Assembly (NCBI GenBank): GCA_902802795.1
Contig: CADCNI010000022.1
Coordinates: 1-42,337, forward strand
Direction of reading: 5' to 3'
Source of the DNA: an uncultured Ruminococcus sp.
GTDB taxonomy: Bacteria > Bacillota > Clostridia > Oscillospirales > Acutalibacteraceae
DNA length: 42,337 nt
The stretch's first letter is position 1. The number at the start of each line of letters is the position of its first letter. A program made the position numbers and the translations under genes. Positions 1-42,337 of the stretch are shown here, piece after piece. The notes under the pieces were generated by a model that saw nothing but the letters and a program-made list of their open reading frames with translations, was not told where the DNA came from and did no database searches.

Positions 1-50
1 CTCGGCTCTCTGATATTTTTGATTTCTTCTTTTAGCGTTTTTATATCCAT
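1..50 (-). CDS. Partial hypothetical protein, N-terminus only
   Basis: An ATG at 50 on the minus strand opens a frame that runs without a stop to the left edge and reads MDIKTLKEEIKNIREP. It is lysine- and glutamate-rich and probably helical. A GAGG lies about 20 bases upstream and a closer AGAGGC abuts the ATG, so the ribosome binding site is not decisive. It would follow the DUF4830-type gene in the same direction with a gap of about 57 bases. Only 16 codons are visible, so no family can be named. Confidence 0.4.
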   Translation of the reverse strand, partial: MDIKTLKEEIKNIREP

Positions 51-107
51 GCCTCTATTTTACATCTTCCTCTAATAAAAGTAAATGCTTTTACCCTGGG
101 AAATTCA

Positions 108-641
108 TCATTTATCCCCCGCCGATACCTGCTTTTTCTCCTGCTGCGTCCTGTCGGCGGGCATGAGAAGCGAATGGGTAAATTTCTGTCCGCCGGTGGA
201 GGAGATGTCCCCGCCGATCACCTGACCGTCGCGAATCAGCAGGGTGGCGTTTACGTTGTGGGGAATGCCGGGGTAATTGGTCACGGCATACACCCATTTT
301 TTCACACGGCATCCTTTGTATTCGGTCAGGTCAAAGCCCAGCGTCTTCTGCATCTCGTTGTAATCGGCATACACCTCGCCAAAATCGGCGGGAATGGTGA
401 CTTCCCTCGCTTCAATGGGATCGCTGTCGATCTCCCATCCGAACTGCGACAAAAACTGTTCACGATCAGACGCGGTTTGCGCGTTCACCAAAAACTGATT
501 GACCGACGATGCGCCTGAGGAAGTCTTGGCCGTACCGCTTTTAGGAGTGCAGATATACCACAGCGTAGCGATAAAGCAAATCAATCCAATGAGCAGCACG
601 ATCAATTCCGCTTTGGAAGTTTTGAAAGTTTTGATAAACAC
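108..641 (-). CDS. DUF4830-like membrane-anchored protein
   Basis: The protein has 177 residues. It starts with a short basic segment, then one hydrophobic segment (about residues 11-31), a Ser/Thr/Gly-rich linker and a soluble C-terminal domain that would lie outside the membrane. The domain contains FLSQFGWEID, EVTIPADFGEVYADYN and a final strand with YPG and NVNATLLIRDGQVIGGDI, the pattern I associate with Clostridia DUF4830 proteins, whose function is unknown. The GTG at 641 is preferred because GGGAGG lies seven bases upstream; the longer frame up to 704 has no ribosome binding site. Recognition of the family is from memory of its sequence pattern. Confidence 0.72.
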   Translation of the reverse strand: MFIKTFKTSKAELIVLLIGLICFIATLWYICTPKSGTAKTSSGASSVNQFLVNAQTASDREQFLSQFGWEIDSDPIEAREVTIPADFGEVYADYNEMQKTLGFDLTEYKGCRVKKWVYAVTNYPGIPHNVNATLLIRDGQVIGGDISSTGGQKFTHSLLMPADRTQQEKKQVSAGDK

Positions 642-754
642 AGTAATTCCTCCCGTTGATAATGTACTGCTACAATATACGTGAGGATGATTTGATTCAT
701 GCATTGCAATCCGAAAAACACATTGCCAAATGAGGCTCCTTCATCTCATAAAAT

Positions 755-789
755 ATCCACCGGAACATCCGCAGATCATTCCGGTGGAT
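755..789 (-). terminator. Terminator after the cytidylate-kinase-like gene
   Basis: An 11-bp perfect stem (ATCCACCGGAA with TTCCGGTGGAT) lies just beyond the stop codon at 802 and, read on the minus strand, is followed by ATTTTAT. It fits a Rho-independent terminator with a weak T tract. Confidence 0.6.
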
Positions 790-801
790 TGAAAAATCAC
801 A

Positions 802-1395
802 TCACATATTCGCCAGATCAACAATGATCTGCGCACATTTATCGTAATCAATGGAGGCCGTGTTGAGCATGATGTCGTAATTCGTAGGCGCGCCCCATTT
901 ATTATCGGTGAAGAACTGATAATAATTGCGACGCTGCTTATCCTTGCGCTGAATAAACGTCTCCGCCTTGCCCTGCGATACATCCTCCAACTGTAAGGTG
1001 CGCTCGATACGTTTTTCCATAGAGGATGAATAGATAAAAGTACGCACCAACGGCGCCACTTCACCGAGAATCACATCCGCGCAGCGCCCCATAAAAACAC
1101 CTCCGTCGTTCTCACGACACAGTTTGCGCACCGTTTCGGATACGGCAAAATAGGTGCGGTAAATCGCGGTCTGCTCGTAATCGTTATTTGCGGAAAACAT
1201 GGACAGATTATAAATCAGACTGCCGACATAATTTTCGTCATAATTTTTCAGCACACCTACATCTACGCCAAATTGCTCCGCCGCAGTAAGAATGATGTCG
1301 TTGTCAAAATACGGCATACCGGTTATCTCGGAGATCCGTTTGGCAACCTCGCGTCCGCCGCTGCCGAAGGTTCTGTCTATGGTAATCGTTTTCAA
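802..1395 (-). CDS. Cytidylate-kinase-like protein (AAA-type P-loop)
   Basis: This 197-residue protein belongs by pattern to the cytidylate-kinase-like family of Clostridia, which is related to but distinct from Cmk. The N-terminal strand and P-loop read TITIDRTFGSGGREVA (GSGG at 11-14), followed by PYFDNDII as the next strand. GVFMGRCADVIL resembles the central nucleotide kinase core, and the lid region is rich in Arg and Lys (ERTLQ, QRKDKQRRNYYQFF). The substrate is not known for this subfamily. The start is TTG, chosen because AAGGAGG lies ten bases upstream; a -10 TATAAT lies at 1432-1437 with only a poor -35. A terminator follows the gene. Confidence 0.82.
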   Translation of the reverse strand: MKTITIDRTFGSGGREVAKRISEITGMPYFDNDIILTAAEQFGVDVGVLKNYDENYVGSLIYNLSMFSANNDYEQTAIYRTYFAVSETVRKLCRENDGGVFMGRCADVILGEVAPLVRTFIYSSSMEKRIERTLQLEDVSQGKAETFIQRKDKQRRNYYQFFTDNKWGAPTNYDIMLNTASIDYDKCAQIIVDLANM

Positions 1396-1517
1396 TGCAA
1401 AAAAGCCTCCTTCATCGCCTTGTTTGTAATGATTATATCATATTTTTCAAACATTTTAATGATATTTTTGTAAATTTTTCATATCAACAAGTCGCAAGGA
1501 CGCACGCTTATCCGGCC

Positions 1518-2909
1518 CTAACCAAATCGTTCCAGCAACGCCTGTACCCTGTCATACGGCATGCACCGGCATTTGACGCCGCTGCGGCAGCCTTTTGGAA
1601 TCAGCTCCACCGTGCAGAGCCCTTTCACACGGTCAGCCGGCGTCCTGCCGATGCGAACTTTCGCCAGACATCCCCTCCGCAACGTCACAGCTTCCGCTGT
1701 CAGCAGCCCCATTCCCTCGGCGCGCACAGAGGACGGCGAAACAGAGATACCCAGTGACCTGCCAACTCGCACCCCTGCGACACATTGAAGCAGTAGACCT
1801 GTTATCCCACAAATTCCCAATGCCGCTGTAATAACGCCTATTCCTCCGCCATTGCGCGTCGATGACAGATTGACAAAGCCCGTCAGCGCCGCACCGCACA
1901 GCCATGTCGCCCCCATGAGGAAATATCTTTGCCGCACGGCACGCGGATTATTCAGAGCAATAAACGCATTTCCGCCGCATCCAAGCAAGCCGCAGGCAAG
2001 GGACGACGGATTCTCATCGAAATTTTCGGACGAGCGGGACGATACAAACCACCGCATACAGGGTATTGTGAGACCGCCGCAAAGCAGTTCCACACGTTTG
2101 GCTCCACACAGCAGCGCGGGAAGGGTGCTGCTTTCCCGGATGCCTGTGACCGAACGGTCGGGGATATACAGCCGCCTGCCGCCACCTATGCCTTTCACGA
2201 TTACCCAGCCGCCGTGCGTTCGGTTGACGGACAGTCTTCCCTCGGAAATCAGCCGTCCGACCAGCCGTGCAAACGCTCCCAGCCAAAGAACCACGGCCGT
2301 CACATTCATAAAAAGACGCCCCGCTCCCATCAGCACGAATATCGCCGCGCTGCCCAACAACGTCAGCATAACGCCATCCGTCATAGCAGACGGCAGTGCC
2401 GTATATTTCCCGGATACGATCCTCTTTGTCTGTGACGCTTCGCCCTTTTTTTCAGAACGCATCATTCTTTCTATCAGTGCATCCGCCTGCTGGCGCGGCA
2501 ATACAGCACTGAATGCCGCGCGGTCGGCAGCCCCGGCATACAGTTTGACGCGCACACCGCCTATCAGGGACACAAGAGGCAAATGAAGTATTTCAGCATA
2601 CAGCAGTCTGTCTGTGCGAAACGCCCGTTCCCGCCTCGCCAATGCGCCGCAATGAAATAATAATACGTCATTGTCCCAGCGCCAGCGGAAAATGGCCCGC
2701 CGTCTCAGTGCAAGCGCCAGCCAAAGGACGGTTGGTATGAGTACGGCGATACCTGTCACCGCCATTCGTAATGTGTCCGGTGCGTCTTTGAAGAACAGGG
2801 TAGCTGTCACGCATGCGACACACACACCCAAAAACAGGTCAAGCGGCCTGAAAAACTCCGCAGCGTGCGGTCTGCCTTCCATCACCGCCACAGGCTGTTG
2901 CTGTTCCAT
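1518..2909 (-). CDS. Bacterial PH-domain membrane protein, YdbT-like
   Basis: The protein has 463 residues with several paired hydrophobic segments, for example near residues 24-40, 48-67 and in the 180-220 and 330-385 regions. The soluble stretches between them have the beta-rich look of bPH_2 (YdbS/YdbT) domains, such as RWRWDNDVLLFHCGALARRERAFRTDRLLYAEI. Its start codon directly abuts the stop codon of the preceding YdbS-like gene, so the two are translationally coupled and probably form one membrane complex. In Bacillus such pairs have been linked to resistance to antimicrobial peptides; a similar role here is only inferred. Confidence 0.78.
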   Translation of the reverse strand: MEQQQPVAVMEGRPHAAEFFRPLDLFLGVCVACVTATLFFKDAPDTLRMAVTGIAVLIPTVLWLALALRRRAIFRWRWDNDVLLFHCGALARRERAFRTDRLLYAEILHLPLVSLIGGVRVKLYAGAADRAAFSAVLPRQQADALIERMMRSEKKGEASQTKRIVSGKYTALPSAMTDGVMLTLLGSAAIFVLMGAGRLFMNVTAVVLWLGAFARLVGRLISEGRLSVNRTHGGWVIVKGIGGGRRLYIPDRSVTGIRESSTLPALLCGAKRVELLCGGLTIPCMRWFVSSRSSENFDENPSSLACGLLGCGGNAFIALNNPRAVRQRYFLMGATWLCGAALTGFVNLSSTRNGGGIGVITAALGICGITGLLLQCVAGVRVGRSLGISVSPSSVRAEGMGLLTAEAVTLRRGCLAKVRIGRTPADRVKGLCTVELIPKGCRSGVKCRCMPYDRVQALLERFG

Positions 2910-3353
2910 CTATTCCGCTGCACCTCCTCCAAATAAATAATGCAGCCTTTTTCCGTCCTCCACACCCAAACCGCGAAGCCGCACCTTGCCGCCGCCTGTA
3001 AAGAACGTCACGGTACAAACGCCCAATCTGCGTTCCACCGGTCCGTTTGATAGCTCCGAATAGCGTATATCAGAACGGTTGACCACCAGCATCCGCCGCA
3101 AAAAAAATCCCTTCTCAATTTGCAGGCAGCCTCCTGCCCGCGTATAGCTCACCCGTCCGCTTTGAAGAGGAAGCGTCACTGCCAGCGCACACAGCAGCGC
3201 AAATACTCCCAGCAGCACAAACGCACCCATCTTTACACCTTCCACTCCCATTACAACCGCCGCGCAAAGCGAGACAAACGCCAGCATTCCCAGATATACC
3301 CTGAGCAATGTCGCGTACCTGCGTGAACATCGTTGCTTGATTCCTGTCGCCAT
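2910..3353 (-). CDS. Bacterial PH-domain membrane protein, YdbS-like
   Basis: The protein has 147 residues. Two adjacent hydrophobic segments (about residues 20-37 and 42-62) are followed by a single soluble bPH_2-like domain, with YTRAGGCLQIEKGFFLRRMLVVNRSDIRYSELSNGP typical of the YdbS group. AGGACGG lies upstream of the ATG. The stop codon is immediately followed by the ATG of the YdbT-like partner, which supports co-translation and a two-protein unit. It is the first gene of this minus-strand pair. Confidence 0.78.
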   Translation of the reverse strand: MATGIKQRCSRRYATLLRVYLGMLAFVSLCAAVVMGVEGVKMGAFVLLGVFALLCALAVTLPLQSGRVSYTRAGGCLQIEKGFFLRRMLVVNRSDIRYSELSNGPVERRLGVCTVTFFTGGGKVRLRGLGVEDGKRLHYLFGGGAAE

Positions 3354-3444
3354 ACTCGGTCCACCGTCCTTCTTTTGTTTTTATAATAGCTTTTCCACAG
3401 CGGTAAATTTTATACATTTTTTACACACTTGAAGGAAGAAGGCC

Positions 3445-3473
3445 TTGCAATCAAGTATTTCTTTTGTTATAAT
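3445..3473 (+). promoter_or_regulatory. SigA-type promoter for the Ig-like/lepA gene group
   Basis: TTGCAA at 3445-3450 and TATAAT at 3468-3473 are separated by 17 bases, and TG precedes the -10 by one base (extended -10). It lies about 60 bases upstream of the ATG at 3536 and reads rightward, opposite to the PH-domain genes. Confidence 0.75.
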
Positions 3474-3535
3474 TATAAGAAATGAATTTCATTTCATTGA
3501 TTCTGACGATTTTTATTGGACAACGGGGTGACAAC

Positions 3536-4387
3536 ATGAATCGAAAACCGCATAATACCCGGCTGCGACACCGACTTTTCAAAAAATGGATCGCTCTTTC
3601 GCTGATAGCCGCGTCTGTCCTGCTGTTTCCTGCCTGTGTCCGCGCCACGAACAATACAGGTTCCTCTGTTTCCTCTTCCGTTTCATCCGATCCCGACGCC
3701 AACGTCCCGGAGGTAACGGTTTCGTCCAACGCACAGGAAACACTCGGCACTGTCAGCTTTGCGCAGGCCAACACCAAACGGATCGCGGCCGGTAAATCGA
3801 CCGTTTTATATCTCACCATCAAGGACATGGGATATAATTTTGCCACCACCTTTGAATCCTCGGACACCTCCATCGCCACCGTCACAATGATGGATAACCG
3901 CGCTGTCAAGGTGGTGGGGCTGAAAAGCGGCACCGTCACTATTACCGCCACGGTCGACTCTAATTCCAAGGGCATCAAAATCGCCAAATATGTGCTTGAA
4001 ATCGGAGAGGGTACCGGTGTTGTTTCCGAAACGCCGCAGAGCAACCAGGCTGCTTCGGTACAGGAAGACGGCAACGGCGGCATTATCACCGATTTCAACG
4101 ACAACGACCTTGATTTGTTCTCCTCTGCCAATGACACGGCGCTGATTCAATACGCGCAGCAGCAGCGCAGCGGTAATGCCACTTCCCTGCTGATTGGTCT
4201 GATCGGCTGGGCCATGATCATCATGGGGGGCATTTACATCTTTTCCGTGGTCATCCGCAGCCAGACGCCCAAGATGAACGTCTCACCCGGCACACGCAAA
4301 CGCTACAGCACGGGTGGCAGCAGTTCTCTTCGTTCGGGCAGCAGACTGCTTCCCAATAAATATTACCGCAACCTCAAAAAATATTGA
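3536..4387 (+). CDS. Secreted Ig-like (BIG2-type) membrane-anchored protein
   Basis: The protein has 283 residues. It has a basic N-terminus, a hydrophobic signal segment and FPAC, which may be a weak lipobox or simply the end of a signal peptide. A low-complexity Ser/Val linker leads to one Ig-like domain (about residues 75-160) with SSDTSIATV and VVGLKSGTVTITATV, the usual BIG2 strands. A second hydrophobic segment (LLIGLIGWAMIIMGGIYIFSVVI) near residue 220 and a basic tail anchor it, so the Ig domain should be outside the cell. The ATG at 3536 is preferred over 3482 because GGGGTGA precedes it. It leads the group running into lepA. Confidence 0.75.
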   Translation: MNRKPHNTRLRHRLFKKWIALSLIAASVLLFPACVRATNNTGSSVSSSVSSDPDANVPEVTVSSNAQETLGTVSFAQANTKRIAAGKSTVLYLTIKDMGYNFATTFESSDTSIATVTMMDNRAVKVVGLKSGTVTITATVDSNSKGIKIAKYVLEIGEGTGVVSETPQSNQAASVQEDGNGGIITDFNDNDLDLFSSANDTALIQYAQQQRSGNATSLLIGLIGWAMIIMGGIYIFSVVIRSQTPKMNVSPGTRKRYSTGGSSSLRSGSRLLPNKYYRNLKKY

Positions 4388-4428
4388 AGGGAAGGTTAAC
4401 ACTCCTTCCTTTCAGAACAGGGGTCATC

Positions 4429-4662
4429 ATGATCAAAAAATATCTGGATAAAATCCGAACAATGGATAAACAGGCACTCACTGCTTTCGGCACATGCGGA
4501 CTTTTCCTTTTGCTGGCACTGGCACAGCTTTTGATTTTAGTGTTCAGTTCCTTCGGACGCTCATGGGATCATATACTGCTCATGCTAGTGGATATTGTGA
4601 TTGCAGCTTTGGTCGGCAACATGGGTTTCAGGTGGCAAAAAAACAAAGCCGTCCTGCTGTAG
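4429..4662 (+). CDS. Small two-helix membrane protein, possible frameshifted reading
   Basis: The zero-frame product has 77 residues: a short charged N-terminus, then two hydrophobic helices (CGLFLLLALAQLLILVF and ILLMLVDIVIAALVG), ending soon after in WQKNKAVLL. The ATG at 4429 follows GGGGT by four bases and is preferred over 4384. The zero frame stops just after an A7 run, while the -1 frame continues open to 4844 and encodes a hydrophilic tail ending in an acidic aromatic motif. So the real product may be about 138 residues. No family recognised. It lies between the Ig-like gene and lepA. Confidence 0.6.
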   Translation: MIKKYLDKIRTMDKQALTAFGTCGLFLLLALAQLLILVFSSFGRSWDHILLMLVDIVIAALVGNMGFRWQKNKAVLL

Positions 4663-4844
4663 CTTTACGGCAAGCACCCGATATGCACCCTGCTCAGCAG
4701 TCTCCAAAGGCGCGTCCCGCACAGCAATCTCCCATGAAAAATGTGCCAGACATACCGGAATCCCACCCCCTTTCTATGCCGTCGGTCAACACGGCATCAC
4801 AAAGCAATCCGTTTGACGACATGGATTGGGATGACGAGTTTTAA
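4638..4844 (+). other. A AAA AAC slippery site and -1 frame extension
   Basis: The heptamer A AAA AAC (4638-4644) is phased exactly as a -1 slippery site in the frame starting at 4429. After a -1 slip the frame stays open for about 66 more codons, rich in Pro, Gln and Ser with two QQSP repeats, and stops at 4842-4844 after the acidic motif [13 protein letters not shown] 5-bp stem (GCCGT/ACGGC) can form just downstream. Alternatives are a true frameshift mutation or a homopolymer sequencing error; either way the downstream tail looks like genuine coding sequence. Confidence 0.55.
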
Positions 4845-4885
4845 ACGACTGCAACCTAAAAATGAACCGTAAGGTGGAATCAATA

Positions 4886-6697
4886 TTGTCAGCTCCACAG
4901 GAAAAAATACGCAATTTCAGCATCATTGCGCATATCGACCACGGCAAAAGCACGCTGGCCGACCGCATTCTGGAAAAGACCTACGCCGTGAGCAAACGAG
5001 AGATGGAGGATCAGATCCTCGACAACATGGATCTCGAACGGGAACGCGGCATTACCATTAAATCTCACGCCGTCACTGTCAATTATAAGGCAGAGGACGG
5101 CGACATCTACACGTTCAATCTCATCGACACTCCCGGTCATGTGGACTTCAATTACGAAGTCTCCCGTTCTCTCGCGGCCTGCGAGGGAGCCATACTGGTG
5201 GTGGACGCAAGCCAGGGCATTGAGGCGCAGACCCTCGCCAACACCTATCTCGCCATTGACGCGGGCTTGGAGGTTGTGCCAGTCATCAACAAGATCGACC
5301 TGCCCTCCGCCGACCCGGAACGGGTGATTCACGAGGTAGAGGACATCATCGGTCTGCCCGCCGAGGATGCACCGCAGATTTCCGCCAAAGTGGGCCTGAA
5401 TATCGAGGCGGTACTCGAAAAAATCGTCACCGACATTCCCGCTCCCGACTGCGACAGAAGCGCCCCGCTCAAAGCGCTGATCTTTGACAGTTATTACGAC
5501 AGCTACAAGGGCGTTATCGTTTACGTTCGCCTGATGGCAGGTTCCCTCAAAGCAGGCGACACCATCCGCATGATGAGCACCGGCGCGGAATTCAATGTGG
5601 TAGAATGCGGCTATATGCGCACCACCACGATGGAACCCGCCAATGAACTCAGCGCGGGCGAGGTCGGCTATATCGCCGCCTCCATTAAGACCGTCTCCGA
5701 AGCGATGGTGGGCGACACCGTCACCAACGCGGCACGTCCCGCCGACGAACCGCTGCCCGGCTTCCGCAAAGCCAATCCGATGGTGTTCTGCGGCATTTAC
5801 CCCGCCGACGGCGCGAAATACGGCGATCTGCGTGAAGCGCTCGAAAAGCTTCAGCTCAACGACTCGTCACTCTCTTTTGAACCGGAAACCTCCGTCGCGC
5901 TGGGCTTCGGCTTCCGCTGCGGCTTTTTAGGGCTGCTGCACATGGAAATCATTCAGGAACGCTTGGAGCGCGAATACAATCTTGATCTGATCACGACCGC
6001 GCCAAGCGTTATTTATAAGATCGTAGGTACCGACGGTCAGACCACTTTTATCGACAATCCGACCAATTACCCCGATCCGTCACTCATTCAATACGCGGAG
6101 GAACCGATCTGCAACGCGCATATCTACTCCCCCACCGAATATGTCGGCAACATCATGGAACTTTGTCAGGATCGGCGCGGCGTCTTTAAGGGCATGGAAT
6201 ATATCGACACCGATCGTGTGGATATCCATTACATTCTCCCGCTCAACGAGATTGTCTACGATTTCTTCGACGCACTGAAAAGCCGCACCAAGGGATATGC
6301 CTCCTTTGATTATGAACCCGCCGGCTACCAGCGTTCCAGCCTCGTCAAGCTCGACGTGATGCTCAACGGCGAGGTGGTGGACGCGCTTTCGTTCATCGTC
6401 CACATGGACAGCGCCTATCCCCGCGCACGCAAGATGACCGCCAAGCTCAAGGAACACATTCCCCGTCAGCTCTTTGAAGTGCCGATTCAGGCGGCGGTGG
6501 GGGGCAAGATCATCGCACGCGAAACCGTTAAGGCGATGCGCAAAGATGTTCTCGCCAAGTGCTACGGCGGCGACATCACCCGTAAAAAGAAGCTGCTCGA
6601 AAAACAGAAAGAAGGCAAAAAGAGAATGCGCCAGCTCGGTTCGGTGGAAGTACCGCAGGAAGCCTTTATGGCGGTTCTCAAACTCGACGAGGAATAA
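4886..6697 (+). CDS. lepA: Elongation factor 4 (LepA) GTPase
   Basis: LepA is a ribosome-associated translational GTPase involved in back-translocation and initiation quality. At 603 residues it has the normal family length. It shows G1 AHIDHGKST (15-23), G2/switch [10 protein letters not shown]3 DTPGHVDF, G4 [10 protein letters not shown], then EF-Tu-like and EF-G-like domains and the LepA-specific C-terminal part ([13 protein letters not shown]). The TTG at 4886 is chosen because AAGGTGG lies eight bases upstream and the product then begins [21 protein letters not shown], as in other LepA proteins; the ATG at 4862 has no ribosome binding site. The hemW gene often found next to lepA in Firmicutes is absent here. 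Confidence 0.97.
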
Positions 6698-6743
6698 TCC
6701 CGTCAACAGCCAAGATTTTTTGAAATGAATGTGAGATAAGCCT

Positions 6744-7802
6744 ATGAATATTATCATTATGATTCCCTCACTCAATCCCGATCACAAGCTGGTCAATTAC
6801 GTCAAGCAGCTTGCCGGGCAGGATTTCAGGGAAATTCTGGTTATCAATGACGGCAGTTCGGCTCTGTATGACCCTATTTTTGACGAGATCCGGCAGACGG
6901 ACAAATGCACCGTCATCACCCATGAGGTCAACCAAGGCAAGGGACGCGCTCTCAAGACCGGCATGAAATATGTACTGGAGCATTATCCCGACTGTGTAGG
7001 TATCGTCACAGGCGACGCGGACGGACAGCACCGTCTGGAAGATACCATCAATGTCGCTAATGCCCTGATAGAAGACGACAACCGGCTGGTGCTGGGTTCC
7101 CGTGACTTCAATTCCCCCAACATTCCCGCGCGTTCCTCTTTCGGCAACAAGCTCACTTCCTGGGTTTTTGCCGTCATGTTCGGACAAAAGCTCATGGACA
7201 CGCAGACGGGACTGCGCGGCATTTCGCTGAAAATCGTACCGAGTATGCTGGAAATCGACGGCGAACGCTTTGAGTATGAGATGAATATGCTTATCGAGTG
7301 CCGCCGCCGCAAGATTCCCATTGACGAAATTCCCATCGAGACGGTCTACATAGACGAAAACAGCAGCTCTCATTTCAACCCGATTGTAGACTCGGTCAAA
7401 ATCTACTGGCTGATTTTCCGCAGCTTTTTCTCTTTCATTTTCACCTCCGTGTCCTGCACGCTGCTTGACTTGCTGCTCTTTACGCTGCTGGCAAGGCTTG
7501 TCATTCCCGGCGGATTTGTCTATCGCATTCAGCTTGCCACGGTACTGGCACGCGTAGTTTCATCCGTCACCAATTTTACTATCAACAAAAATGTTGTATT
7601 CCAAAAAAAAGGACACCTTCTTTCCTCCGCTGTCAAATACTTTACGCTGGCGGTAGTGCAGATGACCATTTCCGCCACCGCCGTCAACTGGCTCTATCAT
7701 ACGCTCGGCTGGCATGAGGTCATCATCAAAGCCATTGTGGACACCATTCTTTTCGTCATCAATTACAACATTCAGAAAAATCTGATTTTCAAGAAAGGAT
7801 GA
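6744..7802 (+). CDS. GT2 glycosyltransferase fused to GtrA-like membrane domain
   Basis: The 352-residue protein has two parts. The N-terminal half is a GT-A fold family 2 transferase of the dolichyl-phosphate-mannose-synthase type: VINDGSS (34-39), NQGKGRALKTG (63-73) and the metal-binding DAD (91-93) in TGDADGQH. The C-terminal part (about 220-350) has four hydrophobic helices with NFTINKNVVFQKK and INYNIQKNLIFKK, the GtrA signature. Such enzymes move a sugar from a nucleotide donor onto a polyprenyl phosphate, and GtrA domains are linked to flipping the product. It likely serves a surface polymer or glycolipid. Sugar and target are unknown. Confidence 0.88.
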   Translation: MNIIIMIPSLNPDHKLVNYVKQLAGQDFREILVINDGSSALYDPIFDEIRQTDKCTVITHEVNQGKGRALKTGMKYVLEHYPDCVGIVTGDADGQHRLEDTINVANALIEDDNRLVLGSRDFNSPNIPARSSFGNKLTSWVFAVMFGQKLMDTQTGLRGISLKIVPSMLEIDGERFEYEMNMLIECRRRKIPIDEIPIETVYIDENSSSHFNPIVDSVKIYWLIFRSFFSFIFTSVSCTLLDLLLFTLLARLVIPGGFVYRIQLATVLARVVSSVTNFTINKNVVFQKKGHLLSSAVKYFTLAVVQMTISATAVNWLYHTLGWHEVIIKAIVDTILFVINYNIQKNLIFKKG

Positions 7803-7809
7803 TAACGAT

Positions 7810-8304
7810 ATGGCCATTGACAGAGCCGACTGGCACTGGGATTCCACCGAAAAACAATATCGGAAGACACACGGCGTGAAAGGCGAACTCACGGAAGAAC
7901 AATACGATGAAATCTGGCTGCTGGCCACCAATCACATTGGGCTTTTCCTGCAATGGGTCATCGACAAAGGATTCGAGGGCGAAGAAGCCGACCCGGAGGG
8001 CTGTGAAAAGGTGCGCAAAGGAGAAATGACCGGAGCGGAATATCTGCTCGCGTACTGTGACGGCAAGCTGTGGGACGATGACATCCGTGAAGACATCCTG
8101 CCGTTTGTGGAGTGGTATTACGAGCAGAGTGAGGATAAAGATGACGGTCAGGACGTCACAGGCGATTATTTAGGGGATTATGTGGACTGCTGCTGCAGCG
8201 ATCCGGAGCAAAAACCCGTCTACGGCGTCATCAGCGGCAGCGAGGACTACGCAAAAATCAAAGTCCTCATAGAGGAGGCTTTCGCCAGATTCCAAAACCA
8301 ATGA
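7810..8304 (+). CDS. Conserved hypothetical, DUF7832-like
   Basis: A soluble acidic protein of 164 residues. Its start (RADWHWD), the ATNHIGLFLQWVIDKG motif and the later DDDI/DILPFVEWYY stretch resemble DUF7832-type proteins, which share an HIGxFLxW core; function unknown. A run of three cysteines (DCCCSD, near residue 123) is unusual and could bind metal or form disulfides. It begins seven bases after the glycosyltransferase stop codon, with AAAGGATG as a plausible ribosome binding site, so the two are co-transcribed, and a terminator follows. Confidence 0.65.
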   Translation: MAIDRADWHWDSTEKQYRKTHGVKGELTEEQYDEIWLLATNHIGLFLQWVIDKGFEGEEADPEGCEKVRKGEMTGAEYLLAYCDGKLWDDDIREDILPFVEWYYEQSEDKDDGQDVTGDYLGDYVDCCCSDPEQKPVYGVISGSEDYAKIKVLIEEAFARFQNQ

Positions 8305-8326
8305 CCCCGCCCTCAAAACACATCGG

Positions 8327-8371
8327 CGCTTCCTTTGCTACGCTTGCGGCACGGCAGAGGGAGCGTTTTTT
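8327..8371 (+). terminator. Rho-independent terminator ending the lepA-GT2 group
   Basis: A long stem (CGCTTCCTTTGC with GCAGAGGGAGCG, two G-U pairs) encloses a smaller hairpin and is followed by TTTTTT at 8366-8371. It lies just after the stop codon at 8304. Confidence 0.8.
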
Positions 8372-8461
8372 ATCACATAAAAAAATTTTCAATTTTTCTG
8401 TAACAAAATCGCGGCTGGATTGTTATATAAGTAAAAACAGACGAAAGGCGGTCTATTATTT

Positions 8462-8662
8462 ATGAAAAAAATCTTCTTGTTTGTATTTCTCGCAGTGTTT
8501 TGCGTGATCTTTTGGAATGTAGTTCGTTATATTCACGCAGCAACGACAGACGACGTCATGTTCGGCGATCTCGCTTATGGCGTTTCTCTGTTCAAGGACG
8601 TGTGTCTGCCTGCCCTCATTGGCGTGATGGTCGGTTTCTTTACGACACTCAGAAGCAGATAA
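8462..8662 (+). CDS. Small membrane protein, unknown function
   Basis: The product has 66 residues with two hydrophobic helices: KIFLFVFLAVFCVIFWNVV at the N-terminus and VCLPALIGVMVGFFTTL near the C-terminus, with a short polar loop (HAATTDDVMFGD) between. AAAGGCGG lies about 13 bases upstream of the ATG, and a TATATA upstream of that may be a -10. It stands alone between two strong terminators, so it is probably monocistronic. No family recognised. Confidence 0.6.
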   Translation: MKKIFLFVFLAVFCVIFWNVVRYIHAATTDDVMFGDLAYGVSLFKDVCLPALIGVMVGFFTTLRSR

Positions 8663-8694
8663 ACGGTCGGGACGGGACGACAATCATCAAGCCA

Positions 8695-8746
8695 ACACAG
8701 CACCGTATGCGGAGAATGCATCCCGCATACGGTGCTGTGTTTTTAT
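8695..8746. terminator. Strong bidirectional terminator
   Basis: An 18-bp perfect stem (8695-8712 with 8723-8740, ACACAGCACCG at the base) has a ten-base loop and is followed by a T tract on the plus strand. It ends the small membrane-protein gene and can also stop leftward transcripts from folD. A repeat copy begins right after its T tract. Confidence 0.88.
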
Positions 8747-8881
8747 TTATAGCAATCCAAATAATCAGGGAGACAAAAGGAGGCGATGATGGTGAGTGCA
8801 GGGCAAGGCGGAGGACGACGGTGGGCTGGCGCCCACCTAGGCGCGCCGAACTTGTCTTTTTGTTTGTTTGGATTGCTATAA
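8747..8881 (+). mobile_element. MITE-like repeat, copy 1 (complete, 135 bp)
   Basis: The ends are perfect 15-bp inverted repeats (TTATAGCAATCCAAA and TTTGGATTGCTATAA). If TA at each end is a target duplication, the termini are TAGCAATCCAAA, as in IS630/mariner-derived MITEs. The first 95 bases (to CCTAGG at 8841) are identical to copies at 34941 and 41743; this copy then has a unique 25-base stretch before the right end. Inside are AAAAGGAGG, ATGATG (8786-8791) and a 7-bp hairpin GGTGGGC/GCCCACC (8820-8837). No transposase is encoded. It lies between a terminator and the 3' end of folD. Confidence 0.8.
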
Positions 8882-8897
8882 TAGGCTGACCAACCTG

Positions 8898-9752
8898 TTA
8901 TTGCAGGCCGTTCTGAATCTTTGCCGCCATGAGGGTGTTCTTCATCAGCATGGCAATGGTCATGGGGCCTACGCCGCCCGGAACAGGGGTGATGGCAGCG
9001 CATTTCGGCTCCACCGACGCGAAATCCACATCGCCGCAGAGCTTGCCGTTTTCGTCGCGGTTCATGCCCACGTCGATGACCACCGCACCTTCCTTGACCA
9101 TGTCGCCCGTGACAAACTTCGCCTTGCCGACCGCCGCCACCAGAATATCAGCGCGGCGGGTGACCTCCGCCAGATTCTTTGTGCGGCTGTGGCAGATGGT
9201 GACCGTGCCGTTTTCATGCAGCAGGAGCATCGCCATCGGCTTACCCACAATGTTGCTGCGTCCGATCACGACGCATTCCTTGCCCGCGACCTCCACGCCG
9301 CTTTCCTTGATCAGCTCCATCACGCCTGCGGGCGTGCAGGGCAGGAAGTGGTATTCCCCGATCATGATTTTGCCCACGTTTTCCTCATTGAACGCATCCA
9401 CATCCTTTTCGGGAGCAATCGCCTTGATAACGGCCTTGTCGTCCAGTCCTTCCGGCAGGGGAAGCTGGCAGAGAATGCCGTTGATGTCGCTGCGGTCGTT
9501 GAGACATTTGACCAGCGCAAGCAGCTGACTCTGGTCGGTATCGGCAGGCAGCGCAAATTCCTCCGACACAAAGCCCACCTCGGCACATGCCTTTTTCTTG
9601 TTGTTGACATACACTCTGGAAGCGGGGTCATCCCCCACGATAATCACCGCGAGGCCGGGGGTAATGCCCTGCTTTTTCAGTTCCGCCGTCTCGGCGGCGA
9701 CCTCCGCTCTCACTCTGGCGGAAACCGCCTTGCCGTCTATGATCTTTGCCAT
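8898..9752 (-). CDS. folD: Methylenetetrahydrofolate dehydrogenase/cyclohydrolase FolD
   Basis: FolD is the bifunctional enzyme that converts 5,10-methylene-THF to 10-formyl-THF in one-carbon metabolism. At 284 residues it has normal length. Visible motifs are the substrate/catalytic region [11 protein letters not shown] with Tyr48 and Lys52, [11 protein letters not shown], the nucleotide-binding [17 protein letters not shown] and the C-terminal [19 protein letters not shown]. The ATG at 9752 is preferred over 9800 because AGGAG lies 11 bases upstream and the product then starts MAKIIDGK, the family norm. It is the last gene of the lgt-led minus-strand group, 44 bases after the preceding gene. 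Confidence 0.96.
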
Positions 9753-9796
9753 GATAACGTCATCTCCTAAAAAATAAATATGTGAAACAAGATCGT

Positions 9797-10921
9797 TCAA
9801 TCATCGTCGTAATAGATTTCTTCCCATGAAGCCAGTCCCACATTGCGCAGCAGATTTTGCAGCGGCGGCAGCATAAAGATGATATATACAATCACCGCAC
9901 TGACCAGCGCGACACAGCACAGCCCGATATTCACGCCGCCCGCCATGCTCACAATACGCAGCACCGCCACGCCTCCAATGGACAGCATCATCCCGAACAC
10001 ATACAGCACTACGTTGCGCAGAAAGCCCAGCACCATCGGCAGCAGAAAAGCAAACGGCAGCATCAGCATGACGCATTCCGCTATGTCAAGCCGGCTCAGT
10101 GTGGAAAAATCAATGGCAATATGACTGCGCGCATACGGCACAAAGTGACCAAGTACAAAATGATCCGCTAAGAGCTTGTGCAAAAACAGCTCGTTGGCGA
10201 CATACAGACAGTAAAACAGGAACAAAAACCACGTCGCCGTTCGCATAATCAGCACCTTGCCGATACGGGAGGAAATCCGTGCGGCATTCAGCCCGATGGC
10301 GGTCAGCATACAGACTGAAATCTCCGCAAAACAAAGCGGATCGAGCAGGTAGGAATGATAATCCATGCCCACCATCATGTACACGCCGCCCGCACCGAGC
10401 AGCAACAACAGCAGCGTAAAGATTACACGCAGCCACCGCGGAAGTCCTTCCACCTCGTCGTCATCCTCAATGTACGCTTCTTCGCTCGCCTCATAGCGCT
10501 GCCTTTCCGCAGCCTCCGCACGCATGATGGCGGAAAGCTCCGCTTCCTGCGGTTCTTCCGGCGACTCTTCCTGCGCCGGCGGTTCTTCTGCATTGTCGGT
10601 CAGCTTTTCCGGCTCCGGCGCGGGATTTTCGTCCGGCCTCACAGGCGATTCCTCCTGCGGCGGCTCCGGTTCCGGTTCCATCGTGTCCTCCTGCACGGAT
10701 GACGCGGCAGCCTCCGCCGCCTTGGTCGCCGCCTCCTGCTCACGCCGTTGGTGTTCTTCCTCCAGACGGCGCACGCACGCCGCCTCAAATGCCGCCATTT
10801 CATCATCCTCGGCGGCGGGAGCGGATGCTTCGGGCGGCGCGGTCTGCTCCACGGCAGACGGCTCCGGCTTTGCGTTTGTCTGGGTGTCAAAGTCATAGCC
10901 GCCGCTGTTCCAATTGTCCAT
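9797..10921 (-). CDS. Acidic N-domain, multi-pass membrane protein
   Basis: The protein has 374 residues. The first 150 or so are a low-complexity Glu/Pro/Ala-rich cytosolic-type region with a likely coiled-coil stretch ([29 protein letters not shown]). After GLPRWLR come about six hydrophobic helices, ending in an acidic WEEIYYDDD tail. No family is recognised. The start at 10921 is chosen because GGAG lies nine bases upstream; the in-frame ATG at 10930 abuts that site and is too close. It is 15 bases after the preceding small gene and 44 before folD, so it is part of the lgt group. Confidence 0.7.
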
Positions 10922-10936
10922 CAAGGTCATCTCCTT

Positions 10937-11263
10937 TCATATGGGGTATTCCGCGCGGTAAACCACACGGTAATCCTCTCCCAGTTCCGCGCAAAGGCGG
11001 TCTATGACCGCCTTTGCCTTTTGACGGAACCGCTCTTGTTGCTCCTCACTCCACAACAAGTCGCCCTGCGGATACTCCCAGTCCAGCGCGGTATCACGTT
11101 CGGTACACAGATCCAGCAGCGCCGTTCTCAATTCGTCGGATATCGGCAGACAGTCCAAATCCACACCGTAATCCCCGTATTCGGACATGGCGGAATCATC
11201 CATGCTCCATAGGCAGGTTTGTGCGCCAAAATCAAACCTCATTCGCAGTACATATGGCTCCAT
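10937..11263 (-). CDS. Small hypothetical protein downstream of lgt
   Basis: A 108-residue acidic soluble protein starting MEPYVLRMRFDFGAQTCLWS, with SEYGDYGVDLDCLPIS and a helical C-terminal half (WSEEQQERFRQKAKAVIDRLCAELG). The pattern resembles the N-terminal strand plus helix of small unclassified Clostridia proteins, but no family can be named. The ATG at 11263 lies four bases past the lgt stop codon with GAGGCGG upstream, so translation is coupled to lgt. The longer frame to 11299 would overlap lgt and lacks a ribosome binding site. Confidence 0.65.
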   Translation of the reverse strand: MEPYVLRMRFDFGAQTCLWSMDDSAMSEYGDYGVDLDCLPISDELRTALLDLCTERDTALDWEYPQGDLLWSEEQQERFRQKAKAVIDRLCAELGEDYRVVYRAEYPI

Positions 11264-11267
11264 ACCG

Positions 11268-12161
11268 TTATTCCGCCTCGTCTTCTTCCGCCCGCACACC
11301 GTCGGTGGGCTGAAATCGCAGCCATTCCAGATGCGGTATGGAAAGATTCTTCCAGCCGATCACCAACAATGTCCCCGAAGCAAGTACGCAGAGAATGGCA
11401 AGCAACTGCGAAACCTTGATGACATTTTCCACCAGCCAGAGGCTGTCGGTGCGCAGTCCTTCAATCCACGCGCGGCCAAGACCGTACCACAGCAAGTAGC
11501 AAAGGAACATCTGTCCCTTGAATCTGTAATAATGCCGACTGATATAATGCAGCAGGAGGAAGCCGATCAGACACCACAACGATTCATAAAGGAAGCAGGG
11601 ATGCACCGTTGTCGGGCCGACCGTGCGGGACACGCCGTTCACCACCTCAGTGTAATAGGTGTTTTCGCTAAGCATTCCCCACGGCAGGCTTGTCTCCCGA
11701 CCGAACGCCTCCTGGTTCATGAAATTGCCCCACCGACCAATACACTGACCGATCAGAAATCCGATGCTGGCAATGTCAAAGATGGGCAGAATTTCCACCT
11801 TTTCCACATATTTGCACATAATCAGCCCCGACACAAACGCCGCGATCACGCCGCCGTAAATCGCCAGCCCGCCGTCGCGAATGTTAATCATATCCCACAG
11901 GCTGTGATAATAATCCAGACGGAACAGCACATAATACAGCCGCGCTCCGATAATGCCGCAGGCCAGTCCCACCAGCACCACGTCAATCAGCGGGTCCACC
12001 TTCACATCAAAACGCTTGGCGTTTCTGGTCGCGTACAGCACCGCCAGCAGGAACCCTGTCATAATCAGTATCGCATACCAATAAATCTCAAAGCCGAACA
12101 CGCTGAACGCCACGCGGTCGATATTCAGCTCGATGCCCAGCTTGGGAAAACTCACTTCCAT
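11268..12161 (-). CDS. lgt: Prolipoprotein diacylglyceryl transferase Lgt
   Basis: Lgt transfers diacylglycerol from phosphatidylglycerol to the lipobox cysteine of prolipoproteins in the membrane, the first step of lipoprotein maturation. The 297-residue protein has the seven-helix layout and the conserved segments RDGGLAIYGGVI (95-106) and the Lgt signature GRWGNFMNQEAFG (142-154), followed by HPCFLYESLW and LGRAWIEGLRTDSL. AAAGGAGCG precedes the ATG. Three 16-bp tandem palindromic repeats lie directly upstream. Lipoproteins encoded in this window (DUF4358 and LRR types) are expected substrates. It leads a group ending with folD. Confidence 0.96.
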   Translation of the reverse strand: MEVSFPKLGIELNIDRVAFSVFGFEIYWYAILIMTGFLLAVLYATRNAKRFDVKVDPLIDVVLVGLACGIIGARLYYVLFRLDYYHSLWDMINIRDGGLAIYGGVIAAFVSGLIMCKYVEKVEILPIFDIASIGFLIGQCIGRWGNFMNQEAFGRETSLPWGMLSENTYYTEVVNGVSRTVGPTTVHPCFLYESLWCLIGFLLLHYISRHYYRFKGQMFLCYLLWYGLGRAWIEGLRTDSLWLVENVIKVSQLLAILCVLASGTLLVIGWKNLSIPHLEWLRFQPTDGVRAEEDEAE

Positions 12162-12182
12162 GTTTCAGCAAACGCTCCTTTC

Positions 12183-12230
12183 ACCGGTCACATTGACCAC
12201 CGGTCACATTGACCACCGGTCAATATGACC
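12183..12230. repeat. Three tandem 16-bp palindromic repeats upstream of lgt
   Basis: Units ACCGGTCACATTGACC (12183-12198), the identical unit (12199-12214) and ACCGGTCAATATGACC (12215-12230) are contiguous; a decayed ACTG follows. Each holds GGTCA-3 bases-TGACC, a dyad, and units are joined by ACCGGT. The third unit keeps the dyad arms while the centre varies (CAT to ATA). They lie 22 bases upstream of the lgt start codon, so they could be an operator or act in the leader RNA. Confidence 0.85.
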
Positions 12231-12258
12231 ACTGTTCATAAAATGGACAACATTAAAA

Positions 12259-12480
12259 TCAATCATCCGCTGCCGGCTCGATATAGTCCTCGATATTCGG
12301 CTCGCTGTTTTCATTGCCGAAAAACTCTTCGATATATTCCTCCGGCATCTGCACTTTGTCGGGCGTCCGGCGGCTCGCCTCGTCCAGACGGTACAGCACC
12401 GCGCCGCTGACCAGCATGAGCATACCCAGCAGACCGACAATCAGCGTAATCACCTGCATGATAAACATCTTATTTTTCAA
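12259..12480 (-). CDS. Small single-pass membrane protein
   Basis: The 73-residue product has one N-terminal hydrophobic helix (IMQVITLIVGLLGMLMLVSGAVLY) and a hydrophilic acidic tail (PEEYIEEFFGNENSEPNIEDYIEP). The ATG follows GAGGGAACATCTTG, giving a good ribosome binding site, and lies 17 bases past the phosphohexomutase stop codon, so it is probably co-transcribed with that gene. No family recognised. Confidence 0.62.
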   Translation of the reverse strand: MKNKMFIMQVITLIVGLLGMLMLVSGAVLYRLDEASRRTPDKVQMPEEYIEEFFGNENSEPNIEDYIEPAADD

Positions 12481-12497
12481 GATGTTCCCTCCTTCAG

Positions 12498-14015
12498 TCA
12501 GCCGATGTACCGTTCCATCGCCGTGAGATCAAGCTGGTCGCAGCCCTTGAGGAACCCGTACAGCCTGACAGCGATTTCGCGGCATCCGCCCTCTTTCATG
12601 CTTTCGAGGTTGAGCGGCATGATGGGGTCGTGTACGCTCAGGCGCAGCAGGAACCATCCCTGCTCCCTGTCAAACGACACGCGCAGCCCCTCGCGGTTGT
12701 CGTCCGCGATCAGCCAATCCTCCTGCGCCTCGGCATAGGTCTGAAGGTCGACCAGCACCTTTTCGCCGTACTCGCGGAAATCCTCCGCCTTGATTTTGAA
12801 ACGAAGCTCGCTTTCCTCGCGCGGCTCTTCCAGCGCGGCGGTCAGCTCCGCCAGCGTCTTGCCCTCGGCGCGAAGCTGCGCCATTTTGATAATGATCTTG
12901 GTACAGAGATACGCGCCGTCGTCGAGGAAGTAATTCTCTCTCAGTGCCGCGTGACCGCTGGTTTCGATGGCAAGGGGACAGTCAATGCCCTGTTCGTTCA
13001 GTTCGATGGCGCGGTTGATAACATTCCGGTAGCCCCTGCGATAGCGGTAATGCACGCCGCCGAGGGTGCCTTCTATGAATGTTTTGAGTCCCGCCGAGGT
13101 GGTGGAATCTGTGACCACCGTGCCGCCGGGACAATCTTCCAGCGCAATGACCGAAGCCAGCGCCACCAGACGGTTGCGGTTGATCTCCGCGCCGAAGCTG
13201 TCCACCGCGCCGCCGCGATCCACATCGGTATCGAAAATCACGCCGAGGTCGGCATGGGATTGCAGCACCGCACCGCAGATCGACGCCATCGCATCCTTGT
13301 CCTCAGGATTGGGAATGTGGTTGGGAAACATACCGTCAGGCTCCAGAAAGACGCTGCCCGAAATGTCCGCGCCCAACGGCTGAAGCACGTCATAGGCGTA
13401 AAAGCCGCCCGCGCCGTTGCCCGCGTCCACCACGATATGCAGTCCTTTGAGCGGTTTGTCGTAATCCTCCGCCTGAATGCCGTCGCAGATAATTTTGCGC
13501 AGGTGTGCCGCGTACTCCTTCATATAGTCGATATTCTCCACCTTGCCGCCTTCGCAGACGACGGGAAGCGTATCCGCATCGCAGAATCCGAGGATAGCTT
13601 CGATGTCGCAGCCGTCCAGACCGCCCGACGGCGTGAAGAATTTGAGTCCGTTGCGGTGATAGGGATGATGGCTCGCCGTGAGCTGGATGGAACCGTCGCA
13701 TTCCTTGTCCAGTGTAATCATGAACATAGAGGGCGTGGAGGAAAGTCCACAGTTAAGCACCTGTGCGCCGCGGCTCACCATAGACGCCACCACGGCTTTG
13801 CGGATTCTCTCAGCGGAAATGCGGCTGTCGTGTCCCACCGCCACTTTCAGTTCCGTTACCGCTTTACCCGTCCGCTGCGACAGCCACAGCAGGAATGCCG
13901 CCGCCATTTTCGCGACCGTTTCATCGGTGAGGTTAAGGGGTTCGCCCGCCACGCCGTCCACCGCCACACCGCGGATATCGGTGCCGCTTCTAAATTGTTT
14001 CCAGAATTTATCCAT
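12498..14015 (-). CDS. Phosphomannomutase/phosphoglucomutase family enzyme
   Basis: A 505-residue alpha-D-phosphohexomutase, which interconverts hexose-1- and hexose-6-phosphates to feed cell-wall and surface sugar synthesis. The phosphoserine loop is TASHHP (113-118, Ser115) in place of the common TASHNP, and the metal-binding loop is DTDVDRGG (262-269) in place of DGDGDR. GHDSRIS (61-67) and ETSGHAALREN (sugar-binding loop) are also present. All catalytic residues expected of the fold are there. Whether it acts on mannose, glucose or glucosamine phosphates cannot be read from sequence. A consensus promoter lies upstream, GAGG precedes the ATG, and a small membrane-protein gene follows. Confidence 0.88.
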   Translation of the reverse strand: MDKFWKQFRSGTDIRGVAVDGVAGEPLNLTDETVAKMAAAFLLWLSQRTGKAVTELKVAVGHDSRISAERIRKAVVASMVSRGAQVLNCGLSSTPSMFMITLDKECDGSIQLTASHHPYHRNGLKFFTPSGGLDGCDIEAILGFCDADTLPVVCEGGKVENIDYMKEYAAHLRKIICDGIQAEDYDKPLKGLHIVVDAGNGAGGFYAYDVLQPLGADISGSVFLEPDGMFPNHIPNPEDKDAMASICGAVLQSHADLGVIFDTDVDRGGAVDSFGAEINRNRLVALASVIALEDCPGGTVVTDSTTSAGLKTFIEGTLGGVHYRYRRGYRNVINRAIELNEQGIDCPLAIETSGHAALRENYFLDDGAYLCTKIIIKMAQLRAEGKTLAELTAALEEPREESELRFKIKAEDFREYGEKVLVDLQTYAEAQEDWLIADDNREGLRVSFDREQGWFLLRLSVHDPIMPLNLESMKEGGCREIAVRLYGFLKGCDQLDLTAMERYIG

Positions 14016-14101
14016 CCTATTTTACCTCGCTTCAAGCAAATTTAACCAAAGTCAAAACGCACTCATTTCATCTTGAATCAGGTTATAGTCTTATAAAAAA
14101 T

Positions 14102-14130
14102 ATTATACATCATAATTCCCGTTACATCAA
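14102..14130 (-). promoter_or_regulatory. SigA-type promoter of the phosphohexomutase gene
   Basis: On the minus strand TTGATG (14125-14130) and TATAAT (14102-14107) are 17 bases apart, about 85 bases upstream of the ATG at 14015. It lies directly after the terminator of the 3D-domain gene. Confidence 0.7.
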
Positions 14131-14162
14131 GTAGATATTTGCCAATACCGCTGCATGGTACA

Positions 14163-14208
14163 CAAAAAAAATCCCTTCCCCACCCGTAACGGATGCGAAA
14201 GGGATTTT
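14163..14208 (-). terminator. Terminator of the 3D-domain protein gene
   Basis: Read leftward, AAATCCCTTT pairs with AAGGGATTT across an inner loop that can itself fold, then TTTTTTTT follows (A run at 14163-14170 on the plus strand). It lies about 40 bases past the stop codon at 14245. Confidence 0.85.
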
Positions 14209-14244
14209 GCCTGTCCTGATCATATTCCGATGTATCGACATACC

Positions 14245-15381
14245 TTAGTCGAGAATGTACACCTTCACCTGACGTCTGCCGAAGCTTCTGCATTCGCTCT
14301 CGGTGTTGTAGAAAAGGTCTACCAGCGCGGCGCCGCTTCTCAGCGCTCCGCCTGTGTCGGCGGCCACAGCGTAGCCATAGGTACGGGAGCCGTCCGCCGT
14401 AGTGATGTAAAGTCTTGTGCCATAGGGAATGACCTTGGGATTGACTGCAACCAGACCCACGCGAACCTTTTTGCCGGTGGAGGTCAGCGAACCTTTCGGC
14501 GCGGTGTAAGCCGTACCCGAACCGGTCAGCACCTTGGAATAGCTGACGGTCTTACCGTTGATGGTGAGCGTCTTCTTGCTGGAATCAACGCTCGCCTTGG
14601 CGTTGGTAGTCGTTTTCTTGGAACTGTTGGTCGTCTTGGAAGCCGCTTTCTTGGTACCCTTGAGAACGACCTTATCAACCGCTTTCTTGGTGACTTTCTC
14701 GCTGGTCTTGGTTTCGGTCAGCTTGCCGTTGACATATTTCTTGGTCGTGGTGACTTCCTTGGTGCCGTTCACACCCTCGACAGACACCTTGGTCTTGCCG
14801 CTTTCCAGCGTGCTGTCGTTCTTGGTAACGGTCTTGTAATTCACGGTCTTGGTAGTAGTGTTCTTGACGACCTTGACACGGTCGATCTTGACGGTCATGT
14901 CCTCCTCGGCTGCCGCGTCGAGCGTAACGCTCATCACGTCATCCTTGTCGGGAAGGTCGATGCCCGCGTTAGCGAGTGCCTCGCCCACTGTGCCGCTCAC
15001 GGCGGAGATGGTCTTTTCCTTGCCGCCGTCGATGACCTTGATGTCAAACGCGCGAAAGATCTTGATGGCTTTGACAGAACTATCGGCGTTGTCCACCGAA
15101 TAAGCGTCGTTATCAGAGAGCGCAAAGCCCGCCTGATGAATAATCTGCATGGCGCCGACGGTCTTGCCGGTCACCACGGTATGCTTCTCGCTGCCGTCAG
15201 TCACTTTGACTGCCGAAAGATTGGATGAGATGAATATTGAGCCGACCAAAGTAGCTGCGGCAAGAAGTATGGTTGCACCCTTGCGGCTCCTTATAAAATC
15301 TGCTGTCTTACTCAAAATCGTTTCCTCAACTTTCTGTGCCGCTTCATGCGCGGCGTACAATGTTACCGTTCCACTCAACAC
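14245..15381 (-). CDS. Secreted G5/3D-domain cell-wall protein, YabE-like
   Basis: A 378-residue envelope protein. After a hydrophobic N-terminal segment (ATILLAAATLVGSIFISS, about residues 36-53) come two DUF348 repeats (HTVVTGKTVGAMQIIHQAGF; SAVSGTVGEALANAGI), a G5-like beta region with many Thr/Lys (EDMTVKIDRVKVV onward) and a C-terminal 3D domain (YTAPKGSLTSTGKKVRVGLVAVNP, PYGTRLYI, YAVAADTGGAL, VDLFYNT). The three aspartates of the 3D fold are present. Relatives (YabE, YuiC, MltA-like) bind or cleave peptidoglycan. The GTG at 15381 is the longest start but nearly abuts AAGGGAG; TTG at 15378 or 15360 are alternatives. A perfect consensus promoter lies upstream. Confidence 0.85.
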   Translation of the reverse strand: MLSGTVTLYAAHEAAQKVEETILSKTADFIRSRKGATILLAAATLVGSIFISSNLSAVKVTDGSEKHTVVTGKTVGAMQIIHQAGFALSDNDAYSVDNADSSVKAIKIFRAFDIKVIDGGKEKTISAVSGTVGEALANAGIDLPDKDDVMSVTLDAAAEEDMTVKIDRVKVVKNTTTKTVNYKTVTKNDSTLESGKTKVSVEGVNGTKEVTTTKKYVNGKLTETKTSEKVTKKAVDKVVLKGTKKAASKTTNSSKKTTTNAKASVDSSKKTLTINGKTVSYSKVLTGSGTAYTAPKGSLTSTGKKVRVGLVAVNPKVIPYGTRLYITTADGSRTYGYAVAADTGGALRSGAALVDLFYNTESECRSFGRRQVKVYILD

Positions 15382-15476
15382 TCCCTTGCGGCATTCCCTG
15401 CGCTGTCGGCAGTGAAAACACGCTCCGCGAGGTCTTGTTTTCCGGCCGCCCGGATCGTTGTCCGAACGATGTAGCT

Positions 15477-15505
15477 ATTATAATCCCCTTCGCCATCATT
15501 GTCAA
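15477..15505 (-). promoter_or_regulatory. Perfect consensus SigA promoter for the 3D-domain gene
   Basis: On the minus strand TTGACA (15500-15505) and TATAAT (15477-15482) are both exact consensus with 17-base spacing. The predicted transcript has a leader of roughly 90 bases before the start codon, with a small hairpin ATCGTT/AACGAT near its 5' end. Confidence 0.88.
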
Positions 15506-15721
15506 GCGAATTTCTTTAATAAATTTTGTGCAAAATGACGTGTCGCTCAAAATCCGATTGAAAATAATATCCAAAAAGTATTGGTTTGTTATAGTAAATA
15601 TACATAAATCATCGAATTTCCACTTTTGCGCGTTAAATCATGAAAGACATTTATTGGGCAGAGTGCCGAATTTGGCTTGTCATTTTTTGTTACCATTGTA
15701 ACGGATTTGTCTTTCTTTTTA

Positions 15722-15750
15722 AGAATAACACATTTTCCATGGAATGTCAA
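15722..15750 (-). promoter_or_regulatory. Second, upstream SigA-like promoter
   Basis: On the minus strand TTGACA (15745-15750) and TATTCT (15722-15727) are 17 bases apart. It reads toward the 3D-domain gene and would give a leader of about 330 bases. I see no convincing gene in 15507-15720, which is AT-rich and holds nothing else I can name. Confidence 0.45.
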
Positions 15751-15858
15751 TTCATTCCTGATAACAGACTTTCCTCTTTTCCGTCTTTTCCGCACGTCCC
15801 TTGCTTGTCCCACCTCCTGCTGTGTCAACGGTGTAAAAATACACGCACTGACGAAATC

Positions 15859-15928
15859 AAAAAACAGACGATTTCTGTCACCGTCTGTTTTTGTTTCGCA
15901 GCGCCGCACAGTCATTGTGCGGCGCTGC
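15859..15928 (-). terminator. Two tandem hairpins, terminator of the Usp-like gene
   Basis: Read leftward, a 13-bp perfect stem (15898-15910 with 15916-15928, five-base loop) is followed within about six bases by a second hairpin AAAAACAGACG/CGTCTGTTTTT (15859-15892) ending in a T run. The second is a clear Rho-independent terminator and works in both directions. The first may stabilise the RNA end. Region 15928-16003 shows nothing else. Confidence 0.75.
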
Positions 15929-16002
15929 CCTATTGAATTGTATGTCCGCGTCGGTGTATATATGACTGACACCGACAAAAAGGTTGTCTTTATTCTATCA
16001 CG

Positions 16003-16422
16003 TCACACCGACTGCCGCCTGAGCGCACAGCACAGCAGATCCACACCTGCCAGATACAATACGCTGCTTCTGTCGGCGGGCATCTTTGTGATATTTACTT
16101 TCGGGAGGACTTCGGCAATCAGCTTGGCCGCTCCGCTGGTGTCCTTTTCGCTGATCATCAGATCCGTAATTCTGTTGTGTTTGACATAGTCCAACAGCGC
16201 CAACGCAGGTTCATCGCTGTACAGCGCTGTCATAGAAGCGCCCACGGAAGAGGAATACCGATACAGTTCCTCAACTCTTTCGGCATTTTCCCCGCCGCAG
16301 TCGGAAAATACCCCCACCACAGAAAGCGTCGCGCCCTCAGTTTCCATCATGGAAAGCAGTGCTGCCATTTGCCCGCGGCTCTCAGGCGCATACACCGCCG
16401 CCGCTTTGCGTAAATCACTCAT
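16003..16422 (-). CDS. Usp-like alpha/beta protein, unknown function
   Basis: The 139-residue soluble protein has alternating strands and helices: KAAAVYAPESRGQMAALLSMME, a second strand LSVVGVF, helix ERVEELYRYSSSVGASMTALY, then ALALLDYVKHNRITDLMISEKDTSGAAKLIAEVLPKVNITKMP. The last part has the layout of the universal stress protein core (KxNRITxLxISE ... helix), as also found in the KdpD middle domain, but the ATP-binding GxxGxxxxG(S/T) motif is missing. So the fold assignment is tentative and ATP binding is unlikely. GGAGG lies about 14 bases upstream and a -10 TATAAT at 16461-16466. Tandem terminator hairpins follow. Confidence 0.6.
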   Translation of the reverse strand: MSDLRKAAAVYAPESRGQMAALLSMMETEGATLSVVGVFSDCGGENAERVEELYRYSSSVGASMTALYSDEPALALLDYVKHNRITDLMISEKDTSGAAKLIAEVLPKVNITKMPADRSSVLYLAGVDLLCCALRRQSV

Positions 16423-16529
16423 ACAATCATGCCACCTCCGAATTTTTTGATTACAGGTACATTATACTTCGGATTTTTGAATTTTAAACCGCTTTTTGGT
16501 GACTATGACATAAATTTTATGTGGAATAA

Positions 16530-16835
16530 CTATGAATATAAAAAAGACGCAGAAGAAAAATCCTCTGCATCTTTCTTTTTGGAGGTCATCAGCGTCATAT
16601 ATTCGGTATAGGGAGAATATTCCCATGTAATAACGCGTTTGAAATTGTCACTGACACGTACACTGGCTTTGCTGTTGTCGTCTGCTGCTCCCATGTGAAA
16701 CACGGCTTCATTCTTGTCGGTTTCCACGGTGAAGCCCAGACCCGTGCCTTCTCCCGTGTCCAGACAGGCGCCGTTGCTCTCATCGGTGAAAATATAATAT
16801 CCCGTGCGCTGGTCGCCGTCGTCCGCCGCCCACAC
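16530..16835 (-). pseudogene. Remnant of a gene, N-terminus missing
   Basis: The 101-residue frame contains a plausible beta-rich domain (GYYIFTDESNGACLDT, TGLGFTVETDKNEAVFHMGAADDN, RVITWEYSPYTEYMTL). The only possible start is GTG at 16835 with no ribosome binding site, and the homologous-looking sequence continues upstream (CCGVWAADD) until a TGA beside the lysC end. The last residues (KKKDAEDFSSASFLYS) are translated terminator stem, so the native stop is also doubtful. It most likely is a 3' fragment of a small lipocalin-like or secreted protein gene, cut when lysC was joined to it. Family not recognised. Confidence 0.45.
16541..16575 (-). terminator. Terminator after the lysC operon/remnant
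   Basis: Read leftward, GATGCAGA pairs with TCTGCGTC (one G-U) around an A/T-rich loop and is followed by TTTTTT. It lies about 310 bases past the lysC stop codon and overlaps the end of the remnant frame. It is the first convincing terminator after lysC. Confidence 0.65.
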
Positions 16836-16887
16836 GCCGCAGCAAGAGAAATCTCTGCAAACGACCGGGAAAAGTCACTCAAAATAA

Positions 16888-18093
16888 TCAACCGATGAAC
16901 TTGTCGTGAATCGCCGCGACCGCCGCGTCCGCGTCCTCTGCGTTGATGAGGACAGAAATCTTGATCTCGCTGGTGGCGATCATTCTGATGTTGATGTGCG
17001 CGCCATAGAGTGCCTCGAACATCTTCGCCGCTACGCCCGCATGGGTTTCCATGCCCGCGCCGACGATGGACACCTTGGCGACGTCCTTGTCAATGGCGAC
17101 GTCCTTGCCGCCGCAGGACTTGATGAAGTCTTTCATGAGAGCCACCGCCTCGTCGCCGCTGTCCTTGGCCACGGTGAAGCTGATGTCCTTGGTACCGTCT
17201 CTGCCGATAGACTGGAGAATGATATCGACATTGATGTTTTTGGCGGCCAGACGGCTGAATGCCTGGAACGCGATACCGGGTTCATCCGGAAGACCTACGA
17301 GCGAAATTCTTGCAACCTGTGTATCTTTAGCCACACCGCTGATCAACATTTTTTCCATATTAACATTCTCCTTCACAATTGTTCCGGGCTTTCTCACGAG
17401 CGAGGAAAGCACCTCAAGTTCCACGTTGTATTTCTTTGCCATCTCCACTGAACGGTTGTTGAGCACCTGTGCGCCCAGTGTGGCGAGTTCGAGCATTTCG
17501 TCATAGGTGATTTCTTCGAGCTTGACCGCGTTGGGAATCTTGCGGGGATCGGCGGTGTAAACGCCTTCCACGTCGGTGAAAATCTGGCACTTGTCCGCGT
17601 GCAGCGCCGACGCAATCGCCACAGCGCTGGTATCGCTGCCGCCTCTGCCAAGGGTGGTCATATCATCGTATTTGTTGAGTCCCTGGAAGCCTGCCACCAC
17701 CACGATCTTATTCTGATCGAGTTCGTTTTGCAGTCTTTCAGTCTCGATTCTTCTGATACGGGCGCTGCCGTACACCGAGCTTGTCACAAAGCCCGCCTGC
17801 CAGCCCAGCAGCGAAATGACCGGGAATCCTAATTTCTGAATCGCCATCGCCAGCAGCGAGATCGAAATCTGCTCGCCCGCCGTCATCAGCATGTCCATTT
17901 CGCGCTTGGAAGCGTTCGGATTGATTTCCTTCGCCTTTTCAATCAGATCGTCGGTCGTGTCACCCTGTGCGGATACGACCACCACCACATTGTTGCCTTG
18001 CTTGTAAGTGTCTGTAACGATCCGAGCCACGTTCATCACGCGTTCGGCGTCGGCGACCGATGTGCCGCCGAATTTCTGAACGATCAAACCCAT
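16888..18093 (-). CDS. lysC: Aspartate kinase
   Basis: Aspartate kinase phosphorylates L-aspartate, the entry step to lysine, threonine and methionine. The 401-residue protein has the kinase core with KFGGTSV (7-13), the VVVVSAQGDTTDDL strand, the TAGEQIS motif and GRGGSDTSAVA. Two ACT domains follow (about 252-325 and 330-398; VGLPDEPGIAFQAFSRLAAKNINVDII and VGAGMETHAGVAAKMFEALYGAHINIRMI), so it is expected to be feedback regulated. GGAGG lies ten bases upstream of the ATG. It is the last gene of the ACT-hom-thrB-lysC operon. Effector (Lys, Thr or both) cannot be told from sequence. Confidence 0.95.
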   Translation of the reverse strand: MGLIVQKFGGTSVADAERVMNVARIVTDTYKQGNNVVVVVSAQGDTTDDLIEKAKEINPNASKREMDMLMTAGEQISISLLAMAIQKLGFPVISLLGWQAGFVTSSVYGSARIRRIETERLQNELDQNKIVVVAGFQGLNKYDDMTTLGRGGSDTSAVAIASALHADKCQIFTDVEGVYTADPRKIPNAVKLEEITYDEMLELATLGAQVLNNRSVEMAKKYNVELEVLSSLVRKPGTIVKENVNMEKMLISGVAKDTQVARISLVGLPDEPGIAFQAFSRLAAKNINVDIILQSIGRDGTKDISFTVAKDSGDEAVALMKDFIKSCGGKDVAIDKDVAKVSIVGAGMETHAGVAAKMFEALYGAHINIRMIATSEIKISVLINAEDADAAVAAIHDKFIG

Positions 18094-18185
18094 CTGTTCT
18101 TTACCTCCGAAAATAAGAATTATAGGATAAAAATTGAATATATGCCATTACATACTATGCCGCAATCCTTGCAGGGGGAACCCCC

Positions 18186-19082
18186 TCATTGCCTGACACG
18201 GTGCGCCCCGCGCGAATCCACGTCCAGAATGACCATACGCCAGTTATCCAGGCCGCGCACATTAAGCTGTGCGGTGATCTCGCTTTCAAATTCCTCCTCG
18301 TGACGGCGGCTGATAATCGACATCACAGTGGGACCCGCGCCGCTGATATAGGTGGCATAGGAACCGTATTCATAGGAGAGGGCAAAGATATCCTTCGCGC
18401 CGGGAATGAGTCCCAGACGATAAGGCTGGTGCAGCTTGTCCTGCACTGCTACGCGCAGATTTTCAACATTGCCCGTCGCAAGCGAACCTGCCATGAGCGC
18501 CGACCGCGAGAGATTGTAGACCGCATCCTCGCGCGGCACCGAAACGGGAAGAATGCTTCGTGCCAGCGAGGTTTTCAACTCAAAGTCGGGAATAAAGGCG
18601 GCAAAGCGGAATTTGTCCGCCACATGGAGCGTCACGGCGTAAACCCTGCCGTTCTCCACTGCCGCTGAAGTCAGACCGCCTAACAGCGCAGGCGTCACGT
18701 TGTCGGGATGTCCCTCGATGGCACAGGCGATATTGACCAGTTCTTCCCGGCTCAGCGGTTTGCCTAACAAATAATTGGCCCCTATCAGTCCCGCCGCCAC
18801 ACAGGCCGAACTGGAACCCAGTCCGCGCGCCATGGGAATGACGTTGCTCTGCGCAATGCGGAAGCCCTTCGGCTCCGGCTTGCCGCATTCGCGGTAAAGC
18901 CGCAGCGCCGACTGCGCGATCAGATTGTCCTCCCCCGTAGGAACCTCCACGTCGTCAAGAGAGGTGATTTCCCATTTGTCGCTCTCGGCGAACTCCACCT
19001 CGTTGTACATCGTCAGCGCAATGCCCAACGCGTCAAATCCCGAACCGATGTTGGCACTGGTAGCGGGTATCCTGATCTTCAA
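18186..19082 (-). CDS. thrB: Homoserine kinase
   Basis: A GHMP-family kinase of 298 residues that phosphorylates homoserine for threonine synthesis. It begins MKIRIPATSANIGSGFDALG, the family's first motif, has the ATP-binding motif PMARGLGSSSA (GLGSSSA at 87-93), and the C-terminal YISGAGPTVMSI motif. The start is TTG, with AAGGTG seven bases upstream. It lies 39 bases after hom and about 90 before lysC on the same strand. No threonine synthase gene (thrC) is in this window, so the last step is encoded elsewhere. Confidence 0.95.
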   Translation of the reverse strand: MKIRIPATSANIGSGFDALGIALTMYNEVEFAESDKWEITSLDDVEVPTGEDNLIAQSALRLYRECGKPEPKGFRIAQSNVIPMARGLGSSSACVAAGLIGANYLLGKPLSREELVNIACAIEGHPDNVTPALLGGLTSAAVENGRVYAVTLHVADKFRFAAFIPDFELKTSLARSILPVSVPREDAVYNLSRSALMAGSLATGNVENLRVAVQDKLHQPYRLGLIPGAKDIFALSYEYGSYATYISGAGPTVMSIISRRHEEEFESEITAQLNVRGLDNWRMVILDVDSRGAHRVRQ

Positions 19083-19121
19083 ACGAAATCACCTTTCTAT
19101 ATGTGAAGAAAATAAGAAAAA

Positions 19122-20360
19122 TTACATAGACAGCGTTCTCATGGCGCTGATGACATTCACGCCGCGCGCGATAAACTTTTTGGCGATCAGTTCCTGCTCG
19201 GCATAGCTGCCGATGTCAGTGATAATCGCGATTTCGTCCGGATTCACGCCGTCAGTGTAAATACATTCTCTGCAAAGCTCGTTGGCGATGGTCATGATCT
19301 CGTCGGTACTCTTGCCGCAAAGACGCATGTACATCGAGCAGACTTCCTCATGGTAATCCGCGACAAGGCCGTCCTGCGCCGCATCCCAATACAGATACTT
19401 GCGCGCCACGCGGTGCTTGACGCAGTCGATCACGTCCGCCACCACGGCGCTGGCGGTGGGCAGCTTGCCCGCGCCCTTGCCGTAGAACATGACCTCGTCG
19501 GTCGCGTCACCTACCACGCAGATGGCGTTGAACACATCGCTGACACCGGCAAGCGGGGAGGTTTTGGACACCATTCTCGGCGCGACGTTGATCTGGATTT
19601 TGCCGTCGTCCTGTACCTTGAAAAGGCCGATCAGCTTGATGGCAGCGTTAAACTTCTCAGCATAGGCAACGTCCTCCAGAGAAATGTTGCGGATGCCCTC
19701 CACATACACATCCTTGGGATAGATGTGCTTGCCGCACACGAGCGAGGCAAGAATGCAGATCTTGCGGCACGCGTCGTGACCGTCCACGTCGGCAGTCGGA
19801 TTCTTCTCGGCATAGCCCAGGTTCTGCGCGAGCTTGAGCGCGTCGTCAAAGGGCATGCTTTCGGTGATCATCTTGGTAAGAATGAAGTTGGTGGTGCCGT
19901 TGAGAATGCCCGCAATCGCGGAAATTTCGTTGGCGGCCATGCACTGGCAGATGGGTCGGATGATCGGGATACCGCCGCCCACGCTGGCTTCAAAGAGGAA
20001 ATTCAGGTTGTTTGCCTGCGCGACCTTGAGCAGTTCGTGACCCTTTTCGGCCACCAGTTCCTTGTTGGAGGTCACCACGCTCTTGCCTGCTTTGAGACTG
20101 CCCATGCAGAAATCAAATGCGGGATTCACACCGCCCATGCACTCCACCACGATCTCCACTTCGGGATCATTGAGAATGACGTTGATATCCTTGACAAACC
20201 GGTCCGCATAGGGCAGTTCGGGAAAATCGCGCAGATCGAGGATGTATTTGACCTCGATGCCTTCCTTGGCGCGGCGTTCGATGCCCTCGTGATTCTTCAT
20301 CAGAACCTCGACAACACCCGAACCGACAACGCCGTGACCCATTACTGCAATCTTTACCAT
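19122..20360 (-). CDS. hom: Homoserine dehydrogenase
   Basis: Converts aspartate semialdehyde to homoserine with NAD(P)H. The 412-residue protein has the nucleotide-binding motif AVMGHGVVGSGVVEVL at its start, GGVNPAFDFCMGSLKAGKSVVTSNKELVAEKG, the substrate motif GILNGTTNFILTKM, and the catalytic region YAEKNPTADVDGHDACRKICIL with the expected Asp and Lys residues. The last 80 or so residues form a partial ACT-like domain. ATG at 20360 gives MVKIAVMGHG; a TTG two codons upstream (20366) has the better-spaced AAGG and cannot be excluded. Second gene of the threonine operon. Confidence 0.95.
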   Translation of the reverse strand: MVKIAVMGHGVVGSGVVEVLMKNHEGIERRAKEGIEVKYILDLRDFPELPYADRFVKDINVILNDPEVEIVVECMGGVNPAFDFCMGSLKAGKSVVTSNKELVAEKGHELLKVAQANNLNFLFEASVGGGIPIIRPICQCMAANEISAIAGILNGTTNFILTKMITESMPFDDALKLAQNLGYAEKNPTADVDGHDACRKICILASLVCGKHIYPKDVYVEGIRNISLEDVAYAEKFNAAIKLIGLFKVQDDGKIQINVAPRMVSKTSPLAGVSDVFNAICVVGDATDEVMFYGKGAGKLPTASAVVADVIDCVKHRVARKYLYWDAAQDGLVADYHEEVCSMYMRLCGKSTDEIMTIANELCRECIYTDGVNPDEIAIITDIGSYAEQELIAKKFIARGVNVISAMRTLSM

Positions 20361-20437
20361 AAACAATCACTGCCTTCTGAAATAATGTTAGATGTATGTT
20401 AATACCCCGCAAATGCACAGAACGCGCATTTGCGGCG

Positions 20438-20878
20438 TCAATTGTTGACGCCGATCGCGGACACCGAAACCACGCCGTCCAGATGTTTGAGCCGTTCGAG
20501 CAGCTCGGCGGTGCTGATGTCCATCTTGTCTGTCCGCGCCGAAACGCTGACATAGGCCGCCCCGTTGGCGGGAATATTCTGGTTGACCGTAAGGATATTC
20601 GCCCCCGCGTCAAAAAACACGGCCAGCAGCGAGGACAGCACGCCCGGCTTATCCTCCAGCACCGACTGAATGGTCAGCACTCTCGATTCGCCCACATCCT
20701 CATAGGGCATGATCATATCCTTATATTTGTAATACGCGCTGCGGGAAATCCCTACCCGCCGCGCCGCTTCCGAAGCGGAATGAACCGCGCCGGTGCTCAG
20801 CAGCCGCTTGGCCTCCGCCACCTTTACAAATACCGCCGGCAACGCGTCCGCCCGGATAATATAATACTCGTCAGACAT
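20438..20878 (-). CDS. ACT-domain regulatory protein, PheB-like
   Basis: A 146-residue protein with a helix-turn-helix-like N-terminal half (AKRLLSTGAVHSASEAARRVGISRSAYYKYKDMIMPY) and a C-terminal ACT domain (VLTIQSVLEDKPGVLSSLLAVFFDAGANILTVNQNIPANGAAYVSV). This is the UPF0735/PheB layout. ACT domains bind amino acids; together with its place as the first gene before hom, thrB and lysC, this suggests it senses an aspartate-family amino acid. Regulation of the operon by it is inference. The ATG at 20878 follows AGGTGGTGG by eight bases. Older names call PheB a chorismate mutase, which the sequence does not support. Confidence 0.88.
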   Translation of the reverse strand: MSDEYYIIRADALPAVFVKVAEAKRLLSTGAVHSASEAARRVGISRSAYYKYKDMIMPYEDVGESRVLTIQSVLEDKPGVLSSLLAVFFDAGANILTVNQNIPANGAAYVSVSARTDKMDISTAELLERLKHLDGVVSVSAIGVNN

Positions 20879-20922
20879 TGGTTTATCCACCACCTGTGTA
20901 CGATTGTATCGTGACAATGAAC

Positions 20923-20951
20923 ACTATACCATTTTTCGCCGGAAATTGCAA
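20923..20951 (-). promoter_or_regulatory. SigA-type promoter of the threonine operon
   Basis: On the minus strand TTGCAA (20946-20951) and TATAGT (20923-20928) are 17 bases apart, about 45 bases upstream of the ACT-protein ATG and directly after the stop codon of the MATE gene at 20955. Confidence 0.72.
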
Positions 20952-20954
20952 GCC

Positions 20955-22415
20955 TTATTCGGCATTTTTTTGCAAATTTTCATTTTCTCCGTTTGCGCCA
21001 AAAGTTTTATCCGATTTTGTCATATTGTTGACCCAAATGCCTTTTCTCACCAGCACAAAACCGACTGCCGCCTTGACAATCTCGGTGCCCTGACAGAAAA
21101 AGTAAACCGGAAGGATAGGCAGCGAAGTCCAGCGCGTAATCATATACGCCAGCGGCACCGCCACCGTCCACATAAACAACCCGTCAAACACAAAGGTCAC
21201 CAGCGTGTTGCCCCCCGAACGCAGCGTAAAATAAGAAGCGTTGGTAAAGGCCTGTATGGGCAGCATCAGCGCCGCCGCCACAATCAGGCTCGCCGCCAGT
21301 GAGCGCACCTGTCCGCTCGTATGGTAAAGCAGCGGAAAAAAGGGGGCGCAGAGCGCCATGACCACGCCCAGCACCGCGCTTCCCAGCACGGAATAGGTGC
21401 AAAGCACCCTGTCGGCGTCTTTTGCCTCCTCCTTTTTATCCGCACCGAGCAATTGTCCCACCATAATGGCAATGGCGTCACCCGCCGCGATAAAGAACAC
21501 AATAAAGACGTCGCTCAGCGTAGCACAGATGCTGATGCCTGCCACCGCATCCAGTCCGCGTGTCGAATAGCACTGGTGCATCATGGTCACGCCGCCCGAC
21601 CACATCCCCTCGTTAATCAGCAGCGGAACACATTTGACGAGAATCTGAACAAACAGCCGCGGCGGTATGCGCGGAGAACGCAGCAATCCCTTGACAAACG
21701 GGAATTGTCCCCCATGCGTGTGCAGCCACACGATGGCCACGCAGCCCTCGACACACCGCGCGCAGATGGTGGCAAGCGCGGCGCCCTTTACGCCCATCGC
21801 GGGCAGTCCCAGCTTGCCGAAAATCAGCAGGTAATTCAGACCGACATTGACCGCCACTGCTGCCAACCCCGCTTTCATGGGCACAACGGTCTGTCCCACC
21901 TCGCGCATGGTGCTGACATAAATCTGAGAAATGCCAAACGGAACCAGTCCCCACATCGCCACGCGCAGATAATCCATCGCGTACCGCAGCGCCGCTTCGG
22001 TTTCCTGCGGGTCACTGCTGTGCAGAAACAGACCGATCAGATTCGCGCCGTAAAAAGACAAAAACAACATTGTTCCCGCTACCACAAAGGCGCACGCTAT
22101 TCCTTTAAAACGAAAGGTAAAACGAATACCGTCGTTGTCCCCGCTGCCAAAAAACTGCGCGGTATAAATACCCGCTCCCGCCATCGCGCCAAACAGACAA
22201 AGATAAGGCACCATCATGATCTGATTGACAATGGAAACGCCGTTCATTGGCATCGTGCCGAGCTGTCCGACCATCACATTGTCCAGCAGACCCACCAGAT
22301 TGGTGATACCGTTTTGAATGGCGATGGGGAGCGCAATCATCAGAAATCGCGAAAAAAACGCGCGATCACCCAGATAGCGCTTTACCAACACAGAATCCCT
22401 TCTACGTATATGCAA
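20955..22415 (-). CDS. MATE family efflux transporter
   Basis: A 486-residue inner-membrane antiporter with about twelve hydrophobic helices in two homologous halves (AFFSRFLMIALPIAIQNGITNLVGLLDNVMVGQLG starts the first; the second starts near NEGMWSGGVTMMHQCYSTRGLDAVAGISI). The VGLLDNVMVGQLG motif is typical of the MATE superfamily, which exports cationic drugs or metabolites using Na+ or H+. Substrate is unknown. The start is TTG at 22415, with AAGGAGG eight bases upstream. It stands next to the threonine operon but has no obvious functional tie. The 353-bp repeat lies just upstream. Confidence 0.92.
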   Translation of the reverse strand: MHIRRRDSVLVKRYLGDRAFFSRFLMIALPIAIQNGITNLVGLLDNVMVGQLGTMPMNGVSIVNQIMMVPYLCLFGAMAGAGIYTAQFFGSGDNDGIRFTFRFKGIACAFVVAGTMLFLSFYGANLIGLFLHSSDPQETEAALRYAMDYLRVAMWGLVPFGISQIYVSTMREVGQTVVPMKAGLAAVAVNVGLNYLLIFGKLGLPAMGVKGAALATICARCVEGCVAIVWLHTHGGQFPFVKGLLRSPRIPPRLFVQILVKCVPLLINEGMWSGGVTMMHQCYSTRGLDAVAGISICATLSDVFIVFFIAAGDAIAIMVGQLLGADKKEEAKDADRVLCTYSVLGSAVLGVVMALCAPFFPLLYHTSGQVRSLAASLIVAAALMLPIQAFTNASYFTLRSGGNTLVTFVFDGLFMWTVAVPLAYMITRWTSLPILPVYFFCQGTEIVKAAVGFVLVRKGIWVNNMTKSDKTFGANGENENLQKNAE

Positions 22416-22482
22416 GTGAGTTTCCTCCTTGTTAAATGAGAATTTAGCGCAGTAGGAATAAACAAAAAAGAAAAAAAGAAAT

Positions 22483-22835
22483 AGCGAAGCGTAACTAGCG
22501 AGCGAATGCGAGCGCGGGGTCCAGGGGACTGGTTCCCTGGCAGGTCAAGGGCAGCGCCCTTGTGGGGGGTGGGGCAAAGCCCCACAAGCGCCGCAAACGG
22601 CGCGAGCGAGATGAGCCAAGACTCAAGACGGGGATGGGCGAATTCGGACGGGGAACTCTTTTGTATTCGCCCAACCCCATCGCAAATCCAAGCGCGTCTT
22701 GCCCGCTCAGCTACGCTTCGCTTATGGGGCGCTGCCCCATCCCCCGCTGGTGGCTCTGCCCCCAGGCCCCTGCCAGGAGGAACTAGTTCCCCCTGGACTC
22801 CCACGCTCGCATTCGCTCGCTAGTTACGCTTCGCT
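22483..22835. repeat. 353-bp hairpin-rich element with 32-bp inverted ends
   Basis: Perfect 32-bp inverted ends (22483-22514 and 22804-22835, starting AGCGAAGCGTAACTAGCGAG) enclose a chain of GC-rich stem-loops, including CTTGTGGGG/CCCCACAAG near 22560-22588, GGGGATGGGCGAAT/ATTCGCCCAACCCC (22630-22678) and GGGGCGCTGCCCC near 22727. Inner parts of the arms remain partly complementary (GTCCAGGGG, CTGGCAGG). Flanks are A/T homopolymers. No gene is credible inside. It looks like a dispersed intergenic structured repeat, but only one copy is in this window. Confidence 0.8.
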
Positions 22836-22898
22836 TTTTTTCTTTTTTCTTTTTTATTCCTCTAAATTCTCATTACTTTTACAATCGCCCAAAATAAG

Positions 22899-22936
22899 AA
22901 AACACCTGCCGCTCTTTAAAAAAGGGCAGGTGTTCT
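22899..22936 (-). terminator. Terminator of the TM2-domain gene
   Basis: Read leftward, AACACCTGCC pairs with GGCAGGTGTT around an A/T-rich loop and leads into TTCTTATTTT. It lies about 60 bases past the stop codon at 22996. Confidence 0.72.
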
Positions 22937-22995
22937 CATTGTCATTCATGCAAGCATTCTCCGTCCTCTGTCGGGACGGTCATCCGACCATTCCG

Positions 22996-23571
22996 TTACT
23001 CACCAAGCGGAATGCCGTTGGCATCCACATTGATGGAACCTACGAGAAGGAGAATACCCTCGATCAGACCCCAGATCGCGCTGAGCGGACTGAGTGCAAA
23101 ACAGGACAGCAGCGTGATGAGCAGCTGCGCGATTGCCTTGCCTGTGTAACCCAGATAAAAGTTATGTACGCCCAGACAGCCGAGGAAAATGCCAAGAAGA
23201 CCCGCCACCAGCTTGGATTTGGGCTGATTGACGCCGTACTGCTGGTAGCCGTTTCCCTGCGGATAGCCCTGTTGCGGATAACCTGGCTGCTGCTGATAGC
23301 CGGGTTGCTGCTGATAGCCGGGTTGCTGCTGATAGTTGGGCTGCGCCTGGTAGGCCTGCTGCTGATAATTCTGCTGGTAGTTGGGCATCTGTGTCTGATC
23401 GGCCGTAGGCTGTGCCGACGCTTCCTGCGCGGCGGCCTGTGTGTCGGTCTGTCCGGCAGCCTGCCCGACAAACGGAACGTCGGCAGATTTAACCACTGCC
23501 GTGCCGCAGGCGGGACATACGCCGAGCGCATCGTCAAAGACATTGCCGCAACTGGTGCATTTGAATTCCAT
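22996..23571 (-). CDS. Zinc-ribbon, YQQQ-repeat, TM2-domain membrane protein
   Basis: The 191-residue protein has three parts: an N-terminal zinc ribbon (Cys5, Cys8, Cys19, Cys22 in CTSCG and CPACG), a disordered Gln/Tyr/Pro-rich middle with imperfect repeats of PGYQQQ (about residues 65-110), and a TM2 domain with two helices (KLVAGLLGIFLGCLGVHNFYLGYTGKAIAQLLITLLSC), which carries the usual GxxGxHxFYLG motif. TM2 proteins are common in Firmicutes; their function is unclear. AGAGG lies eight bases before the ATG. It stands downstream of rplA with its own terminator. Confidence 0.88.
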   Translation of the reverse strand: MEFKCTSCGNVFDDALGVCPACGTAVVKSADVPFVGQAAGQTDTQAAAQEASAQPTADQTQMPNYQQNYQQQAYQAQPNYQQQPGYQQQPGYQQQPGYPQQGYPQGNGYQQYGVNQPKSKLVAGLLGIFLGCLGVHNFYLGYTGKAIAQLLITLLSCFALSPLSAIWGLIEGILLLVGSINVDANGIPLGE

Positions 23572-23608
23572 TGAAAAAACCTCTTTTCCACATAATAAAT
23601 CAAAAAAT

Positions 23609-23652
23609 CAAAAAAATGCCGCACTCAACAAAACCTGCTGATATGCGGCATT
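23609..23652 (-). terminator. Terminator of the ribosomal protein operon
   Basis: Read leftward, AATGCCGCA pairs with TGCGGCATT and is followed by TTTTTTGATTTTTT. It lies about 75 bases past the rplA stop codon and ends the rpmG-rplA transcript. Confidence 0.85.
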
Positions 23653-23725
23653 CATTTGCTTCATCTGATACAGCCGCTTGTCAAAAAATCGCTGACCGTA
23701 ATCTTAGTGAATCCGCAAGGTATCA

Positions 23726-24421
23726 TTACATGGTAACCTTGCTGGGATTGATTTTCACGCCCACACCCATGGTCGAAGAAACGACGCAGGAGCGGATATA
23801 CTGACCCTTTGCGGCGGCAGGCTTTGCCTTGTTGATGGCGCCGAGGAGAGCGTCAAAGTTCTCCATGAGCTTGTCGGTACCAAAGGAAACCTTGCCGATA
23901 GGGCAGTGGATGATGTTGGTCTTGTCCAGACGGTACTCAATCTTACCGGCCTTGGCTTCCTTGATAGCCTTGGCGATGTCGGGGGTAACGGTACCGGCCT
24001 TGGGGTTCGGCATCAAGCCGCGGGGACCGAGGATCTTACCGAGACGGCCGACCATACCCATCATATCGGGCGTGGTGATGAGTACATCGAAATCCATCCA
24101 GCCCTCGGACTGAATCTTCTGGATATATTCGTCGTTGCCGACATAATCAGCGCCGGCTTCCTCAGCGGCCTTGAGCGCGTCTCCCTTGCAGATGGCAAGG
24201 ATTCTGACGGTCTTGCCGGTGCCGTTGGGAAGAACGATCGCGCCGCGGACCTGCTGGTCGGCGTGACGGCCGTCAACACCCAGCTTGACATGAACCTCAA
24301 CGGTCTCGTCAAACTTAGCGGCAGCGGTCTTGATCACGAGATCAAGAGCCTCATTGGAATCGTACAACTTCATACGGTCAACGGCCTTTGCGGCGTCAAC
24401 ATATTTCTTTCCGTGTTTCAT
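23726..24421 (-). CDS. rplA: 50S ribosomal protein L1
   Basis: L1 binds 23S rRNA at the stalk that guides deacylated tRNA out of the E site. The 231-residue length is normal. It starts [29 protein letters not shown] and has the family motif [38 protein letters not shown] lies upstream of the ATG. It is the last gene of the operon. In other bacteria L1 represses the L11-L1 mRNA by binding its leader; a structured leader is present upstream of rplK. Confidence 0.97.
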
Positions 24422-24500
24422 GTTTGTCTATATCCTCCTGTAAAGTGGTAATATCGGAGATTTTCCTCCCACTGACAGACCGAATCCTATTACGATCCGA

Positions 24501-24926
24501 TCAGTCCTCTACGGTAATGCCCATGCTGCGGGCGGTACCGGCGATCATGCTCATCGCTGTTTCGATGGAGCCTGCGTTGAGGTCGGGCATCTTGGTTTCA
24601 GCGATCTTTCTGACCTGTTCCTTGGTGATCTTGGCCACCTTGGTCTTGTTGGGTGTACCCGAACCGCTCTCAATGCCGCAGGCCTTCTTGATGAGAACTG
24701 CCGCAGGCGGAGTCTTGGTGACAAAGGTGAAGGAACGGTCGGCGTAAACCGTGATCACAACCGGGATAATGAGACCCACGTCATTCTTGGTACGCTCGTT
24801 GAAGTCCTTGGTGAACTGCATGATGTTCACGCCGTGCTGACCGAGAGCCGGACCGACAGGAGGAGCGGGTGTTGCTTTGCCTGCCGGAATCTGAAGTTTA
24901 ATGTAACCTGTTACTTTCTGAGCCAT
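24501..24926 (-). CDS. rplK: 50S ribosomal protein L11
   Basis: L11 forms the GTPase-associated centre with 23S rRNA and is the target site of thiostrepton. The 141-residue protein has the standard start [38 protein letters not shown] and the C-terminal RNA-binding domain ending [19 protein letters not shown] precedes the ATG. It is followed after 79 bases by rplA. Confidence 0.97.
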
Positions 24927-25101
24927 GAAAAAGCACCTCCAAATGTGTGGTAATACCGAAACAACATGTTATAATTAAATTTTGCTGCCTCTCCCACGGA
25001 AGACCGCCTTCGCAAGACGAAAACGGCACTTCTCCGGCAAGGTTGGATGCGGCCTTGCCATCCGCTGTAATGATGTTTGCGTCATAACCTGCCGAGAGTG
25101 T
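24927..25101 (-). promoter_or_regulatory. Structured leader between nusG and rplK
   Basis: This 175-base gap on the minus strand holds two hairpins (GGCAAGG/CCTTGCC near 25030-25055; GCCGTTTTCG with CGAAGGCGGT near 25000-25030), then GTGGGAG and, further on, TTACCACAC just before the rplK ribosome binding site. GTGG and CCAC could pair. The layout is what one expects of an L11-L1 operon leader bound by L1, but that is inferred from other bacteria. A TATAAC within it might be a weak internal -10. Confidence 0.4.
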
Positions 25102-25734
25102 TTAGTTGAGCGGTACCACGCTCGCCAGATCGACTTCGGCTTCAACCTTTCTGCCGAACATATCAAGCGTGATATTGACTGTCTTGGCGTCGTGGTCAAT
25201 GGAATTGATCACACCAATGTGACCGGACATGGAACCTTCGATCACCTTGACTTCCTCGCCCGCTTCAAAGGCAAACTTCTCGGACTTGATTTCTACGCCC
25301 CATTTTGCCGCTTCTTCCTCTGTCAGAGGAACGGGCTTGGAATCAGGGACGAGCTTTGAGTCATGTCCCACAAAGCCTGTGCATCCGCGCGTGTTGCGGA
25401 CGATGAACCATGTGTCGTTGGTCATGATCATTTTGACAAGCACGTAGCCGGGAAAGAGCTTGTGTTCCACCTGCTGCTCTACCTGCTGCTCCACCTTCAC
25501 GACATGACCGCTTTCGTCCTTGACGGACTTGCCGTTCTCGTCCTTGAGCGTAACAACCTTGGTAACGATCTCGGTCACGGTTTCCGTGGGAATTTTGACA
25601 TCCATAATCATATCCTGAAGCTTGCGGTTTTCCACGATCGTCATCAGGTCGGAAGCGACCTTGTTTTCATAGCCGGCGTAGGTATGAATGACGTACCAAT
25701 GAGGGGTTGCCGCAATTTCTGTCATATCTGCCAT
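25102..25734 (-). CDS. nusG: Transcription termination/antitermination factor NusG
   Basis: NusG binds RNA polymerase and modulates pausing, termination and coupling to ribosomes. The 210-residue protein has the NGN domain (HWYVIHTYAGYENKV at 12-26; KLFPGYVLVKM at 92-102; FIVRNTRGCTGFVG) and the C-terminal KOW domain (FEAGEEVKVIEGSMSGHIGVINSI). An extra charged segment of roughly 30 residues (about 56-90) lies inside the NGN domain. The ATG at 25734 follows GGGAGTG by eight bases; the frame up to 25842 overlaps secE and is not used. Confidence 0.96.
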   Translation of the reverse strand: MADMTEIAATPHWYVIHTYAGYENKVASDLMTIVENRKLQDMIMDVKIPTETVTEIVTKVVTLKDENGKSVKDESGHVVKVEQQVEQQVEHKLFPGYVLVKMIMTNDTWFIVRNTRGCTGFVGHDSKLVPDSKPVPLTEEEAAKWGVEIKSEKFAFEAGEEVKVIEGSMSGHIGVINSIDHDAKTVNITLDMFGRKVEAEVDLASVVPLN

Positions 25735-25813
25735 TTTTATTTCACTCCCATCGTGAGGCCGCCTGCCGGCGGTACCTGCCTTTGTTTCATTGCCGGCGTC
25801 GCAATGTACTCCA

Positions 25814-26209
25814 TTACTCCGCCGCGTCGCCGTCGGATACAATCAGACTGTCCAGTACATCCGAGCCGGAAACATCCTCAGACTGCTGCGCAGAAGCCGC
25901 CAGTTCGGGAATCTTTTTGAGGCCTAAGTCTCTGAGCTGGCTCAGACCGAAGTCGAGCGCCCAGATGAAAATGCCCACCACAAAGATGGCGCCCAAAGTG
26001 ATCAGCGCATTCTTAGTGGTATCCTTGGCGCTCGGCCAGGAAATCTTTTTGAGCTCACTTCTGTACTCACGGACAAATTTACCCGCCGATTTGACAGGAT
26101 GAAACGATTTTTTGGACGAATCCTTGGCAGAAGCCTTTTTTGAGGTATTCTTGCCGGTATCCTTGGCGAGCTTCTTGTCGTCCTTTTTCTTGGTTGACTT
26201 GTCACTCAT
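25814..26209 (-). CDS. secE: Preprotein translocase subunit SecE
   Basis: SecE is the small clamp subunit of the SecYEG channel. The 131-residue protein has a Lys-rich N-terminal extension (about 45 residues, with KKKDDKK and KKASAKDSSKK), then the conserved amphipathic segment FVREYRSELKKISWPSAKDTTKNALI and one membrane helix (TLGAIFVVGIFIWALDFGLSQL). The conserved SecE core is only about 60 residues, and a Ser/Asp-rich tail follows the helix, which is unusual since SecE usually ends soon after it. Start ATG at 26209 with GGGAGG about 12 bases upstream. It lies between rpmG and nusG, the usual order. Confidence 0.93.
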   Translation of the reverse strand: MSDKSTKKKDDKKLAKDTGKNTSKKASAKDSSKKSFHPVKSAGKFVREYRSELKKISWPSAKDTTKNALITLGAIFVVGIFIWALDFGLSQLRDLGLKKIPELAASAQQSEDVSGSDVLDSLIVSDGDAAE

Positions 26210-26226
26210 GCTGCATTCGTCCTCCC

Positions 26227-26376
26227 TTACTTGCTTTCCTTGTGAGAAGTATGCTTCTTGCAGAATCTGCAATACTTCTTCATCTCAAGTCTGTCAGGGT
26301 CATTCTTCTTGTTCTTGACAGTGTTGTAGTTTCTCTGCTTGCATTCTGTGCATGCCAATGTGATTTTAACTCTCAT
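26227..26376 (-). CDS. rpmG: 50S ribosomal protein L33, zinc-binding type
   Basis: A 49-residue ribosomal protein starting [17 protein letters not shown]. Four cysteines in two CxxC pairs (9, 12, 36, 39) mark it as the zinc-containing (C+) form. It ends [17 protein letters not shown]. The ATG at 26376 follows GGGAGGTGCC. It is the first gene of the rpmG-secE-nusG-rplK-rplA operon and lies downstream of a good promoter. Confidence 0.95.
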
Positions 26377-26541
26377 TTCGGCACCTCCCGTAACGGAATA
26401 ATTTACCGCCAGATCGAATTTGTCTCTGCATAACATATGCGAATCGACGGCATTTCAGCCTCCCTCGATACCGCCCGGCTTTGGCGGACGATATACAAAA
26501 ATCGGCGCATAAAAAAAACACGCCCGATGCGAGGTACATTT

Positions 26542-26570
26542 ACTATATCATACTTTCGGGTGTGAGTCAA
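26542..26570 (-). promoter_or_regulatory. SigA-type promoter of the rpmG-rplA operon
   Basis: On the minus strand TTGACT (26565-26570) and TATAGT (26542-26547) are 17 bases apart. The leader to the rpmG ATG is about 160 bases and includes a run of eight T near 26510-26517. Confidence 0.78.
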
Positions 26571-26681
26571 GCCTTTTTTGGAATTTTCTTTTTTTATGTT
26601 ATAAAAATTATTTTCGTTTCCCTGTTCCATTTTTCAATTCTTTATGTTATAATGACATTGAAAGGATGTGTCTCATCAGCA

Positions 26682-27452
26682 ATGGAGAACAAAAAATACA
26701 CAATCACATGTCCCAATTGCGGCGCCAATGTCAATGTGGAACGCCCTGCCATCATAAACGTGCAAAACACACCCGAGTACAAAACCCAGATTCTTTCAGG
26801 CGAACTGTTTCGGAAAACCTGTTCTGAATGCGGACAAGGACTTCAGGTAGTGTCAAGGCTTACTTACCACGACATAGAAAAACGTCTCATGATTTATTTC
26901 CGCCCCATCACTTCACAGGAAGAATTGAAAACCTTCGATTATGAAGCTATCCGAAGTGCCATTGAAGACAATTTCAGTGCGCCCGGCTACGCCATTCGCG
27001 TAGTAACCACCGTCAATGAATTAATGGAAAAGATCAAAATTGCTGAATTCGGACTTAACGACGGTGTTATAGAAATTGCCAAGTTTGTCTATTTTGATAT
27101 TTTCTCCAAACAGTTTGAAAACATAGGTGTGATTAACATCTATTATGAACGTCGTGACAACAAAGACGCCCTTATTTTCTTCTGTAACGACGGTACCACA
27201 CGTTCCATTTTTATTGATCCCAAAATATATGCCAGCATAGAAAAGCGTTTTTCCGAGGTGGTCAATGCCATTTATACCTCTCGCGTATGCATGGTCGGCC
27301 GCGACTGGGCGATTCGGATGATTAAGGCCTACAGCAAAAGAGACAGCCAGATCATCACACCGGACGAAAAACCTGAAATTAAACTGCTGGATTCAAAAAA
27401 CGAGTCACAAGCCGAATCACCCCCTGATTCACAGCCTGATTCACAAAATTAA
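26682..27452 (+). CDS. CpXC-domain protein
   Basis: A 256-residue soluble protein. The first 70 residues are a CpXC domain: CPNC (10-13) in TCPNCGANVNVERPAIINVQNTPEYKTQILSGELFRKTC and CSEC (47-50), which should bind zinc. The rest (EKRLMIYFRPITSQEELKTFDY to GRDWAIRMIKAYSK) is of unknown fold, and the C-terminus is a Ser/Pro/Asp-rich tail (DSQPDSQN). Function of CpXC proteins is unknown. ATG at 26682 is taken because upstream sequence is non-coding, AT-rich and holds an extended -10 (TGTTATAAT near 26646); the ribosome binding site (AAAGGA) is rather far. It converges on the next gene. Confidence 0.75.
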   Translation: MENKKYTITCPNCGANVNVERPAIINVQNTPEYKTQILSGELFRKTCSECGQGLQVVSRLTYHDIEKRLMIYFRPITSQEELKTFDYEAIRSAIEDNFSAPGYAIRVVTTVNELMEKIKIAEFGLNDGVIEIAKFVYFDIFSKQFENIGVINIYYERRDNKDALIFFCNDGTTRSIFIDPKIYASIEKRFSEVVNAIYTSRVCMVGRDWAIRMIKAYSKRDSQIITPDEKPEIKLLDSKNESQAESPPDSQPDSQN

Positions 27453-27463
27453 GAAAACACATA

Positions 27464-27521
27464 TTCAAAACAACCGTCCGCGTTCCTTTGGTAAAAAGGA
27501 ATGTCAGACGGTTGTTTTGAA
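27464..27521. terminator. Bidirectional terminator between convergent genes
   Basis: TTCAAAACAACCGTC (27464-27478) pairs perfectly over 15 bp with GACGGTTGTTTTGAA (27507-27521), enclosing a smaller hairpin (TTCCTTT/AAAGGAA). T-rich sequence is found on both outer flanks. It serves the CpXC gene and the opposing gene at 27527. Confidence 0.88.
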
Positions 27522-27526
27522 TTATG

Positions 27527-27976
27527 TCAGGAAAGCCCCTGTGACAGAACCTTGTCAAGCATCTGCCCGAATTCCTCATCACTGCTGTAGCCGCTCTGAT
27601 TGAGTCGGTAATACTCCTCAATCGCAAGAAGCTCCCAGCCGGATTCGGAATAATCTGTCAGGCGATGTAAAAAATAAACACACTGTTCCTTGTCAATGAC
27701 ACCGCTCTGCCATTTGTCGCGTATCACACCGATCAGCAGCCGCTGCACGGTATTCCCCGCCGCGCGATCCATAATATAATGACCCTGCAAATTATAAAAA
27801 ATGGTTTCCGTCACCGCTTCGACCCCCTTGTCCAGCGTCAGGAAAACCGCCGTATAAATATACGGCACATCGCTGTCGCGAAGACGTTCCGACAAAAAAG
27901 CTCGCAGCTCTTCCATCGACAAAAGTCCGATCTCCAGCCCGATCTCATATTTCATCATCTGCTCATAAGCCGTCAA
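27527..27976 (-). CDS. Hypothetical helical protein
   Basis: A 149-residue, mostly helical soluble protein (MMKYEIGLEIGLLSMEELRAFLSERLRDSDVPYIYTAVFLTLDKGVEAV...). No domain is recognised. The TTG at 27976 is chosen because GGAGGAG lies about nine bases upstream; ATG at 27961 is an alternative but lacks a ribosome binding site. A promoter lies at 28054-28081. It converges on the CpXC gene and diverges from the Wadjet operon. Confidence 0.65.
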   Translation of the reverse strand: MTAYEQMMKYEIGLEIGLLSMEELRAFLSERLRDSDVPYIYTAVFLTLDKGVEAVTETIFYNLQGHYIMDRAAGNTVQRLLIGVIRDKWQSGVIDKEQCVYFLHRLTDYSESGWELLAIEEYYRLNQSGYSSDEEFGQMLDKVLSQGLS

Positions 27977-28053
27977 AAAAATCTCACTCCTCCTGCAAAG
28001 ATTCCTTTTGCAGTATATCACAAAAAAGCATCGTTGTAAACCATTGAATATCC

Positions 28054-28081
28054 ATTATAATGACGATAATGATATTGTCCA
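28054..28081 (-). promoter_or_regulatory. SigA-type promoter for the gene at 27527-27976
   Basis: On the minus strand TGGACA (28076-28081) and TATAAT (28054-28059) are 16 bases apart, about 80 bases upstream of the TTG start. Confidence 0.62.
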
Positions 28082-28194
28082 CAATGAATAGAATCAGCAG
28101 GCCGCTTTTTATGATTCTTTGTAAATTCAGCCACATTTTCCTTATTTTTTGTGATTTTTCATTCTAATCATTTGTATTAATTCATCTGAAAGTA

Positions 28195-28222
28195 TTGATT
28201 ATTCACAAAAGTGTGTTATAAT
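28195..28222 (+). promoter_or_regulatory. Promoter of the Wadjet operon
   Basis: TTGATT (28195-28200) and TATAAT (28217-28222) are 16 bases apart, with TG one base before the -10 (extended -10). It lies 45 bases upstream of the jetA start. The rest of the 28082-28194 interval is AT-rich and shows no further feature. Confidence 0.72.
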
Positions 28223-28266
28223 ATTTTTATCAGATATACCCGCGCAGCAGTGAGGTGAAAGCAAAA

Positions 28267-29766
28267 ATGAAGCTCAACATTGACAAAATGGGCGGGATAA
28301 GTGCCGCTTCCTACCTGAGTGCGCCGAATGACGCTTTACTGTACCGGACAATTATGCGAACGCTTTACATAGAAAAGGAAGCCTATCATTCCCAGATGAG
28401 CACTGAGGAGCTTTTTGACAGACTGAAACAGTATGATGAATTTTCTACCGTCACGCAAGACAAGCTTAAAAGCGCGCTGTCGCAGCTCACAGAATGGGGC
28501 TGCGTTTCGCCTATGCAGGACCCGAGAAGGGTGAGAACCATTGAAGAGTACCAAAACAAAGTATATCGGTATTCGCTGACAGAGGACGCCGTTATCATTG
28601 AGCGGATGACGGTGGAGCTGGAACAGATGTTTTCCGAAGGAAACACGCTTTCATCGTCTTTGCTGGTGCGAATCAATGATGCGGTCAGGGATATTCCTGT
28701 CGTTATTGGAGATAAAAGCAATAAAGAGTTGAACGAGTGGTGGCGGAATTTGCAGGAAGACTTTAAAAGACTTAACCGGAATTTCAGTGACTATCTGTTT
28801 TCTTTTTATTCGGTTAAAGGAGAAAAGCTCATCACTTCAGTGCAGTTTTTGGCGCATAAAGAAAAGTTCATCGAATATCTCAGGGATTTCATCACCCAAC
28901 TGCAAAAGCATTCCGTTAAAATTGAAAACAATCTGAAAAGGCTTGCTCCTCAGACAAGGGATATTTTATTGCGGAGAATGACGGAAAGCGAGATGGAAAT
29001 ACCCAGAACCAATTCCGAGATGATAAGCACAGAGGAGATACGGGAGAAAATTCAGAACGAATGGAACGGGCTTTACGCGTGGTTTGTATCGTCACAAGGG
29101 CGTGAATCCACCTGCAACAGCGCTATGGAGTACACCAATGATATTATAAGAAAAATGGTCAATAATGCCATTCTGCTCATGCAACTCCAGAATGCCGGAA
29201 TAAGCCGGAAACAGGATTACCGCAAATACATGCAATTATTTGCCGATTGTGAAAATATCAACGATGCTCACTGTCTTTCGGCGCATGTTTTCGGGGTAAT
29301 GCATGTCGCGCATTACAAATATAATTCTGCCTGCGAAACCGACAGCATATTTGAAAACGCTGCCGATCTTGCGCCGCAGGTCTTTGAAGTAAAGCCTGTC
29401 ACGCGCACTTATAAGCCAAGAATCAAGTCGGAAGGCGTTGCACTAAGGAGCTTTGAAAAAGAAATCTGCCGTCAGAAAAAAATAGAGGCTGTCCGGAGAG
29501 AACGTGAAATGACAGAGGCTTATATCAAAAATCATCGTATGAATCTTGCTGACCTTACCGGGCAATCGCTGTCAGGGGAATTCAGGATCACTCTGCTCAA
29601 ATGGATCGCTTTGGCAAGTCAGAATACAAGGAAAACGGCCATAACGGATTTCGGAAGACGATTTCGTTTGATACCATCACACGATTATATTACGCTTCAC
29701 TTTGAAGACGGCGCTCTTTATATGCCGGCTTACGCTTTTGAATTTGGAGAAGAAAATAATGAATGA
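28267..29766 (+). CDS. jetA: Wadjet type II JetA, kleisin-like (TIGR02677/DUF2397-like)
   Basis: JetA is the kleisin-like subunit of the Wadjet SMC complex, which recognises and destroys closed circular plasmids. At 499 residues it has the usual length for the TIGR02677 (DUF2397) group and shows its N-terminal pattern: ASYLSAPNDALLYRTIMRTLY, then LKSALSQLTEWGCVSPMQDPRRVRTIEEYQNKVYRYSLTEDAVIIERM. The middle is helical, and the last part has a short basic region and FGRRFRLIPSHDYITLHFEDGALYMPAYAFEF. ATG at 28267 follows GAGGTG by nine bases; GTG at 28255 is an alternative. Its stop codon overlaps the jetB start by eight bases. Confidence 0.88.
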   Translation: MKLNIDKMGGISAASYLSAPNDALLYRTIMRTLYIEKEAYHSQMSTEELFDRLKQYDEFSTVTQDKLKSALSQLTEWGCVSPMQDPRRVRTIEEYQNKVYRYSLTEDAVIIERMTVELEQMFSEGNTLSSSLLVRINDAVRDIPVVIGDKSNKELNEWWRNLQEDFKRLNRNFSDYLFSFYSVKGEKLITSVQFLAHKEKFIEYLRDFITQLQKHSVKIENNLKRLAPQTRDILLRRMTESEMEIPRTNSEMISTEEIREKIQNEWNGLYAWFVSSQGRESTCNSAMEYTNDIIRKMVNNAILLMQLQNAGISRKQDYRKYMQLFADCENINDAHCLSAHVFGVMHVAHYKYNSACETDSIFENAADLAPQVFEVKPVTRTYKPRIKSEGVALRSFEKEICRQKKIEAVRREREMTEAYIKNHRMNLADLTGQSLSGEFRITLLKWIALASQNTRKTAITDFGRRFRLIPSHDYITLHFEDGALYMPAYAFEFGEENNE

Positions 29767-30901
29767 ACTGACAGAGCTTCTCGAAAATTTCTGGTTTGTG
29801 CGTGAAAACAACGGAGGAGAATACTTTCGTATGAGACGCGCACTGGACGGCAAGCTGAAAAAATTTGTCAACGAGTTTGTAGGCTGGAATGTCACCGTCA
29901 ACAATAAGGTGGTAAAGCTGGAAAAAATCCCCGCGGAAGCAAAACCCTTTATGGGAATTATGGAATTTGAAACGCCACGGGATTATTGCCTGCTTTGCGC
30001 ACTTCTGATTTTTCTGGACGACAAATTTGACGGCGAGCAATTTCTTTTGACAGAGATGATTGAGAGCGTTGAAAAAATAATAGGAAGCGTAACAGAAGTT
30101 GACTTTACAAAGTTTTCCGACAGAAAATCTCTTGTCAGGGTATTAAAATTCGCGCAGGGAATATCGCTCATCAAAATATCGGACGGTTCACTTGAAAATC
30201 TGGAGAACGACAGAAGCAAACAGATTCTATACGAAAACACCGGACTGTCAATGTATTTTTCCGTCAACCGGAATAATGATATTTCAGGGTTTCAGAATTA
30301 CAGAGATTTTGAAACCTATACCCAGTTGTACACCGACAGGGACACAGGCTTTGCGAGAACCAACAGAGTGTACAGACGGTTGCTGCTTCAGCCTGCTATG
30401 TATTGGGAGAGCAAAGACGATCCGGACAGCCTGTACCTTAAAAATCAGCGCAGGTCGATCATGCATTACCTCGAACAGTATTTAGGCGGGAGGTTGGATA
30501 TTCACAACGGCGCGGCTTTTTATATGCTGGACGAACATGAGACATTCGGGAGAATTCACCCGTCAGACAAAGCTCTGTCCGGTTTCGTGCTGATGGTGTG
30601 CACTGAACTGAGGGACAAATGGAAAAACGATATTCTCCACAGCGATACGCATAAATACCATGTTGCCAACGATTGGCTGGAAGATGTCATTCTCAAATGC
30701 AAGAGGAAATATAACGACGCCATCGGCAAGGGGCTTCGAGAACTGAGCGATTTAAAATTTACCGAACTGGTGACGGGATATTTGATTGAATGGCAACTGA
30801 TGGAAGAGTTTGAGGACGGCTATTATTTATGCGATGGCATTTATAAATCCGTCGGCAGGTTTCCCGACGATTACCGACAAAAGGAAAACGAGAAGGAATG
30901 A
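29759..30901 (+). CDS. jetB: Wadjet type II JetB (TIGR02678/DUF2398-like)
   Basis: JetB is the MukE/kite-like accessory subunit that binds the kleisin. The 380-residue protein matches the TIGR02678 (DUF2398) pattern: LLENFWFVREN, YFRMRRALDGKLKKFVNEFVGWNVTVNNKVVKLEKIPAE, then RDYCLLCALLIFLDDKFDGEQFLLTEMIESVEKI, with winged-helix-like helices further on. ATG at 29759 has GGAG nine bases upstream and lies inside the last codons of jetA. Its stop codon overlaps the jetC ATG (ATGA). Such overlaps at every junction point to tight co-translation of the complex. Confidence 0.88.
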   Translation: MNELTELLENFWFVRENNGGEYFRMRRALDGKLKKFVNEFVGWNVTVNNKVVKLEKIPAEAKPFMGIMEFETPRDYCLLCALLIFLDDKFDGEQFLLTEMIESVEKIIGSVTEVDFTKFSDRKSLVRVLKFAQGISLIKISDGSLENLENDRSKQILYENTGLSMYFSVNRNNDISGFQNYRDFETYTQLYTDRDTGFARTNRVYRRLLLQPAMYWESKDDPDSLYLKNQRRSIMHYLEQYLGGRLDIHNGAAFYMLDEHETFGRIHPSDKALSGFVLMVCTELRDKWKNDILHSDTHKYHVANDWLEDVILKCKRKYNDAIGKGLRELSDLKFTELVTGYLIEWQLMEEFEDGYYLCDGIYKSVGRFPDDYRQKENEKE

Positions 30902-33900
30902 GAATGGAACGGTGGCAGATAAGTCGCTTCGGTTTTGTCAATTTTTGGGTGTATGACCGTGAAGTATTTGAGCCTTCCGACGGCAAAATATTGATTCGGG
31001 GTTCTAACGGTTCGGGCAAATCCATCACAACCCAGAGTTTCATTCCCTATATTCTGGACGGAGACCGCCAGCCTACCCGCCTCGATCCTTTTGGCAGCCG
31101 CGATAGAAAAATGGATTTCTACCTAATCGGTGATCAGGATTCCGAAAAACAGGAAAGTACCGGTTACATCTGGATGGAATTTGTCAAACCTCAGAGCCGA
31201 CAGTACAGAACCATAGGAATCGGACTTCACGCTAAAAAAGGAGCCAAGATGAATACATGGGGCTTCTGCCTTCTTGACGGACGGCGTGTGGAGGAAAATT
31301 TCCTGCTTTATAAAGAAGTCGGGAATCAAATGATTCCTTATGACGCAAAAACACTGAAAAAAGAATTGGGCGATGAAAACTTATTTACCGAACGCCCGAC
31401 GGAATATAAGGAAATCGTTGCGGATAAAATTTTCGGCATAAGCAGGGACAGAATTGAGGATTTTGACCAGCTTACCAACATTCTCATCAAAACCCGTTCT
31501 TCCAAGCTGGCCTCCAAGGAAAACCTGAAGCCTGTGCAGCTTTATGATATTCTGAATGATTCGCTCCGTACCCTGTCCGATGACGATCTTCATCCGTTGG
31601 CCGACGCAATGAGTAAGATCGAGGACGCGCACGCCAGAATAGAAAGTTCTCAGACCGCGCTCAAAGAGGCTGCTGCTCTGTCCGAAGAATATGACAGGTA
31701 CAACCGCTATATGCTTTGGATGAAAGCCCGCAAATATCTGGAAATAAACAAACGACTGACCGACGCTCAGAAAGAATGTGAATCCAAGCGGGAGAATTTT
31801 TTATTAACCCAACAAAAAATAGCCCATGCGCTAGCCCTTTCCGAAAAAACGCAGAGTGAAATAAATGCGATGAAAGCAGAAACGGTGAGTCTGCACATTG
31901 CGGATATTCAGGAGCAAATCGAACGCAGAAACGAAGCGGAAGAGCATCTGACAACGGCCAGAGAAAATGAAAAAAGCAAGAGGCATAGCATTCAGGAAAA
32001 AGACGACAGAATAAGCGAAGGAACGATTCAGAAGCGTGAGCAGCAGAATCAACTTGACGCCGCCGAATACGAAACAGAAAAAATCATAAACGATTTGTCA
32101 GACTACCGGGAAGATGATTTCCCTTTCTATGACAGATTTCTTGCCACCCTTAAAAACGGTCAGCCGCTAACCAACAACCAGTATTCGGCTGAGTGCGGAG
32201 CCTTCAGGCAGAAGGTAGTACATGCGCATGAGGCTATCAGAATATACGAAGTGAAAAAGGAGGCCTATCGCCAGCAGTGGGAAAGATGGATGGAAGCTGA
32301 CGACCGCTATCAAAAATCTGAATCCTCATTGCGTGAAGCGCTTGGCATACTGAAGGGAGAAAAGGACGCGGCAATCGAAAAGTTGTATATTGCGGCGAAG
32401 AACAATAAAGAATTTACTATTGACGATCTGATTATCCGCAGAATAGAATCCGTTTTGTCCCACTTTGAAGGAGCCGGTTCAGCGGGTGAGTATATATCCC
32501 TGCTCTCCGGCATTTACAACGAAAAAAGCGGTGAAATTGCGAGAGCAAGGGCAGACGCAAAAAACGCGGAGGAAGAAAAAAAGCGGCAGTATGAGCAGCT
32601 CCGGCAGGACTTGGAAAATCTAAAAAATACGCCTGAAGCTGTCCCGGTACGTTCTGAGGGGAGACTTTTCGCCAGAAAAATACTGAGCGACAGAGGCATA
32701 CCTTTTCGCTCATTTTATGAATGCGTGGAATTTAAAGAAAACATTCCCGATGATACCCGCTGCGCCATAGAAGCGGAATTGATGGACATGGGAATGCTTG
32801 ATGCGCTTGTCATCCCGGAAGGGTACAAAAACACGGCGGTCGAAGCGCTGGCAGAGCTTGCCGACAGCTATCTCTGGCAGGAAGATAAGCAGCCTGTCAG
32901 GGAAAGCTCTTTTTTCAGTATTGTGTCGGACAGCCCATTTGTGGGAACAGTTAAAAGAATCCTCACAGCGTTTGAACAGAACGCTGTTTTGTCCGACAAC
33001 GGCTTTTATCGCACCGGCGTGCTTTGCGGTCATTCGGTGGGAGAAAAAGCCGTGAGCTTCATAGGAGTCGAGAACCGAAGAAAAAAACGCCAAAAGCAAA
33101 TAGAGGAGCTTTCGCAAAGGCTTTCCGAAGCGGAATTGTCATATGAAAACACAGTGAAGGAACGCAAAAAAACAGACAATCGCACGGTCATTTTGAATAA
33201 AGAATATCAGTCGATTTCCGACCTTTCCGGATTGAATACGGCCCAGAATCTTTTCAACGGCGCGCAGCTCGCGTGTGAATCAGATAAAAAGGACAGAGAT
33301 GAACAGGAACAGGTGTGTGCCAATTTAAAAGCCGAAACGGATTATTTATATGAACGGATCAGTAACTGCTGTGTGGATTTTCCCTCTTACCAGAAAACCA
33401 GCGGCTTCTTTGCCGAAGTCATCAGAGATCTGGACAGCTTTCTGGGGATTTTGCTGGACGCTGCAAGCGGAATGAGGGAGGTAAACCATATAAGGGAAAA
33501 GCTCGCTATGATTTGCGACAGAATTGAAGCGGAAGAGTACGACAAAATGTCGCTGCAATCAGAACTTGAAATGATTCAAAGGAGTATAAAACAATCTCTC
33601 TCTGTTATAGATGCCTGTGACAGGATCCTGAATTCTCCGGAAAATCTTGACCGTGCCAAAAGGTTTAGTGAAATCAATGATCGCATTGGCACTCTTGAGG
33701 CGCAAAAAAACAATTATAAAATAAGCGCGGCAAAAATGCAGGGCATAGAGGATGAACTCCAAAAAAGTATTGCCGCAACAGAAGAAACCATAGCTGCTTT
33801 GGCTGATCAGGAAAAACAGCTCGCGTCTTATTTTATGGAGGAACTTGCGCTTGGCTTTTTCTCCCTGACAACGGAGGATAAAACGCCCAAAAGGTGCGCC

Positions 33901-34983
33901 TATGAGGCAATGAAACTGATTTTGCCCGGTGACGAACAAAAAAATATCAGTGACATTGCAGGCAGACTCAATGATGTGTTTCGCAACAAAACCAATCAGC
34001 TTTCCTCTGAATATCGGCTCATGTCCGAAACTGTTTTTGAAAATTCAGGCCCGGATACTGTCAGATCAAGGATAAGAATGCTGCTTGTCTGGCAGGGAAA
34101 GCAGATTGCTCCGTCACAATTTCGCGCCGAACTTGAAAAATCCATTGCGCATGATAAACTGCTTCTCAACCGGGAGGAGGAAAATATGTTCAGCGAAATA
34201 CTACTCAATACCATCAGCAAAAAGCTCTCCAACCGTATCCGGGAAAGCGGCGAATGGATTCACGCCATGTCGGATCTGATGACAGACATCCATACTTCAA
34301 TGGGACTGACATTCAGATTGAAATGGACCGCAAAAAAAGACTTGGGCGAAAATGAACTTCCGGTGGAAGAACTAAACAAGCTGCTTGCCAAGGACAAGCA
34401 ATGGATCAGTGCCGAAGATATATCCCGACTGACCAATCATTTCAGAAGCAAAATCGAACATGAACGCCGTATGCTGATCGAGTGCGGAGAGGACGTCAAT
34501 TACGAGGTTATCATACACAAAGTGCTGGATTACAGAAACTGGTACGAATTCCGCCTGCTGTATAAGGAACCGACAATGTCTGATTTCCATGAATTGACAA
34601 ATCCCATATTCAACCGGTTCAGCGGCGGAGAACGTGCACTGTCATTGTATATACCGCTGTTTGCGGCAGTTGCCGCGCAGTACGAAAAGGCGGGTCCTGC
34701 GGCTCCGAAAATCCTCGCTTTGGACGAAGCCTTTGCCGGTGTGGACGAGAGCAATATAAGCGAAATGTTTGCCCTGATGGAAAAACTGCAATTCGGTTAT
34801 ATAATGAATTCACAGGCGTTGTGGGGTACCTATCCCACAGTGAAATCGCTCAGTATTGCGGAATTGCTGCACGATAAACACAGCCGTTTTATCACCGTCA
34901 TCAGATATCTGTGGAACGGTAAACAGAAAATTCTGGCAGATTATAGCAATCCAAATAATCAGGGAGACAAAAGGAGGCGATGA
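30898..34983 (+). CDS. jetC: Wadjet type II JetC, SMC-like ATPase (TIGR02680-like)
   Basis: JetC is the motor of Wadjet: an SMC/MukB-type ATPase thought to extrude plasmid DNA loops. The 1361-residue protein has the N-terminal head with Walker A GSNGSGKS (35-42) and DGDRQPTRLDPFGSRDRKM, two long coiled-coil arms with a hinge (roughly residues 290-1000), and the C-terminal head with the ABC signature FSGGERA (1241-1247) and Walker B KILALDEAF (1271-1279, Asp1276, Glu1277). All ATPase motifs are intact. The last 12 or so residues (SNPNNQGDKRRR) are encoded by the repeat at 34941. ATG at 30904 has better spacing to AAGGA than the one at 30898. Confidence 0.93.
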   Translation: MRMERWQISRFGFVNFWVYDREVFEPSDGKILIRGSNGSGKSITTQSFIPYILDGDRQPTRLDPFGSRDRKMDFYLIGDQDSEKQESTGYIWMEFVKPQSRQYRTIGIGLHAKKGAKMNTWGFCLLDGRRVEENFLLYKEVGNQMIPYDAKTLKKELGDENLFTERPTEYKEIVADKIFGISRDRIEDFDQLTNILIKTRSSKLASKENLKPVQLYDILNDSLRTLSDDDLHPLADAMSKIEDAHARIESSQTALKEAAALSEEYDRYNRYMLWMKARKYLEINKRLTDAQKECESKRENFLLTQQKIAHALALSEKTQSEINAMKAETVSLHIADIQEQIERRNEAEEHLTTARENEKSKRHSIQEKDDRISEGTIQKREQQNQLDAAEYETEKIINDLSDYREDDFPFYDRFLATLKNGQPLTNNQYSAECGAFRQKVVHAHEAIRIYEVKKEAYRQQWERWMEADDRYQKSESSLREALGILKGEKDAAIEKLYIAAKNNKEFTIDDLIIRRIESVLSHFEGAGSAGEYISLLSGIYNEKSGEIARARADAKNAEEEKKRQYEQLRQDLENLKNTPEAVPVRSEGRLFARKILSDRGIPFRSFYECVEFKENIPDDTRCAIEAELMDMGMLDALVIPEGYKNTAVEALAELADSYLWQEDKQPVRESSFFSIVSDSPFVGTVKRILTAFEQNAVLSDNGFYRTGVLCGHSVGEKAVSFIGVENRRKKRQKQIEELSQRLSEAELSYENTVKERKKTDNRTVILNKEYQSISDLSGLNTAQNLFNGAQLACESDKKDRDEQEQVCANLKAETDYLYERISNCCVDFPSYQKTSGFFAEVIRDLDSFLGILLDAASGMREVNHIREKLAMICDRIEAEEYDKMSLQSELEMIQRSIKQSLSVIDACDRILNSPENLDRAKRFSEINDRIGTLEAQKNNYKISAAKMQGIEDELQKSIAATEETIAALADQEKQLASYFMEELALGFFSLTTEDKTPKRCAYEAMKLILPGDEQKNISDIAGRLNDVFRNKTNQLSSEYRLMSETVFENSGPDTVRSRIRMLLVWQGKQIAPSQFRAELEKSIAHDKLLLNREEENMFSEILLNTISKKLSNRIRESGEWIHAMSDLMTDIHTSMGLTFRLKWTAKKDLGENELPVEELNKLLAKDKQWISAEDISRLTNHFRSKIEHERRMLIECGEDVNYEVIIHKVLDYRNWYEFRLLYKEPTMSDFHELTNPIFNRFSGGERALSLYIPLFAAVAAQYEKAGPAAPKILALDEAFAGVDESNISEMFALMEKLQFGYIMNSQALWGTYPTVKSLSIAELLHDKHSRFITVIRYLWNGKQKILADYSNPNNQGDKRRR

Positions 34984-35037
34984 TGGTGAGTGCAGGGCAA
35001 GGCGGAGGACGACGGTGGGCTGGCGCCCACCTAGGAC
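34941..35037 (+). mobile_element. MITE-like repeat, copy 2, at the jetC-jetD junction
   Basis: This copy is identical over 95 bases (34941-35035) to the copies at 8747 and 41743, and two more bases (AC) match the copy at 41743. The left inverted end is intact; the right one is missing and jetD coding sequence follows directly. The jetC frame runs into it and stops at TGA 34981-34983; jetD starts at its ATGATG (34980-34985), giving an ATGA overlap, with AAAAGGAGG as ribosome binding site. The GC hairpin (35014-35031) falls in the early jetD coding sequence. Confidence 0.85.
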
Positions 35038-36332
35038 ATTACGAACAGCTTGCCTTGTTGTTCAAACGTGAACCGGGATTTGAACGAATCATGAAGTATC
35101 TCCTTGATAAATATCAGTCATACGGTGAACACAGAGGTAAAATCGTTCTTCATGATGCTTCGCCCGGGGAATGTGAAGCGGTGAATGCGTTTGTATCTCC
35201 CAAGAAATTCTTTAAGCCGCCGGAGCTTTCCCTTAAAGTCACCGATTTTGAAAGAGCGATTGGCGAGTCACCTTATCCCAACGCCACCTTAAAAGCAGTT
35301 CTGGAAGCGTATTTTAATAAACCGATCGCTACATTCTCCGAACGAAATCGGATCAGCAGATCGTTATATGAAAAATTTGTAGGTGATATATCAGACAAAT
35401 TCGAGGGAAAGTATTGCGCTGATTGGCTGAAGGCCATGTTTAACGGCAAGCAGTACGGTTACAATACCGTGATGAACGAATATAAATCCGATGACTGCTC
35501 CGCCAAAGCATTGCTCTCAAATGTGTGCCGCGCAGTAAACGCGAGATATGAATGTGATTTTGAACCGATACAGCTTGCCGTTCTGGGGGCGGATATAACC
35601 GGAGATTCTCACTGGTTTGATGCAGACAGGACAGGAGGCAAGCTACTTCTCAGCGCAATAACATTTTTCTTTCATGAGGCGGAAGGATATGTGCCCGATC
35701 ACAGGCAATCGCTTTATGATTTCTTTGGTATCGAAACGAATGGAATATCCGGCACAGCGGCATCCTTTGCCATCTCATTTTTTGACAGGAGCGAAAACCT
35801 GCATCCGGGATTCGAGGAGTTTGTCCGCAGACGTGAGCCTGTTTCCATTTCCGAAATCAACCTTCGGAATATCCTATATGCCAGGAGCTCCAATAAAAAA
35901 ATATATGCGGTGGAAAATCCGTCTGTTTTCACTGTTTTGGCAGAATACATACCGAAACAAAGCTGCGGTTTGATATGCACATTCGGACAAATCAGAACGG
36001 TGGTGGCCAGATTGATCCAATTGCTGATCGCGGGCGGCTGCGTGATTTATTACGCAGGCGATTTTGACCCGGAAGGACTGCAAATCGCGGATAAGCTCAT
36101 TGCAAGACACGCGTCCGGCAGAGTAATCCCTTGGCGAATGAGTGAGCAGGATTATGCAGCTATACAAAAAAAGCAAGAAATGATCAGCGAAAAACGTCTG
36201 CGCATTTTGCAAACCATTCAGTCGCCCATCCTTCAAGAAACCGCACAGGCGATTGTCAAAGAAAAGCACGCAGCCTATCAGGAATTACTGATTGACCGCA
36301 TGATTAAGGATGTCGTTCAGGCGGAAAAATAA
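34980..36332 (+). CDS. jetD: Wadjet type II JetD, Toprim nuclease (TIGR02679/DUF2399-like)
   Basis: JetD is the topoisomerase-VIA-like nuclease that cuts DNA held by JetABC. Of its 450 residues the first 19 (MMVSAGQGGGRRWAGAHLG) come from the inserted repeat. The native-looking part starts near YEQLALLFKREPGFERIMKYLL, followed by RGKIVLHDASPGECEAVNAFV of the TIGR02679 N-domain. The C-terminal DUF2399/Toprim part has VENPSVF (about 311-317) and VIYYAGDFDPEGLQIA (355-370) with metal-binding Asp361 and Asp363; these are intact. ATG at 34983 or GTG at 34986 have better spacing to AGGAGG. If the native start was lost, only few residues are gone. Confidence 0.88.
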   Translation: MMVSAGQGGGRRWAGAHLGHYEQLALLFKREPGFERIMKYLLDKYQSYGEHRGKIVLHDASPGECEAVNAFVSPKKFFKPPELSLKVTDFERAIGESPYPNATLKAVLEAYFNKPIATFSERNRISRSLYEKFVGDISDKFEGKYCADWLKAMFNGKQYGYNTVMNEYKSDDCSAKALLSNVCRAVNARYECDFEPIQLAVLGADITGDSHWFDADRTGGKLLLSAITFFFHEAEGYVPDHRQSLYDFFGIETNGISGTAASFAISFFDRSENLHPGFEEFVRRREPVSISEINLRNILYARSSNKKIYAVENPSVFTVLAEYIPKQSCGLICTFGQIRTVVARLIQLLIAGGCVIYYAGDFDPEGLQIADKLIARHASGRVIPWRMSEQDYAAIQKKQEMISEKRLRILQTIQSPILQETAQAIVKEKHAAYQELLIDRMIKDVVQAEK

Positions 36333-36358
36333 AAGTAACGTAATGATTTCCGCAAAAT

Positions 36359-36404
36359 AAAAGCATTGCGCCTGGGGAACATGTCCGCTTGTCGCAATGC
36401 TTTT
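36359..36404. terminator. Bidirectional terminator after jetD
   Basis: AAAAGCATTGCG (36359-36370) pairs perfectly with CGCAATGCTTTT (36393-36404), with an inner GGGGAACATGTCC loop. It ends the Wadjet transcript and may also stop the leftward SGNH transcript. Confidence 0.8.
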
Positions 36405-36460
36405 GTAACTGATTCGCTTTGGGTCAGGCGCTATACGCTTTCGTTCGTCTGAATATATTA

Positions 36461-37375
36461 TTATTTTTCTATGACCTCAATGTCAGGCTCACGACCAATC
36501 GCATAGTCAAGAAAAACCTGGCTCCATATGTCGTAAGCGTCTTTATTGACATGAATGTAGTAATCGCTGGTATATTTTTCAAGAAGACCGACTTTTTCGT
36601 TTCCCAGGTATTTTGACACTTCCACATATCCGGCGTTGTTATTATTACAGAATGCACGACGGGAAAGCGTCAGTGCGTACAGATTATTATTATTGAGAAA
36701 TGTGGTCTTTTTCGCTGTCTTGAGATACATGTAGCAGGGACTCACGATATACACTTCAATATCGGGAGATTGCTCGCGTATTCTCTGCACCAGAATTTCC
36801 AGATTTTGATTGGCTTTGCCTACGTCGGCACCGGGGATTTCATTCGCCCAGAAGACAATAAAGACTCTTTTGCACTTTGCCAGCTTCAAAGCGTCCTCAA
36901 CGAGCATCTTTTTTCCTTTATAAAGCGGGTGCTTCGTTTTTTCCGAAATCGGCCGGATCGCATCACGCGCGGAAAAACCATATGCGCAAAGCATCGTGGT
37001 TTTGGCAAAAAAACCCTCTCTGTCGTATTTCTGAAGATAATAAGTATAGCCCATCATAAGGGAATCTCCGACAAACGCGGTTTCCGAATAAAACTTCCTG
37101 ATAGCGGCGGCTTCTTCCTTGGTGTAACCGTCCTCCGTGGGATTATTCAGCATCTGCTCCAACTCATCGCGGTATCCTTCCGGTAATTTACTGTTTGTAA
37201 AACTGTTGCCAAGAAAAGACGACTCCGAATGACTGCCGCTTCCTCGAAAATTGACGCCAAAAACGGAATCAGCTCCTGACAGTAAAAATTTTACGGTGAC
37301 AAAATCACCCACAATCAGCATCACAAGAAAAATGACAGCAAACAACCTGATAACAAATTGACGATTTCTTTTCAT
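36461..37375 (-). CDS. SGNH/GDSL-type hydrolase, membrane anchored
   Basis: The 304-residue protein has one N-terminal helix (LFAVIFLVMLIVGDFVTVKFLL) and an outer SGNH-like domain. Block I is TAFVGDSLMMG with the likely nucleophile Ser105; VFIVFWANE fits the block III Asn position; the C-terminal block reads DYYIHVNKDAYDIW with His275. Such proteins remove or transfer acetyl groups on surface glycans. The aspartate is four residues before the histidine where DxxH is usual, so its catalytic role is uncertain. It starts six bases after the DUF4358 stop codon, and the pair diverges from the MBOAT/DHHW genes. Confidence 0.8.
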   Translation of the reverse strand: MKRNRQFVIRLFAVIFLVMLIVGDFVTVKFLLSGADSVFGVNFRGSGSHSESSFLGNSFTNSKLPEGYRDELEQMLNNPTEDGYTKEEAAAIRKFYSETAFVGDSLMMGYTYYLQKYDREGFFAKTTMLCAYGFSARDAIRPISEKTKHPLYKGKKMLVEDALKLAKCKRVFIVFWANEIPGADVGKANQNLEILVQRIREQSPDIEVYIVSPCYMYLKTAKKTTFLNNNNLYALTLSRRAFCNNNNAGYVEVSKYLGNEKVGLLEKYTSDYYIHVNKDAYDIWSQVFLDYAIGREPDIEVIEK

Positions 37376-37381
37376 GCGATG

Positions 37382-37903
37382 TTATGCGATACTGCTTTCA
37401 ATGATATTCAGAATCGCGTCGTTATCGTCGGACACAATATAGCAGACATACTGACCGATCGTTTTGATAGATGCCTTTTTAACGCGTTGGTACTGATCCG
37501 GGTTATATGATTCAAGTTCAATCATCTTCTGCTCTTTAACGGTTTTGAATGCCGCTTCGACTACTCCTGTGTCAACGCCTTCAGGTACCTTTACGATAGC
37601 CACCGTATCAGCCAGAAGCGCATCTTCGGCAGAGGCAAACACCTTGTCTTCCATGACATCAGAAGTCAGTCCAAAATAGGACTCAATATATCCGTCTGTC
37701 ATAGTGTACATCTCAGGAAGAGAAGACTCTTCAACAATTTTATCATAAACAGCGCTCAGTTGTTGATCGCCCGTATCATTCTGAGCGGCAGAGGAAACCG
37801 CATTGCTGGAAGCTTCGGATGCCTTTTCACCACAGGAGGCCAGCATGCAGGAACAAAGCGACACGGAAAGAAGGAACGAGAGAATAACAAGTGTTTTTTT
37901 CAT
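37382..37903 (-). CDS. DUF4358 lipoprotein
   Basis: A 173-residue predicted lipoprotein. The signal peptide ends in a good lipobox (LASC, Cys24). After a Ser/Ala-rich linker comes the DUF4358 domain (YDKIVEESSLPEMYTMTDGYIESYFGLTSDVMEDKVFASAEDALLADTVAIVKV ... YVCYIVSDDNDAILNII). The family's function is unknown, but it often stands beside MBOAT and DHHW genes in Clostridia. AAGGGTGG lies eight bases before the ATG, and a promoter is just upstream. Likely processed by the Lgt encoded in this window. Confidence 0.85.
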   Translation of the reverse strand: MKKTLVILSFLLSVSLCSCMLASCGEKASEASSNAVSSAAQNDTGDQQLSAVYDKIVEESSLPEMYTMTDGYIESYFGLTSDVMEDKVFASAEDALLADTVAIVKVPEGVDTGVVEAAFKTVKEQKMIELESYNPDQYQRVKKASIKTIGQYVCYIVSDDNDAILNIIESSIA

Positions 37904-37969
37904 AAATCAAACCACCCTTTTAAATGAGATTAAAATTTTTAAACGAGATGAAAAAAAACGCATAATTAC

Positions 37970-37997
37970 ATTATACACGATAAGTTATAAAAATCAA
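37970..37997 (-). promoter_or_regulatory. Promoter of the DUF4358-SGNH operon
   Basis: On the minus strand TTGATT (37992-37997) and TATAAT (37970-37975) are 16 bases apart, about 70 bases upstream of the ATG at 37903. Confidence 0.68.
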
Positions 37998-38035
37998 GTT
38001 TTTTTGGCAATTTTCTATTATTTTTTCCATAAGAC

Positions 38036-38064
38036 TTGATTAATACGTTGAAATATGGTAACAT
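38036..38064 (+). promoter_or_regulatory. Promoter of the MBOAT-DHHW-LRR operon
   Basis: TTGATT (38036-38041) and TAACAT (38059-38064) are 17 bases apart, about 48 bases upstream of the ATG at 38112. It is back to back with the DUF4358 promoter, the two -35 boxes being about 40 bases apart, so one regulator could control both operons. Confidence 0.62.
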
Positions 38065-38111
38065 TTAACCATTGTCTGTACACTTTAGTTTTTTGGAACG
38101 GAGACTGAACC

Positions 38112-39521
38112 ATGGTATTCAGCAGTATTCCCTTTTTGTTTTATTTTCTTCCCGCGGTAATGCTTTTTTATTATGTCGTTCCATTTCGGTGGAAAAACAC
38201 GGTTTTGGTTATTTTCAGTCTGATTTTTTATGCGCTGGGAGAACCAGTATATATTTTGATCATGCTTGCGTGCATCGCGGTCAATTTTACCGCGGGGCTT
38301 CTGGTGGAGCGGCAATGGCTGCATTTCCGCAAACTTTGGATGGTGATGGCGGTATCTTTCAGTCTAGGTATGCTGATTTTCTATAAATATGCAGACTTTA
38401 TTATCGAACAGATCAATGTCCTGACCGGCGCTCATATTCCGTTGCTGGAGCTTTCTTTACCGATCGGAATCAGCTTTTTTACTTTTCAGGCGCTCAGTTA
38501 CACCGTTGACGTTTACAGAGGAACTGTAAAAGCAGAAAAAAGCCTGATAGATTTTACCGCGTATGTAAGCATGTTTCCACAGCTCATTGCCGGCCCCATC
38601 GTGCGATATACCACTGTCATAAGCGAGCTGCACAAACGGGAGATTACGTTTGACGGCTTTGCCAAGGGAAGCATGCGTTTTCTGAGGGGGCTTTTCAAGA
38701 AGGTGCTGATCGCCGATACGATCGGTATGATGTGGTCGAATATCTCCGCCGATATTTCCTCACTGAGCGTAGCGTCGGCCTGGCTTGGCGTCACAGCATT
38801 CACTTTGCAGCTCTTTTTTGATTTTTCGGCATACAGCGATATGGCGATCGGTATGGGGCGAATGCTTGGTTTCTTTTTCGATGAAAACTTCAATTATCCT
38901 CTCACAGCCGTATCCATTACCGACTTCTGGCGCAGGTGGCACATCTCGCTTTCCTCGTGGTTCAGAGATTATGTTTATATCCCCCTCGGCGGTAATCGTG
39001 GGGGAAAACGGCGGCATATACGCAATCTGCTCATTGTCTGGTCGCTGACAGGGCTGTGGCACGGCGCGTCATGGAATTTTATCCTGTGGGGCATGTATTA
39101 CGGTGTGCTGCTGATTCTGGAGAAATACGTCTGGGGCAAGGCCTGGCAGCGTATGCCGCGTGTGTTACGCCATATCCTCACGTTGCTGCTGGTGGTGGTA
39201 GGTTTTGAATTCTTTGTGTTTGACGATTTCAGTGCCATGACACAGTATCTCTCTGTCATGTTCGGACTGTCGGGACACAAGTTTTTTGATTCCTTCTTTG
39301 TGTGGCAGGTCAGCAATTTCTGGTCGGTACTTTTGGCCGCCGCACTGCTTGCGACGCCGCTGGTTTCACGTTTACGTGAAAAATTTGACTCCGCAGCCGG
39401 GAGCAGACTTGCAAAATTAGGTAACATATCTGTCAGTGTGGGCTATATTGTATTATTTGTTCTTTGCGTGGCTGCCATCGTGAATCATTCCTACAGCCCG
39501 TTTCTGTATTTCCGTTTCTGA
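38112..39521 (+). CDS. MBOAT family O-acyltransferase, AlgI/DltB-like
   Basis: A multi-pass membrane acyltransferase of 469 residues. The family moves acyl groups from a cytoplasmic donor to an extracellular polymer. The AlgI-type motifs are present: QLIAGPIVRY, ITDFWRRWHISLSSWFRDYVYIPLGGNRGG (Phe272 onward) and the catalytic SLTGLWHGASWNFILWG with His317. Together with the DHHW gene that follows and the SGNH protein it likely O-acetylates an exopolysaccharide or wall polymer. GGAG lies eight bases before the ATG. The acceptor polymer is unknown. It heads the rightward operon. Confidence 0.92.
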   Translation: MVFSSIPFLFYFLPAVMLFYYVVPFRWKNTVLVIFSLIFYALGEPVYILIMLACIAVNFTAGLLVERQWLHFRKLWMVMAVSFSLGMLIFYKYADFIIEQINVLTGAHIPLLELSLPIGISFFTFQALSYTVDVYRGTVKAEKSLIDFTAYVSMFPQLIAGPIVRYTTVISELHKREITFDGFAKGSMRFLRGLFKKVLIADTIGMMWSNISADISSLSVASAWLGVTAFTLQLFFDFSAYSDMAIGMGRMLGFFFDENFNYPLTAVSITDFWRRWHISLSSWFRDYVYIPLGGNRGGKRRHIRNLLIVWSLTGLWHGASWNFILWGMYYGVLLILEKYVWGKAWQRMPRVLRHILTLLLVVVGFEFFVFDDFSAMTQYLSVMFGLSGHKFFDSFFVWQVSNFWSVLLAAALLATPLVSRLREKFDSAAGSRLAKLGNISVSVGYIVLFVLCVAAIVNHSYSPFLYFRF

Positions 39522-39538
39522 GAAGGAGGGGCAAACAA

Positions 39539-40675
39539 GTGCGTGACAGTAAGTCAAACATATATGAAAAAGTGACGGGAATCATCGTTTCCGCCCTTTG
39601 CGTGGTTTTTTCATTGGCTCTGATCATTCTGCCTAAATCCGACTGGTCAGAAAATGAAAACCGAAAGCTCGCCGAATGGCCCGCACTGACAACCGATGAA
39701 GTATTACATTCCAACCTTTTATCTGATATAGAAAATTATCTTGCAGATCATTTTCCCATGCGCAATCTGCTGGTGTCGGTCAACACACAGTTTAATGAGC
39801 TGCTCGGACGGCGCGAGATCAACCAGGTGTTTATCTGCGGCGATGATTTTCTGATAGACAAATATAAGAAGCCCCTTCGTACCGAAGCGATTTTGAAAGC
39901 GTTCAACCGCGTACCGGCAACGGTCGCAGACCGACGGATCACCCTGATGATTGCGCCCACCGCTGCGGAGGTATATCGGGAAAAGCTTCCCCATTTCGCG
40001 CAGCAGGCGGATCAGATGCAGACAATGCGTTATCTTTACGAGGGATTTGACGGAGACACGGTAGACGTTACGCCTGCACTGCGCAGCCACAGAGACGAAT
40101 ACCAGCTTTACTACCGCACTGATCATCATTGGACGACTTACGGGGCTTATTTTGCCTATGTCGAGTTGTGTGAAAAATGGGAGATGGAGCCTGTCCCGAT
40201 GGACGCTTTTGACATCCGGCAGGTGACGAAGGATTTCCGTGGCACTACGTATTCCAAATTAAATGATCTCACCATTAAGGGAGAGCCGATATACCGTTTT
40301 TCGTTAGCGGGACAATCGCTTGCGGTACAGTACGGGACGGACGAAAAAGCCGTCTCCGGTATGCTTTACAATGAGGATTATCTGAAGCGAAAAGATAAGT
40401 ATTCTTATTTTCTTGACAACATTCATGAGCTGATAATGATTCGCAATCCCGACGCTCTGACGGATCGGAAACTGGTGGTCATCAAGGACAGCTACGCCAA
40501 TTGCTTTATTCCTTTCCTTACCTCCCACTTTTCAGAGATAACTGTAGTGGATCTGCGCTATTACCATACTTCTGTTCTCGATTTGATTTCGGGAGACGAC
40601 GGTGTGACTGACGTGCTGATTCTTTATAACCTTGGCACGATGGATCAGGATACCGGAGTGACCGTAATATTCTGA
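39539..40675 (+). CDS. DHHW family protein, AlgX/AlgJ-like
   Basis: A 378-residue protein with one N-terminal helix (VTGIIVSALCVVFSLALIIL) and an outer domain related to the SGNH-like AlgJ/AlgX acetyltransferases. The family hallmark DHHW is at 195-198 in YRTDHHWTTYGAY, and VVIKDSYANCFIPFLTSHF carries the conserved DSYA (likely nucleophile Ser). It is expected to receive acetyl groups from the MBOAT protein and place them on the polymer. The start is GTG at 39539, with AAGGAGGGG seven bases upstream; the frame to 39464 overlaps the MBOAT gene. 17 bases separate the two genes. Confidence 0.9.
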   Translation: MRDSKSNIYEKVTGIIVSALCVVFSLALIILPKSDWSENENRKLAEWPALTTDEVLHSNLLSDIENYLADHFPMRNLLVSVNTQFNELLGRREINQVFICGDDFLIDKYKKPLRTEAILKAFNRVPATVADRRITLMIAPTAAEVYREKLPHFAQQADQMQTMRYLYEGFDGDTVDVTPALRSHRDEYQLYYRTDHHWTTYGAYFAYVELCEKWEMEPVPMDAFDIRQVTKDFRGTTYSKLNDLTIKGEPIYRFSLAGQSLAVQYGTDEKAVSGMLYNEDYLKRKDKYSYFLDNIHELIMIRNPDALTDRKLVVIKDSYANCFIPFLTSHFSEITVVDLRYYHTSVLDLISGDDGVTDVLILYNLGTMDQDTGVTVIF

Positions 40676-40701
40676 GAGATGTGGAAATGGAGGTATTGTC
40701 T

Positions 40702-41733
40702 TTGAAAAGTAAAAAAAATAATAACGCAATACATCGCGTCATCTGGCTGACCGCAGCGCTGCTTGCGGTTGCGGGAGCGCTGTGTATAGCCGGATGTAAC
40801 AGTGGAAAAAGCGGAACCTCTTCCCAAACGGACTGGGAGTATGAGATCGTTTCCGACAGTTGCATTCGTATCACAGGGGGCCAGGCCAAGGAAGAGATGC
40901 CGGTGATTCCGGAAAAAATCGACGGATTAACTGTCACGATGATTGGCAGCGAGGCTTTTGCGGGTAGTAAGATGAGTGGTATAAGTCTTCCCGGTACGGT
41001 CCGGACAGTGGAAGACAGCGCTTTTGCAAACTGCGCATCCCTCAAGCAAATAGACCTTTCGTCAGTTGCCGTCATTGGCAAGCAGGCTTTCAGCGGATGT
41101 ACTTCGCTTAAAACAGTCAAGCTGGGGGAAGAACTGAACGAAATGGGAGCCGGTGTTTTTGAAGGATGCGAAAAGCTCATGGCGATCGTCATTCCGTCCT
41201 CCGTCTCAGTGTTGCCGGAACGGGCCTTTTCCGGATGCAAAGGTCTGACCGAAGCAACCTTTCCGGACGGTATGACGCAGATCGGAGCTTATGCCTTCTC
41301 CGACTGTGCCATGCTGAGAAACCCTATCCTGCCTGATTCTCTCGAAAGCATAGGTGAATTTGCCTTTCTCAGTTGCCAGTCCATCGAGATCGTCGAGGTC
41401 GGAAACATAAAATACGGACGCGGCGTATGGATGGATTGCCGGCGTCTCAAAAACGTCACTATTACGGCCAGAACAAATGAAATCGGGGATTATCTTTTTG
41501 CAGGATGTGTCAGCCTTACAAAGATCAGTATTCCGGAAGGCGTCACGTCGATCGGTGAATCGTCGTTTCACTTCTGTACAAGCCTCAAAAGAGCCGAGAT
41601 ACCGGAAACGGTATCCAACATAGGCAGGAATGCTTTTTCAGACTGTGATTCTCTGGTAATTGCCGCTCCGGAAACATCAGCCGCCCAGCGTTACGCCGTT
41701 TCTTTCGGAATAAAGTATGAGAAGGTTTCCTGA
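40702..41733 (+). CDS. BspA-type leucine-rich repeat lipoprotein
   Basis: A 343-residue predicted lipoprotein. The signal peptide ends in a lipobox (IAGC, in LCIAGCNSG). Then come about ten LRR_5 (BspA/Treponema pallidum type) repeats of about 23 residues, with the pattern IGxxAFxxCxxLxxIxLPxxV, for example IGKQAFSGCTSLKTVKL and IGESSFHFCTSLKRAEIPETV. Such proteins form curved surface binding modules. Start TTG at 40702 has GGAGG eight bases upstream; the GTG at 40681 lies before that site and is not supported. It is third in the MBOAT-DHHW operon, 26 bases on. Ligand unknown. Confidence 0.85.
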   Translation: MKSKKNNNAIHRVIWLTAALLAVAGALCIAGCNSGKSGTSSQTDWEYEIVSDSCIRITGGQAKEEMPVIPEKIDGLTVTMIGSEAFAGSKMSGISLPGTVRTVEDSAFANCASLKQIDLSSVAVIGKQAFSGCTSLKTVKLGEELNEMGAGVFEGCEKLMAIVIPSSVSVLPERAFSGCKGLTEATFPDGMTQIGAYAFSDCAMLRNPILPDSLESIGEFAFLSCQSIEIVEVGNIKYGRGVWMDCRRLKNVTITARTNEIGDYLFAGCVSLTKISIPEGVTSIGESSFHFCTSLKRAEIPETVSNIGRNAFSDCDSLVIAAPETSAAQRYAVSFGIKYEKVS

Positions 41734-41743
41734 AATACCGTTT

Positions 41744-41854
41744 TATAGCAATCCAAATAATCAGGGAGACAAAAGGAGGCGATGATGGTGAGTGCAGGGC
41801 AAGGCGGAGGACGACGGTGGGCTGGCGCCCACCTAGGACGTTTGGATTGCTATA
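41744..41854 (+). mobile_element. MITE-like repeat, copy 3 (complete, 111 bp)
   Basis: Perfect 14-bp inverted ends TATAGCAATCCAAA (41744-41757) and TTTGGATTGCTATA (41841-41854) flank an interior identical to the other copies up to CCTAGGAC. It holds AAAAGGAGG, ATGATG (41782-41787) and the GC hairpin (41816-41833). It begins about ten bases after the LRR lipoprotein stop codon and lies about 50 bases from the terminator of the IS4-type transposase gene. If TA is the duplicated target, the element proper is 107 bp. Confidence 0.82.
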
Positions 41855-41901
41855 GATTGGGGTTCACATTGTTTATTGTACTCATTTATATTATATTCCA
41901 T

Positions 41902-41946
41902 AAAAAAATCGCCAATTTCGTCCTTTTGGGCTTTTTGGCGATTTTT
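41902..41946 (-). terminator. Terminator after the transposase gene
   Basis: AAAAATCGCCAA pairs with TTGGCGATTTTT (41902-41915 with 41935-41946); read leftward a run of seven T follows. It lies about 55 bases past the transposase stop codon. The IS end is probably near here but no boundary repeat can be confirmed, since the other end is outside the window. Confidence 0.72.
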
Positions 41947-42000
41947 ATTACTATAAATGAGCAAAAAAGCGGTTTGTTCGTCAAAATGCACAAAAGAGAG

Positions 42001-42337
42001 TTAAGCAACCATAGCCAAAAGAGCAGACTTCTCCCCACCATTTTTTGCAAAGTCAAAAATAAATGAAACCCTTTCAACGAGAATCGTCTGGGAAAGTGAT
42101 GCGTAACCTTCCGCAAAATCGTAAGAAGAAGATTCCAAGCAAGCCAGCAGATAGGCAAGTGATGAAATTAACCAGAAACGTTTGATGCCGTTGGCAGAGC
42201 GAATCTGATATTTGTCAAAAGCCAGTTTGTTCTTGCAATCGCGGAAATAGACTTCAATTTCCCAGCGAACAGCGTAAAGATTGAGAATCTCTTCATCGGA
42301 AGCAAGATCGGCATTGGTACAAATAAATGTACGGAGA
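42001..42337 (-). CDS. IS4-family transposase, 3' part only
   Basis: An open frame enters from the right edge and stops at 42001-42003; 112 codons are visible. It reads LRTFICTNADLASDEEILNLYAVRW, EIEVYFRDCKNKLAF and DKYQIRSANGIKRFWLISSLAYLL. The spacing Y-2-R-3-E-6-K (in YAVRWEIEVYFRDCK) is the YREK signature of IS4-type DDE transposases, with the catalytic glutamate. The protein ends SALLAMVA. Because no start codon lies in the window, it can be missed by ORF callers. Whether the element is intact cannot be judged. Confidence 0.85.
   Translation of the reverse strand, partial: LRTFICTNADLASDEEILNLYAVRWEIEVYFRDCKNKLAFDKYQIRSANGIKRFWLISSLAYLLACLESSSYDFAEGYASLSQTILVERVSFIFDFAKNGGEKSALLAMVA

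Follow-up and report, generated by a model that had tools for sequence, protein, structure and literature searches.

The window, by which we mean the whole stretch of 42,337 nucleotides that was analysed, carries four genes, jetA-jetB-jetC-jetD, that are predicted to form a type II Wadjet operon with an SMC-like JetC and a Toprim-containing JetD (Table 1). In profile searches, JetA2, JetB2, JetC2 and JetD2 cover nearly the full length of all four proteins, and in JetD the DUF2399 and DUF3323 domains score above cut-off, while the Pfam Toprim domain stays below its own cut-off (21.5 versus 23.1 bits). The four genes stand in the order known from type II Wadjet (JetABCD), each matching its type 2 Jet profile; the oddity of this operon is an element inserted between jetC and jetD, which is absent from the two closest operons found.

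Table 1. Features of the Wadjet operon as assembled, copies of the repeat in the window, and the probable false join
Feature	Position	Strand	Remarks
jetA	28255..29766	+	GTG start, ORF as listed; JetA2 profile 4.3e-148
jetB	29702..30901	+	TTG start, ORF as listed; JetB2 profile 5.4e-111
jetC	30898..34983	+	JetC2 profile; best stretch 3-1347 of 1361 aa
jetD as assembled	34980..36332	+	JetD2 profile begins at residue 24
MITE at jetC-jetD	34942..35037	+	bases 1-96 of 160, beginning with the TA of the former TAG stop
Second window MITE copy (L057)	8748..8880	+	element bases 1-94 and 121-160
Third window MITE copy (L010)	41744..41854	+	element bases 1-97 and 146-160
Probable false assembly join	35037..35038		element bases 97-160 and 20 bp of jetD leader/start absent

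The repeat at this junction is shared with the stretches at 8747 and 41743 (95-99% identity over 100 nt), and T34941 matches too. In the contig as assembled, the repeat provides the end of JetC: the jetC codons at 34941-34983 are element-derived and comprise 13 codons, YSNPNNQGDKRRR, followed by the repeat's TGA, which bears out the first-pass annotation (about 12 codons and the stop). The repeat also holds an AGGAGG site and ATGATG, jetC and jetD overlap inside it by ATGA, and 19 repeat-derived residues, MMVSAGQGGGRRWAGAHLG, precede HYEQLALL in the assembled JetD. What that annotation said of the repeat, the reading frames and the operon is thus true of the sequence as given, but its further claims, that the repeat is intact elsewhere, that an insertion was followed by a deletion and that JetD was recoded, are not confirmed.

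The complete repeat is 160 bp long, has exact 14-bp terminal inverted repeats, TATAGCAATCCAAA, and is present in about 110 copies in the host genome (2.82 Mb, 99 contigs). The copies were collected by two patterns, one for the left core and one for the right end, and a copy lacking both would be missed. The 50-base left-core pattern has 68 matches in the host and the 43-base right-end pattern 72, each with at most 3 mismatches, and the reversed-pattern controls have 0; because 68 core matches in the host stand against 0 for the reversed control, the repeat family is far beyond chance. A TA target is indicated by the single TA found at the empty sister sites in four of the nine loci compared (jet, L088, L085 and L039), the remaining five being ambiguous, diverged at the TA or weakly aligned. 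The longest frame in the element has at most 53 codons, and the element therefore lacks a transposase of its own. From these sequence features, we classify the 160-bp repeat as a mobile element, a MITE of the IS630/Tc1-mariner type. The earlier description of a MITE-like repeat was therefore apt, but its length of 95 bp and its intactness at other places of the window are not confirmed, since the element has 160 bp and all three window copies are incomplete.

The near-identity of its copies suggests that the MITE spread recently, in a burst of an IS630-type element, and the named members of the genus in which this occurred are uncultured Ruminococcus or Clostridia MAGs. Complete 160-bp copies of 100% identity are present in the sister genomes G003 (three) and G017 (one). 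A diverged subfamily (L236 on G003:C226 and L238 on G017:C218) has 75-77% identity, keeps the ends and the length and has no ATG; related MITE subfamilies therefore coexist in the sister genomes. On G003:C173, a PF13358 transposase frame, truncated at its start by the contig boundary, precedes an end that is 90% like MITE bases 1-31. This G003 IS630 end pattern was not found anywhere in the host assembly. The host's single PF13358 locus (G000:C3) was rejected as the parent of the MITE, since none of these MITE-like ends occurs across its 3.4-kb stretch. A scan of viral_contigs with the 50-base MITE pattern gave 0 matches. In the consensus, sense frame 2 and antisense frame 1 (two of the six frames) are open throughout, and the 160-nt element folds as one long hairpin (-87.5 kcal/mol, z -10.9). 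The net insertion of such an element is 158 bp, which shifts the downstream frame.

Related jetC-jetD junctions were aligned, as the first-pass annotation had proposed, and empty sites were found. The junction is devoid of the element in both close relatives that hold it, G007 and G001 (90% DNA identity in the jetC end and 81% in jetD), in agreement with the proposal that the repeat came to the junction as a MITE insertion. There, JetC ends in TAG, the stop is overlapped by GGAGGG, and a possible JetD start, TTG, follows 12 nt after the stop, three codons ahead of the aligned HYEQ/DHEQ stretch. Twenty bp of the G007/G001 junction, with the ribosome site and the TTG, are absent from the window right of the repeat; the sister genomes are other species, and a loss of these bases in the lineage of the host could also explain the difference. 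Three further relatives with 55-57% JetD identity (L167-L169) also have an element-free junction, with TAG followed by ATG 10 nt later. These empty junctions refute the notion that the repeat belonged to the jetC-jetD junction from the beginning and gave rise there to the dispersed copies. Nothing beyond the presence of the repeat at this junction speaks for such an origin; about 110 host copies lie elsewhere, identical copies occupy other places in G003 and G017, and we consider its probability negligible.

Loss of flanking sequence is found at other copies as well. We searched 11 flank pairs and obtained sister sites for nine loci and none for L030 and L097. Eight copies without the far end, that of the jet junction included, could be compared with sister sites. 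In this group, the flank missing relative to the sisters amounts to 13 bp at L088, 18 bp at L085 and 40 bp at L039, always on the contig-right side and in both orientations of the element. At L006 no more than about 3 bp are missing. A loss is not clear at L008, L019 and L127, although the alignment is weak for L127 and for part of L019. No flank is lost at L013, the sole comparable copy with both ends.

The manner in which the host copies are shortened follows the strand of the contig. On the contigs, the left core is found 49 times forward and 19 times reverse, and the right end 24 times forward and 48 times reverse. These counts are mirror images of each other, which cellular deletions would not give because the strand of a contig is arbitrary to a cell. 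The copies were fetched, and the element bases kept by each were mapped in contig order, which resulted in 112 rows (at least one of them a duplicate, L030 minus, which is truncated where the fetched stretch stops). In 61 of the 112 rows, 86-104 bp of the arm that is met first on the contig are kept (93-100 bp in 58 of these 61) and a jump follows. The break lies near element base 96 in the 32 element-forward rows and near base 65 in the 29 element-reverse rows (32/0 versus 0/29, Fisher p 4.6e-18, two N-gapped copies set apart). The two break points are unrelated in element sequence, and the choice between them is set by the contig strand alone. No recognisable far end remains in 23 of the 61 shortened rows, the jet copy included. 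The other rows comprise 25 that are complete or within 12 bp of it, 11 at the end of a contig or of a fetched stretch and 15 irregular ones, two N-gapped copies among them. Where contigs end inside the element, they do so at 95-99 bp from its outer edge in 8 of 10 cases, and L025 and L029 have 95 bp of one arm (the second), with runs of N replacing the rest. In two copies, L026 (G000:C69) and L054 (G000:C17), pieces of the element are duplicated internally at the ~96-bp point, as if the joining had erred in the opposite way.

A pattern that depends on a strand arbitrary to the cell is very probably a product of the assembly, and we infer that it arose when gaps were closed at a repeat. A reach of 96 bp would agree with K = 96, the value that ALLPATHS-LG probably uses, although the host may have been assembled with other software. 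A natural short form of the MITE was rejected, since the element-reverse copies break elsewhere. The first-pass annotation had explained the missing right inverted end by an insertion followed by deletion or recombination. On such a reading, the MITE would have been whole when it entered the stop codon of jetC and would later have lost its right end together with the jetD leader in the cell, and element codons would thereby have been fused to JetD. This course of events agrees with the open frames on both sides and the conserved jetD domains of the assembled sequence, and in forward copies the break falls just past a short GGTGGGC/GCGCCCACC hairpin, a plausible point of deletion. However, all 29 element-reverse rows have the same type of break near base 65, off that hairpin, and a deletion at the hairpin was rejected for this reason. 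The mirror-image strand counts and the eight of ten contig ends that lie inside the element at that same distance also argue against a deletion in the cell. The truncation tracks contig orientation and not element sequence, and we regard a genuine deletion as improbable.

We consider it highly probable, from the comparison of sequences, that the MITE inserted into the TAG stop of jetC, that the element is complete in the cell and that its truncation in the contig is a false join. The 160-bp element would have entered the TA of the stop in the sense orientation, and JetC would run on for 13 residues until it meets the TGA of the element. This recoded end of JetC is probably real because it continues from the unique left flank. 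In the real chromosome, as the sister genomes and the complete copies suggest, the whole element would be present; a 40-codon element frame would come next, ending where the right border meets the last base of the old stop, and shortly after it jetD would begin from a native ribosome site and TTG start like those of the relatives. The contig, in contrast, would run 96 bp into the repeat and then jump to jetD, with the loss of 64 bp of the element and about 20 bp of the leader. The N-terminus of JetD in the window would in that case come from a frame that happens to be open across the false join, and the 19 extra residues probably do not exist. The letters reported for this start (AGGAGG, ATGA and 19 residues) are thus correct, but a real recoding of JetD is not upheld, as the 20-bp native leader and start are missing; in the same way, both frames are open as assembled, but that they stayed open after a deletion cannot be concluded from a probable false join. 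Against a false join, it may be said that 25 of the 112 rows are complete or nearly so, which means that the assembly coped with part of the copies, that little or no clear flank loss is seen at L006, L008, L019 and L127, and that no stop interrupts the jetD frame where the contig passes the join. If the insertion has a real effect, it would act through a short extension of JetC and a hairpin that the mRNA forms between the two genes, and a hairpin of 160 nt could, as its predicted fold suggests, affect transcript processing or the JetC:JetD ratio.

It had also been proposed that the element is a mobile stop/start joint, selected because it allows insertion into coupled operons and adjusts the ratio of JetC to JetD. 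In the MITE consensus, TGA indeed overlaps ATGATG behind AGGAGG, and the frame from the ATG is open for 40 codons up to the element end. Among nine sister copies, however, the ribosome site, the ATG and the open frame are all kept only in the four near-identical ones, and the five diverged copies have lost the joint: L236 and L238 have no ATG, L235 and L239 have early in-frame stops, and the ribosome site is altered in L234. Of the 53 host copies with both ends present and at least 400 bp on each side, 31 are intergenic, 18 lie inside a called ORF and 4 lie in a stop codon. These four (L013, L014, L048 and L072, in TAA or TAG) come in addition to the jetC copy at 34942, and L014 is situated 15 bp ahead of a co-directional ORF, which speaks for a joint of this kind. 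Stop-codon sites account for 4 of the 53 copies and, as determined with a simple ORF caller, for 63 of all 4852 TA sites that these stretches contain. This apparent excess, which would favor the proposal, is predicted by selection against gene disruption alone, through the sparing of ORFs, and there is no enrichment relative to the TA sites outside ORFs (4/35 versus 63/1045, p = 0.27). A selected stop/start joint with an adaptive role is thus not supported, and we give it very little credence. The strongly folding 160-nt hairpin might hide the ribosome site of the element, but in the 22 complete copies this site is about half unpaired (mean unpaired probability 0.51). The corresponding value is 0.36 for the 14 copies that lack the far end, 0.56 for the assembled jet junction and 0.01 for the native jetD site in G007.

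The element could also act as a joint that resets itself. If it entered a TAG or TAA stop in the sense orientation, it would add 13 codons to the upstream protein and end it at a TGA overlapped by a well-placed start; the 40-codon mini-frame would then end at a stop rebuilt from the duplicated TA and the last base of the old stop, directly before the ribosome site of the next gene, and in a coupled operon ribosomes would keep flowing to that gene. We think it very unlikely that the element works in this way. No paper joining MITEs to translational coupling was retrieved.

Similar elements have been described in other bacteria. RUP of Streptococcus pneumoniae has 107 bp, is present in 110 copies in one strain, possesses IS630-like terminal inverted repeats (TIR) and a TA target, and is thought to be moved by IS630-Spn1 (PMC3049150, PMC2229807). 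According to the passages of these papers that describe it, RUP resembles the host MITE in small size, copy number (about 110), IS630-type TIR and TA target. The likeness is one of description. RUP differs in length and has stops in all six frames (PMC2229807), unlike the 160-bp host MITE, in which two of six frames are open and whose related IS630 end occurs in sister genomes, with no match in the host's own contigs. Correia/NEMIS, ERIC and RPE elements, as they are presented in the relevant part of PMC2229807, have TIRs, TA termini (not in every RPE), long-stem transcripts and open frames fused to host reading frames. The host MITE is like them in TIRs, TA, stem and open frames and differs from them in TIR length (14 bp versus 24, 7 and 12 bp, respectively, in the table of PMC2229807). 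MITEAba12 of Acinetobacter, a 113-bp element related to ISAba12 with stops in all six frames, is described in a passage of PMC6382973 as fused to the 3' end of a gene, to which it supplies the stop and which is truncated by 398 residues. The jetC copy likewise gives its gene a stop, but JetC keeps its length. Bacterial MITEs that supply protein ends are therefore already on record in the parts of PMC2229807 and PMC6382973 considered here. Among the titles retrieved on Wadjet, JetC or JetD with transposable elements, none was on a MITE in jetC-jetD, and the one paper retrieved on MITEs with Ruminococcus mentions each term a single time.

The insertion described here is very probably real, ordinary in kind and interesting in its place, and its most surprising features very probably come from a false join. 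It is a clean case of how assembly can create plausible but false gene fusions at a short dispersed repeat. Such joins are seen in 61 of the 112 rows, some of them with flank lost, and therefore claims on gene ends or partial MITEs in this genome need the reads.

Other repeats were noticed near copies of the MITE. At L194 (G000:C3, ~50 kb) and at about 41880-41965 of the window, TATAAATGAGCA / TGCTCATTTATA-like sequences in inverted orientation were recognized by eye, which suggests a second TA-flanked repeat family. This candidate family lies near the host's only PF13358 transposase and just to the right of the third window copy. In addition, the window contains a 55-nt inverted repeat (22464-22518 and 22800-22854, 89% complementary, 281 nt apart), the GCGAAGCGTAACTAGCGAGCG stretch of which also flanks the MITE copies L074 and L067, and it is probably another dispersed repeat that was entered by the MITE.
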